64,000 nucleotides of DNA from Lysobacter sp. BMK333-48F3 (GTDB taxonomy: Bacteria; Pseudomonadota; Gammaproteobacteria; Xanthomonadales; Xanthomonadaceae), in the NCBI RefSeq assembly GCF_019733395.1, contig NZ_JAIHOO010000001.1:4945394-5009393 (forward strand), given 5' to 3'. The stretch's first letter is position 1. Every line of letters starts with the position of its first letter. Shown piece by piece: positions 1 to 64,000 of this stretch. The notes below the pieces were generated by a model. It did not search any database, was not told the origin of the DNA, and saw only the letters and a program-made list of their open reading frames with translations. The translations under genes and the position numbers were made by a program.

Positions 1-3000
1 AAGCCGAAGCCGTTCATCAGCGCGCCGACGTCGCCGCTGTCGACGCTGAGGTTCAGGTGCGTGCGGGCGTTGCCGCCGCGCCCGGTCCAGTCGCCGCTAA
101 GGTCGATCGACTGCTTCGGCGCGCGGGTGCTGATCTGTTCGATGCGCATCCCGGCCGGGGTCGGCCGGGTGCGCACGCTGGCCTTGCCGAGCGCGGCGTC
201 GCCGACCCGCAAGTCGGCGATGTCGAGCAACAACGCCGGGATCTCGGACGGATGCAGGCCCTGCTCCGCGCCTGCGCCCGCGGCATTCGCCGCAGCCGCA
301 GCCGAGGCCGGCGCGCCCGCGCTGGCGTTGGCATTCGCGCCGCCTGCGCTGCCTGCGCCGGTACCGGGCGCCGCTGCGGCCGCCTTTGCCGGCGCCCGCC
401 AATGCACGCGGGCGAAGCGGCCGGCGATGGCGCCGCTGTCGCCGCCGGGAATCAGCACCGCGCCCTCCAGGGCCGCGCCCTCGGCGCGCACCGCGGTGGC
501 GCCGCGCGGCGCCGGCGCGACGATGATGCGGGTATCGGGGAACTGGCCGCCGATCAGTTGCAACTGCTGCGCGCTCACGTCGATGCGCTGCAGGGGCAGC
601 CCGCCGCCCGCGCCTTCGCCCCCGCCGTCGCCATGCGCCAGCGCGATCCAGTCGACCGCATCGAGTTGCGCGGCGCGGCCGGTGGCGATCAGGCCGCTGG
701 CCGGCGGCGCCTCGTCGACCCGGTTGCCGCCCAGCACCACGCGCACGCCGGTGCGGCCGTTGGCGGTGCGCGCGCGCAGCGCCAGCACGTTGCCCAGCGA
801 AACGCGCACGTCGCCGCTGCCGAGCGGCAGCGGGGTTTCGACCGTGGTCGGCAGGCTGGCCGCGGCCGGCTTGGCCAACGGCGCCGGCAGGGTCAGCGCG
901 GTGCCGACCAGGTTGGTCTGCAGGCGCAGCATGGTCGGCACCGGCGCGGCCACGCCGGTGGCCTTGACCGCGGTCGTCGCGCCCGGGCTCTTGGGAATCG
1001 AAATCGCCGCGGTCCACAGCGAGCGGCCGTCCAGATAGGGCTTGAGCCAGGCCAATTCGTCCGGACCGCGCGCGATCATCTCGTCGGCGCCGGAGGCGGT
1101 ATCCAGCGCGGCCTCGAACACGTTGCCGCGGTCGCGCACGTATTCGTCGCCGGCGCGCAGCGACAGCTTGCCCGGCGCGCCCTCGTGCTGCACCGCCAGT
1201 TCCTCGGCGCCGAAACCGCCGCGGCCGTACTCGGCGCGGCCGCGCACCTGCTCGAAGGCCAGCTTCCAGCGCGGGTCGGCCAGCTTGGCGTTGTCCAGCG
1301 CGACGGTGCCGGCGATGTGGGTGCGGCTGTTCGGCCGCAGCGGCAGTTCCATCTCGAAACCGACCTGGGCCGGGCCGCTGGCGCGCACGTTGTTCAAGGT
1401 GTCGGCGTGATCTTTCTGCAGCGGACTTTGCTTGAGCAGGGCCACCAGTTGCGCCGCGTCGGCGGCGCCGTCGGCCTCGACGCGCAGGCGGCCGTCCTTG
1501 TAGTGATCGATGCCGGCTTCGATCCGGCGCACGCCGACGCCGGCCAGGCGGCCCTTGCCGGCGACGCTGAAGCCGTCGGCGACGAAGCGCACGTCGGCGT
1601 CGAGGCCTTCCACCGCCGGCCAGTCGGGCTGGAATTTCACCACCGCGCCTTGCAGGCGGGCGCTGGCCTCGAACAAACCGTTGTTGCGGTTGAACGGCCA
1701 GTCGTCGAGATCGCCGGAGACCACCGCGTGGGCATCGCTCAAGCGTCCGCCGACCAGGGCGGTGTCGAGCCAATGCAGCAGGTTCGCCGACATCTTGTCG
1801 CGGATCCAGAAACCCTTGGCGACCGGCACCTGGGTCGGGTCGAGGTCGGCGGCGATGTCGATCCACGGCCGGCTGCCGTCGCCTTGCCACCACAGGCCGC
1901 CGCGCGCATGCACGCCGAAGTCCTTGCCCTGCACGCGCAGCGCGGTGGTGCCGACGCGCCAGCCGGCGCCTTCGCGCCAGCCGCCGACGCGGCCGTCGAG
2001 GCTGACCGTATGCGCCACGCCGAAGCCGGTCGGCCAGTCGAAGCGCATCGGCGAGTTCGGGTCCAGGTCGAGCACGAAGCCGTCGGCGTCGCCTTCGAAA
2101 CGGCCCGACAAGCCTTGCAGGCCCGGCGAGGAACCCACCGCGTCGAAGCCCAGCGCCTGGATCCTGCCGCTGGCGAACAGCGGCCCGTTGCGGCGCCCGT
2201 CGATCGCGATCTCGCTCAGCGACACGCGCGGCTTGGCGGTTTCCAGCCAATGCCGCAGGCGTTCGGGCAAGGCGTCGCTGAGCGCGAGCACCGCGATCAG
2301 CGGACCGGCGTCGATGCGCGGGGCGCGCAAGGCGTAACGCTCGCCGCCGGCGACGGCCAGGCCGTCGAGCGACTGCGCCTGCTCGCCGCTGCCGATGCGC
2401 AGGCGCTGCGCGTCGTAGCGCCAACCCTGCTCGGTCAGGCGCCAGTACGACAGGGTTTCGACATGTTCGAATTCGGTCCGCGCCGGCGGGCCGGCGGCCG
2501 CCGCGCTGCCCGCGGCGCGCTCGGCGCGCAGGCCGACCCGGTCGAGCGCGGCCGACACCGTCACCGCCGCGACCCGATGCCCGCGCAATTCGCCCCAGGC
2601 CTCGGCGCGGCCCTGGCCGGACTCGACCCGGATGCCGGCCAGCTTCAACAGCGGCGACCAGCCGGCCAGATCGGCGCGGGTCGCGCCGGCATAGGCGCGG
2701 CCGTCGCCGCGGCGGCGATCGAAGTCCAGCACCGCGTCCAGCGGCGTCGACGGCGCGCCGGCCACGCCGACGCTGGGCCAGACCCGCGCGCCGGCGCGCA
2801 CCCGCGGCCCGTCCACGCGCAGGCGCAGATCGATCTTGGGTATCCGCGCATCGACGCCGAGAGCGGGCGCGATCACCGCCAGCTTGCCGTCGACCACCTG
2901 CAACTCGCCCAGGCCTTCCAGCGCCGACAGCGGGTCGCGCTGCGGCGCGGTGTCCTGGCCCGGCAAGCCGCGCACCTTCCAGCGACCGTCGGCGGCGCGC

Positions 3001-3371
3001 TCCAGGGTCAGGTCCAGACCCTTCAGGCGCAGCTCGGAGAACGACTGCCCCGGCAGCAGGCCGGCATACACCGAAACCAGCATCTCCGCATCGCCGATGG
3101 TGAAGGCCTGCGCGCCTTCGCCGATGCGCAAGCCGTTCAAACGCAGCAACGGCCCGCGCCGGGTCCATTGGGTCTCGACCCGGTCGAACGCCACCGGCCG
3201 CCCGGCGCGCTGGCTCAACCACTGCGCGACCTGCTCGGGATGGCTCTCGGCCAAGGGCAGCACCTGGCTCGCCGCGCCCAGCAGCACGGCGACCAGCACC
3301 AGCACCACCGCGACGCCGTAGAAGGCGCCGCGGCGGGCCATGCGCAGGCGGCGGCGCAGCGGGGTGGGCAT
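1..3371 (-). CDS. yhdP: YhdP family AsmA-like envelope protein (C-terminus beyond the window)
   Basis: Large inner-membrane-anchored, periplasmic AsmA-like protein (DUF3971 type); in E. coli YhdP takes part in phospholipid transport to the outer membrane. The frame is open from ATG 3371 to base 1, about 1,123 codons without a stop, so the C-terminus is missing; family members are about 1,250-1,300 residues. A basic N-terminus (MPTPLRRRLRM) precedes one hydrophobic helix at about residues 15-33, and the remainder is long, soluble and beta-rich with recurring 'RIxALGFDAVG' and 'GPAQVGFEMELPL' type segments seen in this family. It is the last gene of maf-rng-yhdP, the same order as E. coli yhdE-rng-yhdP, which supports the call strongly. 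An in-frame ATG ten codons further in is an alternative start. Confidence 0.9.
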   Translation of the reverse strand, partial: MPTPLRRRLRMARRGAFYGVAVVLVLVAVLLGAASQVLPLAESHPEQVAQWLSQRAGRPVAFDRVETQWTRRGPLLRLNGLRIGEGAQAFTIGDAEMLVSVYAGLLPGQSFSELRLKGLDLTLERAADGRWKVRGLPGQDTAPQRDPLSALEGLGELQVVDGKLAVIAPALGVDARIPKIDLRLRVDGPRVRAGARVWPSVGVAGAPSTPLDAVLDFDRRRGDGRAYAGATRADLAGWSPLLKLAGIRVESGQGRAEAWGELRGHRVAAVTVSAALDRVGLRAERAAGSAAAAGPPARTEFEHVETLSYWRLTEQGWRYDAQRLRIGSGEQAQSLDGLAVAGGERYALRAPRIDAGPLIAVLALSDALPERLRHWLETAKPRVSLSEIAIDGRRNGPLFASGRIQALGFDAVGSSPGLQGLSGRFEGDADGFVLDLDPNSPMRFDWPTGFGVAHTVSLDGRVGGWREGAGWRVGTTALRVQGKDFGVHARGGLWWQGDGSRPWIDIAADLDPTQVPVAKGFWIRDKMSANLLHWLDTALVGGRLSDAHAVVSGDLDDWPFNRNNGLFEASARLQGAVVKFQPDWPAVEGLDADVRFVADGFSVAGKGRLAGVGVRRIEAGIDHYKDGRLRVEADGAADAAQLVALLKQSPLQKDHADTLNNVRASGPAQVGFEMELPLRPNSRTHIAGTVALDNAKLADPRWKLAFEQVRGRAEYGRGGFGAEELAVQHEGAPGKLSLRAGDEYVRDRGNVFEAALDTASGADEMIARGPDELAWLKPYLDGRSLWTAAISIPKSPGATTAVKATGVAAPVPTMLRLQTNLVGTALTLPAPLAKPAAASLPTTVETPLPLGSGDVRVSLGNVLALRARTANGRTGVRVVLGGNRVDEAPPASGLIATGRAAQLDAVDWIALAHGDGGGEGAGGGLPLQRIDVSAQQLQLIGGQFPDTRIIVAPAPRGATAVRAEGAALEGAVLIPGGDSGAIAGRFARVHWRAPAKAAAAAPGTGAGSAGGANANASAGAPASAAAAANAAGAGAEQGLHPSEIPALLLDIADLRVGDAALGKASVRTRPTPAGMRIEQISTRAPKQSIDLSGDWTGRGGNARTHLNLSVDSGDVGALMNGFG

Positions 3372-3395
3372 CAGCGCGCCGCTCCGGGTCGCGCC

Positions 3396-3512
3396 GGGAA
3401 TGGGGAATGGGGAATGGGGAGTCGAACAAGCAAGAGCTTGCTTGGCTGGCGCCGGACGCACGGCCGCGCCGAACCGCTCTCACGATTCCCCATTCCCCAT
3501 TCCCGATTCCCG
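3396..3512. repeat. Inverted pair of GGGAATGGGGA-type repeats
   Basis: The gap between rng and yhdP carries two and a half head-to-tail copies of GGGAATGGGGA at 3396-3423 and their inverted counterpart (CGATTCCCCATTCC...) at 3484-3512, with a 60-base spacer. The arms could fold into a long stem in the rng-yhdP transcript. The same motif pair recurs at 7927-8010, so it is a dispersed family rather than a local accident. Confidence 0.8.
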
Positions 3513-3515
3513 CCC

Positions 3516-5003
3516 TCAGAGCAACACGACATCGAACTGCTCCTGCGCATACTGATCGTCGGCCTGGAAGCGGATCGACTTGCCCAGGAATTCCTCCAGT
3601 TCGGCGACCGCGGCGGATTCTTCGTCGGTGATCCGCGCCACCACCTTGGGCGAGGCGATCACCAGCAGGCGCGCGGCGTCGAACTGGCGCACCTGGCGGA
3701 CGATGTCGCGGAAGATTTCGTAGGTCACGGTTTCCGGGGTCTTCAACGTGCCGCGGCCGCCGCATTCGTGGCAGGCCTCGCTGAGCTGGCGCTCCAGGCT
3801 TTCGGTGGTGCGCTTGCGGGTCATCTCGACCAGGCCCAGCGGCGAGAACTCGTACACCGTGGTCTTGGCGTGGTCGCGGGTCAGCGCCTTCTCGAGCTGG
3901 CGCAGCACCTGGCGGCGATGCTCCAGGTCGGTCATGTCGATGAAGTCGATGATGATGATCCCGCCCAGGTTGCGCAGCCGCAGTTGCCGGGCGACCGATT
4001 GCGCCGCCTCCAGGTTGGTCCGGTAAACGGTCTCTTCCAGGTTGCGTTGACCGAGGAAGGAACCGGTGTTGACGTCGATGGTGGTCATCGCCTCGGTCTG
4101 GTCGATCACCAGGTAGCCGCCCGACTTCAGCGGCACCTCCTTGTCGAGCGCGCGCTGGATCTCGTCTTCGACCCCGTACAGGTCGAAGATCGGCCGCGCG
4201 CCGGTGTAGTGCTCGATCTTTTCGGCCAGGCCCGGCATGTACTGGGCGGCGAAGCTGCGCAGGCGTTCGCAGGTTTCGCGCGAGTCGACCTTGACCTTCT
4301 CCACGTCGCGCCGGATCAGGTCGCGCACCGCGCGCAGCGGCAGGCTGAGGTCTTCGTAGACGCGCTCGCCGACCTTGCAGCTGCGCGACTTCTCGGCGAT
4401 CAGCGCCCAGGCCCGGCTCAGGTAGGCGATGTCCTCGGCCAGCGCCTCTTCCGGCTGGCCCTCGGCGTTGGTGCGGACGATGTAGCCGTGATGGTCGGCC
4501 GACGGCGCCAGCGCGGTCACCAGGCTCTTGAGCCGGGCGCGCTCGCCTTCGTCCTCGATCCGCGCCGAGACCCCGACCACCCGGGTGCGCGGCAGCAGCA
4601 CCAGGTAGCGCGAGGGAATGCTGAGCTGGGTGGTCAGGCGCGCGCCCTTGCTGCCGATCGGGTCCTTGACCACCTGGACCACGATCTCCTGGCCCTCGCG
4701 CAGCAGCTCGGCGATCGGCCGGGTCGGGGTCGGCGGCAGCGGCGCCTCGTCGCCCTCGCTCTCGCCGCTCTGGCTCGGCTTGACGATGTCGGCGGCGTGC
4801 AGGAACGCGGCGCGCTCCAGGCCGATCTCGACGAACGCCGCCTGCATGCCGGGCATGACCCGCTGCACCTTGCCCTTGTAGATGTTGCCGACCACGCCGC
4901 GGCGCCAGCCGCGTTCGATGTGCAGCTCCTGCAGCATGCCGTTTTCGACCACGGCGACGCGGGTCTCGCGCGGGGTGACGTTGACCAGGATCTCTTCAGT
5001 CAT
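3516..5003 (-). CDS. rng: Ribonuclease G
   Basis: Endoribonuclease of the RNase E/G family; matures the 5' end of 16S rRNA and takes part in mRNA decay. The product is 495 residues (E. coli 489). The S1 domain occupies about residues 35-130. The catalytic metal ligands of the DNase I-like domain are visible as Asp310 in DVNTG and Asp353 in IIDFIDM, 43 residues apart as in RNase E. A Zn-link CHECGG motif (Cys411, Cys414) follows, and there is no long C-terminal degradosome scaffold, so it is RNase G and not RNase E. The start is ATG 5003 (MTEEILVN, as in the family); the frame extends upstream without family similarity. It lies 86 bp after maf and 145 bp before yhdP. Confidence 0.96.
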   Translation of the reverse strand: MTEEILVNVTPRETRVAVVENGMLQELHIERGWRRGVVGNIYKGKVQRVMPGMQAAFVEIGLERAAFLHAADIVKPSQSGESEGDEAPLPPTPTRPIAELLREGQEIVVQVVKDPIGSKGARLTTQLSIPSRYLVLLPRTRVVGVSARIEDEGERARLKSLVTALAPSADHHGYIVRTNAEGQPEEALAEDIAYLSRAWALIAEKSRSCKVGERVYEDLSLPLRAVRDLIRRDVEKVKVDSRETCERLRSFAAQYMPGLAEKIEHYTGARPIFDLYGVEDEIQRALDKEVPLKSGGYLVIDQTEAMTTIDVNTGSFLGQRNLEETVYRTNLEAAQSVARQLRLRNLGGIIIIDFIDMTDLEHRRQVLRQLEKALTRDHAKTTVYEFSPLGLVEMTRKRTTESLERQLSEACHECGGRGTLKTPETVTYEIFRDIVRQVRQFDAARLLVIASPKVVARITDEESAAVAELEEFLGKSIRFQADDQYAQEQFDVVLL

Positions 5004-5089
5004 GGGGGCGGCGCGGGGTCCAGGGCGGGCGGCGGAAAATCGGGGGACGAGCCAGAGAAGCGAGGTGCAGGCGGCCGGCGCCGCCGGCG

Positions 5090-5656
5090 CTAGCCGAGGC
5101 CGAACTGGCGCAGCAACTGCGCGGTTTCGTACAGCGGCAGCCCCATCACCCCGGAGTAGCTGCCGGACAACCGGGTCACGAAGGCCTCGGCCGCGCCCTG
5201 GATCGCGTAGGCGCCGGCCTTGCCTTCCGGCTCGCCGCCGGCCACGTAGCGGGCGATGGTCGCCTCGTCGAGCTCGGCGAAGCTGACCTCGGACACCGAC
5301 ACGGCCTGGGCTTCGCGCGCGGGCGAGACCAGCGACACCGCGCTGATCACCCGGTGGGTGCGGCCGGACAGCCGGCGCAGCATGGCCGCCGCGTCGGCCG
5401 CGTCGCGCGGCTTGCCGAACACCTCGTCGTCGAGCACGACCTCGGTGTCCGAGCCCAGCACCACCGCGGCCGGATTGCCGACCACCTTGAGCAGGCCGGC
5501 GCCGGCCTTCTCGCGCGCCACCCGGCGCACGTAGTCCTCGGCCGGCTCGCCGGGCTGGCGATGTTCGGGCACGTCGAGTTCGAGCAGGCCGAATTCGTGG
5601 CCCAGGCGGGCCAGCAATTCGCGTCGCCGCGGCGACTGGGAGGCTAGATAGAGCAT
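5090..5656 (-). CDS. maf: Maf/YhdE-type nucleoside triphosphate pyrophosphatase (dTTP/UTP)
   Basis: Hydrolyses non-canonical or excess dTTP/UTP to the monophosphate and pyrophosphate; a house-cleaning or cell-division-linked enzyme. The product is 188 residues, normal for Maf. The signature SQSPRR lies at residues 6-11 and the catalytic Asp70 in GSDTEVV, followed by GKPRD and KAGAYAIQG, which are YhdE-subfamily features rather than those of YceF (m7GTP). The start was set at ATG 5656 ([11 protein letters not shown]); the frame runs 18 codons further upstream but that stretch matches nothing in the family. It is the first gene of maf-rng-yhdP and is divergent from the SIMPL gene, with 124 bp for both promoters. 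Confidence 0.94.
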
Positions 5657-5780
5657 GCGCGAAAGCATAACCCGCGCTGACTGAGCGCCAGCCGACATTC
5701 CCTCGCGCAAACCCCGTCACGAATCACGGTTCGTTAACCAGTTCAGCAAGACCCTTACCTCGTCACCCAAGGAGCTCCAC

Positions 5781-6596
5781 ATGATCCGGTCGCCGTTCCT
5801 GCGTTCCGCCCGCACGATGCACCCCGCCGTCCCCGCCCCCCGCCCCGCTTCCCGTTCGGCTTCGCTGCGCCCGCTGGCGCTGGCCGCCTTCCTCGCCTTC
5901 GGAGCCGTCACCGCCATGTCCGCGTCCGCCCAGACCACGCCCTACGTCGCCACCGACGGCACCTTGTTGTCGGTCTCGGCCGAGTCCCAGGCCAAGCGCA
6001 CCCCCAACATCGCCACCGTCTCCACCGGCGTGGTCACCCAGGCTGCCGACGCCAATGCGGCGATGCGCGCCAACGCCGAGCAGATGGCCAAGGTGGTGGC
6101 CGCGATCAAGGCCGCCGACATCGCCGAGCGCGACATCCAGACCAGCGGCATCAACCTCAACCCGCAGTACCGCTACCAGGAAAACCAGCCGCCGCAGATC
6201 ACCGGCTACCAGGCCAACAACAACGTCAACATCGTCATCCGCGACATCTCCAAGGTCGGCAAGATCCTCGACTCGCTGGTCGCCACCGGCGCCAACCAGA
6301 TCAACGGCCCGAGCTTCGACCTGGACGACAAGGACAAGGAAGCCGCCTTCGACGAAGCCCGCCGTGGCGCGATCGAGAAGGCCCAGGCCCGCGCCGACAT
6401 GTACGCCAAGACCCTGGGCATGAAGGTGCGCCGGATCGTCAGCGTCAGCGAAGGCGGCCGCTTCGCCCCGCCGATGCCGATGCCGATGATGGCCATGCGC
6501 ATGGAGAAGGCCGGCGCCGCCGCCGATACCTCGGTCTCGCCGGGCGAAAACACCTTGTCGATGAACCTCGACGTGGTGTTCGAGCTGGGCAAGTGA
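5781..6596 (+). CDS. Secreted SIMPL domain (DUF541) protein
   Basis: Periplasmic protein of the SIMPL/BP26 family; members have been linked to oxidative stress and membrane signalling, but no precise reaction is known. It has 271 residues. The long signal peptide has an Arg-rich start (MIRSPFLRSAR), a hydrophobic core at about residues 33-48 and a likely cleavage after MSASA. The SIMPL fold follows: an LLSVSAES strand, the RTPNIATVSTGV segment, the INLNPQY strand, and KAQARADMYAKTLGMKV near residue 210. A clear Shine-Dalgarno AAGGAG lies 6 bases before ATG 5781, favouring this start over the internal ATG at residue 13. It overlaps or abuts the small ORF that follows. Confidence 0.9.
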   Translation: MIRSPFLRSARTMHPAVPAPRPASRSASLRPLALAAFLAFGAVTAMSASAQTTPYVATDGTLLSVSAESQAKRTPNIATVSTGVVTQAADANAAMRANAEQMAKVVAAIKAADIAERDIQTSGINLNPQYRYQENQPPQITGYQANNNVNIVIRDISKVGKILDSLVATGANQINGPSFDLDDKDKEAAFDEARRGAIEKAQARADMYAKTLGMKVRRIVSVSEGGRFAPPMPMPMMAMRMEKAGAAADTSVSPGENTLSMNLDVVFELGK

Positions 6597-6598
6597 TC

Positions 6599-6784
6599 AT
6601 GGCCGGCGCCGACAAGCAGCCCCCGCGCGGGCCCGACGGCAAGCCGGCGCGCGCGCCGGGCTATCCGGAGCCGCAGCCGCGCGACCGCGAGGACGCGCAG
6701 CGGCCCAAGCGCCCGCCGCCGTCGCCCGACGAGGGCGGCCTGAAGCGCAAGCCCGGGACCGGCCCGGACCCGGCCGAGGACTGA
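6599..6784 (+). CDS. Small proline-rich hypothetical protein
   Basis: A 61-residue, highly polar protein rich in Pro, Arg, Lys and Asp with no hydrophobic core, so probably disordered. I do not recognise a family. It starts 2 bases after the SIMPL stop codon (a GTG at 6593 overlapping that stop is an alternative) and ends just before a good terminator, so it would be the second gene of a two-gene transcript. Evidence is position and uninterrupted frame only; the frame could be fortuitous in 75% G+C DNA. Confidence 0.5.
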   Translation: MAGADKQPPRGPDGKPARAPGYPEPQPRDREDAQRPKRPPPSPDEGGLKRKPGTGPDPAED

Positions 6785-6833
6785 GCGGCGCCGCCCTCGC
6801 CGGCCGCCCGTGGCGGCCGCAACGATCGACCCG

Positions 6834-6859
6834 ACGAGGCCCGCGCAAGCGGGCCTCGT
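6834..6859 (+). terminator. Rho-independent terminator after the SIMPL operon
   Basis: An 11-bp perfect stem (ACGAGGCCCGC/GCGGGCCTCGT) with a GCAA loop is followed by a T-rich TGTTTGT tail. It lies 50 bp downstream of the small proline-rich ORF. Confidence 0.8.
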
Positions 6860-7191
6860 TGTTTGTGCCCGCCTGGACCGCAAGTGGCCCACGGCCTAGG
6901 CCCAGGCGAGCCGTTGCCGTCCATTCAGCCAGATCCGGACCGCGCCCAGCTCGGCATCTGCGATCTCGCTGTCCTGATCGCACCTGCATCCTCGGCGATT
7001 CTGCTGCGATCTGCGTCCAGGACGCCGACACCGATGCGCCCCCTCGCACCGACCAAAGTCGCAAACGAGAACCGCTTGCGTTTGGCAAACGTACGGAGCA
7101 GTTTGTGATCGAAAGCCGGCTTCAGATTCGACCCCGTTCGCGGTAACCGCACGTTGATTGTCGTTGTGTCGATCATCCAAGGAGGAAGCCC
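6860..7191. other. Region without a recognisable gene, upstream of the TonB-family gene
   Basis: About 330 bp with noticeably lower G+C and more even base use than its neighbours, especially 7040-7170. Short frames exist on both strands but show no family resemblance, start signal or codon bias. It presumably holds the promoter of the TonB-family gene; no convincing -35/-10 pair was found. A decayed gene or inserted fragment is possible. Confidence 0.4.
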
Positions 7192-7872
7192 ATGGTTCGT
7201 GCGATCCCCTCTTCCCACCCCCGCCAGCCGCTGGACGGCGTGCGCATCGCCGGCAATACCGGCGCGATCGCGTTCAATACCGTGATGCTGTTGCTGCTGC
7301 TGGCGCCGCTGAGCGCGCCCAAGCTGATCCTGCCCAAGGCCGACGACGGTCCGATCATCCAGTTCATCCGCCCGCCGGTGCTGATCGAGCCGCCGCCGCC
7401 GAAGCCGGAAGAGCCGCTGACGATCCGCCGCGAGCCCGCGCCGCCGGTCAGCCAACCGATCCGCACCGAACCGACGCCCTCGATCGTGGTCGACAACCCC
7501 GAGCCGGGCCCGACCGACTTCGTCGGCATCGAACAGCCGCATATCCAGGTCGCCAAGGCCGACCCGCCGGCCGGCTCCAACCCGGGCATCCAGACCGGCG
7601 CCAGCCTGCAGGCCCTCAACAATCCGGCCCCGCCCTACCCGCCGCAGGCGGTGCGCGAGAACCTGACCGGCGTGGTCGAACTGGAAATCCTGGTCGGCAT
7701 CGACGGCAAGCCGATCGAGGTCAGCGTGGTCCGCAGCAGCGGCCACCGCCTGCTCGACCAGGCCGCACGCCGGGCGGTGCTGAGCCGCTGGACCTTCCAG
7801 CCGGCGATGCGCGACGGCCAACCGGTCCAGGCCCGCGGCCGGGTGCCGATCGAGTTCAAGTTGGCGCAGTGA
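7192..7872 (+). CDS. TonB-family energy transducer
   Basis: Inner-membrane-anchored protein that couples ExbBD and the proton motive force to outer-membrane TonB-dependent receptors. It has 226 residues. A cytoplasmic N-terminus precedes one membrane helix (about residues 23-42, FNTVMLLLLLAPL), then a short Pro/Glu-rich periplasmic linker (PPPPPKPEEP), and a C-terminal TonB domain (about 143-226) with the PPYPPQA start, GVVELEILVGIDG and the WTFQPAM segment. A strong AAGGAGG lies 5 bases before ATG 7192. There is no exbB or exbD next to it, so it is one of several TonB-like proteins expected in this family and the exact receptor is unknown. A strong terminator follows immediately. Confidence 0.9.
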   Translation: MVRAIPSSHPRQPLDGVRIAGNTGAIAFNTVMLLLLLAPLSAPKLILPKADDGPIIQFIRPPVLIEPPPPKPEEPLTIRREPAPPVSQPIRTEPTPSIVVDNPEPGPTDFVGIEQPHIQVAKADPPAGSNPGIQTGASLQALNNPAPPYPPQAVRENLTGVVELEILVGIDGKPIEVSVVRSSGHRLLDQAARRAVLSRWTFQPAMRDGQPVQARGRVPIEFKLAQ

Positions 7873-7890
7873 GCGCGCGTGCAACAGCGA

Positions 7891-7913
7891 AAACCCGGGC
7901 TTTGCCCGGGTTT
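7891..7913 (+). terminator. Rho-independent terminator of the TonB-family gene
   Basis: The stem AAACCCGGGC/GCCCGGGTTT has a TTT loop and runs directly into further T residues. It sits 19 bp after the stop codon. Confidence 0.9.
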
Positions 7914-7926
7914 TTGCTGTTGCTGC

Positions 7927-8010
7927 GGGAATGGGGAATCGGGAATCGGGAATCGTAAGAGCAGGTCGCTGTTGCTGTTGCTCTCCGATTCCCTATTCCC
8001 CATTCCCGAT
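7927..8010. repeat. Second GGGAATGGGGA-type inverted repeat pair
   Basis: GGGAATGGGGAATCGGGAAT is followed by another partial copy at 7927-7955, facing the inverted copy at 7986-8010 across 30 bases. It lies between the convergent TonB-family gene and rlmH. Next to it, a 9-bp palindrome (TCACCGGGC/GCCCGGTGA, 8010-8030) spans the rlmH stop codon. It is the same family as 3396-3512. Confidence 0.8.
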
Positions 8011-8017
8011 CACCGGG

Positions 8018-8488
8018 CTACGCCCGGTGATACGGATGATTCGCCAACAACGCCGCCGCCCGGTACAGCTGCTCGGCCGCGACCAGGCGCACCAGCATGT
8101 GCGGCAGGGTCAGCGGGCCCAGCGACCATTGTTCGTCGGCGCGGGCCAGCACGTCGGGGGCGTGGCCTTCCGGGCCGCCGATCAGGAAGGCCAGGTCGCG
8201 GCCCTGGCCGCGCCAATGCTCCAGGCGCTGCGCCAGTTGTTCCGAGGTCCATAGCCGGCCGCGTCCTTCCAGCGCGACCACGCAGGCGTTCTTCGGCAGC
8301 GCGGCGAGCACCCGCGCGCCTTCGTCCTGGGTCGCGCGCGCGGCGTCGCGGCCCTTGCCGCGCAGGCCGGGCTCGATCTCCACCAGCTCCAGCGGCAGCC
8401 AGTGCGAGAGGCGTTTCTGGTATTCGCCGAAGCCCTCGGCGACCCAGCGCGGCGCGCGTTCGCCGACCGCGATCAATCTGCTTTTCAT
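8018..8488 (-). CDS. rlmH: 23S rRNA pseudouridine-1915 N3-methyltransferase RlmH
   Basis: SPOUT-class S-adenosylmethionine-dependent methyltransferase that methylates pseudouridine 1915 in helix 69 of 23S rRNA. It has 156 residues (E. coli 155). The knot region FLIGGPEGHAPDV and the conserved C-terminus ending HPYHRA are both present, and the N-terminus MKSRLIAVGER fits the family. In many gammaproteobacteria rlmH follows rsfS in the leuS-holA-nadD cluster; here it is about 25 kb away and stands alone, convergent with the TonB-family gene. The start ATG 8488 is the family start. Confidence 0.96.
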   Translation of the reverse strand: MKSRLIAVGERAPRWVAEGFGEYQKRLSHWLPLELVEIEPGLRGKGRDAARATQDEGARVLAALPKNACVVALEGRGRLWTSEQLAQRLEHWRGQGRDLAFLIGGPEGHAPDVLARADEQWSLGPLTLPHMLVRLVAAEQLYRAAALLANHPYHRA

Positions 8489-8600
8489 CCGCGCATGGTA
8501 GCCAAGCGCGGCACCTCATCGCGCGCTTGTCATATCCCGGTTACCGCGCCGGCCTAGGGTGCAGGGTTCCCCCGCCCCCCAGCCCCGCAGGAGTATCCCG

Positions 8601-10163
8601 ATGGATGCGTTCGCCCCCTCCCGCCGCCAGGTCCTCAAGAGCAGCGCCGCCGCCATGGCGGTCGGCGCGATCGGCAGTCTCGGCGCCTTGTATTCGCGCC
8701 AGGCCGAGGCCGCGACCGACCCCAGCCGCATCGCCCCGGTGCCGAGCCGCTACGGCCCGCTCGCGCCGGTCGCCGACCTCAGCACCGGCTTGCCGCTGCT
8801 GCAGTTGCCGCGCGGTTTCAGCTATCGCTCGTTCGCCTGGAGCGGCGACCGCATGGCCGACGGCCGCCCCTGTCCGGACCGCCACGACGGCATGGCCGTG
8901 GTCGCCGCGCGCCGCGTGCCGCATCGTCCGCACGGCCGCGGCCACGCCAGCCACGAGCTGGTGCTGATCCGCAATCACGAACGCGGCGCCGGCACCTCGC
9001 CGATCCAGGCGCCGGGCATGTACGACACCGGCACCTTCGCCGGCGGCCAGCCCGGCGGCGGCACCACCACCCTGCGCTACCGCTACGACGGCGGCCGCCA
9101 CGGCGGCGGTTGGGACAGCGCCGAGTCCAGCCTCGGCGGCACCATGGTCAACTGCGCCGGCGGCCCGACCCCGTGGGGCACCTGGCTGAGCTGCGAAGAG
9201 ATCAAGAGCAATGCGGTGTCCAGCACCGGCCGCAAGCACGGCTACGTGTTCGAAGTCGACCCGCGCAGCGAGCGCACCACCGGCCGGCCGCTGATCGGCC
9301 TGGGCCGCTTCAGCCACGAAGCGGTGGCGATCGATCCGCGCACCGGCATCGTCTATCTGACCGAGGACGACCGCAACAAATCCGGCCTGTACCGCTTCAT
9401 CCCCAACGACCGCTTCGGCCGCCCGGGCTCGCTCGAACACGGCGGCCGGCTGCAGGCCGCGCGCGTGCGCGGCAAGCGCAACGCCGACCTGACCACCGCC
9501 TCGATCGGCAACGAGTTCCAGCTCGAGTGGGTCGACATTCCCGATCCGGACCTGGATTCGATCGTCGCCCCGAACGGCTTCCCCGACATCGGCGCCGGCG
9601 ACACGCTCAGCGGCCCGTTCGCCCAGGCCTGGAGCGAAGGCGGCCTGCGCATGAGCCGCGGCGAAGGCATCTGGTACAGCTACGGCAAGATGTTCATCGT
9701 CGACACCAGCACCGGCGTCGACGCCCAGGGCCGCAAGGGCCGCGGCAACGGCACGGTGTGGGTGCTGGATCTGTTCACCCAGCGCCTGCGCGCGCTGTTC
9801 GTCAGCAATCACCAGCTCGCCGCGCACAACCCGGACAACATCACCGTCAACGTGCGCGGCGGCGTGGTGCTGTGCGAAGACCCGGACGCCGCGCCGGCCG
9901 GCAGCCCCGACGAGTACGGCCCGGGCACGCGCCTGCTCGGCCTGACCCGCGCCGGCGAATCGTTCTACCTGTGCAAGAACAACGCCGAGCTGACCTCCAG
10001 CCAGATCGCCGACGCCGGCAAGCAGGTCGCCGAAGGCGATTACCGCGACAGCGAGTTCTGCGGCGCCTGCTGGGATCCGGCCGGGCGCACCCTGTTCGTC
10101 AACATGCAGAGCCCGGGCATCACCTTCGCCATCACCGGTCCCTGGGAACGCGGCCCGCTGTAA
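8601..10163 (+). CDS. Tat-exported PhoX-like (DUF839) phosphatase family protein
   Basis: Member of the PhoX/DUF839 family, whose characterised members are periplasmic Ca/Fe-dependent alkaline phosphatases. It has 520 residues. The N-terminus carries a twin-arginine signal (SRRQVLKSS, residues 7-15) followed by a hydrophobic stretch and AEA, so it is exported folded, in keeping with a metal-cofactor enzyme. Family features include LPRGFSYRSF, DGRPCPDRHDGM, LIRNHE, GGTMVNCAGG, PWGTWLSCEE, GRFSHEAV, YLTEDD and the C-terminal GACWDPAGRTLFVN. The start is ATG 8601 with CAGGAG 7 bases upstream; the frame extends 14 codons further but without a signal. The precise substrate is unproven. It is monocistronic and ends facing ppiD across a shared terminator. 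Confidence 0.9.
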   Translation: MDAFAPSRRQVLKSSAAAMAVGAIGSLGALYSRQAEAATDPSRIAPVPSRYGPLAPVADLSTGLPLLQLPRGFSYRSFAWSGDRMADGRPCPDRHDGMAVVAARRVPHRPHGRGHASHELVLIRNHERGAGTSPIQAPGMYDTGTFAGGQPGGGTTTLRYRYDGGRHGGGWDSAESSLGGTMVNCAGGPTPWGTWLSCEEIKSNAVSSTGRKHGYVFEVDPRSERTTGRPLIGLGRFSHEAVAIDPRTGIVYLTEDDRNKSGLYRFIPNDRFGRPGSLEHGGRLQAARVRGKRNADLTTASIGNEFQLEWVDIPDPDLDSIVAPNGFPDIGAGDTLSGPFAQAWSEGGLRMSRGEGIWYSYGKMFIVDTSTGVDAQGRKGRGNGTVWVLDLFTQRLRALFVSNHQLAAHNPDNITVNVRGGVVLCEDPDAAPAGSPDEYGPGTRLLGLTRAGESFYLCKNNAELTSSQIADAGKQVAEGDYRDSEFCGACWDPAGRTLFVNMQSPGITFAITGPWERGPL

Positions 10164-10239
10164 AGCCGCCGGCCGCCGCCAACGTGCGGCGGCGGCCGGC
10201 CCGATCCGCGATCGATGCGGAACGACAAAGGCAAAGAAA

Positions 10240-10263
10240 AAGGCCCGGCGCGAGCCGGGCCTT
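10240..10263. terminator. Bidirectional terminator between the PhoX-like gene and ppiD
   Basis: The stem AAGGCCCGG(C)/GCCGGGCCTT is flanked by A-rich sequence on the left and TTTCTCG on the right, between two convergent genes. It can serve either strand. Confidence 0.75.
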
Positions 10264-10304
10264 TCTCGTGTCGCGGGCGCCGTCGCCGGCGCCCCGCGCG
10301 CGGA

Positions 10305-12299
10305 TCAGCGCAGGTTGTCTTCGATCACCTGGATCTTGACCCGCTTGCGCAGCTCCGAGGTCAGCTCGCGGCCTTCCTCGTAACCGCCCAGCTGCGAGAT
10401 CTGGGTGCGCATCATGTCCAGTTGCGCCGGCGGGATCTCGGTCTTGCTGCCCGGCACCACCTTGTCGACCGCGAACACCGCGACCCGGCCGTCCGGCAGC
10501 TTGGCCTTGCCCGCGCTGGCCTTGCCGGCGGCCGGCGCCTTCAGGGCGAAGATCGCTTCGCTCACTTCCGGGGTCGGCAGGGGCATGCCGCGGGCCACGT
10601 TCGGCACCGCTTCCGGCGCCGACAGCTGCTTGGACGCGGCCACCGCGGCCAGGGTCTCGCCGGCGTTGACGCGCGCGACCAGCGCCTGCGCTTCCTGCTC
10701 GGCCGCCTTGCCGGTACGGTCGGCGCGCACCGCGGCGATCACCTTGTCGCGGACCTGGGCCAGCGGCAACGCGCGCTCCGGGGTATGCGAGACGACCCGG
10801 ATCAGCACGCTGTGCTCCTGGCCGATCTCGATCGGATCGCTGACCGTGTTGTCCTGCAGGCGCGCTTCGGAGAACGCAGCGCGGATCACCGCCGGGTTGG
10901 CGCCGATGCCGCCGTTGTTGAGCGCCGCATCGCGGGTGATCGGGCCGGTCTTCATCACCGCCAGGTTCATCGCCTTGGCCGGTTCGGCCAGCGAAGTCGG
11001 GTTCTTGTAGACCATGTCGACCAGCTTGGCCGAGAAGTCGTTGAACGCGCGCTCGCGGCCGGTCTCGCTCTCTTCGCGCAGCAGGGTCTCGCGCACCGCT
11101 TCGAACGGCTGCACCTGGCCGGCCTTGACCTCGCGCACCACGATCACGTGCCAGCCCGACTCGTCCTTCACCGGCGCGCTGACTTCGCCGACCTTGAGCT
11201 TGAACATCGCGTCTTCGAACGCGCCCGGGAAGGTGCCCTTGTTGATCCAGCCCAGGTCGCCGCCGACCGCCTTGGAGCCGAGGTCTTCGCTGTTGGCGCG
11301 CGCCAACGCGGCGAAATCGGCGCCGACGGCCTTGGCCTGGCCGGCGAGCTGCGCGGCCTTGGTTTCGGCGGCCTTCTGCGCCGCGGCGTCGGCGCCGGCG
11401 GCGACGTTGATCTGGATGTGCGAGACCAGGCGCTGTTCTTCGGCGACGAAGCGGCTCTTCTCGTCCTCGTAGCGCTTGCGCAGCGAGGCTTCGGTCGGCG
11501 CGCCCGGCGGCGGCAGGGTCGCGCCGGTCAGCTCGACGTACTCGAGGATCACGCTTTCCGGGGCGCGGAAATCCTTGCCGTGGCCGTCGTACCACTTCTG
11601 GATGTCGGCGGCGGCGACTTCGGCGGTGTCGGCGGCCGGCGGCGGCATCAGCAGCAGGCTGACGTCGCGGCGCTCGCCCATCAGCTTGATCAGGCGGTCC
11701 ATCTCGGCCTGGGTCAGGAAGCTGCTCTGGCCGACGTTGCCGACGATGATGTTCTCCATCAGGCGGTCGCGCACGAACTGCTCGAACTCGGTCGGCGACT
11801 GCGGCGGCTGGCGCATCTGCAAGCCGTACAGGTAACGCTCCTGGCTGAACTTGCCGGTGCCGTCCTGGAATTCGGGCACGGCCTGGATGGTCTTGACCAC
11901 CGCGCCGTCGGCGACCGCCAGGCCTTCGACCTCGGCGGCGAGCATGCGCACGCGCTCGTCGATCAGCTGGTCGAGCACCTTGCGCTTGCTTTCCGGCTTC
12001 TCGAACTCGCGCGCGTCGAAGGCCTCGCCTTCGGCCGCGCGGCGGCGGTCGCGCTCGCGCTGGAAGCGCTCGTCGAACTCGGAACGCTCGATCGCCGCCT
12101 TCTTCCACAGCATCGACGCCGGCCACCACGACGGCGCCGAACGCCACCACGACGGCGCGATCTCGATCCGCGCCACGGCGTTGTCGACCCGCTGCACCAG
12201 GTACTGCTCGATGCCGACGAAGGCGAAGGGAATGATCAGCAGGCCCAGGATCACCGTGGCGATCCAGCCCGAGGTCTTGTCGCGAAGTGTCTGCAGCAT
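10305..12299 (-). CDS. ppiD: Peptidyl-prolyl cis-trans isomerase PpiD (SurA_N/parvulin)
   Basis: Membrane-anchored periplasmic chaperone that binds outer-membrane and secreted proteins as they leave the Sec translocon. It has 664 residues (E. coli 623). One N-terminal helix (ATVILGLLIIPFAFVG, about 14-30) is followed by a SurA_N-like region, a parvulin domain at about 265-365 (RLVSHIQINV, DLGWINKGTFPGAFEDA, SGWHVIVV) and a second, degenerate C-terminal domain. The start was set at ATG 12299 (MLQTLRDKTSGW). Residues 48-62 contain a direct repeat, APSWWRSAPSWWP, encoded by two copies of a 15-base unit at 12123-12157. It lies downstream of tRNA-Asp, as ppiD lies downstream of the lon-hup region in E. 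coli. Confidence 0.95.
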   Translation of the reverse strand: MLQTLRDKTSGWIATVILGLLIIPFAFVGIEQYLVQRVDNAVARIEIAPSWWRSAPSWWPASMLWKKAAIERSEFDERFQRERDRRRAAEGEAFDAREFEKPESKRKVLDQLIDERVRMLAAEVEGLAVADGAVVKTIQAVPEFQDGTGKFSQERYLYGLQMRQPPQSPTEFEQFVRDRLMENIIVGNVGQSSFLTQAEMDRLIKLMGERRDVSLLLMPPPAADTAEVAAADIQKWYDGHGKDFRAPESVILEYVELTGATLPPPGAPTEASLRKRYEDEKSRFVAEEQRLVSHIQINVAAGADAAAQKAAETKAAQLAGQAKAVGADFAALARANSEDLGSKAVGGDLGWINKGTFPGAFEDAMFKLKVGEVSAPVKDESGWHVIVVREVKAGQVQPFEAVRETLLREESETGRERAFNDFSAKLVDMVYKNPTSLAEPAKAMNLAVMKTGPITRDAALNNGGIGANPAVIRAAFSEARLQDNTVSDPIEIGQEHSVLIRVVSHTPERALPLAQVRDKVIAAVRADRTGKAAEQEAQALVARVNAGETLAAVAASKQLSAPEAVPNVARGMPLPTPEVSEAIFALKAPAAGKASAGKAKLPDGRVAVFAVDKVVPGSKTEIPPAQLDMMRTQISQLGGYEEGRELTSELRKRVKIQVIEDNLR

Positions 12300-12530
12300 G
12301 TTCCGGGTCGCGTTCAGTCGTAAGCCGGACAGTTTAGCGCGGTTCCGGGCGGCGGGCGGAGGCCGGCGACGCCGGTCGCAATCCGCCCGGCCGGGCCCGG
12401 TCCGCCCCGCTGTCCGGGCCGCTCTCCGGCCCGGTCGCCCGGCCGCACAAGCCGGCCGGAGCAGGCGCCGAACCATGCTGCACAGCAAAACGAAAACGCG
12501 CCGCGACCGCGGTCCGCGCGGGCAAAAGAA

Positions 12531-12552
12531 AAGGCGCCGTTTCCGGCGCCTT
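12531..12552 (-). terminator. Terminator of the tRNA-Val/tRNA-Asp transcript
   Basis: The 9-bp stem AAGGCGCCG/CGGCGCCTT has a 4-base loop and is followed on the minus strand by TTTTCTTTT. It lies 9 bases after the 3' end of tRNA-Asp. Confidence 0.85.
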
Positions 12553-12561
12553 CGGCAAAAC

Positions 12562-12638
12562 TGGCGGAGTGGACGGGACTCGAACCCGCGACCTCCGGCG
12601 TGACAGGCCAGCATTCTAACCGACTGAACTACCACTCC
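12562..12638 (-). tRNA. tRNA-Asp(GTC)
   Basis: A 77-base cloverleaf including an encoded CCA: acceptor GGAGTGG/CCACTCC, D-arm TAGTTCAGTCGGTTAGA, anticodon loop CTGTCAC with anticodon GTC, and T-arm GGGTTCGAGTCCC. It lies 88 bases downstream of tRNA-Val on the same strand. Confidence 0.97.
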
Positions 12639-12725
12639 GCGTTTTGAACTCGGTGCAACCGAACCCGACTCGTACCCGCTTGGATCCCGTCGTTGGACGG
12701 ATCCGGCAGAAGACCAGGCCGAACC

Positions 12726-12800
12726 TGGTGGGTGCTGAGGGTTTCGAACCCCCGACCCTCTCCTTGTAAGGGAGACGCTCTACCGCTGAGCTAAGCACCC
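12726..12800 (-). tRNA. tRNA-Val(TAC)
   Basis: 75 bases with encoded CCA: acceptor GGGTGCT/AGCACCC, anticodon TAC in the loop CTTACAA, and T-arm GGGGGTTCGAAACCC. It lies 50 bases after hupB and is probably transcribed with it or from its own promoter toward tRNA-Asp. Confidence 0.97.
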
Positions 12801-12850
12801 CGAGTCTAGGGTTCCGCTGGCGACTGCCCCTGGCAGCCCCGGCGAGTTGC

Positions 12851-13123
12851 TTAGTTTACAGCGTCCTTCAGAGCTTTGCCAGCCTTGAAGGAAGGATTCT
12901 GCGAAGCGGCGATCTTGATGGTCTCGCCGGTCTTCGGGTTGCGGCCCTGGCGAGCGGCGCGCTTGCGCACCTGGAAGGTGCCGAAGCCAACCAGCGTAAC
13001 AGTGTCGCCCTTCTTGAGCGCCTTGGTAACGACATCGATCAGCGCGTCAACGGCAGCGGTAGCGTCGGTCTTCGACAGCTCTGCGGTTTCGGCGACTGCC
13101 GCTACGAGTTCGGCCTTGTTCAT
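12851..13123 (-). CDS. hupB: DNA-binding protein HU (beta type)
   Basis: Histone-like nucleoid protein that bends DNA as a dimer. It has 90 residues, the normal length. [12 protein letters not shown] begins the N-terminal helices; the DNA-binding arm has the family signature [18 protein letters not shown], and the C-terminus is [17 protein letters not shown] lies 9 bases before ATG 13123. Position directly downstream of lon matches E. coli lon-hupB, and a good separate promoter is visible at 13249-13277. Codon use is noticeably less G+C-extreme than in the neighbours, as expected for a very highly expressed gene. Confidence 0.97.
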
Positions 13124-13248
13124 TATTTTCTTTACTCCTATGCGGATAGACCGCGTGTTCTGAGAATCGCCGCGACGTTGCGGCGTCGCTACGATCAAGC
13201 GAGCCGCGTCGCAGTTTTGTGATGAATGCCTGCGACGCGGTTGCGGTC

Positions 13249-13277
13249 GTTATACCAGCGGCATATTAGGGGCGCAA
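13249..13277 (-). promoter_or_regulatory. Probable sigma-70 promoter of hupB
   Basis: On the minus strand TTGCGC (13272-13277) and TATAAC (13249-13254) are separated by exactly 17 bases, in an A+T-richer patch between lon and hupB. It predicts a leader of about 120 nt before the hupB start. The -10 matches consensus at 5 of 6 positions. Confidence 0.65.
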
Positions 13278-13340
13278 GCTGGAAAGCTAGCTGTGGCGCG
13301 GCTTTCAGCGGTTTTCGACGTTTCCGACAGGCGGCCCGAA

Positions 13341-15767
<2,427 letters not shown>

Positions 15768-15969
15768 CGGGGGTCTCGACAAGCGTGGGGTGAGGATGCC
15801 GGGGCATCCAGGCTCCCGTTATGGGGGTGCCGGCCCGAGAGCGCAAGCAATGCCTGCCGGGCGGCCCGCAAAATCGACAAAAACCGCTTGAAAATCATCG
15901 CCTTGTGATACAAAGCCGAGCCCGGGACAGAGCATTCCAGCCGCCCGCCCCATCGCCAGGACGCCACCG

Positions 15970-16605
15970 ATGCAACGATTGCAGGACGCCATCGATCAAT
16001 ACAACGCAAGCCGGGCCCGCTACTGGGACGACGACTACAACACCTTGCTCGCCGCCGGCCCGGCCGAGCCGGCGCAGCTCGAGCGGCTGCAGGCGCTGGA
16101 ACCGGCACCGCTGCCGGCCGAACTGGTGGCGTTCTATCGCCGCTACGGCGGCCTGCACAACCGGGACAACACCGAATCCCATTGCATGGAACTGCCGGCG
16201 CCGGAGCAATTGGCCGATGGTCTGGAGCAGGCCGACGGCTACGCCCGGATCCGCTCGCTGGGCCTGGCCGACATGATCGTCTACAGCTGGGGCAACGACC
16301 GGCCGGAGTTCGCCCCCGGCCGTGCTTTCTCGCAAGCCGACCTGGACGAGCTGAACGGGCGCTACCGCTGCTACGGCTGGTACCGCACCTACACCGTGCT
16401 GGAAAGCGCCTGGTACCTGTACGCCGACCCGGACGGCCGCTTCGGCGCCCTGTTCTACGACCAGGACCGGTTCGACGCGGCCGCGCGCGAGCTGCGCGCC
16501 CTGCTCGCCGCCAGCCCGGCCCGGCAGAGCCTGGAGCAGGCGCTGTGCGAGGGCGTGGAGCGGATGCGCGCGGCGATGATCGAGTGGTGCGACGAGGACG
16601 CCTGA
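15970..16605 (+). CDS. SMI1/KNR4-like (SUKH) family protein
   Basis: Probable cytoplasmic protein of 211 residues. The segment LEPAPLPAELVAFYRRYGG (residues 44-62), with acidic residues following, is typical of the SMI1/KNR4 (SUKH) superfamily, many of whose bacterial members are immunity proteins against contact-dependent or polymorphic toxins. A conserved aromatic-rich middle (YRCYGWYRTYTVLESAWYLY) supports one fold rather than a random frame. No toxin gene lies beside it. It is inserted in opposite orientation between clpX and lon, interrupting an otherwise conserved block, which suggests a later arrival. Function is not established; the family call is moderate. Confidence 0.65.
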   Translation: MQRLQDAIDQYNASRARYWDDDYNTLLAAGPAEPAQLERLQALEPAPLPAELVAFYRRYGGLHNRDNTESHCMELPAPEQLADGLEQADGYARIRSLGLADMIVYSWGNDRPEFAPGRAFSQADLDELNGRYRCYGWYRTYTVLESAWYLYADPDGRFGALFYDQDRFDAAARELRALLAASPARQSLEQALCEGVERMRAAMIEWCDEDA

Positions 16606-16724
16606 ACGGGCGACCCTGTTCTGCGGCGACCGCCCCGCCCGCGATCGGGCGCCAGTCGCCGGCGGAGCCGGAGCGGGCCGCCCCGGCTGCGCGGACTTGA
16701 CCCCGCGTCGAGCCAGAAACGAAG

Positions 16725-16837
16725 CGCCCCGCCGGAGCGGGGCTACAAACGAACAGCCCCCGCCGGAGCGGGGGCCATAAACCGATCGCCCCCGCCGGAG
16801 CGGGGGCCAAACCAATCGCCCCCGCCAAGGCGGGGGC
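16725..16837. repeat. Tandem array of four GC hairpins (GCCCCCGCCGGAGCGGGGGC type)
   Basis: Four near-identical palindromes of about 20 bp lie at 16725-16742, 16756-16775, 16788-16808 and 16818-16837, each with the loop GCCGGAG or GCCAAG and spaced 30-33 bases apart by short A-rich linkers (ACAAACGAACA, CATAAACCGAT, CAAACCAAT). The array fills the gap between the convergent SMI1/KNR4-like gene and clpX. It may act as a bidirectional terminator or as a REP-like element; there is no T-run. Confidence 0.85.
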
Positions 16838-16844
16838 GAGGTGC

Positions 16845-18134
16845 TCACTCGGCCGAAGCCACCTTGGGCTGGGCCGGCGCGCTCTGGTAGATCAGGTAGG
16901 GCTCGGACTTGTGCTCGATCACCGACTCGTCGACCACCACCTTGCTGACGTTCTCCAGCGAGGGCAGTTCGTACATCGTGTCCAGCAACACCGACTCGAC
17001 GATGGTGCGCAGGCCGCGCGCGCCGGTCTTGCGCTTGAGCGCCTTGCGCGCGATCGCCGCCAGCGCGTCCGGACGGAACTCGAGCTCGACGCTCTCCATC
17101 TCGAACAGCTTGCGGAACTGCTTGGTGATCGCGTTCTTGGGCTCGGTCAGGATCGAGATCAGCGCGGCTTCGTCCAGCTCCTCCAGGGTCGCGACCACCG
17201 GCAGGCGGCCGACGAACTCGGGGATCAGGCCGAACTTGATCAGGTCTTCCGGCTCGACCTCGGCCAGCACCTTGCCGATGTCGGCCTTGCGCTCGCTGCT
17301 CTTGACCTTGGCGCCGAAGCCGATGCCGCCGGCCTCGGTGCTGCGCTGCTGGATGATCTTGTCCAGGCCGGCGAACGCGCCGCCGACCACGAACAGGATG
17401 TTGCGCGTGTCGACCTGCAGGAATTCCTGCTGCGGGTGCTTGCGGCCGCCCTGCGGCGGCACGCTGGCGATGGTGCCTTCGATCAGCTTCAGCAGCGCCT
17501 GCTGCACGCCTTCGCCGGACACGTCGCGGGTGATCGAGGGGTTATCGCTCTTGCGCGAAATCTTGTCGATTTCGTCGATGTAGACGATGCCCTGCTGCGC
17601 CTTCTCGACGTCGTAGTCGCACTTCTGCAGCAGCTTCTGGATGATGTTCTCGACGTCCTCGCCCACGTAGCCGGCTTCGGTCAGCGTGGTCGCGTCGGCG
17701 ATCGTGAACGGCACGTTGAGCAGGCGCGCCAGGGTCTCGGCGAGCAGGGTCTTGCCCGAACCGGTCGGACCGACCAGCAGGATGTTCGACTTCGACAGTT
17801 CGACGTCGTCGTTCTTCTGCCGGCTCTCGATGCGCTTGTAGTGGTTGTACACGGCGACCGCGAGCGTGCGCTTGGCGCGCTGCTGGCCGATCACGTACTG
17901 GTCGAGCACCTCGAGGATCTCGCGCGGCTTGGGCAGGTGGCTGCGTGCCGACTGCGCCTTTTCCTCGAGCTCCTCGCGGATGATGTCGTTGCACAGCTCG
18001 ACGCACTCATCGCAGATGAACACGCTCGGGCCCGCGATCAGCTTGCGGACCTCGTGCTGGCTTTTACCGCAGAACGAGCAATACAGGATCTTGTTGCTGT
18101 CGCCCGTGCTGCGTCCTTGTCGATCGTCGGTCAT
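16845..18134 (-). CDS. clpX: ClpX, ATPase subunit of the ClpXP protease
   Basis: Hexameric AAA+ unfoldase that feeds tagged proteins into ClpP. It has 429 residues. The N-terminal C4 zinc domain is complete (Cys19, Cys22, Cys41, Cys44); Walker A is GPTGSGKT (122-129), Walker [10 protein letters not shown], and sensor 2 lies in KTGARGLR. The start ATG 18134 is the family start. It follows clpP by 177 bp on the same strand and belongs to the tig-clpP-clpX block. Its 3' end faces the hairpin array. Confidence 0.98.
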
Positions 18135-18311
18135 GCGTTGGCCCGTTGGTGCTCTAAATCGTACTCGTGTTCCGGAGCGGGTCCGGCGGCCCGGGCCGCC
18201 GCAGCTCGTTCAGCTGTCACGGCCCGAGGATAACACAGCGGTCCGCCCCCGCCTTGGGTCGGGGGCCGGACGGTTATCCGATGCGGATCAATGGCTTGCG
18301 GCCCGCGTCGT

Positions 18312-18938
18312 TCAGACCGACTGGATCGTCTCGTCCGGACGGCGTTCCAGCACCTGGTCGACCAGGCCGTAGTCGCGGGCGGCCTCGGCGCTCTTGAAGT
18401 TGTCGCGCTCGGTGTCGCGCGCGATGGTCTCCAGGGACTGGCCGGTGTGCTTGGACAGGATCTCGTTGAGGCGCTGGCGCAGGGTCAGGATCTCGCGGGC
18501 GTGGATGTCGATGTCGGTGGCCTGGCCCTGGAAGCCGCCCAGCGGCTGATGGATCATGACCCGCGAGTTCGGCAGCGCCAGGCGCTTGCCCTTGGCGCCG
18601 GCGGCGAGCAGCAAGGCGCCCATGCTGGCGGCCTGGCCGATGCAGATCGTGCTCACGTCCGGCTTGATGTACTGCATGGTGTCGTAGATCGCCATGCCGG
18701 CGGTGACCACGCCGCCCGGGGAGTTGATGTAGAAGTTGATGTCCTTCTCGGGATTCTCGGCTTCCAGGAACAGCATCTGGGCCACGATCACGTTGGCGAC
18801 GTGGTCGTCGACGCCGCCGACCAGGAAGATCACCCGCTCCTTGAGCAGGCGCGAATAGATGTCGTAGGCGCGCTCGCCGCGGCTGGTCTGCTCGACCACC
18901 ATCGGCACCAGATTGAGGGCTTTGGTCAGGTTATCCAT
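18312..18938 (-). CDS. clpP: ClpP, proteolytic subunit of the ClpXP protease
   Basis: Tetradecameric serine protease working with ClpX. It has 208 residues. The catalytic triad is visible as Ser105 (GQAASMGA), His130 (MIHQPLGG) and Asp179 (DTERDNF). [30 protein letters not shown] is split by a short propeptide that is normally removed autocatalytically; the LVPMVVEQT segment is the mature N-terminal loop. It lies 165 bp downstream of tig. Confidence 0.98.
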
Positions 18939-19103
18939 TTCGACGGCACCTATTGACTGACATAGAAGTTGCGCTTGTTAACGCAAGCGCGGCCCGACCA
19001 ACTTGGGGCCGGCCGGGCCGCAGCGCAAGAGGCGCGATTGCTAATTGCTCGCGCGCCGGCGCGAACGCCCGATCGGGCATGCTCGCGCCGGCACGGACCC
19101 GGC

Positions 19104-20405
19104 TCAGGCCGGGCGGATCGCTTCGCTGAACGACAGCGGCTGCTCGGTGTGCTGGGCGCGCTCGGCGATCCAGTCGATCACCTGCTCTTCCATCACCCGG
19201 TTCTGCAGGCCGGCCATCAGCTGCTGGTCGTTGCGGTACAGGTCGATCACCTGCTGCGGCTCCTCGTAGGTCGAGGCGATCAGGCGCAGGGTCTCGTTGA
19301 CGCGCTTGGGCTCCAGGCGCAGCTCGTTGCGGCGGGCGATCTCGCCGACCAGCAGGCCGACCAGGACGCGCTTGCGCGCCGCATCCATGTAGTTCAGGTG
19401 GGCGTCGGCCGGGGCTTCGATCTGGCGGCCCTGGCGGCGGGCCTGCTCGACGGTCTGCCAGACCATGTCGCGGGCTTCGGCCTCGACCAGCTTCGGCGGC
19501 ATTTCCACCGACTCGTAGGCGGCGATCAGCTGCTCGCCGACTTCGCGGCGCAGGCGGGTCATCAGCGCGCCCTTGAGCTCGCGCTCCAGGTTGGTGCGGA
19601 TGTCGTTGCGGAACTGGTCCGCTTCGCCGCTCTTCACCCCGAAGCTCTGGATGAACTCGGCGTCGACTTCCGGCAGGACCGGCTCGGACACGTTGTTGAG
19701 CTTGAGGTGGACCTTGGCCTGCTTGCCGGCCAGCTGCGGCGCGCGCCAGTCGGCCGGGAACTCGACCTCGGCGACGGTCTCGTCGCCGGCCTTGACCCCG
19801 ACCAGGGCCTCTTCCAGCGGCTTGAACATCGATTCCGAGCCGATCACGGTGCTGCCGTATTCGGCGCCTTCGGCCGGGAAGCGCTCGTCGCCGATCTCGG
19901 TCCAGGTCTCGACCTCGACCACGTCGCCGGCCTGCGCGGCGCGCTCGGCCTTCTGCAGGGTGCGGCGCTGCAGGCGCAGGTTCTCGATCATCGCGTCGAT
20001 GTCGGCATCGGCGACTTCGGAGGTGTGGCGGACGATGTTGAGCTTGGCCACGTCGATGTCGCCGAAGTCCGGCACGACTTCGAAGGTGGCGACGTAGGAC
20101 AGGGTCTCGCCGGCGTCGGCCGCCGGCTCGATGCGCGGCTGGCCGGCGATCTGCAGCTGTTCCTGGCGCACGGCGTTGCTGAAGCCTTCGCGCAGCATGC
20201 CGTCGAGGATCTCGGCGCGCACCTGAGCGCCGAAGCGCTGCTCGATGACCTTGGCCGGCACCTTGCCCGGGCGGAAGCCCTTGATCTTGGCGCCGCGCGC
20301 GATCTCGCGCAGGCGGCCGCCGACCTGGTTCTCCAGGTTCTCGGCCGGGAAGCTGAAGGTCAGTCGGCGTTCGAGCGAGCCCAGCGATTCGAGCGAAACT
20401 TGCAT
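19104..20405 (-). CDS. tig: Trigger factor, ribosome-associated chaperone
   Basis: Chaperone and prolyl isomerase that meets nascent chains at the ribosome exit tunnel. It has 433 residues (E. coli 432). The ribosome-binding signature GFRPGKVP lies at residues 43-50; the FKBP-type domain follows at about 150-235 ([18 protein letters not shown]) and the C-terminal chaperone arms run to the end. ATG 20405 is preceded by CAGGAG at a 5-6 base distance, so it is preferred to the GTG two codons upstream. It is the first gene of tig-clpP-clpX, with a candidate promoter at 20468-20495. Confidence 0.97.
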
Positions 20406-20731
20406 ATCCACTCCTGCGACCGCGGCCCCGCCGCGGCACGAATGTTGATGATCCTGTCCGGCCGCCGGCTATAGCGACAGCACCAGCCAGCGGAACTTGC
20501 TAGTTTGGCCGATAAAGGTCGCCGCTGCCAGCGCCCGCAGGCGGCAAATCCCCTCCGGACGGGGTTTTGCGCGCAGTTCGGCGGTTTTTTTGCGCCGCCG
20601 GGCACCGCCGCGGCGGCCCGGACGGGCACGGGGGCGGGTTCGCCCACCCCACCCAACGGTATCCCGGGGCATTGAGACGCTCGACCCCGCCGGCACGGGC
20701 GCCGCAACCGCGATCGCCGGCGAAGGCCGTC
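20406..20731. other. Upstream region of tig, no gene seen
   Basis: 326 bp with the probable tig promoter, a short hairpin AATCCCC/GGGGTTT around TCCGGA (20548-20566) that could end the gene upstream on the minus strand, and a 7-T run at 20584-20590. No frame here has a recognisable product. Confidence 0.5.
20468..20495 (-). promoter_or_regulatory. Candidate sigma-70 promoter of tig
   Basis: On the minus strand TTCCGC (20490-20495) and TATAGC (20468-20473) are separated by 16 bases, 62 bp before the tig start. The -10 is good and the -35 weak. Confidence 0.4.
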
Positions 20732-21316
20732 TTACTGCGGAATCTGCGCCAGCAGCAGCGACTGCCGCCGGCTGGCCTTGTGGTGCATGGCCAGCGCCCA
20801 GGCCAGCTCCGGCTTGGCCCGGACGACCAGATCGAAGCTGTCGCGGATGCAGCGGTCGATGCGCGGGCCATACCCGCCCAGCAACGCGGCGGCCAAGGCC
20901 GGCACCACGCGTTCGAGCAGCAGTGGATGTTCGCCGACCGCGGCCGCCAGGGCCCGCAAGGCATGCGAGCGCCGCAGATGGTGCGGCTCGGTCTGCGCCA
21001 ATCGCACCAACTTCGCGACCTGCCCGCCCGCCGCCTCGCTCCCGGCATCGGCCAGGCCACGGATCGGCCAGGCCGATACGGTCACGATGCGGTTGACCTC
21101 GTCCTGTTCCCAGGCGGCCGCCAGCGCCGACATCAACGCCCGCTCACGCTCCGGGCCGCTCAGGTACTCGGCCGCCATCGACAAGGCCTGGCAGCGGTAC
21201 CAGGGGTGCCCGATGGCGCGGGCCGTGGCGAGTGCGCGGGCGGTGTCCAGCAGCGCGAGTTCGCCGGCGCGCTTGCGCCCCGCTACGTCCTCCCGGGTGA
21301 CTTCCATTTCGCTCAT
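20732..21316 (-). CDS. Alpha-helical repeat-like hypothetical protein
   Basis: 194 residues from ATG 21316, which has GGAAGGAA 5 bases upstream. The protein is almost wholly helical with repeated Leu/Ala-rich helix pairs (LLDTARALATARAIGHPWYRC, LSGPERERALMSALAAAW, SHALRALAAAVGEHPLLLERVV), resembling HEAT/ARM- or TPR-like solenoids, but I do not recognise a named family. It has no signal peptide or membrane helix. It lies between tRNA-Leu and tig on the same strand with 326 bp to tig, so it is probably transcribed separately. Confidence 0.75.
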   Translation of the reverse strand: MSEMEVTREDVAGRKRAGELALLDTARALATARAIGHPWYRCQALSMAAEYLSGPERERALMSALAAAWEQDEVNRIVTVSAWPIRGLADAGSEAAGGQVAKLVRLAQTEPHHLRRSHALRALAAAVGEHPLLLERVVPALAAALLGGYGPRIDRCIRDSFDLVVRAKPELAWALAMHHKASRRQSLLLAQIPQ

Positions 21317-21548
21317 GCCGGTTCCTTCCGATGCCGCCAGTCCGGTAAACCGCGATCGCTGCGGCAGGAACATCCACCCGCTCCGGCTGGGCGGCCGGCA
21401 ACGCGGGATAGGTGCGATCCGCGCACTCGTCGCGCCGACGGCCGGGCTGGGCGGGTTCCCTGGGTGGGCTCGCTGGCCGAACTCAAGGACCGGACGGGTT
21501 GGTCGGCCATTGTTGCTTTCGTCGCGGACTAGTCTCGACCCGCCTACG

Positions 21549-21633
21549 TGGTGCGAAAGGCGGGACTCGAACCCGCACGCCTTGCGGCGCTGGAACCTAA
21601 ATCCAGTGCGTCTACCAATTCCGCCACTTTCGC
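21549..21633 (-). tRNA. tRNA-Leu(TAG)
   Basis: 85 bases with encoded CCA and the long variable arm of a class II tRNA: acceptor GCGAAAG/CTTTCGC, anticodon stem CTGGA/TCCAG with loop TTTAGGT (anticodon TAG), and T-arm GCGGGTTCGAGTCCCGC. It stands alone upstream of the helical-protein gene. Confidence 0.97.
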
Positions 21634-21823
21634 ATGCGCCGGTACGCGCGGTGCCGGCGCATTCTAGCGGCCGCGCCGGGGGAACCGCCACGACTGTCGC
21701 GCAAGCGGTGGCGGCGCGCGCCGCCGTCACGGTCGCCGCCGTCGGCACGATCTTCCGCCCGCCCGGGGTACGGCACGGCCTTGCGAGGGCGCTATGCTCG
21801 CCCGTCCCCAGCGGAGAACGCCC

Positions 21824-22777
21824 GTGCGCGAGCTGTACCCGGAAATCGAGCCCTATCGCAGCGAACGCCTGCAGGTCGACGCGATCCACGAACTGCACAT
21901 CGAGGAATGCGGCAACCCGGACGGGTTGCCGGTGCTGTTCCTGCACGGCGGCCCCGGCGCCGGGGTCTCGCCTTATCACCGCCGTTTCTTCGACCCGGCG
22001 CGCTACCGCATCGTCCTGTTCGACCAGCGCGGCGCGGGCCGCTCGACGCCGGCCGCGGAACTGCGCGAGAACACCACCTGGCACCTGGTCGCCGACATCG
22101 AAAAGATCCGCGCCCACCTCGGCATCGAGCGCTGGGTGGTGTTCGGCGGCTCGTGGGGCTCGACCCTGGCCCTGGCCTACGCCCAGGCCCATCCCGAACG
22201 CGCGCTGGGCCTGGTCCTGCGCGGCATCTTCCTCGGCCGCGATTTCGAGCTGCGCTGGTTCAACGAACTCGACGGCGGCGCGCGCTACATCTTCCCCGAG
22301 CGCTGGGCGCGCTACCTGGCCCATATCCCGGCCGAAGAACACGGCGATCTCACCGAGGCCTACTGGCGCCGGCTCGACAGCGCGGACCCCGAGGTGCGCC
22401 TGGCCGCAGCGCTGGCCTGGAGCGACTGGGAAGGCGGCGGCAGCACCCTGGTCCACGACCCCGACGGCGCCGACACCCGCGAGGAGCCGCAGGTCGCGGT
22501 CAACGTGTCGCGCAACGAGGCGCACTACTTCCGCAACCGCGTATTCCTGCAGCCGGACCAGTTGCTGCACGGGGTCGACCGGATCCGCCATATCCCGGCG
22601 ACGATCGTGCACGGCCGCTACGACATCATCTGCCCGGTCGCCAGCGCGATCGACCTGGCCCGGGCCTGGCCGGAAGCCGAGCTGCGCATCGTCCTGGCCG
22701 GCCACAGCGCCGCCGACCCGGCGATCATCGACGCCCTGGTGAGCGCCACCGACGCCCTCGCCGATCGCTTCGGCTGA
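21824..22777 (+). CDS. pip: Proline iminopeptidase
   Basis: Alpha/beta-hydrolase (peptidase family S33) that releases N-terminal proline from peptides. It has 317 residues (Xanthomonas enzyme about 313). The oxyanion motif is HGGPGAG (41-47), the nucleophile elbow GGSWGS gives Ser110, and the remaining catalytic residues are Asp267 (GRYD) and His294 (AGHS). The start is taken as GTG 21824 (MRELYPEIEPY), which has GCGGAG 9 bases upstream and matches the family N-terminus; an upstream ATG at 21794 lies in frame but overlaps likely promoter or leader sequence. It is single, with no obvious operon partner. Confidence 0.93.
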   Translation: MRELYPEIEPYRSERLQVDAIHELHIEECGNPDGLPVLFLHGGPGAGVSPYHRRFFDPARYRIVLFDQRGAGRSTPAAELRENTTWHLVADIEKIRAHLGIERWVVFGGSWGSTLALAYAQAHPERALGLVLRGIFLGRDFELRWFNELDGGARYIFPERWARYLAHIPAEEHGDLTEAYWRRLDSADPEVRLAAALAWSDWEGGGSTLVHDPDGADTREEPQVAVNVSRNEAHYFRNRVFLQPDQLLHGVDRIRHIPATIVHGRYDIICPVASAIDLARAWPEAELRIVLAGHSAADPAIIDALVSATDALADRFG

Positions 22778-22908
22778 CCCACGCCCGCCGCCGCTCCTGG
22801 CCTTCGGGACGGGAGCGGCGCGAGTCGCGACCCACCGGTGCGATACCGCGCGCCTTGTCCGATGCCGGGCCGCCTCACCGCCTGCAGGCGCGGCGCGAGC
22901 CGCAACAG

Positions 22909-23040
22909 CCCCGCACTTGCAGCGGCAGCGCCTGCCCGGCCGCACCGCTGACGGTGGCCGCGCTCGACAGCGGCGTGGCGCTGGGCTTGCTGGCCAACGG
23001 CGCTACGATGACGGTGACGCTCGCCTGCACGGTGAATTGA
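22909..23040 (+). pseudogene. Possible 3' remnant of a secreted, repeat-rich surface protein gene
   Basis: The frame ending at the TGA at 23040 reads CSGSACPAAPLTVAALDSG, then ANGATMTVTLACTVN at the very end. This resembles the last strand of DUF11-like or bacterial Ig-like surface domains, which end in 'xGxxxTVTxxCTVN'. Nothing upstream in the same frame looks coding and no start is present, so it would be the tail of a deleted gene. The 361-bp stretch from 22778 to 23138 holds nothing else I recognise. The call is weak. Confidence 0.35.
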
Positions 23041-23138
23041 GGGCAACGCAACCGCAAGGCACGGCGGTACCGCGGCGCTGCGAAGCGCGACCCGATAGGT
23101 CGCGCGCGCCCGACAGGACGGCGCGGTTCGGCTCGGCC

Positions 23139-23588
23139 TCAGCTCCGGTCCGGATCGCGCCCCAGCACCCGCACCACCGTGCTGCCCTGGTAGAGCGCGA
23201 CGAAGTAGCCGGTGTCGGTCAGGTACCAGTAGATGCCCGGGTGGAAATAGCCCGGCCAGCCGTTGGCGTTGCTCCACAGGATGGCGTCGTTGAAGTCGCG
23301 CACGGTCAGGATGCCGTAGGCTTCGAAGCTGGCGCGATGGCCGCCGGCGGCCTGGGTGCCGCTGTTCCACAACGGACGCAGGTCGGCCACGCGGTAGAAC
23401 ACCAGGTTGCCGTCGTGCTGCATGCTGAGCTTGTACTGGCCGTTGTTCGAATAGATCTCCTCGCCGGCCCAAAGCTGGGTGCCCTGCGCGATCTGCTTCG
23501 AAGCCGATTGCGCGAACGCGGCCTGTGCGCAGGCCAACAGCAAAGCGAACAGCGCGGCCCGCATCCAATGCCTTGCGATGATGTTCAT
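23139..23588 (-). CDS. Secreted bulb-type (B-)lectin domain protein
   Basis: 149 residues. A clear Sec signal peptide (MNIIARHWMRAALFALLLACAQAAFA) is followed by a single beta-prism II lectin domain: TQLWAGEEIYSNNGQYKLSMQHDGNLV shows the repeated mannose-binding pattern QxDxNLVxY in the variant form QHDGNLVFY (about residue 58), and ILWSNANGW forms the next strand set. Such lectins bind mannose-type glycans; bacterial ones include bacteriocins and adhesins, and some are followed by other domains, which is not the case here. AAGGAGG lies 5 bases before ATG 23588. It is single, with no immunity-like neighbour. Confidence 0.85.
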   Translation of the reverse strand: MNIIARHWMRAALFALLLACAQAAFAQSASKQIAQGTQLWAGEEIYSNNGQYKLSMQHDGNLVFYRVADLRPLWNSGTQAAGGHRASFEAYGILTVRDFNDAILWSNANGWPGYFHPGIYWYLTDTGYFVALYQGSTVVRVLGRDPDRS

Positions 23589-23799
23589 GACGCCTCCTTG
23601 TCGGTACGAAGCCGCAGCTGATCGCAAGCGCGGCGCCGGATCAAGCGCGACTGCCACTTGCGAATGGCCTGGCCGCGCCAAATGTGATCGCGGCGGGGTT
23701 CGCGGCGTGACCGGAGGCGATGGGCCGGCGCCCGGAGCTGCAGGGGCGGCGTTGATATATTGCGGTTCCTCCCGCCCGCGACGGATGGCGCCGCAACGT

Positions 23800-24156
23800 A
23801 TGGACCGCGTACTGCTCAAGCTGGACGACTCGGCGCCGACCTGCCGGATCGGCTACCAGACCGGCGCCGCGCTGCTGGTCGAAGCACTGCGCAGCGACGG
23901 CACGCCGCTGGTGGCGGTGCGCTTGCGCGACTGCCTGATCGTGCGGGTGCAGAACGACCGTCCGCGACTGACGGCCACCGGGCGCGCGGTGCCCGAGGAT
24001 TTCCTGTTGATGGAATTCACCGGCGACAGCGACTTCAAGCAGGAAGCCGGCGGCTGCTACACCCGCGAGCAGGGCGAGCCGAGGCACTTCTATCTGAGCG
24101 TCGGCGACGAAACCATCGACGTGATCGCCTTCGCCGAACCGGAGATCCTCCGCTAG
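23800..24156 (+). CDS. Conserved-looking hypothetical protein
   Basis: 118 residues from ATG 23800 (an in-frame ATG at 23785 would add five). It is soluble with balanced composition and alternating strand-like segments (LLVEALRSDGTPLVAVRLRDCLIVRV, FLLMEFTGDSDF, HFYLSVGDETIDVIAFAEPE split across the chain). The composition is unlike antisense frames of this genome, so I believe it is real, but I do not recognise a family. There is no strong ribosome-binding site. It may share a transcript with the isochorismatase-like gene 116 bp downstream. Confidence 0.6.
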   Translation: MDRVLLKLDDSAPTCRIGYQTGAALLVEALRSDGTPLVAVRLRDCLIVRVQNDRPRLTATGRAVPEDFLLMEFTGDSDFKQEAGGCYTREQGEPRHFYLSVGDETIDVIAFAEPEILR

Positions 24157-24271
24157 GCGACGCCCCGGCACCCCGGCGTGCACAGCGCGCACAGCTGCTG
24201 TGCGCGCGCGGGGCTGCCTGGGTTCGGCGGCGGCGCGCAGCATGGCGCCTCCCATCCAGAGGCCCACGCCC

Positions 24272-24970
24272 ATGCGACTGACTTCCCTGCTCGGCATCGC
24301 CACCCTCGGCATCGCCGCCCTCGGCCCGCTCGACGCGAGCGCCGCCCAGGCCCATCCCACCATCCGCGCCATGGCCGGCGCCGCGCCGATCGCCGAACTG
24401 CAAGCCGACAAGACCGTGCTGGTGGTGATCGACTTCCAGAACGAGTACTTCGCCGGCGGCCGCATGCCGATCCCCGACGGCGCGGCGGCGCTGCGCCAGA
24501 CCCAACGCCTGCTCGACTTCGCCGACCGCCATCGGATCCGCGTGGTCCACGTCCGGCACGTGCTGCCGGCCGGCGCGCCGCTGTTCGCCGAAGGCGGCGA
24601 AACGGCGAAGTTCCATCCGGCGATGCAGCCGCGCAAGGACGAACCGGTGGTGCAGAAGGACACGGTCAGCGTATTCGCCGGCGCCTCCGCCGCGACCATG
24701 GACCGGCTGCTGCGCGAGGCGAAGGCAGACACCCTGATCCTGGCCGGCCTGCAGACCCACGCCTGCGTCGCCGGCGCCGCCCGCGACGCCGCCGCGCGCG
24801 GCTACAAGGTGCTGGTGTCCTCCGACGCCACCGCCACCCGCGACCTGGACCTGCGCGACGGCGCCCGCATCGGCAACGCGCAACTGCACGCCGCCGCCCT
24901 GGCCGAAATCGAAGACACCTTCGGCGACGTGATGCCGACCGAGCGGATTCTCTCGCTGCCGGTGCGCTGA
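24272..24970 (+). CDS. Exported isochorismatase-like cysteine hydrolase
   Basis: 232 residues. The signal peptide MRLTSLLGIATLGIAALG...ASAAQA precedes the cysteine hydrolase fold. The catalytic triad of the superfamily is intact: Asp54 (VVIDFQNEY), Lys129 (VVQKDTVS) and Cys165 (LQTHACV). Members hydrolyse isochorismate, nicotinamide or other amides; substrate cannot be told from sequence, and an exported copy is less usual than a cytoplasmic one. ATG 24272 is chosen because the hydrophobic core then starts at residue 3; an ATG at 24242 is in frame. A LysR regulator lies 70 bp downstream in the same direction. Confidence 0.88.
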   Translation: MRLTSLLGIATLGIAALGPLDASAAQAHPTIRAMAGAAPIAELQADKTVLVVIDFQNEYFAGGRMPIPDGAAALRQTQRLLDFADRHRIRVVHVRHVLPAGAPLFAEGGETAKFHPAMQPRKDEPVVQKDTVSVFAGASAATMDRLLREAKADTLILAGLQTHACVAGAARDAAARGYKVLVSSDATATRDLDLRDGARIGNAQLHAAALAEIEDTFGDVMPTERILSLPVR

Positions 24971-25040
24971 TACCCTGGGGCTGAACGCGGCATCCGCACT
25001 GCGCGGATGCCGCCCTGTCGATGCGATGGCGGAGGCCGCG

Positions 25041-25946
25041 ATGGATCAGTTGTCCGCGATGCGCACCTACCGCTGCATCGTCGAAGCCGGCAGCTTCACC
25101 CGCGCGGCCGAACGCCTGGGCACCACCCACACCTCGCTCTCGCGCCAGCTGCGCCAGTTGGAAGAGCACCTGGGCGTGCGCCTGCTCAACCGCAACAGCC
25201 GCGGCCTGACCGCGACCGAAGCCGGCCAGCGCTATTACCGCGACTGCCTGGACATCCTCGAACGCGTCGACGCCGCCCGCCAGGCGCTGAGCGCAGACGC
25301 CGCACAGCCGGCAGGCCGGCTGCGGCTGAGCCTGCCGCACGCGGTCGGCGCCCTGGAACTGGCGCAGTGGCTGCCGGAGTTCATGCGCCGCCATCCGCAG
25401 ATCGAACTGGACCTGTCCTGCGACGACCGCATCGTCGACCTGGTCAAGGGCGGCTTCGACCTGGCGATCCGGATCAGCGAGGCGCTGGCCGACAGCCGCC
25501 TGGTCGCGCGCGAACTGGCCGCGTTCGAACGCGTGCTGGTGGCGGCGCCGTCCTACGTCGCCCGGCACGGACTGCCGCGCGCGATCGCCGAGTTGGCCGA
25601 CCATCGTCTGCTGGCCTATGCCGGCGACGGCCGCGGCCTGGCGCTGGGTTCGCAACGCGGCGAAGAGTTGTCGGTCGAATTCGACGCCCGGCTGCGGGTC
25701 GACTCGATCCTGTCGCTGCATGCCGCAGCCGTGGCCGGCCTCGGCATCGCCGCCTTCACCTTTCCGACCGTGCGCGATGACCTGGCTGCGGGACGCCTGC
25801 TGCGGGTTCTGCCGCAACATCACGCCGGCCGGCGCCGCTATTACGCGGTCTATCCGAACGCGCGCCAGTTGCCGCCGAAGGTGCGCGCCTTCGTCGAGTA
25901 TCTGCGCGCGCACTACGCCGCGGCGGCCGTCCCGCCGCAGGACTGA
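25041..25946 (+). CDS. LysR-family transcriptional regulator
   Basis: 301 residues. The N-terminal winged HTH (residues 1-60) reads MDQLSAMRTYRCIVEAGSFTRAAERL with TTHTSLSRQLRQLEEHLGVRLLNR as recognition region; the C-terminal LBD follows (RLRLSLP, FDLAIRISE, GLGIAAFTF). GGAGG stands 5 bases before ATG 25041, so this is preferred to ATG 25026. It is close in type to DsdR/PecT-like LysR proteins that act on nearby genes; the isochorismatase-like gene just upstream is the natural candidate target, which is inference only. Confidence 0.93.
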   Translation: MDQLSAMRTYRCIVEAGSFTRAAERLGTTHTSLSRQLRQLEEHLGVRLLNRNSRGLTATEAGQRYYRDCLDILERVDAARQALSADAAQPAGRLRLSLPHAVGALELAQWLPEFMRRHPQIELDLSCDDRIVDLVKGGFDLAIRISEALADSRLVARELAAFERVLVAAPSYVARHGLPRAIAELADHRLLAYAGDGRGLALGSQRGEELSVEFDARLRVDSILSLHAAAVAGLGIAAFTFPTVRDDLAAGRLLRVLPQHHAGRRRYYAVYPNARQLPPKVRAFVEYLRAHYAAAAVPPQD

Positions 25947-25977
25947 GCCTGCCGCCCTTGCGGCGTCCGCCGGCGCA

Positions 25978-26316
25978 TCAATTGGGGTGAAACATCATCC
26001 CCGCGACCTGCTCCAGGAACCGCATGCAATCGCAGGCCGCCGCTTCGCCGTCGCAGACGATGCCGTACAGCATGACCTGGTAGCGGCCGCTGCGCGGATC
26101 GCGTTGCGCGCTCCAGACCCGGCTCTGCCCTTCGCCGAGGTACTCGGGCTTTTGCCGCACCCACTCCACCGGCCAGGGAAAGGCGCGCTCCGCCTCGGGC
26201 GGGCGCGCGACGGCGAGCGTGCCCGAGGCGAACCCCAGCGCCTGGGTCGGCGATACGAAGATCGTCACCGACACATCGACCTGATACTCCGCCTGCGGCG
26301 TCCGCTCAGTGCCCAA
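25978..26316 (-). CDS. Small hypothetical protein coupled to the HEXXH peptidase gene
   Basis: 112 residues if read from the TTG at 26316, which lies inside the last codons of the preceding gene (11-base overlap) and has CCGGAGT 8 bases upstream; there is no ATG in the first third. The sequence is soluble, with a Cys pair (ACDCMRFLEQV) near the C-terminus and strand-like segments (YQVDVSVTIFVS, SGRYQVMLYGIVC). I do not recognise a family. Overlap with the upstream gene implies translational coupling, so the two products may act together. Confidence 0.6.
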   Translation of the reverse strand: MGTERTPQAEYQVDVSVTIFVSPTQALGFASGTLAVARPPEAERAFPWPVEWVRQKPEYLGEGQSRVWSAQRDPRSGRYQVMLYGIVCDGEAAACDCMRFLEQVAGMMFHPN

Positions 26317-27253
26317 GAACCGACTCCGGCAGCTTCATTCCCGGCGTCCAGCCGCTGCGCTGCAGGAAGGCCTTGGGATCGTCCATCTCGATGATCGCCT
26401 TCAGCGCTGCCTTGCGGTCCTTGGACTGCAGGTAGTAAGCCTTGACGATGCGGTAACCGACCCAGTAGCCCAGGTCGTAAGGCTGGTCGGAACCCGGGCG
26501 GTAGTCGTAGAACCATTGGCTGATGTCGGTGCCGTCCATGGCCTGGACGAAGGCGGTCTCGATCTGCGCCTCCTTGCCGCGGGTCCAGCCGGCGTGCTTG
26601 CCGTTGCCGACCCCGCCGGAGGTCAACTCCGCCAGCAGTTCGGCGGTGCCCTCGGCCAGGGCGAAGCGCAGCACCGTCGCGTTCGGGTCGCCCGGCTCGA
26701 ACTCGGTCTGCAGGGTCTGCTGGATATGGCCGTACTCGTGGGCGATGACTCGGACGAAGCGCTCTTCCAGATCCGGATGCATGAAATCCGCGGCGCACAG
26801 CGCCTCCAGGCCCAGGGTCACGCCGGCCGGGTTGGTGATACCGACCGGCTTGCCGCGTCCTACCACGATCGCCACCGGCGGAAACTTCGCCTGCGGGTAG
26901 AGTTCGGCCAGTTCGGCGAACACCGGCAGCAGGCGCCGCTTCACCGCCGGCAGCACTGCCAGGCAGTCCTTGGCCTTGGCGTAGATCGCCGGCTCCGCGC
27001 TCATCCGCTCGGCGATGCGCTGCGCGGTGACTCGGCGCGCCTGGGCGAACTCGTGCAGGCTCTGGGTGCCCTGCGCCAGATAGTCCCGTTCGATCTGCTC
27101 CACCGTCGGCCGGCCATCGGTGGCGTCGTACAAGGCGTAGAAACGGGTCACGTCGTCGGTGCGGATATCCGGCCCGCGACGCGGTTCGGCCGGCGCGGCG
27201 GCGGCCGCGGCCAAGGCGGCGAACAAGGCGGTAAGACGCAACAGTCTGGGCAT
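26306..27253 (-). CDS. Exported HEXXH zinc metallopeptidase-like protein (DUF2268-like)
   Basis: 315 residues. The signal peptide MPRLLRLTALFAALAAAAAA is cleaved near APA. A gluzincin-type site is complete: His172, Glu173 and His176 in AHEYGHIQQ, and a downstream Glu in AEGTAELLAEL (Glu201 or Glu205). The region PPVAIVVGRGKPVGITNPAGVTLGLE and the C-terminal YDLGYWVGYRIVKAYY are typical of the DUF2268 'predicted Zn-dependent protease' group. It probably acts in the periplasm or outside the cell; substrate unknown. The start ATG 27253 is followed by the coupled 112-residue gene. Confidence 0.85.
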   Translation of the reverse strand: MPRLLRLTALFAALAAAAAAPAEPRRGPDIRTDDVTRFYALYDATDGRPTVEQIERDYLAQGTQSLHEFAQARRVTAQRIAERMSAEPAIYAKAKDCLAVLPAVKRRLLPVFAELAELYPQAKFPPVAIVVGRGKPVGITNPAGVTLGLEALCAADFMHPDLEERFVRVIAHEYGHIQQTLQTEFEPGDPNATVLRFALAEGTAELLAELTSGGVGNGKHAGWTRGKEAQIETAFVQAMDGTDISQWFYDYRPGSDQPYDLGYWVGYRIVKAYYLQSKDRKAALKAIIEMDDPKAFLQRSGWTPGMKLPESVLGH

Positions 27254-27687
27254 GGTCCTGGATCCTGATGAGGCGCGGCGCGGCAGGGCGTCGGTCGGCC
27301 ACGTCTGCGGCGAAGGGCCGGGGTGCGAACGATGGCCCGGCTCACTCCAGGCCGGGGTCGCGCGGCACCCCGGCGGAACGGCGCAAACGCAACGCGCGCG
27401 CCGCCGCAAGCGCCGCGGCGCCGGCAAGCGGCGCACGGATCGGCGGGTGCGGTGACGCGGTCCCACGGTGCATTGCCGAGCGGGTCGACTCGCGCATCAC
27501 CGCACATCCGCGGCGCGACCGGAAGTGTTTTTTTGTGACCGGACTCGATCGCCGCTCGCGGCGGCGATGTCCGGCGCGCGGACGCAACGACGCGGGCCGG
27601 ACACGCTCCCTGCGCCGATGCGCCGCCCTATTCTCCGCGCAGCCCGCGTCGGCCAGAATCGAGCGCCCGCCTCCACCTTCGCCCGCC
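27254..27687. other. 434-bp gap between divergent genes
   Basis: It holds the promoters of the metallopeptidase-like gene (minus) and the AraC gene (plus). There is a T-run (GTGTTTTTTTGTGAC, about 27526-27540) beside a GC-rich imperfect inverted repeat (CGCCGCTCGCGGCGGCGATG). Frames on both strands are of the Arg/Ala/Pro-rich kind expected by chance at this G+C; none is convincing. Confidence 0.4.
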
Positions 27688-28383
27688 ATGCCCGCCCCAC
27701 CCCGCCAGGACCTCTGGACCGGCACCCTGCTGCTCGGCGAACACGTCGCGGTGCTGCAGGGCCGGGCCGGCGGCAGCCTGCGCCATGCCCATTACGCGCA
27801 TCAGCTGCTGCTCAGCGAGCACGCGCCGTGGCAGGTCGAGATCGACGGCGAGCGGCGCGAGGGGCGACGCCTGTGGCTGCCCTCGTTCCAACCCCATGCC
27901 GTGCTCGCCGCGCCGGCGGACGGCTGCACGGTGTTCCTGGAACCCGGCCATGCCGACGTCGCCGCGGTGCTGCGGCAACTGCCGCAACTGCCGGCGCGAT
28001 TGCCGGCGTTGCAGCCCTTGTTGCCCGGCCTGTGCCGCGCGCAAGCGCTGGACCGGCGCCTGCGCGCGGCCGTCGCCGAGATCGGCGCGCGATTGCCGGA
28101 CGGCATCGCCGCGACCGACATCGCCCAGGCCGCGCACCTGTCGCCGAGCCAGTTGCACCGGCGCTTCCAATCCGACCTGTCCATCACCCTGCGCGGCTGG
28201 GTGCTGTGGCGACGCCTGCGCCATGCCCTGGTCCGCCACCTGGCCGGCGACAGCCTGACCGCCAGCGCGCATGCCGCCGGCTTCGCCGACCTCGCCCACC
28301 TGTCGCGCAACCTGCGGCGCATGTTCGGCATCGGCGCGGCGCAGCTGCGCGAGTTGCGATTGCGCCGCTACGACAACGACTGA
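27688..28383 (+). CDS. AraC-family transcriptional regulator
   Basis: 231 residues from ATG 27688. The N-terminal half is a cupin-like sensor (residues 10-90, HAHYAHQLLLSEHAPW); the C-terminal half (about 130-225) has the double HTH of AraC/XylS: IAATDIAQAAHLSPSQLHRRFQ for the first helix pair and GDSLTASAHAAGFADLAHLSRNLRRMFG for the second. It converges with, and overlaps by 16 bases at the stop codons, the desaturase-like gene. The ligand and target are unknown. Confidence 0.9.
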   Translation: MPAPPRQDLWTGTLLLGEHVAVLQGRAGGSLRHAHYAHQLLLSEHAPWQVEIDGERREGRRLWLPSFQPHAVLAAPADGCTVFLEPGHADVAAVLRQLPQLPARLPALQPLLPGLCRAQALDRRLRAAVAEIGARLPDGIAATDIAQAAHLSPSQLHRRFQSDLSITLRGWVLWRRLRHALVRHLAGDSLTASAHAAGFADLAHLSRNLRRMFGIGAAQLRELRLRRYDND

Positions 28384-29273
28384 GCGCCTGTCCTTCGCAG
28401 CGCCGCCGGCAAGGCCGGTTCGGCCTTCTGCGGCAAGCGGGCGAACGGCGCCCGCAACTGATCGAGATAGTCGCGCGGGTAATCCGGCTGACTGCCGATG
28501 CCCAGGTCGCCGCCGCCGATCCGATAGCCCGGCGCGTCGAAGGCGGTGCCGAGCAACCGGTCCCAGACGGTGAAGAACAGGCCGAAATTGACGTCGCCGG
28601 CGCTGCCGTAGCGCAGATGATGGAATCGGTGCAGCGGCGCCCAGGCCATCAGCCGCCACAGCGCCCCGGGCCGCATGTCGACGTTGGCGTGCTGCAGCAG
28701 CAGTTGCACCGCGATGGCGAAGGCCAGCACCGCCGCCACCGGCTGCGGCATGCCGAGCAGCAGCAGGGGCAGCACGCCGCCCAGCGCTTCGACTGCCTGA
28801 TGCAGCGGATGCTTCATCAAGCCATTGAAGCCGTACATGCGGGTCACGCTGTGGTGCACCGCGTGCAGGCGCCACAGCCAGCCGACGCGATGGCTGGCGT
28901 AATGCATCAGGGTGATGCCGAAATCGGCGCAGACCACCGCCAGCAGCAGCTGCGCCGCAAACGGCCACTGGCTCGGCCAGGCCTGCCACGCCACCCAGCC
29001 CGCCGCCAACGGCACCAGCGCGATCGAGGCCAGGTTCAGGCCTTCGTTGACCAGCGCATGGGCGACATCGCGGCCGCGATCGCCGTGGTCGCGGTTGAAC
29101 GCCGGATCGTAAGGCCAGCGCCGCTCGGCCAAGAACGACAGCCCTATCGCCAGGGCCAATCCCGGCAACAACCACAGCGCGCTGCCGTGGCGATAGCCGA
29201 CCCACCACGCCGCCGCGGCGACGAAGCCGAACAGAAACACAGGCGCATACAGACGCAATATCCAGGTCTTCAC
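28368..29273 (-). CDS. Sterol desaturase/fatty acid hydroxylase superfamily membrane protein
   Basis: 301 residues. Membrane helices are at about 8-25, 30-48, 75-95 and 170-205. The three His clusters of the di-iron membrane hydroxylases are present: HYASHR, HAVHHS and HRFHHLR, with the linking GLMKHPLHQ segment. The enzyme should hydroxylate or desaturate a lipid using O2; substrate not predictable. The start is GTG 29273 (MKTWILRLY) with GGAAG 5 bases upstream; the frame continues upstream only with low-complexity Arg/Ala. Its 3' end overlaps the AraC gene tail-to-tail. Confidence 0.9.
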   Translation of the reverse strand: MKTWILRLYAPVFLFGFVAAAAWWVGYRHGSALWLLPGLALAIGLSFLAERRWPYDPAFNRDHGDRGRDVAHALVNEGLNLASIALVPLAAGWVAWQAWPSQWPFAAQLLLAVVCADFGITLMHYASHRVGWLWRLHAVHHSVTRMYGFNGLMKHPLHQAVEALGGVLPLLLLGMPQPVAAVLAFAIAVQLLLQHANVDMRPGALWRLMAWAPLHRFHHLRYGSAGDVNFGLFFTVWDRLLGTAFDAPGYRIGGGDLGIGSQPDYPRDYLDQLRAPFARLPQKAEPALPAALRRTGAQSLS

Positions 29274-29350
29274 AGTCGCTTCCGCACAGAACGGGAGCCA
29301 CAGCCTCGCCTGCGCGGCGGATGCGCGGCTTGAACAAACCGCGCATGCGC

Positions 29351-29566
29351 TCAGCGCCGAATCGGCCCCAGACGCTGCGTTATCCAGTCCACCGCCTCCA
29401 CGACGGTATCGGCGCGGGCGCGCTCGCCGGCGCTTTCGAGCGCGAACGGGCATTCGCCGCTCGGCGACTCCAGCTGCAGTTCGTCCGGATACGGTGGAAG
29501 GCGGAAGAACCACAGCCCGTCGTCGTCCGCCCCCGGGTGCAGGACCCGCAGGCGCTCCACCTGCAA
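29351..29566 (-). CDS. Small conserved hypothetical protein
   Basis: 71 residues. It reads VERLRVLHPGADDDGLWFFRLPPYPDELQLESPSGECPFALES, then ADTVVEAVDWITQRL, which looks like a genuine small alpha/beta protein seen in Xanthomonadaceae (Leu-Pro-x-x-x-Asp-Glu-Leu-Gln-Leu-Glu-Ser core). The longest chain starts at TTG 29566, three codons after a stop; a GTG two codons later is the alternative, and no good ribosome-binding site is seen. Function is unknown. The 193 bases upstream to 29759 contain no gene I can support. Confidence 0.55.
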   Translation of the reverse strand: MQVERLRVLHPGADDDGLWFFRLPPYPDELQLESPSGECPFALESAGERARADTVVEAVDWITQRLGPIRR

Positions 29567-29759
29567 TTGAGGCTAGGCGTAGACAAGAGTCCGGATGATT
29601 CGGTCGATATCGCGCATGGCTTGCTCGGTTTGACTGTCCGCCGCCGTATCGGTCGGGCCCGTCCTAGATCACGCAGGCGAAGGTGGATGCGATCCATCAA
29701 ATCCAACCAGGGGGCGCCGCGCAAGCTGCGAGCGCCCTGCGAAGAGACGCACGGACGGG

Positions 29760-30110
29760 TCAGCTGCGCAGGATCTTGTCCAGCGGCTTGCCCTTGGCCA
29801 ACTCGTCGACGAGTTTGTCGAGATAGCGGATCTGGCGCATCAGCGGGTCTTCGACCTCTTCCACCCGCACGCCGCAGACCACGCCCTTGATCAGCGCGGC
29901 GTTCGGATGGATCCGCGGCGCTTGCGCGAAGAAGGTCCGGAAATCGCTGCCGCTTTGGATCTGCCGTTCCAGCCCGGCCGGGTCGTAGCCGGTCAGCCAG
30001 GCGATGATCCGGTCGACCTCGTCCTTGCTGCGGCCCTTGCGTTCGGCCTTTTGCAGATAGAGCGGATACACGCTCGCGAACGCGGTGGCGAATATTCGAT
30101 GCTGCGCCAT
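29760..30110 (-). CDS. DUF2200 family protein
   Basis: 116 residues. [33 protein letters not shown] is the family N-terminus (with the motif VYPxYxxKAERKGR), followed by IAWLTGYD and the C-terminal [16 protein letters not shown]. Small cytoplasmic protein of unknown function found widely in proteobacteria. GGAGG lies 7 bases before ATG 30110; the ATG two codons earlier is too close to it. It follows the DUF1801 gene by 88 bp on the same strand. Confidence 0.9.
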
Positions 30111-30198
30111 GTCCATGCCTCCATCGATGCGGTGCTGCGCACGCCCGCGCACGGACCGGGCCGGGCCGCGCGGCTGGTCGGCCGCACGGCAGTCGCGC

Positions 30199-30603
30199 TC
30201 AGGTCCGGGCGGGAACATGCTGCAGCCATTGGCGCAGGATGGCCTTGAGCGCATCGGCCTGCGCGTCCACCTCGCCGGGCCGGGTGAAACTCACGCAGGC
30301 CCGGTCCGGCCCCAACCATTGCAGCAGGCCCGCCGGGTCGTCGATCGCATCCGGCGGCATGAGGCTTTTCTTCGCGCCCAGATGGAGGATCAACTGCAGC
30401 GGCACCTTGCCGTTGAGGCGCAGGGTGGCGAAGTGTTCGCCGGCATGGAAGCTCGGCGCGTTCCACTTGATCTCCTCGCCGATGCCCGGCCCGAGCGAAC
30501 GGATCGTTCGCCGCAGCGCCTCGACCTCCGGCTGGAGCGGGGGCGCGAGCGCCGCGACGAAAGCATCGACGGACGCCGCGGGTTTGGGCTTGGGACTGGC
30601 CAT
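30199..30603 (-). CDS. DUF1801 family protein
   Basis: 134 residues. The hallmark [11 protein letters not shown] (about residues 43-53) and the later strand [10 protein letters not shown] with [17 protein letters not shown] place it in DUF1801 (YdhG-like fold). Cytoplasmic, function unknown. AGGAGG precedes ATG 30603 by 5 bases. It forms a likely small operon with the DUF2200 gene. Confidence 0.9.
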
Positions 30604-30784
30604 ATTCCCTCCTGGACGGCCGACGCAGGTCGAGCGGTCGGTCTGGGCCGGCAGCGGCGCCGTGCGGGCGCCGGCCGCCGGTTCGGTGCCGGCCCCAGAG
30701 TACCCGGTCGCGCAACGGATGTCGGTTTGCGATCGAAGCGGGCGCCAGCGCGCTTCGATCGGCGCCGGAGCGTCGCTCGCCGGA

Positions 30785-31438
30785 TCAGCGCGGGGGTTCG
30801 AGTTCCGGGATGACCGCCGCGGCCAACGGCGCGAGCACCGACCAGCCGAGGGTCGCATACAGGCTGCGGCCCTCGTCCGTCGCGACCAGCAGCTGCGGCG
30901 TGGCCGCGGACCGCTTCGCCGCGCCGAGCGCGATCATCACCGCGACGCCCAAGCCTTTGCGCCGGTGCGCCGGCGCGGTTTCGATCCGGTCGTAGACGAA
31001 GACCTCATCGGTTTCCGCCGCGCAACCGCTTGCGGCCAACTCGCCGTCGGGGGCGAAGACGCTGGCCCGCGCGACCGGACCGACCCGGTCCACCTGTACC
31101 CGGTAGCCGTCCGGCAGCGGCCTGGTATCCGCGCTGGCGGCGCTGGCGAGCATGAAATAGTTGATCGGCTGGATTTGCCAACGCGCCGGCAGCGCGCTGC
31201 GCAGTTCCTCGTCGGTGCCGCACAGCTTCAGGTAATGCCGCGGCGCGACGATCTCGTCGGCGACGGCACGCAGACCGTCGCATAGCTGCGGGAACACCCA
31301 GCGCTTGGTTTCCTTTTCCGAATGGGTATCCACCCGGAAGCCGCCGCGATCGAGGACCGGTGGCGGCGAGCCGCGGCCGATGGAATGCGCGGCCTGCCAG
31401 GCGAGAACGAGCTTCGGATCGATGCGGGATGAGGTCAT
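30785..31438 (-). CDS. GNAT-family N-acetyltransferase
   Basis: 217 residues from ATG 31438. The C-terminal half holds the GNAT core: VARASVFAPDGELAASGCA, VYDRIETAPAHRRKGLG (acetyl-CoA pyrophosphate loop RRKGLG, about residue 160) and LLVATDEGRSLYATLGW. The N-terminal half (MTSSRIDPKLVLAWQAAHSIGRG) is shared by a group of GNAT proteins of unknown substrate. Monocistronic. Confidence 0.87.
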   Translation of the reverse strand: MTSSRIDPKLVLAWQAAHSIGRGSPPPVLDRGGFRVDTHSEKETKRWVFPQLCDGLRAVADEIVAPRHYLKLCGTDEELRSALPARWQIQPINYFMLASAASADTRPLPDGYRVQVDRVGPVARASVFAPDGELAASGCAAETDEVFVYDRIETAPAHRRKGLGVAVMIALGAAKRSAATPQLLVATDEGRSLYATLGWSVLAPLAAAVIPELEPPR

Positions 31439-31790
31439 GAGGGATAAGTGGAGGTGCGCGAAAAGAAGGCGCGCTCCGGCGATCACACTGTCGTGCCGAT
31501 CGGCTCCCGGCCGCGCGCCGCCGTGGTTCGCGACTAGAGCATCGTTCCGTCTCAGCAGCCAAGACGGCCGCCGCGGCCGAGTCCGAAGGACAGCCCGGGC
31601 AAACCGCCGCAGGACGCATTGCGCTCATACCCCGCAGAGCGCACCGTGCGGAACGCATCACGTACGCGCGCCATCGCAACGAATGCCGCAAGCGCAGGGA
31701 ACCTCCTGCATCGCGTTCGTTCGTTGGCTAGCTAGTTACCGCCCGCCGCAACCGCGCCGGCCGGCGCGCGCCTCGCGCGATAAGGACGGA
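31439..31790. other. Gap between the tRNA operon and the GNAT gene
   Basis: About 350 bp with moderate G+C. It must carry the promoter of the GNAT gene. No frame is convincing and no repeat was noticed. Confidence 0.4.
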
Positions 31791-31825
31791 CAAAGAAAAA
31801 GCCCCAGCGTTTCCGCTGGGGCTTT
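31791..31825 (-). terminator. Terminator of the tRNA operon
   Basis: The 12-bp stem AAAGCCCCAGCG/CGCTGGGGCTTT with a TTTC loop is followed on the minus strand by TTTTTCTTTG. It lies 8 bases after the 3' end of tRNA-Lys. Confidence 0.92.
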
Positions 31826-31832
31826 CCGGGAT

Positions 31833-31908
31833 TGGTGGGCCGTCAAGGATTCGAACCTTGGACCTATTGATTAAGAGTCAACTGCTCTACCAACTGAGCT
31901 AACGGCCC
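31833..31908 (-). tRNA. tRNA-Lys(CTT)
   Basis: 76 bases with encoded CCA: acceptor GGGCCGT/ACGGCCC, anticodon loop CTCTTAA (anticodon CTT), and T-arm CAAGGTTCGAATCCTTG. Last gene of the four-tRNA operon. Confidence 0.97.
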
Positions 31909-31995
31909 GGTGAAGCTAGGAGCGAAATGATACACCAGTATTTCGCACCGCACAACAACTTCAAATTACTGCATTACCGCGTACTGCCATGCAAC

Positions 31996-32073
31996 TGGGG
32001 TGGCTGAGGGGACTCGAACCCCCGACATCTGGAATCACAATCCAGTACTCTAACCAACTGAGCTACAGCCACC
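31996..32073 (-). tRNA. tRNA-His(GTG)
   Basis: 78 bases including the extra 5' G typical of tRNA-His and the encoded CCA after discriminator C73. The anticodon loop is TTGTGAT with anticodon GTG; the T-arm is GGGGGTTCGAGTCCCC. Confidence 0.97.
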
Positions 32074-32122
32074 ATAAAACGTTCGGAACGCACCGCCATT
32101 CGGCCCACGTTCCACTGCGATT

Positions 32123-32199
32123 TGGCGCGCCCGGCAGGAATCGAACCTGCAACCACCGGCTTAGAAGGCCGGTGCTCTATCCGGTTGAGCTACGGGCGC
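32123..32199 (-). tRNA. tRNA-Arg(TCT)
   Basis: 77 bases with encoded CCA: acceptor GCGCCCG/CGGGCGC, discriminator G, anticodon loop CTTCTAA (anticodon TCT), and T-arm GCAGGTTCGATTCCTGC. Confidence 0.97.
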
Positions 32200-32238
32200 C
32201 AGTCGAACAATCTTAACTGACGGCCGGCCTGGGACGGA

Positions 32239-32315
32239 TGGTCGGGGCAGAGGGATTCGAACCCACGACATCCAGCTCCCAAAGCTGGCGCTCTACCAGG
32301 CTGAGCTATACCCCG
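32239..32315 (-). tRNA. tRNA-Pro(TGG)
   Basis: 77 bases with encoded CCA: acceptor CGGGGTA/TGCCCCG, anticodon loop TTTGGGA (anticodon TGG), and T-arm GTGGGTTCGAATCCC. First gene of the Pro-Arg-His-Lys operon. Confidence 0.97.
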
Positions 32316-32353
32316 AAGGGACTTCCTAGGCACGCCAATGCCGCGAAAGGCCG

Positions 32354-32385
32354 CATAGTGTGGTCGGCGATGCGGTCCGTGTCAA
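32354..32385 (-). promoter_or_regulatory. Candidate promoter of the tRNA operon
   Basis: On the minus strand a perfect -35 hexamer TTGACA (32380-32385) lies about 65 bases upstream of tRNA-Pro. The best -10-like sequence is CACTATG near 32354-32360, giving a long spacer (about 19-20 bases), followed by a GC-rich discriminator as in stable-RNA promoters. Confidence 0.45.
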
Positions 32386-32591
32386 TCGTCTCGACGCATT
32401 CCGAAACGCACGCCGAACCGACCGGGTTCGCAGCACTCGTTTCGGGCATCGCCGCCTTGGCCGAATCCGGCGGCGCGGCTGGGCCCGCCGTCCGGCCGAT
32501 CCGGCCTCCGCCGGCCCCGTGTATGCTTCGGCGGTCGGCCGGTCTCCCGCGCCGCGCCCTATCCAGCGATACGTTTCCCAAGGAGCAACAC

Positions 32592-33350
32592 ATGCGCAGC
32601 GGCAATCCCGCATTGAAGGAATCGACCTTCCTCGACCTCGGCAGCGGCGCCGTCGTGCGCGGCAGCGACCAGGCGATGACCCTGAACGGCACGGTCAACA
32701 AGACCGGCATCCTGCTGCTGCTGACGGTGCTGACCGCTTCCTTCGCCTGGAACCAGATCCAGATCACCCCGCAGGGCGCGGTGGGCGCCACGCCCTACCT
32801 GCTCGGCGGCGCGATCGGCGGCCTGATCCTGGCCCTGATCACCAGCTTCAAGCACGCCTGGGCGCCGGTCACCGCGCCGCTGTACGCGCTGGTCGAGGGC
32901 TTCTTCCTCGGCGCGATCTCCTCGATGTTCGAGGCCCGCTTCCCGGGCATCGTGATCCAGGCGGTGATGCTGACCTTCGGCACCATGTTCGCGCTGCTGT
33001 TCGCCTACCGTTCCGGCCTGATCAAGGCGACCGAGAACTTCAAGCTCGGCGTGGCCGCGGCCACCGGCGGCATCTTCCTGATCTACCTGGTCAGCATGGT
33101 GCTGCGCCTGTTCAACATCAACATCCCCTACATCCACGAGTCCGGCATCATCGGCATCGGCTTCAGCCTGTTCGTGGTCGTGGTCGCCGCGCTGAACCTG
33201 GTGTTGGATTTCGACTTCATCGAAACCGGCGTCGAGCGCGGCGCGCCCAAGCACATGGAGTGGTACGCGGCGTTCGGCCTGATGGTCACCCTGGTGTGGC
33301 TGTACGTCGAGTTCCTGCGCCTGCTGTCGAAGCTGCAGTCGCGCAACTGA
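32592..33350 (+). CDS. Bax inhibitor-1/YccA family membrane protein
   Basis: 252 residues with seven predicted membrane helices from about residue 45 onward (ILLLLTVLTASFAWN, LLGGAIGGLILALIT, APLYALVEGFFLGAISSMFE, AVMLTFGTMFALLFAY and three more). The GFFLGAIS segment and the C-terminal Asp pair in LDFDFIETG are the family features proposed to form the pH-sensitive calcium gate. YccA-type proteins modulate FtsH; others are calcium leak channels. AAGGAG lies 7 bases before ATG 32592. Divergent from the tRNA operon; a strong terminator follows. Confidence 0.94.
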   Translation: MRSGNPALKESTFLDLGSGAVVRGSDQAMTLNGTVNKTGILLLLTVLTASFAWNQIQITPQGAVGATPYLLGGAIGGLILALITSFKHAWAPVTAPLYALVEGFFLGAISSMFEARFPGIVIQAVMLTFGTMFALLFAYRSGLIKATENFKLGVAAATGGIFLIYLVSMVLRLFNINIPYIHESGIIGIGFSLFVVVVAALNLVLDFDFIETGVERGAPKHMEWYAAFGLMVTLVWLYVEFLRLLSKLQSRN

Positions 33351-33371
33351 TCCGGCCGCATCGGTCGGGCA

Positions 33372-33402
33372 GAAAGGGGCGCCACGGCGCCCCTTTCTTT
33401 TT
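33372..33402 (+). terminator. Terminator of the Bax-inhibitor-1 gene
   Basis: The stem GAAAGGGGCGCC/GGCGCCCCTTTC is followed by TTTTT. It lies 21 bases after the stop codon. Confidence 0.9.
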
Positions 33403-33430
33403 GCCCCTTCGAGAGCGTCCGCGGCGGATA

Positions 33431-33461
33431 CGAAAACGGCGCCTCGCGGGCGCCGTTTTCG
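33431..33461. terminator. Hairpin terminator before the convergent rsfS end
   Basis: The 13-bp stem CGAAAACGGCGCC/GGCGCCGTTTTCG has a TCGCG loop and built-in T/A runs, so it can act on either strand. It lies 30 bases beyond the rsfS stop codon. Confidence 0.75.
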
Positions 33462-33491
33462 CGATCGGGCGACGGGCGCCCGCTGCGGAAC

Positions 33492-33926
33492 TCAGAAGCG
33501 GTCGTCGTCCTGGATCTCGAACTCGCCTTCGATGCCTTCCTTCGCCGGCGGCTGGTCGCCGACCGTCCACAGGCGCTCGAGCGCGTAGAACTCGCGCACC
33601 CGCGGCAGCATGACGTGGACGACGACGTCGCCGAGGTCGACCAGCACCCACTCCGCCTCGCGCTCGCCTTCCACGCCCAGCGGCATGACGTCGAGGTTCT
33701 TGGCGAACTTCACCACTTCGTCGGCGATCGACTTGACGTGGCGGGTCGAGGTGCCCGAGGCGATCACCATGTAGTCGGTGACGCTGCTCTTGCCGCGCAC
33801 ATCGATTTCCACGACATCCTTGGCCTTGAGTTCTTCCACCGCGGCATGGACCGTCTTGAGCAGCAGCTCGGTCGGCGGCGGCGGGTTCGGCAGCTGGGTC
33901 TTGATGACTTGGGCTTGGCTGGTCAA
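33492..33926 (-). CDS. rsfS: Ribosomal silencing factor RsfS
   Basis: Binds uL14 and blocks subunit joining in starvation. It has 144 residues when started at TTG 33926 ([13 protein letters not shown]), the only initiator that keeps the whole domain; no ATG or GTG exists at the N-terminus, and the in-frame extension beyond enters the intergenic region. Core motifs [27 protein letters not shown] and [19 protein letters not shown] (split) are intact, and a C-terminal acidic tail ([12 protein letters not shown]) is longer than in E. coli. It lies 34 bp after nadD. Confidence 0.93.
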
Positions 33927-33960
33927 GGGACGATCGGCTCTGTCTTCGGATGTGCCGGGA

Positions 33961-34635
33961 TTATACCGGAGCGTCGGGAACGGCCACGTCATAGAGCCCG
34001 TGCCGCTCGATGTAGGCGGCCACCGGCGGCGGCACCAGGTCCGCCCAGGGCTCGCCGGCGGCGATCCGGGCGCGAACCTGACTGGCCGATTCAGCCTGCA
34101 ACGGCTGGCGCAGGCGATAGACCCGGCCGGCCGGAGCCTGGCGCAGCGCGTCCACCGATGCCGTCTCGCGTCCGGCTGCGAACGGAATCCGCTCGGCCTC
34201 CAGCGGGCTGCCGGGGCGTTCGGCAATAACAAAATGGGCCAGATCGAACAGCGCCTGCCATTCGCGCCACTGCGGCAGGTCGAGGAAGCTGTCGGCGCCG
34301 ACCAGCAGCGCCAGCGGCCGCGCCGCACCGACCTCGGCGCGGACCTCGCGCAGGGTTTCGACCGTGTACGAGCGGCCGTCGCGGCGCAGCTCGCGCCGGT
34401 CGACCACCAGGCCGGGTTCGCCGGCCACGGCCAGGTCGAGCATGCGCGCGCGATGCGCGGCGCTGGCGCCCGGCACCGCGCGATGCGGCGGATCGGCGGC
34501 CGGCATCAGCCGCACCTGCGCGGCCAGCGCGTCGCGCGCGGCGCAGGCGATGGCCAGGTGGCCGTCGTGGATCGGATCGAAAGTGCCGCCGTAGAACACC
34601 AGCAGATCGGCTTCGCCGTCGTTCGCCGCACGCAT
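33961..34635 (-). CDS. nadD: Nicotinate-nucleotide adenylyltransferase
   Basis: Transfers AMP from ATP to nicotinate mononucleotide in NAD synthesis. It has 224 residues. The nucleotidyltransferase signature [12 protein letters not shown] lies at residues 16-27; [16 protein letters not shown] and the C-terminal [21 protein letters not shown] (ISSTxIR equivalent) complete it. It lies 9 bases after holA, in the leuS-lptE-holA-nadD-rsfS cluster conserved in gammaproteobacteria. Confidence 0.95.
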
Positions 34636-34644
34636 CGGCGGACC

Positions 34645-35691
34645 TCAGCCCGGCGACAGGGCGAGCAGGCGCAGCGCGCGCGGTTCGGCGACCGCCAGCA
34701 GCAACCGCTCCAGCGCGACCCAGGCGTCGCCGGCCTCGCGCCCCTTGGCCATGCGGTCGACCCGCCCGGCCTGGGCCAGCAACGCCTCCCAGCGGCGCGC
34801 GTCGTGGCGCTGCAGCGCGCGCCGGTACATCGGCTGCTTGGAATCCCAGATCCGTTGCGCCTTGAACTCGGCGGCGATGTTGCCGCCGCGCGCGTTGACC
34901 CGGGCCAGGGCCGCGGTGCGCTGCAGTTCCATCACCACCATGCCGAGCAGTGCCGGCACCGCCTCGCCCTCGGCGCGCAGGCCGGCGAGCATGCGCGAGA
35001 CTTGCGCGCCCTGCCCGTTCATCGCCGCGTCCAGCACCCGGAACACGTCGAAGCGCGCCGCGTCGGCGACCAGCGCCTGCATGCGTTCCAGGTCCAGCGG
35101 TTGGCCGTCGGACAGCAGGGCGAGCTTGTCGACCTCCTGCGCGGCGGCGAGCAGGTTGCCCTCGACCCGGTCGGCCAGGCTTTGCACCGCCTCGCGCTCG
35201 GCGCGCAGGCCGCGCGCGCGCAGGCGGCGCTCGATCCATTCCGGCAGCTCGTGCGGCTTGATCGCCCAGGCGACGGCGACGTGGCCGATGCGGGCGATCG
35301 CCTCGCTCCACTTGCCGCCGTGCTGCTTGCTCCACTCGCCGGCGGTGACCAGCAGGCTCACGTCCTGCGGCGGGTCGGCGCAGAAATCGGCAATGACCTC
35401 GGCGCCCTCCTTGCCCGGCTTGCCGCTGGGCAGGCGCAGCTCGAGCAGGCGCCGGCTGGCGAACAGGCTGGGCGCGCGGAACGCGCCGGCCAGCGCGTTC
35501 CAGTCCGGCTCGCGCTGGTTGCCTTCGGCTTCGAACACTTCGCGTTCGCCGATGCCCTGCTTGCGCGCGGCGGCGCGCACCGCGTCGGCGGCCTCGAGCA
35601 CGCGCAGCGGCTCCGGCCCGGCGATCAGATAAGCCGGGCGCAGCGGTTCGGCGTCGAGTTGGCCGAGCAGGCGTTCGGGAGTCAGTTCCAT
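34645..35691 (-). CDS. holA: DNA polymerase III subunit delta
   Basis: Clamp-loader 'wrench' that opens the beta clamp. It has 348 residues (E. coli 343). The N-terminal YLIAGPEPLRVLEAADAVR, the EVFEAEG and SLFASRRLLELRLP segments, and the AVQSLADRVEGNLLAAAQEVDKLALL helix pair are typical. As in other delta subunits, no Walker A is present. It lies 37 bp after lptE and 9 bp before nadD, so the genes are probably cotranscribed. Confidence 0.94.
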   Translation of the reverse strand: MELTPERLLGQLDAEPLRPAYLIAGPEPLRVLEAADAVRAAARKQGIGEREVFEAEGNQREPDWNALAGAFRAPSLFASRRLLELRLPSGKPGKEGAEVIADFCADPPQDVSLLVTAGEWSKQHGGKWSEAIARIGHVAVAWAIKPHELPEWIERRLRARGLRAEREAVQSLADRVEGNLLAAAQEVDKLALLSDGQPLDLERMQALVADAARFDVFRVLDAAMNGQGAQVSRMLAGLRAEGEAVPALLGMVVMELQRTAALARVNARGGNIAAEFKAQRIWDSKQPMYRRALQRHDARRWEALLAQAGRVDRMAKGREAGDAWVALERLLLAVAEPRALRLLALSPG

Positions 35692-35728
35692 GATCGGCGA
35701 TGCCTCATCGGCGCGAGCCGGGCGCCGC

Positions 35729-36250
35729 TCAGCGCCGCTCGCTGACCGCGCCGACTCGGCGCAGCACCGCGGCGCTCATTTCGCGACGCAGCTCGCGCAT
35801 CAGGATTTCGCGCTCGCCCTCGGTGCCGATCGCGTTGACCGGGTTGGCGACGTAGTCGCGCGCCAGCTCCACGCTCTGTCGCGGCAGCAGCGCCGAGCCG
35901 TCGGCCTTGCGCAGTTCGAACACCACCGCGTAGCGCAGGGTGTACTCCTGCACGCGGCCGAGTTCGTCGAGCGCGGCCGGGGTGTCGCCCCAGCGCTCGG
36001 ACATCAGGTCGAGCACCGCGACTTCGCTGCTGTCCGCGGTCGCCGGCACCGCGCCGGCGCGGGTCAGGGCCTGGGCCAGCGATTCGGCCAAGGGGCTGTA
36101 GCGGTCGGAGGAGACCACCCGCACCGGACCGAGGTCGGGCGGCAGGGTCAGGGCCTGGCGCAACTGGAAGCCGCAGGCCGACAGGGCCAGCACCGCGGCC
36201 GCGAGCGAAGTGCGCACGGCGGCGCGCAGAAAGGGGGAGCGAGGCGTCAT
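35729..36250 (-). CDS. lptE: LPS-assembly lipoprotein LptE
   Basis: Outer-membrane lipoprotein plug of the LptD-LptE translocon that delivers lipopolysaccharide to the cell surface. It has 173 residues. The lipobox LALSAC(G) places the lipidated Cys at about residue 26, directly followed by GFQLRQALTLPP, the LptE/RlpB opening. Later segments VFELRKADG and RDYVANPVNAIGTEGERE match the family. The start is ATG 36250; the frame extends upstream without similarity. It lies between a GST gene and holA, where leuS would normally be its direct neighbour. Confidence 0.93.
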   Translation of the reverse strand: MTPRSPFLRAAVRTSLAAAVLALSACGFQLRQALTLPPDLGPVRVVSSDRYSPLAESLAQALTRAGAVPATADSSEVAVLDLMSERWGDTPAALDELGRVQEYTLRYAVVFELRKADGSALLPRQSVELARDYVANPVNAIGTEGEREILMRELRREMSAAVLRRVGAVSERR

Positions 36251-36330
36251 GGGGCAAAGTCTGGACGAGGCGGCTGCGGGCATCAATAGCGGAGCCTGAA
36301 CCGCGCCGCCTTGTCGCGCCATGGCGCGAC

Positions 36331-36984
36331 TCAGTACCGGATCTCATGCCCGGCAAACAGCGCCTGCGGGGTTTGCGCGCCGGGCAGCGCCAGCAGCCGC
36401 TGCTGCCAGGCCTGCACCGCCGGCCAGCGCTCGGCCCAGGTCCGCGCCGGGAAGCCGGCGGCTTCGGCCCAGGGCTCGACCGCGTAGAACAGGTAGCCGT
36501 TGCAGGCCACGTCGGCGATGGTCGGCGCCGCTCCGGCCAGCCACGGCGTGGCGCTGAGCTGGGCCTGCAGGCGGTCGAGGTCGGCGATCGAGCGGCGGTC
36601 GTACCAGGCCAGCACCGCCGGGTCGTAGCCGCCGAACTGGCGGCCGTAGCGCGAGTGGGCGACGTTGAGGCTGACCCGGTTGGCCTCCCAGCTCAGCCAT
36701 TCGCGCACCTGCAGGCGCTGGTCGAGATCGGCGCCGTCCAGGCGGTCCTCGCGCTCGGCCAGGTAGTCGAGGATCACGTTCGACTGGCACAGCACCCGGC
36801 CGTCGATGCGCAGCACCGGAATCTCACCGTGCGCGGCGAGCTCGCGGAACTCCTGCGAGCGTTGGTCGCGCGGGCGGCGGATGTCGACCTGGCGCTGTTC
36901 GAACTCGATCCCGAGCAGGCGCAGGGCCAGGGCGACCTTGTAGCTGAAACCGGAATCGGGGTGGCAGTAGAGGATCGGGGTCAT
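36331..36984 (-). CDS. Glutathione S-transferase family protein
   Basis: 217 residues. The thioredoxin-like N-terminal domain has YCHPDSGFSYKVALALRLLGIEF with Ser13 in the position of the catalytic residue, and GEIPVLRIDG/LCQSNVILDYLAE, the glutathione-binding Pro and Gln-Ser. The all-helical C-terminal domain follows (APTIADVACNGYLFY). It lies between leuS and lptE on the same strand, 80 bp before lptE and 362 bp after leuS, an insertion in a conserved cluster. Confidence 0.9.
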   Translation of the reverse strand: MTPILYCHPDSGFSYKVALALRLLGIEFEQRQVDIRRPRDQRSQEFRELAAHGEIPVLRIDGRVLCQSNVILDYLAEREDRLDGADLDQRLQVREWLSWEANRVSLNVAHSRYGRQFGGYDPAVLAWYDRRSIADLDRLQAQLSATPWLAGAAPTIADVACNGYLFYAVEPWAEAAGFPARTWAERWPAVQAWQQRLLALPGAQTPQALFAGHEIRY

Positions 36985-37035
36985 GGCGGGCGGGTCGGAG
37001 ATGGGGTTGGGGATGAGGGTGGGAGTAAGAGCGGA

Positions 37036-37210
37036 GCAAATCCCCCCTGCCCCCCTTTTTCAAAGGGGGGAACAGCAACCGCAACAGCGCCAGCAACGGC
37101 AACAGCCAACAGCAACACGACAACAGCCAACGGCGCCAGCGCCAGCTACGACAACGATGCACCCACCTACCGGGTTCCCCCCTTTGAAAAAGGGGGGCCA
37201 GGGGGGATTT
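37036..37210. repeat. Long inverted repeat around a CAACAG-rich spacer
   Basis: The left arm AAATCCCCCCTGCCCCCCTT and onward (37039-37071) and the right arm ending GGGGGGATTT (37169-37210) are inverted copies of each other, about 35-38 bp with few mismatches, separated by about 100 bp full of CAACAGC/GCAACAGC short repeats. This AAATCCCCC...TTTGAAAAAGGGGGG type is a dispersed element in Xanthomonadaceae. It lies in the leuS-GST gap. Confidence 0.85.
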
Positions 37211-37301
37211 GCCTTGCGCTGTTGCCTTGCGCTGTTGCCTTGCGCTTTTGCCTTGCGCTTTTGCCTTGCGCTCTTGCCTTGCGCTCTTGCCTTGCGCTCT
37301 T
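37211..37301. repeat. 13-bp minisatellite, seven copies
   Basis: GCCTTGCGCTGTT x2, GCCTTGCGCTTTT x2 and GCCTTGCGCTCTT x3 lie head to tail without gaps. The copies differ only at position 11 and are grouped by type, the pattern left by recent stepwise duplication. The unit is not a multiple of three and lies just downstream of leuS (stop at 37347). Confidence 0.95.
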
Positions 37302-37346
37302 CCCTACTCCGTCGCCTCCCGCTCCGCGCTTGCGGCTTCGAAGCGG

Positions 37347-40154
<2,808 letters not shown>

Positions 40155-40316
40155 CTACCGCAGCGCACAAACCGCCGCCATGCGCGGCGCGGCGCGAGCC
40201 GGGCCTTTTTTGCCGGTCTAGGTCCCGCCGACCATGACTCTTGGCATCGGCCGCGGCCGCCGGGGCCTGGGTAGGATCGGGCCTTTCTCCGCCCCTTCCG
40301 CACCGGAAAACCGCCC

Positions 40317-41624
<1,308 letters not shown>

Positions 41625-41630
41625 CTTCTA

Positions 41631-41672
41631 AGGGACGGAGGGGGTTAAGCCCGCTTAACCCCCTCCGTCCCT
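41631..41672. repeat. Perfect 19-bp palindrome with 4-base loop
   Basis: AGGGACGGAGGGGGTTAAG (41631-41649) and its exact complement (41654-41672) with a CCCG loop, just after the amidohydrolase stop codon and 33 bases before the convergent gene end. There is no T-run, so it is an imperfect candidate for a bidirectional terminator or a mobile palindromic repeat. Confidence 0.85.
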
Positions 41673-41705
41673 GTCGCGGCCCCGCTCCGCTTCGATAGCG
41701 CTGGG

Positions 41706-42308
41706 CTAAGGCCTGGCCTGACCGACGTCGCCGATGCGCGTATCGGTCGCGATCCAGTTGACCTCCCAGCTGCGCCCGCCGTCTTCCGAGTACGCCTGCT
41801 CGAACCGCGCGGTGTCGGCGGCGATGCGGGTGATGACGAAGCGGACCAGCACGGCCTTGCCGTCGAGGTCCTCCTGCCCGTAGAACTCGCCGCGCCCCAA
41901 GCGGAAGCCGCCATGGACCGGAGACGTCAACGCGCCATTGCGCAGGCTGGCGTAGTGCAGATTCCACTGCCGCACCTGCGGGTTGTACAGGCGCAGGTTC
42001 AAGCCCTCGATCTGCCCCGCCGCCCCCTGCACGCGCAGCTCGACCAGGTTGGCGCGCCCGCCCATCACCTTGCGCACGACGCTGGTGCCGGAGTACTCCA
42101 GCCACTCCTGCGACCCCGACAGCGGGTTCGCCAGCCTGCGTAATTCGGTTCTCCACACGCCGATCTCCCAGTCGAAATCGTGCTGGCCGTCACTGGGCAA
42201 AGCCTGGGCCACGCCATGCCGCGGCGACTGTTGCGCGATCGCGTTCGGCGCCAGCAGCGCGATCGCCAGGCAGGCACGGCCGATCCATTTCGATCCCTTG
42301 CGTTGCAT
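41706..42308 (-). CDS. Secreted protein, DUF1579-like
   Basis: 200 residues from ATG 42308. The signal peptide MQRKGSKWIGRACLAIALLAPNAIA is cleaved after AIA. The remainder is a beta-rich single domain beginning HDFDWEIGVWRTELRRL, then WLEYSGTSVVRKVMGGRANLVELRV and YSEDGGRSWEVNWIATDTRI, resembling the DUF1579 lipocalin-like family, function unknown. It is divergent from an HxlR regulator with only 51 bp between starts, so the regulator probably acts on the shared promoter. Confidence 0.8.
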   Translation of the reverse strand: MQRKGSKWIGRACLAIALLAPNAIAQQSPRHGVAQALPSDGQHDFDWEIGVWRTELRRLANPLSGSQEWLEYSGTSVVRKVMGGRANLVELRVQGAAGQIEGLNLRLYNPQVRQWNLHYASLRNGALTSPVHGGFRLGRGEFYGQEDLDGKAVLVRFVITRIAADTARFEQAYSEDGGRSWEVNWIATDTRIGDVGQARP

Positions 42309-42359
42309 CGTCTCGTCCTCGCTCCCATGATGCGGCGAGGATGCGAGCGCGAGGCCGCC

Positions 42360-42818
42360 ATGAACAAGAACGCACCTGCAGGTAACCATTCCAGACCAAA
42401 TCCGGACCCACTAAATCCGGCCCGCTCCAATCCGGCCCGGCCCAATCCGCTCGAAGGCTGCCCGCTGGCGGCGGCCTTCGCAGCGATCGGCGGCAAATGG
42501 AAGCTGACCATTCTGTACTGGCTGGCGCATGGCGAACTGCACTTCGCCGGCCTGCGCGGCCGGGTCGCGCCGATCTCGCCCAAGGTGCTCGCCGAGCAAC
42601 TTCGCGAACTCGAAGCCGACGGCATCGTCGTGCGCACCCCGACCGGCGTGGTGCCGGCGCCGGTGATCTACCAACTCACCGATTACGGCCTGACCTTGTC
42701 GCCGATCGTCGAAGCGGTACGGGTATGGGGCGAAGGCCACCTGCAGCGCTCGTCGGCGCGACAGCGCAGCGACGGCATGGGCTGCGGCGAACGCCTGCGC
42801 CCGCGGACGCAGGCCTGA
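42360..42818 (+). CDS. HxlR-family transcriptional regulator
   Basis: 152 residues. Winged HTH with the family opening CPLAAAFAAIGGKWKLTIL (conserved Cys and IGGKW), FAGLRGRVAPISPKVLAEQLRELEADGIV (split) and the wing YQLTDYGLTLSPIVEAV. The N-terminal 30 residues are a low-complexity Asn/Pro/Ser/Arg repeat (NPDPLNPARSNPARPNPLE) that is not part of the domain. The start ATG 42360 has GAGG 7 bases upstream. HxlR proteins often sense redox or aldehyde stress through the N-terminal Cys; it is divergent from the DUF1579-like gene. Confidence 0.9.
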   Translation: MNKNAPAGNHSRPNPDPLNPARSNPARPNPLEGCPLAAAFAAIGGKWKLTILYWLAHGELHFAGLRGRVAPISPKVLAEQLRELEADGIVVRTPTGVVPAPVIYQLTDYGLTLSPIVEAVRVWGEGHLQRSSARQRSDGMGCGERLRPRTQA

Positions 42819-42890
42819 CGGTCCGGATCGATTGCGTCGACCGCCCCTGTCGCGGCATCGTGGCGGATGTCGTTCCTGGAGCCCTCCAGC

Positions 42891-43244
42891 ATGTTCAAGG
42901 ATTGGATCGCACTGTGGCGGCCGAAGCGTTCCGATGTCGCCGCCCATATCGCCGCGCTGAAGGCCTTGCCGTTCCTCGCCTACGAAGGCCGCCGACTCAA
43001 CGGAAACGGCGAGCGCTGGCGGAGCTTTCATTTCCGTGTGAGCGGCACCGACTGGGTCGCGATCCTGCACGACCAGGGCGCGAACACGGCACCGTGGACC
43101 ATCTTCGCGCGCCGGCCGCCGGGCACCACCTACGGCGGTTCGTTCTCGAGCTTCGAACGATTCCTGGGCCAGATACCGAACGAACTCCAGGCAGGCTTTA
43201 GCGAGAACGCTCACCTGTTTCATCCCGCCAATCCGTCGGCATGA
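42891..43244 (+). CDS. Hypothetical protein
   Basis: 117 residues from ATG 42891 (an in-frame ATG at 42867 would add eight). MFKDWIALWRPKRSDVAAHIAALKAL is followed by a beta-rich segment (WRSFHFRVSGTDWVAILHDQG, WTIFARRPPGTTYGGSF). Soluble; unrecognised. CTGGAG lies 11 bases upstream of 42891. The gene is followed by an 8-bp triplet repeat and then the effector-immunity locus. Confidence 0.6.
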   Translation: MFKDWIALWRPKRSDVAAHIAALKALPFLAYEGRRLNGNGERWRSFHFRVSGTDWVAILHDQGANTAPWTIFARRPPGTTYGGSFSSFERFLGQIPNELQAGFSENAHLFHPANPSA

Positions 43245-43256
43245 ACAGGCCCTTAT

Positions 43257-43283
43257 CTGGACCTCTGGACCTCTGGACCTCTG
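43257..43283. repeat. 8-bp direct repeat, three copies
   Basis: CTGGACCT occurs three times head to tail, followed by CTG, 13 bases after the hypothetical gene ends. It is a short slippage-type repeat at the border of the lower-G+C locus. Confidence 0.85.
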
Positions 43284-43420
43284 CAGCTCACCTACTGGCG
43301 CAAGAACCGGCGACTGTTTTGTAGACGAATGTTAAGGAGACCGCCGGACAGGGCGGGCGTAAACTCGACCCAAGCTGCGCGCTCGACCACGTCAATCGAA
43401 TTCCCGGCAAAGGACGTGCT

Positions 43421-44155
43421 ATGCCCCTCCCCTTCCGCCCTGTCGGATCTGCCGCCATCGGCCTGCTGGCCTGCTTGGCGCTGGCCGGCTGCGCACAGAA
43501 GCCAGCTCAGGCTTCTCCCCAGGGAAAGGACGCCCCCATGACTCAGCCCGTCCCCGAGAGCGGCGAACGCGCCGCGGATGAAGTGGCCGCGATGCTGGAC
43601 CGCATCGCACGAGAGTCCACGAACACATCGGCCGCACCGCCACAGCCCGTCAACGAACGACCGGCCGCACAGGGCAAGGCACTGACTGCAAACGAATTGA
43701 TCGCAATCACCTTGCAGCTCATCGATAGCCTCAGGTCTTCGCGAGATCTATCCCCGGAACGCGTCGGCGACGCAGTCGGGGTCGAACTTTCCGAACGCAA
43801 CGGAAACAGCGTCAAGGGAGCGTTGGCGGAGGGCGGAACCTATTCCATCTCAAGCCAGGCGCTCTATCGCGAGCGACCCGACAAGTGGACGACCAGCATT
43901 TTGCTGCTCCCTTCTGGAGCAGATTCGAATTGCACATTCCCCCTTGAGACTCTGCGCCGACACACGGCGACAAAAGGATTTCGGGCCACGGAGAACATAC
44001 GTCGCCGCGATGGGGGCGAACGCGCCTTGTATCGCTTGCCGACGACAGCCGAAGACATCGAGTTCGTCATAGAAGCCGATGTCGCACGAGCCACCGGCTC
44101 TCCGCCTTGCATCCGCGAACTGATCATCGAAGCCAATACTGAAGAGGATCGGTAA
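43421..44155 (+). CDS. Lipoprotein, probable immunity protein (X-Tfi) for the adjacent T4SS effector
   Basis: 244 residues. The lipoprotein signal is MPLPFRPVGSAAIGLLACLALAGC with lipobox LAGC and lipidated Cys24, followed by Ala-Gln (not Asp at +2), so it is probably sent to the outer membrane or periplasmic face. The mature part is soluble, with YSISSQALYRERPDKWTTSILLLPSG as the most structured segment; no named domain recognised. AAAGGA lies 7 bases before ATG 43421. The stop TAA overlaps the effector ATG by one base (TAATG). In Xanthomonadales, X-Tfe effectors are encoded with periplasmic, often lipidated, immunity proteins immediately upstream; the role is inferred from this arrangement. 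G+C is clearly lower than in neighbouring genes. Confidence 0.8.
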   Translation: MPLPFRPVGSAAIGLLACLALAGCAQKPAQASPQGKDAPMTQPVPESGERAADEVAAMLDRIARESTNTSAAPPQPVNERPAAQGKALTANELIAITLQLIDSLRSSRDLSPERVGDAVGVELSERNGNSVKGALAEGGTYSISSQALYRERPDKWTTSILLLPSGADSNCTFPLETLRRHTATKGFRATENIRRRDGGERALYRLPTTAEDIEFVIEADVARATGSPPCIRELIIEANTEEDR

Positions 44156-45594
44156 TGAGCCAGATGCGCGCGGAAATCAGGCCTCTGCTCGAAGAGTTTG
44201 CGCAACAGGACGGACTACCGCCCAACGCGGTGTCCGATCTTGAGGCGACGATCGCCAGTTCGCCCTACTTGCAGAACGTCATGGCGAGCGCCATCAAAGG
44301 CGGAACGCTGAAGCATCTGGCCATCACCGACGCACCGCACGAAGGCGGGCGCTATGTCGGCTCCAGCGGAACGATCAACCTGGACGTCGACAACTTCAAT
44401 TCGAGCCAGTCCCGAAGCTTGCTGGCTCATCGCGACAACTTGGCGGTCATACTTGGGCACGAAGCGGGGTACGCCCTGCTGGCCGATGCGGAACTGCGCG
44501 AGCGCTACAAGCTGAGTTACGAGACAACCGATGCCATCCGGGCCGCTTCGCGCGACGGTACTGCGGCCGACCTGACCGCTTCGGTGGAACGTTACCTTAG
44601 CTTCACCAGGAGAAATGAGGCGCTGGCTGAGTTGATCGGCCTCAATTCCCTGGCCAGCCGCACGACCGGCGGCGTCGCCGCCGCATTCGATCGCGATAAA
44701 TTCCTGGCCCGGGCAGATCCATCGACACCCTGCATCGAGAACGGGATTCTGGCCGAAGGCATCGCACTAGGCGAAGGCGGCATCCAGTTCACCGGCAACA
44801 AGCTCATAAGCCCCGCCGTGGAGGCCGTGGCGCAATGCTATGCGGACAACGCCTCAAGCTTGGGACAGCACGGCGACTCCGGCTATCGGGCGTACTACGG
44901 CGGCGGTCTCATGGAGACCCTGTACGAGGCCCGTCGGGAATACGCCAAGGGGACGACGATGCACGTCCCCGATATCGAACTCGATCTGGCAAAACTGAAA
45001 TTGGATCCACGCAAGATCGAACGCGCTGGGGTGGACCTGGGTGGCCGCGGAAACTCTTTCGACTTTATCGACACCAGCGCCGGCCGCCGCGAGTACGAAT
45101 CCGTATCTCACACCCACTCAGGGCGAGCGGCACAACCGACAAATCCGCGCGAGCCTGTGGCCAGAACCGAGGCACCGGACGCGCCCACCTTCCGAGCGGA
45201 CCATCCCGATCACCCCGACCATCCCGCGTTCGACAGTATCCGAGCGGCTGTACGCGCTGACGGAAGATGGGACGACGAGCAGTCCAGCAATATCGCCGCA
45301 GCACTGCTACGAGAGCACAAGGCCGACCCGCTCAGCCATCGACTCGACCGCGTAATCATCGGCAACACGACCGCGCAAGGCGAGACCAACGTGTTCGCTG
45401 TCTACGCACCTCATGGCGGCAAAGATCCATTTTTCACCACCCGAGTGGAAATGAACGCGGCGGCCCGGATTCCCGCCGAGCGCAGCCTCGAACAGATCGA
45501 GCAGATCAACCGGCAACAAGCCCAAGAGCTCAACCGATCCCAGCAATGGGATACGCAACTGCAAAGCCAGAACGTCAATCGGATGACGATGTAG
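44155..45594 (+). CDS. XVIPCD-containing type IV secretion effector (X-Tfe) with zincin-like N-terminal domain
   Basis: 479 residues. The C-terminal 130 (about 349-479) form an XVIPCD secretion signal: DHPDHPAFDSIR, SSNIAAALLREHKADPLSHRLDRVII (split), NVFAVYAPHGGKDPFFTTRVEMNAA (split), then the Gln-rich tail RSLEQIEQINRQQAQEL. XVIPCDs bind VirD4 of the bacteria-killing type IV system of Xanthomonadales. The N-terminal region has NLAVILGHEAGYALLAD (His102, Glu103, Tyr106) and, 50 residues on, RRNEALAELIGLNSL (Glu155, Glu159), the layout of an HEXXH...E metallopeptidase in which the second His is replaced by Tyr. There is no signal peptide, as expected. It is coupled to the lipoprotein gene by a TAATG overlap with GAGGAT upstream. 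No T4SS genes are in the window. Confidence 0.85.
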   Translation: MSQMRAEIRPLLEEFAQQDGLPPNAVSDLEATIASSPYLQNVMASAIKGGTLKHLAITDAPHEGGRYVGSSGTINLDVDNFNSSQSRSLLAHRDNLAVILGHEAGYALLADAELRERYKLSYETTDAIRAASRDGTAADLTASVERYLSFTRRNEALAELIGLNSLASRTTGGVAAAFDRDKFLARADPSTPCIENGILAEGIALGEGGIQFTGNKLISPAVEAVAQCYADNASSLGQHGDSGYRAYYGGGLMETLYEARREYAKGTTMHVPDIELDLAKLKLDPRKIERAGVDLGGRGNSFDFIDTSAGRREYESVSHTHSGRAAQPTNPREPVARTEAPDAPTFRADHPDHPDHPAFDSIRAAVRADGRWDDEQSSNIAAALLREHKADPLSHRLDRVIIGNTTAQGETNVFAVYAPHGGKDPFFTTRVEMNAAARIPAERSLEQIEQINRQQAQELNRSQQWDTQLQSQNVNRMTM

Positions 45595-45798
45595 CTGGGA
45601 TGCCGCAGCTAGCGGCACTGCGACGGCATTGCTGTCATGCCGCTCTGCCGCGTGAATCCGATCACGGCAGCGCCCTATCAGGCATGCCATAAGCATGCCG
45701 CCGGCCACACCCGGCAGGAGTTCCTATCTCGCCACCCGGGCCTCGTCCGTCCGCGTCAGCGCGCGTGCGGCGCCGCCCCACGAAAACGGAGTTTCGCC

Positions 45799-46005
45799 AT
45801 GACCCGATCGCAATCCCTGCTCGCCGTCTGCGCCCTGGTGTTCGGCGGTGCGTTCTCGATCGCCACCACCCAGGCCGCGCCGCCGTGCCCCGACTGTTAT
45901 TACCCGTATCGGGCCTGCATGCGTTCGGCGACGACGCCGGCCGAGCAGCAGGCCTGCTCGGACGAGTACCAGGAGTGCTATGCGATGTTCTGTTCGATCC
46001 CCTGA
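45799..46005 (+). CDS. Small secreted cysteine-rich protein
   Basis: 68 residues. The signal peptide MTRSQSLLAVCALVFGGAFSIATTQA is cleaved after QAA. The mature 41 residues contain six Cys (PPCPDCYYPYRAC, QQACSDEYQECYAMFC), able to form three disulphides. GGAG lies 8 bases before ATG 45799. It is 204 bp downstream of the effector gene in the same direction. Small Cys-rich exported proteins of this kind are common in Lysobacter; function unknown. Confidence 0.75.
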   Translation: MTRSQSLLAVCALVFGGAFSIATTQAAPPCPDCYYPYRACMRSATTPAEQQACSDEYQECYAMFCSIP

Positions 46006-46075
46006 TCGAACTCGCGCGCCGATCCGCGGCGCTCGGCAGCGGGCCCGGTGCGCCGGGCTTCGCTGTCGGCGCGGC

Positions 46076-46762
46076 TCAGACGCGGCCGGCGCGCGGCGCC
46101 ATCCACGCCGCGCCGGCGTAGGTGCCCAGCCACAGCAGCAACGCCAGGCGCTGCGCGGGAGGCGCCGCGACCAGGCGCAGTTCCGAGCCGATCACGATCG
46201 CCAGCACCGCGGCGGCGCCGGTCGCGGCCAATGCGGCCAGCGCGGGTCGGGTCTTGCGCGCGCCCAGGGCGAGCAGCGCGGCGCCGGGCACGAAGGCCAG
46301 CCACCACAGCATCCAACTGGTCGCGTGCAGGCGGCTGGCATGGGCGTCGAGGTCGGTCGGGTCCAGGCTCAACAGGCCCTGCCCGGCCCAGGCCAGCGCC
46401 GACAGCGCGCACAGCCAGGCGCCGATGCGCGCAGCGGCGCCGAGCGCGTCGTAGCGTTCGCGCAGGCGCCAGGCCAGCGCGGCCAGCAGCAGGCCCGGGA
46501 CGATGAAGCCGAACAGGTTGAACGCAGCCGCGCGCGCTATGCCTTGCGCGCCGAGCAGGCCGGGCGGGTGGCGCCAGTGCGAATAACCGTCGAGCGCGGC
46601 GCCGAAGCCGAGCAAGGCTCCGAGGCAGCATACGGCCGCGAGCAGCGCCAGGGCCGGTTCCAAGCGCAGGCGCGGGTCGGCCGAATTCGATGCGCGCGGC
46701 GCCGGGGCGCCGGCGGCGGAAGCGCCGGGCGTCGCCGGACCGGGCCTGGATGAGCGTTTCAT
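46076..46762 (-). CDS. DUF998-type integral membrane protein
   Basis: 228 residues from ATG 46762 (a GTG two codons earlier is possible). Six membrane helices follow a Pro/Ala-rich cytoplasmic N-terminus of about 35 residues: ALALLAAVCCLGALLGFGAAL, AAFNLFGFIVPGLLLAALAW, ARIGAWLCALSALAWAGQGL, MLWWLAFVPGAALLALG and two more. The pattern, including NLFGFIVPG and HATSWMLWW, fits DUF998. Function unknown. Divergent from the thioredoxin-TPR gene. Confidence 0.8.
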   Translation of the reverse strand: MKRSSRPGPATPGASAAGAPAPRASNSADPRLRLEPALALLAAVCCLGALLGFGAALDGYSHWRHPPGLLGAQGIARAAAFNLFGFIVPGLLLAALAWRLRERYDALGAAARIGAWLCALSALAWAGQGLLSLDPTDLDAHASRLHATSWMLWWLAFVPGAALLALGARKTRPALAALAATGAAAVLAIVIGSELRLVAAPPAQRLALLLWLGTYAGAAWMAPRAGRV

Positions 46763-46877
46763 CGTCACATGCTAGCGTGCGCACCGACCCGGCGCGCTTG
46801 CCTTGCGTCCGCGCCGCCCCCACCTCCGAGTTCGCCCCGCGCGGACTTTGCGCGCCGAACCCTTGAAGAGCCAGCCG

Positions 46878-47744
46878 ATGACCGCCACCGCCCTGCCCCA
46901 CGTCTTCGACGCCACCACCGAACGTTTCCAGGAAGAGGTGCTGCAGAAATCGCTGCAGACGCCGGTGCTGGTCGATTTCTGGGCCGATTGGTGCCAGCCT
47001 TGCAAGGTGCTGGGGCCGATCCTGGAAAAGCTGGCCGGCGAATACAACGGCGCGTTCGAGCTGGCCAAGGTCGACGTCGAGGCCGAGCAGCAGCTCGGCG
47101 CGGCGTTCCAGATCCGCTCGATCCCGACCGTGTTCCTGATCAAGGGCGGCCAGTTGGTCGACGGCTTCGCCGAAGCGCTGCCGGAAAGCGCGGTGCGCGA
47201 GTTCCTCAAGCATCACGGCATCGAGCCGGGCGAAGCGCCGGCCGAAGCCGAGCCCGTCGAAGCCGCACCGGTCGATCCGCACGCCGAAGTGGTGCGCCTG
47301 CGTCGCGAAGCCGCCGAACAGCCGGACAAGCCCGAGCTGCAGCTCGACCTGGCCCTGGCCCTGCTCGCCACCGGCGCCGCGCAGGAATCGGAGCAGTTGC
47401 TCGACAGCCTGCCGGCCAACCTGGCCACCGACGACCGCAGCCTGCGCGCCCGAGCCCGGCTCGGCTTCCTCGCCGTGACCCGCGACGCGCCGCCGCTGGA
47501 AACCCTGGAGGCCGCCATCGCCGCCCAGCCGGAGGACCTGCAGGCGCGCTACCTGCTCGGCGCGCGCCTGATCGCCGCCGGCCGCGACCAGGCCGGCCTG
47601 GACCAGCTGATCGAACTGCTGCGGCGCGACCGCGGCTACCAGGAAGGCCTGCCGCGCAAGGCCCTGATCGACGCCTTCCGGGTGGTCGAAGACGCCGATC
47701 TGGTCGGCCAGTACCGGCGCAAGATGTCCTCGCTGCTGTTCTGA
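46878..47744 (+). CDS. cnoX: Thioredoxin-TPR cochaperone CnoX (YbbN)
   Basis: 288 residues. Residues 10-115 are a thioredoxin domain with an intact CxxC (Cys39, Cys42 in WADWCQPCKVLGP) and the cis-Pro loop SIPTVFLIKGG; residues 130-288 are TPR-like helices (PELQLDLALALLATGAAQESEQLL, split). E. coli CnoX protects substrates from over-oxidation and hands them to DnaK and GroEL but lacks CxxC; keeping CQPC suggests a redox-active form. The start is ATG 46878; the ORF extends upstream through Arg-rich sequence without similarity. Confidence 0.92.
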   Translation: MTATALPHVFDATTERFQEEVLQKSLQTPVLVDFWADWCQPCKVLGPILEKLAGEYNGAFELAKVDVEAEQQLGAAFQIRSIPTVFLIKGGQLVDGFAEALPESAVREFLKHHGIEPGEAPAEAEPVEAAPVDPHAEVVRLRREAAEQPDKPELQLDLALALLATGAAQESEQLLDSLPANLATDDRSLRARARLGFLAVTRDAPPLETLEAAIAAQPEDLQARYLLGARLIAAGRDQAGLDQLIELLRRDRGYQEGLPRKALIDAFRVVEDADLVGQYRRKMSSLLF

Positions 47745-47847
47745 ACGGGCCACGCCCGGGTCGGCCGCGCCGCCCCGGGGTTGACTATACGCATGCGTAT
47801 GGCAGGATGGCGGGGCCTCGGCTCCCGCCCTCCCCAGCATCGCCCGC

Positions 47848-48300
47848 ATGAAAGCCAGCACCCTGCGCCACGGCCTCAACCTGTGGCCGCCGTTTCTGTT
47901 CTCCGGCATCCACGTCGCCGCCATCGCGCCCGATTACCGCCGCGCCGCGGTCGAACTGCGCATGCGGCCGTGGAACCGCAACTACGTCGGCACCCACTTC
48001 GGCGGCAGCCTGTTCGCGATGACCGATCCGTTCTGGATGCTGTTGGCGCTGCAGGCCCTGGGCAAGGACTACATCGTCTGGGACCGCTCCGGTTCGATCG
48101 AATTCGTCAAACCCGGGCGCGGAACGGTGCGCGCCGAATTCGTCCTGGACGACGCGATCCTGGACGAATTGCGCGCCGCGACCGACGGCGGCGAGAAATG
48201 CCTGCGCTGGTTCGACACCGACATCGTCGACAGCCAGGGCGAGGTTGTCGCCAAGATCCGCAAACAACTGTACGTGCGACGCAAGCGCGACCGGCGCTAA
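47848..48300 (+). CDS. DUF4442 (hotdog-fold) protein
   Basis: 150 residues. It reads LNLWPPFLFSGIHVAAIAPDYRRAAVELRM and NRNYVGTHFGGSLFAMTDPFWMLLAL (each in two parts), the DUF4442 hotdog pattern similar to PaaI-type thioesterases, then SGSIEFVKPGRGTVRAEF. It may act on an acyl-CoA or acyl carrier thioester, but the DUF is uncharacterised. ATG 47848; about 100 bp after cnoX. Confidence 0.9.
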   Translation: MKASTLRHGLNLWPPFLFSGIHVAAIAPDYRRAAVELRMRPWNRNYVGTHFGGSLFAMTDPFWMLLALQALGKDYIVWDRSGSIEFVKPGRGTVRAEFVLDDAILDELRAATDGGEKCLRWFDTDIVDSQGEVVAKIRKQLYVRRKRDRR

Positions 48301-48465
48301 CGGCGCCGTAACCTGCCAGGCCCCAAGCTGTGACCGCGTTCGCAGAGCGAATCGCGGCAGCGTCCGACTGTGCTCCCCTTGTCATCACGGTCGAATAACA
48401 GACACACTAGCTCGAATGCGGGCACTGGCGGCGGGATTGCCGACCGGTCGCGATATGGGGCCGCG

Positions 48466-50487
48466 ATGTCCACCACGAACCATCCAACCGAAAGCGCGAG
48501 CGCTCCGATGCCGGAGATTCCGGGCTATCGGCTGCGCGCGATCATCAACCACGGCGGTCTGTCGACCGTCTACCTGGGCGAGCAAGCCGCGCTCGGCCGC
48601 GAAGTCGCGGTCAAGATCATGCTGCCGCACGCATTGGCCGACGAAGTCAGCCGGCGCCGGTTCGAGAACGAAGTGCGCACGATCGCGCGCCTGGAACATC
48701 CCAACGTGGTCGGCATCCACGAAGTCGGGCGCACCCGCGAGGGCCTGCCCTACTACGCCATGCCGTATCTGCCGCTGGGCCATCTGGGCAAGCGCATCGA
48801 GCAGGGCTTCGCCGGCGGCGAGCGCGAGGTGATCGCGATCGCCGAGCCGCTGTTGGCGGCGCTGGAATACGCTCATGCGCGCGGTGTGGTGCATCGCGAC
48901 GTCAAGGCCGAGAACGTCTTGTTCGACATCGCCGAGCGGCCGTTGCTGGCCGACTTCGGCATCGCCCTGCGCCGCGGCTACGGCGCGCGCATGACCGCGA
49001 CCGGCCTGGCGGTCGGCAGCACCGCCTACATGGCGCCGGAGCAGGCGCGCGGCGAAGACGTCGACGGCCGCGCCGACCTCTACAGCCTGGGCGTGCTGAT
49101 CTGGGAAATGCTGACCGGACGGCTGCCGTTCGAAGCGCCGGATGCGCTGTCGATGGCGGTGATGCACGCGCAGGACCCGATCCCCAAGTTGCCGCCGGCG
49201 CTCAAGCACTGGCAGCGCTTCATGAACCGCGCTTTGGCCAAGCAGCCCGAGCAACGCTTCGCCGACGCGGCCGAAATGGCCGCCGCGATGGCCGAGATCA
49301 AGCACCGCGGCGAGATGTCCGCGTTGGCCCGCGGCATGGCCCACCTGCGCCCGCTCAAGCGCTGGGCCACGCCGGCCTGGGCCGGGCTGGCGGTGGTCGC
49401 GATCGCCCTGGTGACCCTGGCCTTCGGCCTCAACCGGGTCGAGAAGGACGGTTTCTTCCGCGCCCAGCCCGCGGCCGATGCGCAACGCAGCGCCGCGGCC
49501 GAGCCCGATCCGACCCAGGCGATGATGGCGCCGCTGCCGACCGCGCCGCTGCAGGATTCGCTGCAGTCCGCGCGCAACTACATCGCCCAGGGCCGGCTGG
49601 CCGCGCCGGCCGACGCCAACGCCTACAACAGCCTGCTCACCGCCTGGCACCTGGACAGCACCGATCCGGAAGTCGCCGCGGTGGTCGAGGAACTGACCCA
49701 GGCCTTCGCCGAGGAAATGGCCCGCGACCTGCGCGAAGGCCGCGACCAGCGTGCGCGCGAGCATCTGGTCAACGCCACCGCGCTCGGCCAGCAGACCGGC
49801 ACCGCCGATTCGGCGGCCCAGCGCGGCCTGCGCGAAAAGGCCTCTGCCGCGCTGGAGGCCCGGCTCGAGCAGGCCGCACGCCGCGGCGACGGCGCCGACG
49901 CCGGCAAGGTGATCGCCCTGGCCGAGGAGTTCGGCCTGCCGCGCAACGTTTCGACCCGGCTGGTCGCGCAGGCGCGCGGCATCGCCGGCGACGGCGCGGT
50001 GGCGCGCGGCGCGCCGGGCGCGATCGCCGCTTCGCCGACCGCCAGCGTCGCGGTCAGCTTCAATCCGCGCCCGGTCAGCCGCGGCGAGTACGCGCGCTTC
50101 GCCAACGCCAACGGCCGCACCCCGGCGCTGTGCCGCGAACGCGTCTCGCTGTTGCGGGTGATCGCGCCCAAGGACTGGCGCGCGCCGGGCTTCGACCAGG
50201 GCGAGGCCGAGCCGGTGGTGTGCGTGTCGATCGCCGACGCCGAAGCCTATGCGCGCTGGTACAGCCAGCAGACCGGCCGCAGCTACCGCCTGCCGACCGC
50301 CGAGGAAGCCCAGCGCATGCCCGCCGCCGGCGGCCGCGCGTTGTCGATGTGGTCCGGCGACTGCGGCCGCAACTGCCAGCAGCGCCAGGTCGGCGGCACC
50401 TCCTGGCGCAGCCGCACCGCGCAGCGCCCGCTGAGCGGCGGCCGCGGCTACGACGACGTCGGCTTCCGCCTGGTGCGCGAACGCTGA
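48466..50487 (+). CDS. Membrane Ser/Thr protein kinase with C-terminal FGE/SUMF1-like domain
   Basis: 673 residues. The kinase domain spans about 20-285: Lys50 in VAVKIM, HRDVKAEN with catalytic Asp145, DFG at 163-165 and MAPEQARG. The Gly-rich loop is INHGGLSTVYLG, lacking the usual first GxG spacing but keeping Gly30, Gly31 and Ser33. One membrane helix follows (about 303-322), then an Ala/Asp-rich helical linker, and residues about 555-673 resemble a formylglycine-generating enzyme (FGE/SUMF1) fold: PVSRGEYARFANANG, AEAYARWYSQQTGRSYRLPTAEE (split), GGTSWRSRTAQRP and DDVGFRLVRE. The kinase is cytoplasmic and the FGE-like part periplasmic. The start is ATG 48466. Confidence 0.9.
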   Translation: MSTTNHPTESASAPMPEIPGYRLRAIINHGGLSTVYLGEQAALGREVAVKIMLPHALADEVSRRRFENEVRTIARLEHPNVVGIHEVGRTREGLPYYAMPYLPLGHLGKRIEQGFAGGEREVIAIAEPLLAALEYAHARGVVHRDVKAENVLFDIAERPLLADFGIALRRGYGARMTATGLAVGSTAYMAPEQARGEDVDGRADLYSLGVLIWEMLTGRLPFEAPDALSMAVMHAQDPIPKLPPALKHWQRFMNRALAKQPEQRFADAAEMAAAMAEIKHRGEMSALARGMAHLRPLKRWATPAWAGLAVVAIALVTLAFGLNRVEKDGFFRAQPAADAQRSAAAEPDPTQAMMAPLPTAPLQDSLQSARNYIAQGRLAAPADANAYNSLLTAWHLDSTDPEVAAVVEELTQAFAEEMARDLREGRDQRAREHLVNATALGQQTGTADSAAQRGLREKASAALEARLEQAARRGDGADAGKVIALAEEFGLPRNVSTRLVAQARGIAGDGAVARGAPGAIAASPTASVAVSFNPRPVSRGEYARFANANGRTPALCRERVSLLRVIAPKDWRAPGFDQGEAEPVVCVSIADAEAYARWYSQQTGRSYRLPTAEEAQRMPAAGGRALSMWSGDCGRNCQQRQVGGTSWRSRTAQRPLSGGRGYDDVGFRLVRER

Positions 50488-50780
50488 GACGACGGCCGCG
50501 GCGACGCGGCCGTCATTCATTGGGACGCCCTCCTGTAGGAGCGGCGTAAGCCGCGACCAACCGAAGCGACGCAATACCACGCCGTCCTCCGAAGCCGACG
50601 ACTCCACAGCCCCCTTCCGATCTACCGGGCTTCGGCCACCACGCTCGCATCCACCGCTGCGGTTGTCGCGGCTGACGCCGCTCCTGCAAGGGTCTGCGCC
50701 GCCGCGGGCGGGGCGGTGCGCCCCCTTCCGAACCCACGCCGCCATGCGGCCGCCGCGGCATGGCCGTTAGAATCGACGCC
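50488..50780. repeat. Inverted pair of TGTAGGAGCGGC-type repeats
   Basis: TGTAGGAGCGGCGTAAGCCG plus CGACC at 50534-50558 faces an inverted relative (GGTTGTCGCGGC...GCCGCTCCTGCA) at 50661-50688. Each copy is itself palindromic (GCGGC...GCCGC). The same family recurs at 53746-53785 and 54242-54510. The stretch also includes the DUF502 promoter region; no gene is seen. Confidence 0.8.
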
Positions 50781-51393
50781 ATGCGCCCGCCTACCCTGCA
50801 ACGCCTGTTCCTCACCGGCCTGTTGACCCTGCTGCCGATCTGGCTGACCTGGGTCGTGGTCAAGTTCGTGTTCGTGATGCTGTCGGACATCAGCCGGCCC
50901 TTGATCGGACCGCTGCTGCAGGACCTCGCCCTGGCTCATCCGCAAACGCTGTCCTGGCTCGGCGCGCAGTGGGTGCAGACCGCCCTGGCCCTGATCGCGA
51001 CCCTGGCGGTGATCCTGCTGTCCGGCGCGATGGCGCGGGTGGTGGTCGGCCAGACCGTGCTGCGCTGGTTCGAATCGCTGATCAAGCGGGTGCCGCTGGC
51101 CAGCATCGTCTACGGCAGCGCGCGGCAGTTGCTCGACATCCTGCAGACCAAGCCCGACGGCACCCAGCGCGTGGTCCTGATCGACTTCCCGCACAACGAG
51201 ATGAAGTCGATCGGCTTCGTCACCAAGGTCCTGCGCGAGGCCGGCAGCGGCCGCGAACTGGCTGCGGTGTACGTGCCGACCACGCCCAACCCGACCTCGG
51301 GCTACCTGGAAATCGTGCCGGTGGAAAAGATCACCCCGACCGACTGGACCGTCGACCAGGCGATGAGCTTCATCATCTCCGGCGGCGCGGTGT
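50781..51393 (+). CDS. DUF502 membrane protein with 3' end destroyed by a palindromic rearrangement
   Basis: MRPPTLQRLFLTGLLTLLPIWLTWVVVKF (in two parts) starts a DUF502 protein: membrane helices at about 8-32 and 70-92, then the soluble domain with YVPTTPNPTSGYLEIVP, EKITPTDWTVDQAMSFIISGGAV. About 204 native residues remain; the family normally ends a few residues later. At 51394 the sequence turns into its own reverse complement, so the native C-terminus and stop are gone. The frame then runs without a stop through antisense copies and out of frame through the next gene, and enters the YhhQ-type transporter in its own frame, ending at 53684 (967 codons in all). Whether a shortened, extended or fused product is made is unknown. 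Confidence 0.8.
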
Positions 51394-51466
51394 CGCCGGA
51401 GATGATGAAGCTCATCGCCTGGTCGACGGTCCAGTCGGTCGGGGTGATCTTTTCCACCGGCACGAT
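51312..51466. repeat. Perfect palindrome 1: 73-bp arms, 9-base centre
   Basis: The left arm 51312-51384 (end of the DUF502 gene) is repeated as its exact complement at 51394-51466, 73 of 73 matches, around GCGCGGTGT. The right arm ends in a 13-base stretch (CCACCGGCACGAT) that is also the start of palindrome 2. Confidence 0.97.
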
Positions 51467-51853
51467 CTCCAGCTCGGCCGGCAGGTTCAGACTGAAACGG
51501 CGGCCGTCGTCCAGGCGCACCGGGTGCGGGGTCAGCGCGGCCGGCGCGGCGGACGCGGAGGCGGCGGCGAGGGCGACAACGGCGAAGGCGGCGCAGCGCA
51601 GGCGTTGCAACAGGCGTGAGGTCATTGCGGACGATCCATGTCGGGGGCCGCGGGCGCGGCCCCCGACATGGATCGTCCGCAATGACCTCACGCCTGTTGC
51701 AACGCCTGCGCTGCGCCGCCTTCGCCGTTGTCGCCCTCGCCGCCGCCTCCGCGTCCGCCGCGCCGGCCGCGCTGACCCCGCACCCGGTGCGCCTGGACGA
51801 CGGCCGCCGTTTCAGTCTGAACCTGCCGGCCGAGCTGGAGATCGTGCCGGTGG
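51454..51853. repeat. Perfect palindrome 2: 199-bp arms, 2-base centre
   Basis: 51454-51652 is the exact reverse complement of 51655-51853, with only GG at the centre. The right arm is the leader and first 57 codons of the PQQ-type dehydrogenase gene; the left arm is an antisense copy of them. It overlaps palindrome 1 by 13 bases. Confidence 0.97.
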
Positions 51854-52875
51854 TGCAGGGCCTGAAGCGGGTGCGCTTCTTCGCCCGCAGCCCGGACGGG
51901 CGCCTGTTCGTCACCGACATGCACGACCTCAGCGACAACCAGCGCGGCCGGGTCTACGCGCTGGACGGCTGGGACGAACAGAAGGAGCGCTATACCAAGG
52001 TATCGGTCTACCTGGACAAGCAGCGCAATCCCAACAGCGTCGCCTTCTATACCGATCCCTCCGGCAAGAGCTGGCTGTACGTCGCCAACACCGACAAGCT
52101 GCTGCGCTACCGCTACCGCAACGGCGACCTCAAGCCGTCCTCGGAACCGGAGGTGCTGGCCAGCTTTCCCGACTACGGCCTGAGCTACAAATACGGCGGC
52201 TGGCACCTGACCCGCACCCTCGCCTTCGGCGGCGACAAGCTCTACGTCTCGGTCGGCAGCAGTTGCAACGCCTGCGTCGAAAAGGAAGACGTGCGCGCGG
52301 CGATCCTGCAGATGACCCCCGACGGCAGTGGCCGCCGTTTCTACGCCACCGGGCTGCGCAACGCGGTCGGCCTGCTGTACCGCAACGGCCGCCTGTACGC
52401 GACCAACCAGGGCTCCGACCACCTCGGCGACCAAAAGCCCGACGAAACCCTGTTCGAGGTCCGCGACGGCGCCGACTACGGCTGGCCGTACTGCTACCAC
52501 AGCCAGGGCAAGCCGCTGGCCGACGCCAAGTTTCCGCGCAAGGCCGGCTGCGCCGCAGTGCCCAAGGCGCTCGCTTTCTTCCCCTCGCATGCCTCGGCGC
52601 TGGGCCTGAGCTGGTTCCCCGCCGCCGACGGCGGCCTGCTGCGCGACGAGTTCCTGGTCGCCCTGCACGGCGCCAGCAAGCTTTCCCTCGACCACGGCTA
52701 CCGCATCGTGCGGGTCAAGGCCGACGGCCGCAGCGGCGGCGAACTGGTCAGCGGCTTCCTCGCCGGCGGCAAGGTCCTGGGCCGCCCCTGCGACGTGCTG
52801 CGCACCGGCCGCGACAGCTTCCTGTTCACCGACGACAAGAGCGGAGTGATCTATCGGGTGAGGCCGAAGCGGTGA
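51682..52875 (+). CDS. PQQ-dependent sugar dehydrogenase-like (sorbosone dehydrogenase family) protein
   Basis: 397 residues. The signal peptide MTSRLLQRLRCAAFAVVALAAASASAAPA is followed by a six-bladed propeller: ELEIVPVVQGLKRVRFFARSPDGRLFVTD, NPNSVAFYTDPSGKSWLYVAN, GWHLTRTLAFGGDKLYVSVGSSCNAC, FYATGLRNAVGLLY, NQGSDHLGDQKPDETLFEV, DYGWPYCYH and GLSWFPA (each a separate stretch, longest ones abbreviated here by segment). Soluble glucose or sorbosone dehydrogenases of this type oxidise sugars with PQQ in the periplasm. The start is ATG 51682 with no clear ribosome-binding site; only 27 native bases remain upstream before the palindrome centre, so the original promoter may be lost. Its TGA overlaps the GTG of the next gene. 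Confidence 0.88.
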   Translation: MTSRLLQRLRCAAFAVVALAAASASAAPAALTPHPVRLDDGRRFSLNLPAELEIVPVVQGLKRVRFFARSPDGRLFVTDMHDLSDNQRGRVYALDGWDEQKERYTKVSVYLDKQRNPNSVAFYTDPSGKSWLYVANTDKLLRYRYRNGDLKPSSEPEVLASFPDYGLSYKYGGWHLTRTLAFGGDKLYVSVGSSCNACVEKEDVRAAILQMTPDGSGRRFYATGLRNAVGLLYRNGRLYATNQGSDHLGDQKPDETLFEVRDGADYGWPYCYHSQGKPLADAKFPRKAGCAAVPKALAFFPSHASALGLSWFPAADGGLLRDEFLVALHGASKLSLDHGYRIVRVKADGRSGGELVSGFLAGGKVLGRPCDVLRTGRDSFLFTDDKSGVIYRVRPKR

Positions 52876-53684
52876 GCGCGAACCCGTCGCCGATCGCGGC
52901 CGCCAGCGGCGAAGGCACGCGTACCCTGCAGGATCGCGCGCTGCGCTTGTTCATCGTGTTGGCGGCGTTCTTCTGCGTCAACGCGGCGCTGGCCGAGTTC
53001 ATCGGAGTCAAGATCTTCGCCCTCGAAGACACCCTGCGCATCGCACCCTTGCAGTGGAACCTGTTCGGCCAGACGGGCTCGCTGAACTTCACCGCCGGCA
53101 CTCTGCTGTGGCCGGTGGTGTTCCTGATGACCGACGTGGTCAACGAGTTCTTCGGCCGTCGCGGCGTGCGCTTCATTTCCTGGCTGGCGACGCTGCTGAT
53201 CGCTTACGGTTTCCTGTTCGCGTTCGCGGCGATCGCGCTGGCCCCGGCCGGCTGGTGGGTGACCGCGGCGCAGGCGCAGGGCGTGCCGGATTACCAAGCC
53301 GCATTCGCGGCGATCTTCGGCCAGGGCCTGTGGAGCATCGGCGGTTCGCTGGTGGCTTTCATGCTCGGCCAGCTGATCGATGTCTCGGTGTTCCACCGCA
53401 TCCGCAGCGCCACCGGCGAGAAACACGTGTGGCTGCGCGCCACCGGCTCGACCGCGGTCTCGCAGTTGGTCGACAGCTTCGTCGTGCTCTACATCGCCTT
53501 CGTGCTCGGCCCGCAGCATTGGCCGATCCCGCAGTTCCTGGCGATCGGCACGGTCAACTACGGCTACAAGATGCTGGCCGCGTTCGCGATGATCCCGTTG
53601 ATCTATCTGCTGCGGCGCTGGATCCACCGCTACCTGGGCGAAGCGCGCGCGCGGCAGCTGCGCGAAGAAGCCGCGGCGGACTGA
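52872..53684 (+). CDS. yhhQ: YhhQ-type queuosine precursor transporter (VUT family)
   Basis: 270 residues from GTG 52872, whose GTGA overlaps the stop of the dehydrogenase gene and has GAGGCCGAAG upstream. Six to seven membrane helices: LFIVLAAFFCVNAALAEFIGVKIF, GTLLWPVVFLMTDVVNEFFGRRG (each in part), LATLLIAYGFLFAFAAIAL, LGQLIDVSVFHRIRSATG and others. The motif FxMTDxxNExFG and QLIDVxVFHxIR are typical of YhhQ/QueT transporters that import 7-cyano-7-deazaguanine or preQ1 for tRNA queuosine. The same frame is open all the way back to the DUF502 start because of the rearrangement. Confidence 0.9.
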   Translation: MSANPSPIAAASGEGTRTLQDRALRLFIVLAAFFCVNAALAEFIGVKIFALEDTLRIAPLQWNLFGQTGSLNFTAGTLLWPVVFLMTDVVNEFFGRRGVRFISWLATLLIAYGFLFAFAAIALAPAGWWVTAAQAQGVPDYQAAFAAIFGQGLWSIGGSLVAFMLGQLIDVSVFHRIRSATGEKHVWLRATGSTAVSQLVDSFVVLYIAFVLGPQHWPIPQFLAIGTVNYGYKMLAAFAMIPLIYLLRRWIHRYLGEARARQLREEAAAD

Positions 53685-53745
53685 GCGGGCAACGCCGCCG
53701 GACGACGAGCCCCGATCGTCCGGGCTGCGGCGACTGCGCTCGCGT

Positions 53746-53785
53746 ACACCGCTGCGGTGGTCGCGGCTCACGCCGCTCCTACAGG
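53746..53785. repeat. TGTAGGAGCGGC-type repeat, inverted copy
   Basis: ACCGCTGCGGTGGTCGCGGC, then TCACGCCGCTCCTACAGG; it is the same family as at 50534 and 50661, and its 5' CGCTGCGGT block also precedes the copy at 50661. Confidence 0.8.
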
Positions 53786-53913
53786 CGGTAGGTCCGGGCT
53801 TCGACGGATGGCGCAAGCCTTGAAGATTCTGCGCGTCCCGTGGTCGCGGCTTGTGACCGAAGGAAATCCCCGTGGGACGCCGCTCCTACCCCGTAAGCAA
53901 CAGCGGCGCCCAG

Positions 53914-53970
<57 letters not shown>

Positions 53971-54190
53971 GAAGAGCATGGCGCAGCCTCGATCTCGCGA
54001 GAACGCCCTGAAGCCCCGGAGGGCGGGCCGCAGGGATGCGGCCCGTGCGCAGCCAGGCCAGGGATGGCCTGTGCGGAGCAGCCCCGCGCAAACCTCGTCC
54101 CATAGTGGCTTTTGATTCGAAACAGGAATGGCGTTTTCTTTGGTTACTTTCTTTGTCGCCTTGGACAAAGAAAGTGACCCGGCCGCTTGC
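53971..54190. repeat. Dispersed Xanthomonadaceae-type non-coding element
   Basis: A 220-bp block containing GGATGCGGCCCGTGCGCAGC, the palindrome GGTTACTTTCTTTGTC/GACAAAGAAAGTGACC (54142-54157 and 54164-54179), and low-G+C linkers. Its minus-strand translation (SKATKKVTKE..., NQKPLWDEVCAGL, GHPWPGCARAASL) is one I recall seeing repeatedly as spurious ORFs in Xanthomonas and Lysobacter genomes, so I take it as an element, not a gene. Confidence 0.55.
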
Positions 54191-54241
54191 GGACGGAAGC
54201 TTTGCTTTGGAGCTTTAGACGCCGCGAGACCGCAAGAACGC

Positions 54242-54510
54242 GGTCGCGGCTTACGCCGCTCCTACAAGGGCACAGGACAAAGACGCGGCGAACGGGCGAG
54301 ATGGCGGTCGCGGCTTGCGCCGCTCCTACAGGGGCGCAGGACAAAGACGCGGCGAACGGGCGAGATGGCGGTCGCGGCTTGTGACCGAAGGAAATCCCTG
54401 TGGGACGCCGCTCCTACAGGGGCACAGGACAAAGACGCGGCGAACGGGCGCGATGGCGGTCGAAGCTTGTGACCGAAGGAAATCCCTGTGGGACGTCGCT
54501 CCTACCTCAC
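54242..54510. repeat. Tandem array of four TAGGAGCGGC-derived units
   Basis: Units begin at 54242, 54306, 54370 and 54458 with GGTCGCGGCTT (GGTCGAAGCTT in the last). Units 1 and 2 are 64 bp and include GCCGCTCCTACA, GGACAAAGACGCGGCGAACG and GGGCGAGATGGC. Units 3 and 4 carry an insertion GTGACCGAAGGAAATCCCTG within the repeat (unit 3 is 88 bp). A fifth, isolated relative with the same insertion lies at 53842-53890. No gene spans the array. Confidence 0.88.
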
Positions 54511-54527
54511 AGGGCCGCGGACGAACG

Positions 54528-55271
54528 TCAGCCCAAGCCCAGGCCGGCGCGGACCTTGTCGCGGTAGCTCGCGCCGCTGCCCAGGCGCAGGCCGTTGGCC
54601 ATCCGCAACAGGTAGCGCCCGCCGTCGAGGTGCTCGATGTCGCGGATCGCATCGACCCGGACCAGGCGCGAGCGATGGATGCGCAGGAACCGGCCCGGGT
54701 CCAGCCGGCTTTCGATCCCGCTCATCGTCTCGCGCAACAGATAGGACTGCGCGCCGCAGCGCAGCTCGACGTAGTTGCTCTGCGCCAGCACGCATTCGAT
54801 CTCGTCGACCGCGATCAGGCGCAGGCGCGCGCCGACCGGCACCGCCAGGCGCTGCGGATAGGCCTGGCCGTCGGCCGCCTCGGCCGCGCGCGGCGCCGGA
54901 TCGCGCATCCGCCGCACCCGCGCCAACGCGGCCGCCAGGCGTTCGGCCGAATACGGCTTGAGCAGGTAATCGGCCGCGTCGGCGTCGAAAGCGCGCAGGG
55001 CGTGATCGGCATAGGCGGTCACGAACACCACCTGCGGCCGGCGCTGCGCCGGCAGCGCTTCGAGCACGCCGAAACCGCTGAGTTCGGGCAGGCGGATGTC
55101 GAGGAACACCACGTCCGGCTGCAAGCGGCGCAAGGCGGCGATGGCGCTGTCGCCGTCGGCGCATTCGGCCACCACCTCGACCGCGCCGGCCTGGTCGAGC
55201 AGGCGCCGCAGCCGCGCCCGCGACATCGCCTCGTCGTCGACCACCACCGCGCGCAGCGGGGCCGGGTTCAT
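54528..55271 (-). CDS. LytTR-family response regulator
   Basis: 247 residues. The receiver domain has the acidic pair Asp12-Asp13, phosphoacceptor Asp58 (VVFLDIRLPELSG), Thr85 and Lys105 (YLLKPYS). The LytTR DNA-binding domain spans about 140-247 (IAVDEIECVLAQSNYVEL, FLRIHRSRLVRVDAI). ATG 55271 overlaps the kinase stop by four bases (ATGA). Partner of the adjacent histidine kinase; targets unknown. Its 3' end is 18 bases from the repeat array. Confidence 0.95.
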   Translation of the reverse strand: MNPAPLRAVVVDDEAMSRARLRRLLDQAGAVEVVAECADGDSAIAALRRLQPDVVFLDIRLPELSGFGVLEALPAQRRPQVVFVTAYADHALRAFDADAADYLLKPYSAERLAAALARVRRMRDPAPRAAEAADGQAYPQRLAVPVGARLRLIAVDEIECVLAQSNYVELRCGAQSYLLRETMSGIESRLDPGRFLRIHRSRLVRVDAIRDIEHLDGGRYLLRMANGLRLGSGASYRDKVRAGLGLG

Positions 55272-56341
55272 GCCGCCGCCTCGTCCGGCGTCCAGCGCCG
55301 GTACGGCAATTGCAGCCGCACGCAGGTGCCGCCGGTCGGGCGCGCGCCGATCTCGAGGCGATGGCCGTTGCCGTACAGGCATTGCAGGCGCGCGCGGGTG
55401 TTGCTGAGGCCGACGCCCTGGCCGGGCGCGGCGGCGCGCTGGCCGCCGTCGTCGCTGACTTCCAGGATCAGCCGGTCGGCCTCGCGCTGCGCGCTCACCG
55501 ACACCGCGCCGGGCGTGACCCGGGTGGCGACCGCGTGGTGGATCGCGTTCTCGACCAGCGGCTGCAGCAACAGCTGCGGCACGCTGGCGTCGAGCAGGGC
55601 CGAATCGATCGCCCACTCGACCTGCAGGCGCTCGCCGAGGCGGATCTTCTCGATCCCGAGGTAATGGTCGAGCGCGACCAGTTCGTCGCGCAGCGCGATC
55701 TCCTGGGTGCGCGAATTGTCCAGGCTGTGGCGCAGCAAGGCGCCCAGGTCGACCAGCATGCGGTCGGCGCCGTCGGGGTCGCGGTGCACCATCTCGGCGA
55801 TCGAGTTCAAGGCGTTGAACAGGAAATGCGGATTGAGCTGGGCCGACAGCGCCTCCAGCCGCGCCCGCGCCAGCCGCGACTCCAGTTCCAGGGTCTGGCG
55901 CTCGCGCGCCCGCGCGCGCGCCGCGTAGGCGCCGGCGTGGGCCACGCCGACGATCATCCAACTGCTGAGGGTGTTGTTGAGCACGCTGGTCGCCAGCACC
56001 TGGCCCGGCGAGGGCAAGGCTTCGTACCAGCCGATCCAGCGGTTCAACAGCAGCACCGCGCCGGCGCGCGCCACGATCACCGCCGCCACCGCCAGTCCCT
56101 GCAGGCACAGCGCGCGGGCGACGCGGCCGCGCTCGATCGGCTGCCGGCGCACGCATTCGAACAGGAACAGGGTCAGCGGCACCCACAGCCAGGCGCTGGC
56201 CAGTTCCTTGCGCAGGGTGCCGCTCCAGTCCGGGGCCTGGCCGGCGGCCTCGTGCATGGTCGCGATCTGGCCGACCCAGACCAGCCCGCTGAGGGTCCAC
56301 CAGCCGAGTACCGCGAGCAGCAGCAAGGTTCGATCGCGCAT
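55268..56341 (-). CDS. LytS-type sensor histidine kinase (His_kinase family PF06580)
   Basis: 357 residues. Four membrane helices in the first 140 residues (TLLLLAVLGWWTLSGLVWVG, WLWVPLTLFLFECV, GLAVAAVIVARAGAVLLL, VLNNTLSSWMIVGVAHAG) with no separate sensor domain. The phosphoacceptor is His172 in AQLNPHFLFNALNSI, and the ATPase part has LVENAIHHAV and GVGLSNTRARL. It starts at ATG 56341; no strong ribosome-binding site. Cotranscribed with and coupled to the LytTR regulator. Confidence 0.94.
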   Translation of the reverse strand: MRDRTLLLLAVLGWWTLSGLVWVGQIATMHEAAGQAPDWSGTLRKELASAWLWVPLTLFLFECVRRQPIERGRVARALCLQGLAVAAVIVARAGAVLLLNRWIGWYEALPSPGQVLATSVLNNTLSSWMIVGVAHAGAYAARARARERQTLELESRLARARLEALSAQLNPHFLFNALNSIAEMVHRDPDGADRMLVDLGALLRHSLDNSRTQEIALRDELVALDHYLGIEKIRLGERLQVEWAIDSALLDASVPQLLLQPLVENAIHHAVATRVTPGAVSVSAQREADRLILEVSDDGGQRAAAPGQGVGLSNTRARLQCLYGNGHRLEIGARPTGGTCVRLQLPYRRWTPDEAAA

Positions 56342-56490
56342 GGAAGCGGATGCTGGACCGACGCGGGCGCGCTTGCAATCGCAGGCGCGGCGTTCGTCAC
56401 CGGGCGGCTCCGGTTCGTCCCCCACGCCGTCGCGGCGCGCAGCGGCCGGCGCAGGCTGCGCCCACCTTCCGCTTCCGCAAGGACACCGTC

Positions 56491-57411
56491 ATGCGCCGTT
56501 CCCTGCCGCTCGCCTGCGCCCCCCTGGCCTTCGCCCTCGCCGCCAGCCTGCTGGTCCTGGCCGCGCCGGTCCGCGCCGGCGACGCCTGCCCGGAGGTCCG
56601 CCGCTACGGCGACGGCAGCCTCAACACCGCCGGCTGGGAGTGGCGGCTGAGCTTCAGCCCCGACCGCCGCCGCGCCTATTGGTCGCACACCGCCGGCTGG
56701 TGGCCGGGCACGCGCGAACGCGCCACGATCCGCACCGCATCGCGCGACGGCGAGGGCTGGAGCGCGCCGCAGACGGCCTCGTTCTCCGGCGTGCACAGCG
56801 ACATGGACCCGTTCGTCTCGCCCGACGGCCGCTGGCTGGTGTTCTCCTCCGAGCGCCCGCGCCCGGACGGGCAAGCGGCGAAGATGGACCTGTGGATGGC
56901 CCGGCGCGGCGCGCACGGCTGGAGCGAACCGCGCCACCTCGGCGCCGCGGTCAACAGCGCCGGCGACGAGCTCTACCCGAGCCTGGACCGCCACGGCCAC
57001 CTGTATTTCGCCAGCGAACGCGGCGGCGAGTGGAACATCTACGTCAGCCGCCGGCTGCGCCACGGCGGGTACGCCCCGGCACAGCCGGTCGCGGGCGGGG
57101 TCAACACCGCCGAGCGCTGGGAGTTCAACCCGGAAATCTCGCCCGACGGCCGCACCCTGCTGTTCACCCGCCTGGACCTCCCCGACGCGCTGCCCGACCA
57201 GGGCCACGGCTGGGGCGACCTGTACGCGGCGCGGCTGCGCGACGGCCGTTTCGGCACCGCGGTCAACCTCGGCCCCTGCGTCAACACCAAGTGGGACGAG
57301 TTCCATCCGACCGTGCTGTGGGAGCGCCGGCAGCTGTTCTACGCCCGCGACATCGGCCAGCCCAGCGACTTCTACACCACCCGCCTGCGTCTGCCCGATC
57401 TCGACGATTGA
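56491..57411 (+). CDS. Secreted WD40/TolB-like beta-propeller protein
   Basis: 306 residues. The signal peptide MRRSLPLACAPLAFALAASLLVLAAPVRA precedes repeated PD40 blades: FSPDRRRAYWSH, VSPDGRWLVFSSERP, DRHGHLYFASERGGEWNIYV and ISPDGRTLLFTRLD. No catalytic domain is attached. AAGGAC lies 6 bases before ATG 56491. Divergent from the two-component system, so its promoter region is shared with the kinase gene; it may be a target, by inference. Confidence 0.88.
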   Translation: MRRSLPLACAPLAFALAASLLVLAAPVRAGDACPEVRRYGDGSLNTAGWEWRLSFSPDRRRAYWSHTAGWWPGTRERATIRTASRDGEGWSAPQTASFSGVHSDMDPFVSPDGRWLVFSSERPRPDGQAAKMDLWMARRGAHGWSEPRHLGAAVNSAGDELYPSLDRHGHLYFASERGGEWNIYVSRRLRHGGYAPAQPVAGGVNTAERWEFNPEISPDGRTLLFTRLDLPDALPDQGHGWGDLYAARLRDGRFGTAVNLGPCVNTKWDEFHPTVLWERRQLFYARDIGQPSDFYTTRLRLPDLDD

Positions 57412-57579
57412 GCGGGACCGCCGCGCGCGACCGATCGGACCGGAACGCCGGCGCGCCTCGCGCCGGCGTTCCGCGACGTCGCGCACGCCGCCGTCGCGGC
57501 GGCGCATGACCTTCGGCGCTTGCCGCGGCATGGCCCGCACGGGAGCCTGCGGGTCCGTCCGTTGCGAACGCCCGTTCCC

Positions 57580-59445
57580 ATGACCCCAACCCCGTTCCGA
57601 CCGGACCCGGCGCGCGCCGCGCGTCCGGCCGCCGTGTCCCGCCTCGCCCTCGCCGCGGCCCTGAGCGCCGCGCTCGGCCTGGCCCTGCCCGCCGCCGCGC
57701 TGGCCGCCGACGCCGGCACGCCGGCGCCGCGCGTCACCGTGCAGACCAAGGCCGAGAAACTCGATCGCCTGTACGAGCAGTACTGGGAAGAGACGCTCAA
57801 GCTCAATCCGCTGCTCGCCACCGCCCAGGGCGACCCGCGCTACAACGACCAGTTGCAGAACTTCGCCAGCGCCGATTTCCGCCGCCGCAGCCGCGAGTTC
57901 GACCAGCGCTGGCTCAAGACCATCGAGTCGGTCGGCTCGCAAGGCCTGTCGGCGCAGGACCTGCTGAGCTACGAGATCTTCGTCCGCGAAGCGCGCATGG
58001 ACCTGGAGGCCGAGCGCTTCCCGGGCTGGATGCAGCCGGTCAATCAGTTCAACAATTTCGCCGCCTCGATCGCCCAGCTCGGTTCCGGCGCCGGCTCGCA
58101 GCCGTTCAAGACCGTCGCCGACTACGACAACTGGCGCAAGCGCGCCGCGCTGGCGCCGGCGGTGTTCGACCAACTGATCGCCAACAGCCGCGAAGGGACC
58201 AAGCGCGGCGTGGTCCAGCCCAAGGCGCTGATGCTGAAGGTGTTGCCGCAGCTCGACGCGCTGATCAAAACCCGCGCCGAGGACAGCCTGTTCTGGAAGC
58301 CGGTGACCAACTGGCCGGCCGGGTTCTCTGAGCAGGACAAGGCGCGCCTGAGCGCCGAATACCGGCAGATGATCGAAACCGAGCTGATGCCGGCCTATAC
58401 CCGCCTGCGCGACTACATCAAGAACGACTACCTGGCGCAGGCGCGCGACAGCGCCGGGCTGGGCGCGCTGCCCGACGGCGCCGACTGGTACGCGTTCAAC
58501 GCCCGCCGTTCGACCACCACCGAGCTGAGCCCGGCGCAGATCCACCAGATCGGCCTGGACGAGGTCGCGCGGATCCACGGCGAGATCCGCAAGGTCATGG
58601 CCGAGGTCAAGTTCCAGGGCTCGCTGCAGGACTTCTTCAAGTTCATGCAGAACGATCCGCGCTTCGTGTTCAAGGACGAGCCGGCCCTGCTCGCCCACTA
58701 CCGCGGCCTGGAAGCCAAGATCAACCGCAAGGTGCCGGAGCTGTTCTCGCTGACCCCGAAGGCGCCGTTCGAGATCCGCCCGGTGGAGGCTTTCCGCGCC
58801 CAGTCCGCGGCCGGCGGCTCGTACATGCGGCCGAGCGAGGACGGCAGCCGGCCGGGCATCTTCTACGTCAACACCTACGACCTGCCGACGCGCAAGACCT
58901 GGGACGCGGAAGACCTGTACCTGCACGAGGCCATTCCGGGCCATCACTTCCAGCTGGCCCTGCAGCAGGAACTGAGCGAGCTGCCGAAGTTCCGCCGCTT
59001 CGGCGGCGCCACCGCCTTCACCGAGGGCTGGGGCCTGTACGCCGAATCGCTGGGCCGCGACCTGGGCGTGTACACCGATCCCTACAACTACTTCGGCTAT
59101 CTGCAGAACGAGCTGTGGCGCGCGATCCGCCTGGTGGTCGACACCGGCCTGCACAGCAAGGGCTGGACCCGCGAGCAGGTGATCGCCTACATGCTGGAGA
59201 ACTCGGCCGAGAGCGAGACCCAGTCCACCGCCGAGGCCGAACGCTACATGGCCATCCCCGGCCAGGCCCTGGCCTACAAGATCGGCGAGCTGCGCATCAT
59301 GCAGCTGCGCAAGCGCGCCGAGCAGGCCCTGGGCACGCGCTTCGACATCCGCGAATTCCATGCCGAAGTGCTCAAGGACGGCGCGGTGCCGCTGGACGTG
59401 CTGGAGCGCAAGATCGACCGCTGGATCCAGTCGCGCCGCGGCTGA
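57580..59445 (+). CDS. Exported DUF885 zinc peptidase-like protein
   Basis: 621 residues. The signal peptide has a hydrophobic core LALAAALSAALGLALPAAALAA (in two halves). DUF885 (gluzincin, carboxypeptidase-like) spans the rest; the metal site is HEAIPGHH with the downstream EGWGLYAE motif, and LYLHEAIPGHHFQ, AFTEGWGLYAESLG are family hallmarks. Characterised members are dipeptidyl or carboxypeptidases; substrate unknown here. The start is ATG 57580, three codons before TPFRP; monocistronic with 168 bp upstream. Confidence 0.93.
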   Translation: MTPTPFRPDPARAARPAAVSRLALAAALSAALGLALPAAALAADAGTPAPRVTVQTKAEKLDRLYEQYWEETLKLNPLLATAQGDPRYNDQLQNFASADFRRRSREFDQRWLKTIESVGSQGLSAQDLLSYEIFVREARMDLEAERFPGWMQPVNQFNNFAASIAQLGSGAGSQPFKTVADYDNWRKRAALAPAVFDQLIANSREGTKRGVVQPKALMLKVLPQLDALIKTRAEDSLFWKPVTNWPAGFSEQDKARLSAEYRQMIETELMPAYTRLRDYIKNDYLAQARDSAGLGALPDGADWYAFNARRSTTTELSPAQIHQIGLDEVARIHGEIRKVMAEVKFQGSLQDFFKFMQNDPRFVFKDEPALLAHYRGLEAKINRKVPELFSLTPKAPFEIRPVEAFRAQSAAGGSYMRPSEDGSRPGIFYVNTYDLPTRKTWDAEDLYLHEAIPGHHFQLALQQELSELPKFRRFGGATAFTEGWGLYAESLGRDLGVYTDPYNYFGYLQNELWRAIRLVVDTGLHSKGWTREQVIAYMLENSAESETQSTAEAERYMAIPGQALAYKIGELRIMQLRKRAEQALGTRFDIREFHAEVLKDGAVPLDVLERKIDRWIQSRRG

Positions 59446-59708
59446 GGCCGGGCGCCGGCGGCCGGTGGGACGGCCGCCGCCCCCTGCCCGGACGAGACCC
59501 GGGGCAAGACCGAGGACCGGCCCGCGACGGGCCGGTCCGGTTCCGTACAGCGAACCCGGGCCGGGCGGCGCTAGGATGCCCCGGAGGTCCGGGCCGACGT
59601 TCCGTGCCAGTCGCTGCGGAAAAAATGTGATGGAAAGCGCATAATTGGCGGTTGCAATGCCGCTGCCGCCCCGTCGGCCCCGCTGTCCCACCCAGCTACG
59701 GAAAACGG

Positions 59709-61415
59709 ATGCATCCCACCTCAGCGCTCCCGCTCCCCGCCCTCGTACGCGCCGTGCGCCGCCTGGCCGCCGCGCGCCGGCCCGCCGCCGCGGCCGCCCT
59801 GGGCGGCCTGCTCCTGCTGGGCGCCGGCCTGGCCCAGGCCGAGGACTGGGCCTACCGGGTCCGCCCCGGCGACACTTTGTGGGACCTCGGCGCCAAGCAC
59901 CTCAAGGTCGGGGTCAACTGGCGCAAGCTGCAGGAATACAACCGCATCGCCGACCCCTACCACCTGCCGCCGGGCTCGCGCATGCAGTTCCCGATCGGCT
60001 GGCTGCGGATCGAACCGGCCAAGGCGCGGGTGATCGCGGTGCGCGGCGCGGTCAATCTGCTGCCGCCGAGCGCCGCGCCCAGCACGAGTCCGGCCAAGCT
60101 GGTCAGCGAGGGCATGCGCATCGGCATCGGCAGCCGCCTGGAAACTGGGCCCGGCGCCAGCGCCACGCTCGAGTTCGCCGACGGCTCGCGCCTGCTGGTG
60201 CAGGACAACAGCAGCGTGGTGTTCGACCAGCTCAGCAGCTACGGCAGCACCGGCATGGTCGACACCCGCATGCGTCTGCGCCGCGGCCGTACCTTGAACC
60301 GGGTCATCCCGGCCAAGGGCCCGGCCTCGCGCTACATCATCGACACGCCCTCGGCGACCTCGAGCGTGCGCGGCACCCATTTCCGGGTCAGCGCCGGCGA
60401 TGAGGGCGCGGCCGACGCGACCGAGGTGCTGGAAGGCAAGGTCGCGGTCGGCGCCCAGCACAGCCAGGTGCTGCTGCGCCCGGGCTACGGCACCGTCGCC
60501 GCGGCCGGCGCCGCGCCGGCCGCGCCGATCGCGCTGCTGCCGCCGCCGGCCTGGTCCGACCCGCAGACCCGGCTGGAGCAGTTGCCGGCCGAACTGGCCT
60601 GGGCGCCGGTGCCCGGCGCGGTCGCCTACCGGGTCGAAGTGGTGCGCGACGACGCGCCGGAAGTGCTGCTGTTCGAAACCCGCACCGCCGACACCCGGGT
60701 GCGCATCGACGAGCTGCCGGCCGGACGCCAGCGAGCGCGGGTGCGCGCGGTCGCCGACAACGGCCTCGGCGGCCGCGACAGCGAGCGCAGCTTCGTCGTC
60801 CACGATCTGCCGCCGCCGCTGACGATCAGCCCGATCGACGGCCAACGCATCGGCCTGCCGCGGCCGCGCTTCGAGTGGGCCCGCGCCCAGGGCGCCGAGC
60901 GCACCCGCCTGCAGGTCGCCGCCGACGAGCGATTCGCACAGCCGCTGATCGATGCCGAGGTCGACGGCCAGCGCTTCCGCCCGGCACTATCCCTGGCTCC
61001 GGGCCAGTACTATTGGCGCGTGGCTTCGCGCGATGCGCAGGGCCGGGTCGGCCGGTTCGGCAACGCCTTGCCGTTCCAGGTCAGCGACGCGCCGGCCGAT
61101 CCCGGCCTGGAAGCGCCGCAAGCCGCGCAGGGGCGTCTGACCCTGCGTTGGCAGAAGGGCGAACCGGGCCAGCGCTATCGCGTGCAGATCGCGCGCAAGC
61201 CCGATTTTTCCACGCTGTTGCTCGAAGAGGTGGTGGACGTGCCGCAGATCGAACTCAAGCGCCCCGGCGGCGGCCGCTGGTACGTGCGCGTGCAGACCGT
61301 CGAGGACGACGGCTACGCGGCGGCGTTCGGCCCGCCGCAGGAAATCCGCCTGCCCTGCCGCCTGTGCTACGGCGCGGGCGCGGCGGGCGCCGTCCTCCTG
61401 CTGCTGGCTCTATGA
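59709..61415 (+). CDS. LysM-FecR domain exported protein
   Basis: 568 residues. After a long N-terminus with signal-like helix (AAAAALGGLLLLGAGLAQA, about 30-48) comes a LysM-like domain (YRVRPGDTLWDLGAKHL, residues about 53-100), a FecR domain (ARVIAVRGAVNLL, FADGSRLLVQDNSSVVF, YIIDTPSATSSVRGTHFRV; 110-260) and two or three fibronectin-III-like repeats (LAWAPVPGAVAYRVEV, FEWARAQGAERTRLQV, LRWQKGEPGQRYRVQI). The C-terminus is hydrophobic (CYGAGAAGAVLLLLAL). The last codons overlap the CHASE2-GGDEF gene start (ATGA), so they are cotranscribed and likely act in one signalling system. Start ATG 59709. Confidence 0.9.
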   Translation: MHPTSALPLPALVRAVRRLAAARRPAAAAALGGLLLLGAGLAQAEDWAYRVRPGDTLWDLGAKHLKVGVNWRKLQEYNRIADPYHLPPGSRMQFPIGWLRIEPAKARVIAVRGAVNLLPPSAAPSTSPAKLVSEGMRIGIGSRLETGPGASATLEFADGSRLLVQDNSSVVFDQLSSYGSTGMVDTRMRLRRGRTLNRVIPAKGPASRYIIDTPSATSSVRGTHFRVSAGDEGAADATEVLEGKVAVGAQHSQVLLRPGYGTVAAAGAAPAAPIALLPPPAWSDPQTRLEQLPAELAWAPVPGAVAYRVEVVRDDAPEVLLFETRTADTRVRIDELPAGRQRARVRAVADNGLGGRDSERSFVVHDLPPPLTISPIDGQRIGLPRPRFEWARAQGAERTRLQVAADERFAQPLIDAEVDGQRFRPALSLAPGQYYWRVASRDAQGRVGRFGNALPFQVSDAPADPGLEAPQAAQGRLTLRWQKGEPGQRYRVQIARKPDFSTLLLEEVVDVPQIELKRPGGGRWYVRVQTVEDDGYAAAFGPPQEIRLPCRLCYGAGAAGAVLLLLAL

Positions 61416-63076
61416 CCTTCGGCGCCCGGTCCTGGCTGTTGCGCGGCGCGACCGCGCTGGTCGTGGCCGGCCTGGCGGCGCTGCTGACCGTAAGCGGCGC
61501 CACCTGGCGCCTGGACGATTTCTTCTACGACCTGCACCTGTCGGAATGGGGCTATGCGCCCGACGACGACGTGGTGATCGTCGCCATCGACGACCGCAGC
61601 CTCAACGAACTGGGCCAGTGGCCGTGGCCGCGCGACATCCACGCCCAGATGCTCGACCGGCTCGGCTACGCCGGCGTGCGCGGAGTGGCGCTGGACCTTG
61701 TCCTGACCGAGCCCGACCGCAACGGCGACCAGCACGACCGCACCCTCGCCGCGGCGATGCGCCGGCTCGGCCGCGTCGCCCTGCCGGTGATCACCGCGCC
61801 GCTGCGCCAGAACGCGCCGCCGGTCGAGGTGCTGCCGACCCCGCTGATCGCCACCGCGGCCACCACCCTGGGCCATACCGACATCGAACTCGACGCCGAG
61901 GGCACCACCCGCGGCATGTACCTCAAGGCCGGCCTGGGCGAATCGCGCTGGTCGGCGCTGGGCCTGGCCCTGATCGGCCTGGAGCCCGGCACCGCGCCGC
62001 ATCCCCTGCCCGGCCTGCGCCGGCCGAGGTCGCAACAGGGCTCGCCGTACCAGTGGACCCGCGACAACTACGTGCGGATCCGCTTCGCCGGCCCGCCCGG
62101 CACCTTCGGCCAGGTCTCCTACGCCGACGTGATCAACGGCCAGGTGCCGACCGAACTGCTGCGCGGGCGCTGGATCGTGGTCGGCGTCACCGCCACCGGG
62201 CTGGTGCCGAGCTACCTGACGCCGATGGCCGACGACGCGCGCATGCACGGCGCCGAGTACCAGGCCAACGTGATCGAGATGCTGCTGCACGATCGCGCGA
62301 TCGTGCCGCTGCACCCGCTGTGGCAGGCGCTGCTGGCCGCGGCGATGCTGTTTGCGGTGGTGTTGCTGATGCTGCATCCGCGCCTGGAACGGCCCTTGCT
62401 GGTGACCGGCAGCGGCGCCCTGCTGACCGCGATCGGCAGCGTCGCCCTGCTGCGCCTGGGCAACGTCTGGTTCGCCCCGGCCACGACCATCGTCATGATC
62501 GCCCTGGCCTACCTGCTGTGGGTGATCGGCCACCTGCGCCATTGGCGCCGCGAAGCCAACCTCGACACCCTGACCCAGCTCGGCAACCGGCGCCGCTTCG
62601 ACCACGTGCTGCAGCGCGAACTGGCCAGCGCCCGCCGCACCCGCGCGCCGCTGTCGCTGGCGCTGATCGACGTCGATTTCTTCAAGGCCTACAACGACGC
62701 CGAAGGCCACCGCGCCGGCGACAAGCTGCTGCGCGAGATCGCTGAGATCATCGCCGCGCACGCGCGCCGCCCGCGCGACCTGGCCGCGCGCTTCGGCGGC
62801 GACGAGTTCGCCCTGATCCTGCCGGACACCCACGTCGAAGGCGCCGCGCGCGTCGCCGACGGCATCCTCGACGACATGCGCAAGCTCGACGCGCGCTACG
62901 GCAAGGCCTCGGCCGACCAGCGGGTCAGCCTCAGCATCGGCCTGTACACCTGCGTGCCGGGCGTGCACACCCACGTGCGCACCCTGTTCGACGCCGCCGA
63001 CGCGGCGCTGTACCAGGCCAAGGAAAACGGCCGCGACCGCCGCGTCGCCAGCCGGCTCGGCAGCGCCGAGCCCTGA
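61412..63076 (+). CDS. CHASE2-GGDEF diguanylate cyclase
   Basis: 554 residues. One N-terminal helix (about 10-28) precedes an extracytoplasmic CHASE2 domain (35-295; VVIVAIDDRSLNELGQWPWPR, HGAEYQANVIEMLL), then two to three helices (LWQALLAAAMLFAVVLLML, VTGSGALLTAIGSVALL, TTIVMIALAYLLWVIGHL) and a GGDEF domain. Active site GGDEF at 462-466 is intact and the inhibitory I-site RPRD lies five residues before it, so it should make c-di-GMP with product feedback. Coupled by ATGA to the LysM-FecR gene; CHASE2 and FecR partners point to a shared envelope signal. Confidence 0.95.
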   Translation: MTFGARSWLLRGATALVVAGLAALLTVSGATWRLDDFFYDLHLSEWGYAPDDDVVIVAIDDRSLNELGQWPWPRDIHAQMLDRLGYAGVRGVALDLVLTEPDRNGDQHDRTLAAAMRRLGRVALPVITAPLRQNAPPVEVLPTPLIATAATTLGHTDIELDAEGTTRGMYLKAGLGESRWSALGLALIGLEPGTAPHPLPGLRRPRSQQGSPYQWTRDNYVRIRFAGPPGTFGQVSYADVINGQVPTELLRGRWIVVGVTATGLVPSYLTPMADDARMHGAEYQANVIEMLLHDRAIVPLHPLWQALLAAAMLFAVVLLMLHPRLERPLLVTGSGALLTAIGSVALLRLGNVWFAPATTIVMIALAYLLWVIGHLRHWRREANLDTLTQLGNRRRFDHVLQRELASARRTRAPLSLALIDVDFFKAYNDAEGHRAGDKLLREIAEIIAAHARRPRDLAARFGGDEFALILPDTHVEGAARVADGILDDMRKLDARYGKASADQRVSLSIGLYTCVPGVHTHVRTLFDAADAALYQAKENGRDRRVASRLGSAEP

Positions 63077-63109
63077 GCGGCGGCCGCGCCCGGCCCTCCC
63101 GATCGTTCC

Positions 63110-63580
63110 TCAGGGCGAGACGAAGGTGTCGGCGCCGGCGAGGATGTGATCCCAATCGAACTGGCTGTTGGGCCGCGCCAGCTGCCACAAGGTGCGCAGT
63201 CCGCTGCTGGTCGGACCGTCGACGCAGGTGCCGGTCCAGGCGGTGATGCTGCCGATCTGGTTCCAGCGCACGGTGAAGGCATAGGTGGTCAGGTTGCTGC
63301 CGCCCGGCTGCGCCGGCGCGCTGTTGACCCAACCCACCAGCGGATAGAACCCGGGCGCGCCGCTGCTGGTGCGGTACTGGCCCTGGATCGCGCCGCTGCG
63401 CGGATCGTAGGCGGTGATCCGCATTTCCGAACCCATCTGGTTGCGCCAGGTGCCGACCGGGTTGCCGCAGCGCACCTGGGCGGCGGCTTCGGCCTCGGCC
63501 TTGACCGGTTGCTTGGCGTGCAGCGTGGGCGCCGCGGCGGCGATGGCCAGCGCGGCGATGACGAGAGTTGCGCGTTGCAT
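63110..63580 (-). CDS. Secreted avidin-family biotin-binding protein
   Basis: 156 residues. The signal peptide MQRATLVIAALAIAAAAPTLHA is cleaved after LHA. The barrel follows the avidin/streptavidin pattern: GTWRNQMGSEMRI (Asn and Ser of the biotin ureido site), IQGQYRTSSGAPGFYPLVGWV, TYAFTVRWNQIGSITAWTGTC, LRTLWQLA (Trp of the biotin pocket and Leu-x-x-x-Trp) and HILAGADTFVSP, like the streptavidin ending. A Cys pair (Cys38, Cys111 region) is not in streptavidin. GGAGG lies 8 bases before ATG 63580. It converges with the diguanylate cyclase gene 33 bp away. Confidence 0.9.
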   Translation of the reverse strand: MQRATLVIAALAIAAAAPTLHAKQPVKAEAEAAAQVRCGNPVGTWRNQMGSEMRITAYDPRSGAIQGQYRTSSGAPGFYPLVGWVNSAPAQPGGSNLTTYAFTVRWNQIGSITAWTGTCVDGPTSSGLRTLWQLARPNSQFDWDHILAGADTFVSP

Positions 63581-64000
63581 GAGTGAAGCCTCCGTAGGTG
63601 GACCGGCCCCCGCCGCGTCCCGCGACGCGACGGCCGATCCCGGTCATCGGAACCGTGCCTTTTCGCCCCGGCCATCACGCTCGTTCAAACGGGGATCGCG
63701 CACACGGTTTGACCGCGCATCGCAGTTGCGAATGCGGTTGTGGATGCGCAGGACGTATCTGAGACGCAACGCTTGGCACACAAACGTGTGCGTTTGCTCG
63801 ATGCCGCGCGCGATGCGGTTGCGACGACGAGGGACGGCTTCTCGGGCGGCATGTGCTTGCGTATGTCGCTTGCGTGTTTGCCGGGCGCTGCGCGCGGTGC
63901 GGTGGCGGTGGACGGTTGATCGGGTTTCGGCTGAGGCGCCTGCGTGCGTGGCTTGTGTGCTTGATGAACGCTGCTTGATGGCGATGGCCGGTTGGCCGGG
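63581..64000. other. Upstream of the avidin gene, no gene seen
   Basis: 420 bp to the window edge, rich in GCG/TGCG motifs and with G+C slightly below the average. CACACAAACGTGTGCG near 63776-63791 is a small palindrome. No frame is supported; the avidin promoter should lie here. Confidence 0.4.

Follow-up and report, generated by a model that had tools for sequence, protein, structure and literature searches.

Fold-back reads, in which a sequence doubles back on itself, are documented for long-read sequencing, typically at 1–4% and in some data at up to 20–30% of genomic reads (as cited in PMC12870357). Inverted-repeat chimeras arising from end repair are described for short-read libraries in the sections of PMC10908179 considered here, and palindromic fold-back chimeras for amplified DNA in those of PMC6218980. 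Related structures are attributed to strand switching during DNA synthesis. The accounts of origin-dependent inverted-repeat amplification and of leading/lagging template switching in the relevant parts of PMC4689423 and PMC10766183 concern interstitial inverted triplications, which according to PMC4689423 lose no information. Here, we analysed a window of 64,000 nt, corresponding to positions 4945394-5009393 of contig C1 (5,224,492 nt) of genome G000, in which two perfect palindromes abut between a DUF502 gene and a sugar dehydrogenase-like gene. As far as the evidence reaches, these palindromes are no real biological feature, and an artefactual origin is strongly preferred.

Two abutting palindromes at a gene junction

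Letter-by-letter comparison established identity over 73 of 73 nt between one arm of palindrome 1 and the reverse complement of the other, around a 9-nt loop (GCGCGGTGT), and over 199 of 199 nt for palindrome 2, around a 2-nt loop (GG), with no mismatches in the arms of either (Table 1). Given its base composition, the window would be expected to contain about 8e-34 palindromes whose arms reach 73 nt or more and whose loops do not exceed 40 nt. A repeat search of the whole window found no further close inverted repeat with arms comparable to 73 or 199 nt, and the next-longest perfect palindrome in a scan with loops of at most 40 nt has arms of 20 nt. The inverted copies A' and B' have 13 nt in common (CCACCGGCACGAT), the reverse complement of which, ATCGTGCCGGTGG, lies in both the DUF502 gene (51312-51324) and the dehydrogenase gene (51841-51853). 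The direct match between the two genes extends to 18 of 19 letters (CTGGA[A/G]ATCGTGCCGGTGG) and codes for LEIVPV in each, bearing out the first-pass annotation, which had described both palindromes as exact and traced the 13-bp link to Glu-Ile-Val-Pro-Val codons present in both genes. The left turning point is a native 6-bp inverted repeat, CCGGCG-9 nt-CGCCGG (51379-51399), present also in the corresponding loci of the two nearest relatives (L008 and L009), and 255 nt (approximately 51400-51654) occupy the place of a native DUF502 stretch.

Table 1. Features of the palindromic junction (window coordinates) and of the four further loci with long perfect palindromes (locus coordinates).
Feature	Position	Strand	Basis or remarks
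Native portion of the DUF502 gene (codons 1-206 and 1 nt more), detached from its 3' end and stop codon	50781..51399	+	Pfam PF04367; residues 1-206 identical to P0002; aligned to 19/19 relatives
Arm A, native DUF502, outer half of palindrome 1	51312..51384	+	Letter comparison
Loop of palindrome 1 (9 nt), native, inside the 6-bp CCGGCG...CGCCGG	51385..51393	+	Letters also in L008, L009
Inverted copy A' (reverse complement of arm A); first 6 nt (51394-51399) also native	51394..51466	-	Letter comparison
Microhomology of 13 nt, switch from A' to B'	51454..51466	.	Letter comparison
Inverted copy B' (reverse complement of arm B): dehydrogenase start and last DUF502 codons	51454..51652	-	Letter comparison
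GG loop of palindrome 2	51653..51654	.	Letter comparison
Arm B, native: last 9 DUF502 codons plus stop, AAPDMDRPQ* (51656-51685), overlapping the dehydrogenase ATG (51682)	51655..51853	+	P0002 tail; L008 junction
PQQ-dependent sugar dehydrogenase-like gene, intact, 397 aa	51682..52875	+	Pfam PF07995; names of close relatives
L101 palindromes, arms 242 (loop 11) and 360 (loop 0)	10466-11438		G000 C1
L093 palindromes, arms 57 (loop 27) and 106 (loop 3)	16117-16764		G000 C1
L125 palindrome, arms 203 (loop 30)	6466-6901		G000 C1
L188 palindromes, arms 174 (loop 6) and 612 (loop 7)	17958-19369		G000 C1

DUF502 is held by all 19 relatives of the genus that were searched and is adjoined by the dehydrogenase gene in 18 of them (the exception is G006, locus L012). 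The palindrome structure was found at this junction in none of the 19, and only three palindromes with arms of at least 16 nt and loops of at most 40 nt were found in the 19 loci (in L010, L013 and L015, with arms of 19-28 nt and away from the junction). The nearest relatives, G008 (L008) and G007 (L009), have identical junction sequences, in which the DUF502 stop (TGA) and the start of the following gene (ATG) share a 4-nt overlap and the 59 nt separating TCGCCGG from CCCGACATGG are entirely DUF502 coding. The comparison with close relatives that the first-pass annotation had proposed shows a 4-nt gene overlap as the normal junction. The loss of a segment, which had also been proposed, holds, but not as a segment that once joined the two genes: because the stop codon overlaps the next start in both relatives, the missing piece is DUF502 3' coding sequence.

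A database protein, P0002 (230 aa, source 'lgn', from a contig of 3038 nt, and possibly from another isolate), equals the window DUF502 over residues 1-206 and then continues into a normal 24-residue tail, ASIPFSVPTPAPAAPAAPDMDRPQ, which ends in the codons retained at 51656-51685, in the same frame. Alignment to this protein suggests that about 43 nt of native DUF502 are gone, from the last two bases of codon 207 to the second base of codon 221, and the GG loop would fit as a copy of the CC in the proline codon just 5' of the retained tail. The DUF502 gene of the organism itself most likely has this 24-residue tail at its end and overlaps the dehydrogenase start. Of the 19 relatives, 7 contain both 13-nt copies yet lack the palindromes, so the codons in common are not enough to make the structure. 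DNA folding of 125 nt of the L008 junction gave an ordinary stability (z 0.66), with a hairpin drawn at the turning point. A scan of genome contigs with a 31-nt pattern was set aside: the pattern lies inside the native DUF502 arm, and its 30 loci are ordinary DUF502 genes, used only as control DNA.

Lacking a stop at the junction, the DUF502 frame stays open from 50781 to 53684 (967 aa), crossing the dehydrogenase gene out of frame before entering a Vut_1 transporter in frame (PF02592, 143.9 bits). We regard this DUF502-Vut_1 frame as a false fusion of a kind that automatic annotation could adopt. The dehydrogenase start and the 27 nt preceding it are unaltered; the domain match of its product to GSDH is weak (26.6 bits versus a cut-off of 25), and its close relatives are named PQQ-dependent sugar dehydrogenase.

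Recurrence of long palindromes in the assembly

Samples of G000 were drawn as four sets, each comprising 20 stretches 20 kb long (1.6 Mb; with the window 1.664 Mb, or approximately 32% of C1), in which we counted perfect inverted repeats whose arms were 50 nt or longer and whose loops were 40 nt or shorter. Perfect close palindromes were found at five loci, the window and four others, with arms of 57-612 nt (Table 1), and all remaining palindromes in the samples had arms of at most 33 nt. Long palindromes were absent from approximately 1.16 Mb of partly overlapping control sequence from relatives, where the longest arm was 37 nt (in L032). These controls comprised 600 kb plus 19 kb of G008, 200 kb of G009, 20 kb of G007 and 324 kb of other loci (L008-L066 minus L027, some of which overlap one another or the control stretches). 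At the rate of four loci per 1.6 Mb, with the prompting window excluded, the controls should contain 2.9 loci, and the chance of finding none is 0.055; for G008 alone, the expectation is 1.5 loci and the chance of none is 0.21. Specificity of the long palindromes to the G000 assembly is therefore only moderately supported.

At L101, G000 lacks 219 nt found between the flanks in G008, a stretch of 80.8% GC, a level reached by only 0.32% of 219-nt windows of G008. In G000, a 13-nt match (GTTCGCCGGCCTG) marks the switch into the right flank; a fold-back at a native repeat of 6 bp (centre 1, with an 11-nt loop) is followed by leftward copying and by a second fold, which restores the forward direction at the border of the missing stretch (centre 2, a native self-complementary sequence). 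As a result of the missing 219 nt, a TPM-domain gene loses its glycine-rich end, which is retained in P0242 and P0243. In G007, a draft of 180 contigs, two contigs (C142 and C91) both end at the L101 gap; the same draft is unbroken at L188 and at the window site. L188 follows the same plan, with 114 nt of G008 missing at 86.0% GC (reached by 0.11% of 114-nt G008 windows) and a jump sharing only about 5 letters (CGCCG), and both loci form forward-inverted-forward triples. The gene downstream of the L188 structure, which by its sequence would encode cytidylate kinase, has an uninterrupted frame.

At the window site, the 59 nt of G008 that are replaced have a GC content of 72.9%, which 36% of G008 windows reach. 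L125 shows no loss compared to G008 and instead carries a 108-nt stretch on both sides, and L093 lies inside a gene whose tandem repeats would mask any loss. The native stretch between the flanks is thus absent at three sites (the window, L101 and L188). In the well-resolved cases, the flanks are joined using only letters of the flanks, from both strands, with turns at short native inverted repeats and jumps at short direct repeats. Such flank-only joins and absent native stretches are what would be expected of chimeric snap-back molecules over a coverage gap.

Repeats of other kinds were also observed. A perfect palindrome just after a gene end in the window (41631-41672) belongs to a dispersed family, AGGGACGGAGGGG(G/A)TTAAGC paired with the reverse complement, the two lying 0-4 nt apart or sharing a core that is slightly longer; this family occurs in G000 also at L070, L072, L105, L125, L128, L175 and L182. 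Another dispersed repeat, GGTCGCGGCTTACGCCGCTCCTACA, approximately 25 nt long and frequently paired in inverted orientation, lies at 50534-50558, 53758-53788 and 54242-54266 of the window and at L076, L099 and L174. The window further contains a tandem CGTTGC repeat (53914-53976; a 12-nt register in the repeat search), followed by imperfect tandem repeats of 64 and 88 nt (54217-54493). The 20-33-nt palindromes of G000 were considered as relatives of the structure and dropped, several being members of the AGGGACGGAGGGG(G/A)TTAAGC family and others of the form GTCGCGGCT(T/C)ACGCCGCTCCTACA.

Competing explanations

We estimate a probability of roughly 87% that positions 51400-51654, approximately, are a false bridge produced by library preparation, amplification or assembly, through fold-back chimeras over a coverage gap. 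Few or no good reads would have covered the GC-rich DUF502 tail; single-stranded ends on the left would have folded onto themselves at the inverted repeat of 6 bp native to this site and been copied to give A-A', ends on the right would have snapped back near 51653 to give B'-B, and the two inverted ends would have been joined via the 13 nt common to both genes. Observed directly are the exactness of the geometry, the 6-bp seed in native sequence, a normal junction in close relatives and the return of this class of structure elsewhere in the G000 assembly; from these we infer that the joining took place in the tube or the assembler and not in the cell. The first-pass annotation had offered either a double template switch or an assembly or amplification chimera; the geometry agrees with its account, and of its two branches the artefact is favoured, since structures of this class are found at four further places, two of which replace sequence of extreme GC content. 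Counting against an artefact, the assembly is not generally poor, since it is reported as 99.99% complete with one 5.22-Mb contig among three (the other two, C2 of 2388 nt and C3 of 351 nt, are small and read as N). Also counting against it are the unremarkable GC content of the replaced stretch at the window site, the unbroken G007 draft there and at L188, the lack of loss at L125 and the only moderate support for specificity to this assembly. A search of the literature turned up no relevant account of hairpin misassembly during gap closing.

If the palindromes are artefacts, a 99.99%-complete assembly may contain a dozen or so of them, by rough extrapolation from five loci in 1.664 Mb. False palindromes strip gene ends and create false long frames, and would mislead studies of structural variants or gene loss; a simple search for close inverted repeats that are perfect and have arms longer than approximately 50 nt flags them.

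Within this artefactual origin, and included in the probability given for it, is the narrower idea that strand-displacement chimeras from whole-genome amplification of the phi29 type, as opposed to end repair or gap filling, entered the consensus, which we consider unlikely. Such amplification yields palindromic chimeras, sometimes repeated within one molecule, according to the relevant part of PMC6218980, and the forward-inverted-forward triples at L101 and L188 fit this pattern, but nothing indicates that the G000 DNA was amplified. Because amplification chimeras are random, the replacement of extreme-GC sequence at two of the five sites fits coverage gaps better.

A real and very recent fold-back rearrangement in the cell is quite improbable. 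It would start from a double-strand break or a stalled fork in the GC-rich DUF502 tail, both broken ends being primed for fold-back at short native inverted repeats, after which the hairpin-capped ends would be copied into inverted duplications and joined where they share 13 nt of microhomology; with comparable events at other chromosomal sites, the strain would be one prone to fold-back rearrangement. Consistent with this, the fold-back on the left coincides with a native inverted repeat of 6 bp, and both centres at L101 likewise lie on native seeds. The SbcD model (TIGR00619) has no match in 19 of the 20 genomes of the genus, G000 among them, the sole match being a weak one below the cut-off in G005, which suggests a genus without standard SbcCD; palindromes might therefore be tolerated in this strain. 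The SbcC model gave only 21.8 bits over 32 positions in G000, but among 14 control genomes a single one passes the cut-off of this model. G000 does have a Ku homologue. Growth of E. coli carrying a perfect palindrome of 460 bp was normal under SbcCD repression in the experiment described in the pertinent part of PMC4245961. Weighing against a rearrangement in the cell, it would require several independent, mismatch-free events in one strain and none in the samples of its relatives, and it would leave DUF502 without a stop codon. Moreover, P0002 (possibly from another isolate) is intact at the junction, and extreme-GC stretches are missing at two other loci, as missing coverage would give. No further isolate with the structure was found. 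In its broadest form, a burst of real fold-back events at GC-rich hairpins, numbering perhaps about 16 over the whole chromosome, sealed by microhomology, free of mutation and with arms of at most 612 nt, in a strain with Ku and no recognisable SbcD, this explanation keeps only a slim chance. Were it real, the bacterium would be keeping several long perfect palindromes and would offer a natural system for studies of fold-back rearrangement.

That the structure is a functional hairpin between genes (a terminator, a regulatory or a mobile element) is very improbable: perfect palindromes do exist, but the arms merely copy neighbouring coding sequences, the structure is absent from 19 of 19 relatives and removes the DUF502 stop codon, and the ordinary intergenic palindromes of G000 are short dispersed families with arms of approximately 16-33 nt.

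Likeness to known systems

A close likeness is that to the library fold-back and inverted-repeat chimeras described in the sections of PMC12870357 and PMC10908179 considered here, which share the passage from forward sequence at once into its reverse complement, the turns at short native inverted repeats and the joins by short complementary stretches. Those chimeras differ in being described there in reads and not in a finished bacterial consensus, whereas in the window two joined fold-backs replace a native stretch. The palindromic chimeras of whole-genome amplification, as portrayed in the portion of PMC6218980 drawn upon, resemble the present structures in carrying one or more inverted copies per molecule, including triples such as those at L101 and L188, but the G000 DNA is without sign of amplification. 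Origin-dependent inverted-repeat amplification and leading/lagging template switching, as treated in the parts of PMC4689423 and PMC10766183 cited above, likewise involve strand switches at short inverted repeats that generate inverted junctions; in the window, by contrast, native sequence is lost and the arms are only 73-199 nt. In quasi-palindrome template-switch mutations, as presented in the pertinent parts of PMC3820800 and PMC8604942, a polymerase strand switch similarly perfects an imperfect inverted repeat, whereas the window combines two joined switches, a microhomology jump between two genes and arms far longer than their native seeds.
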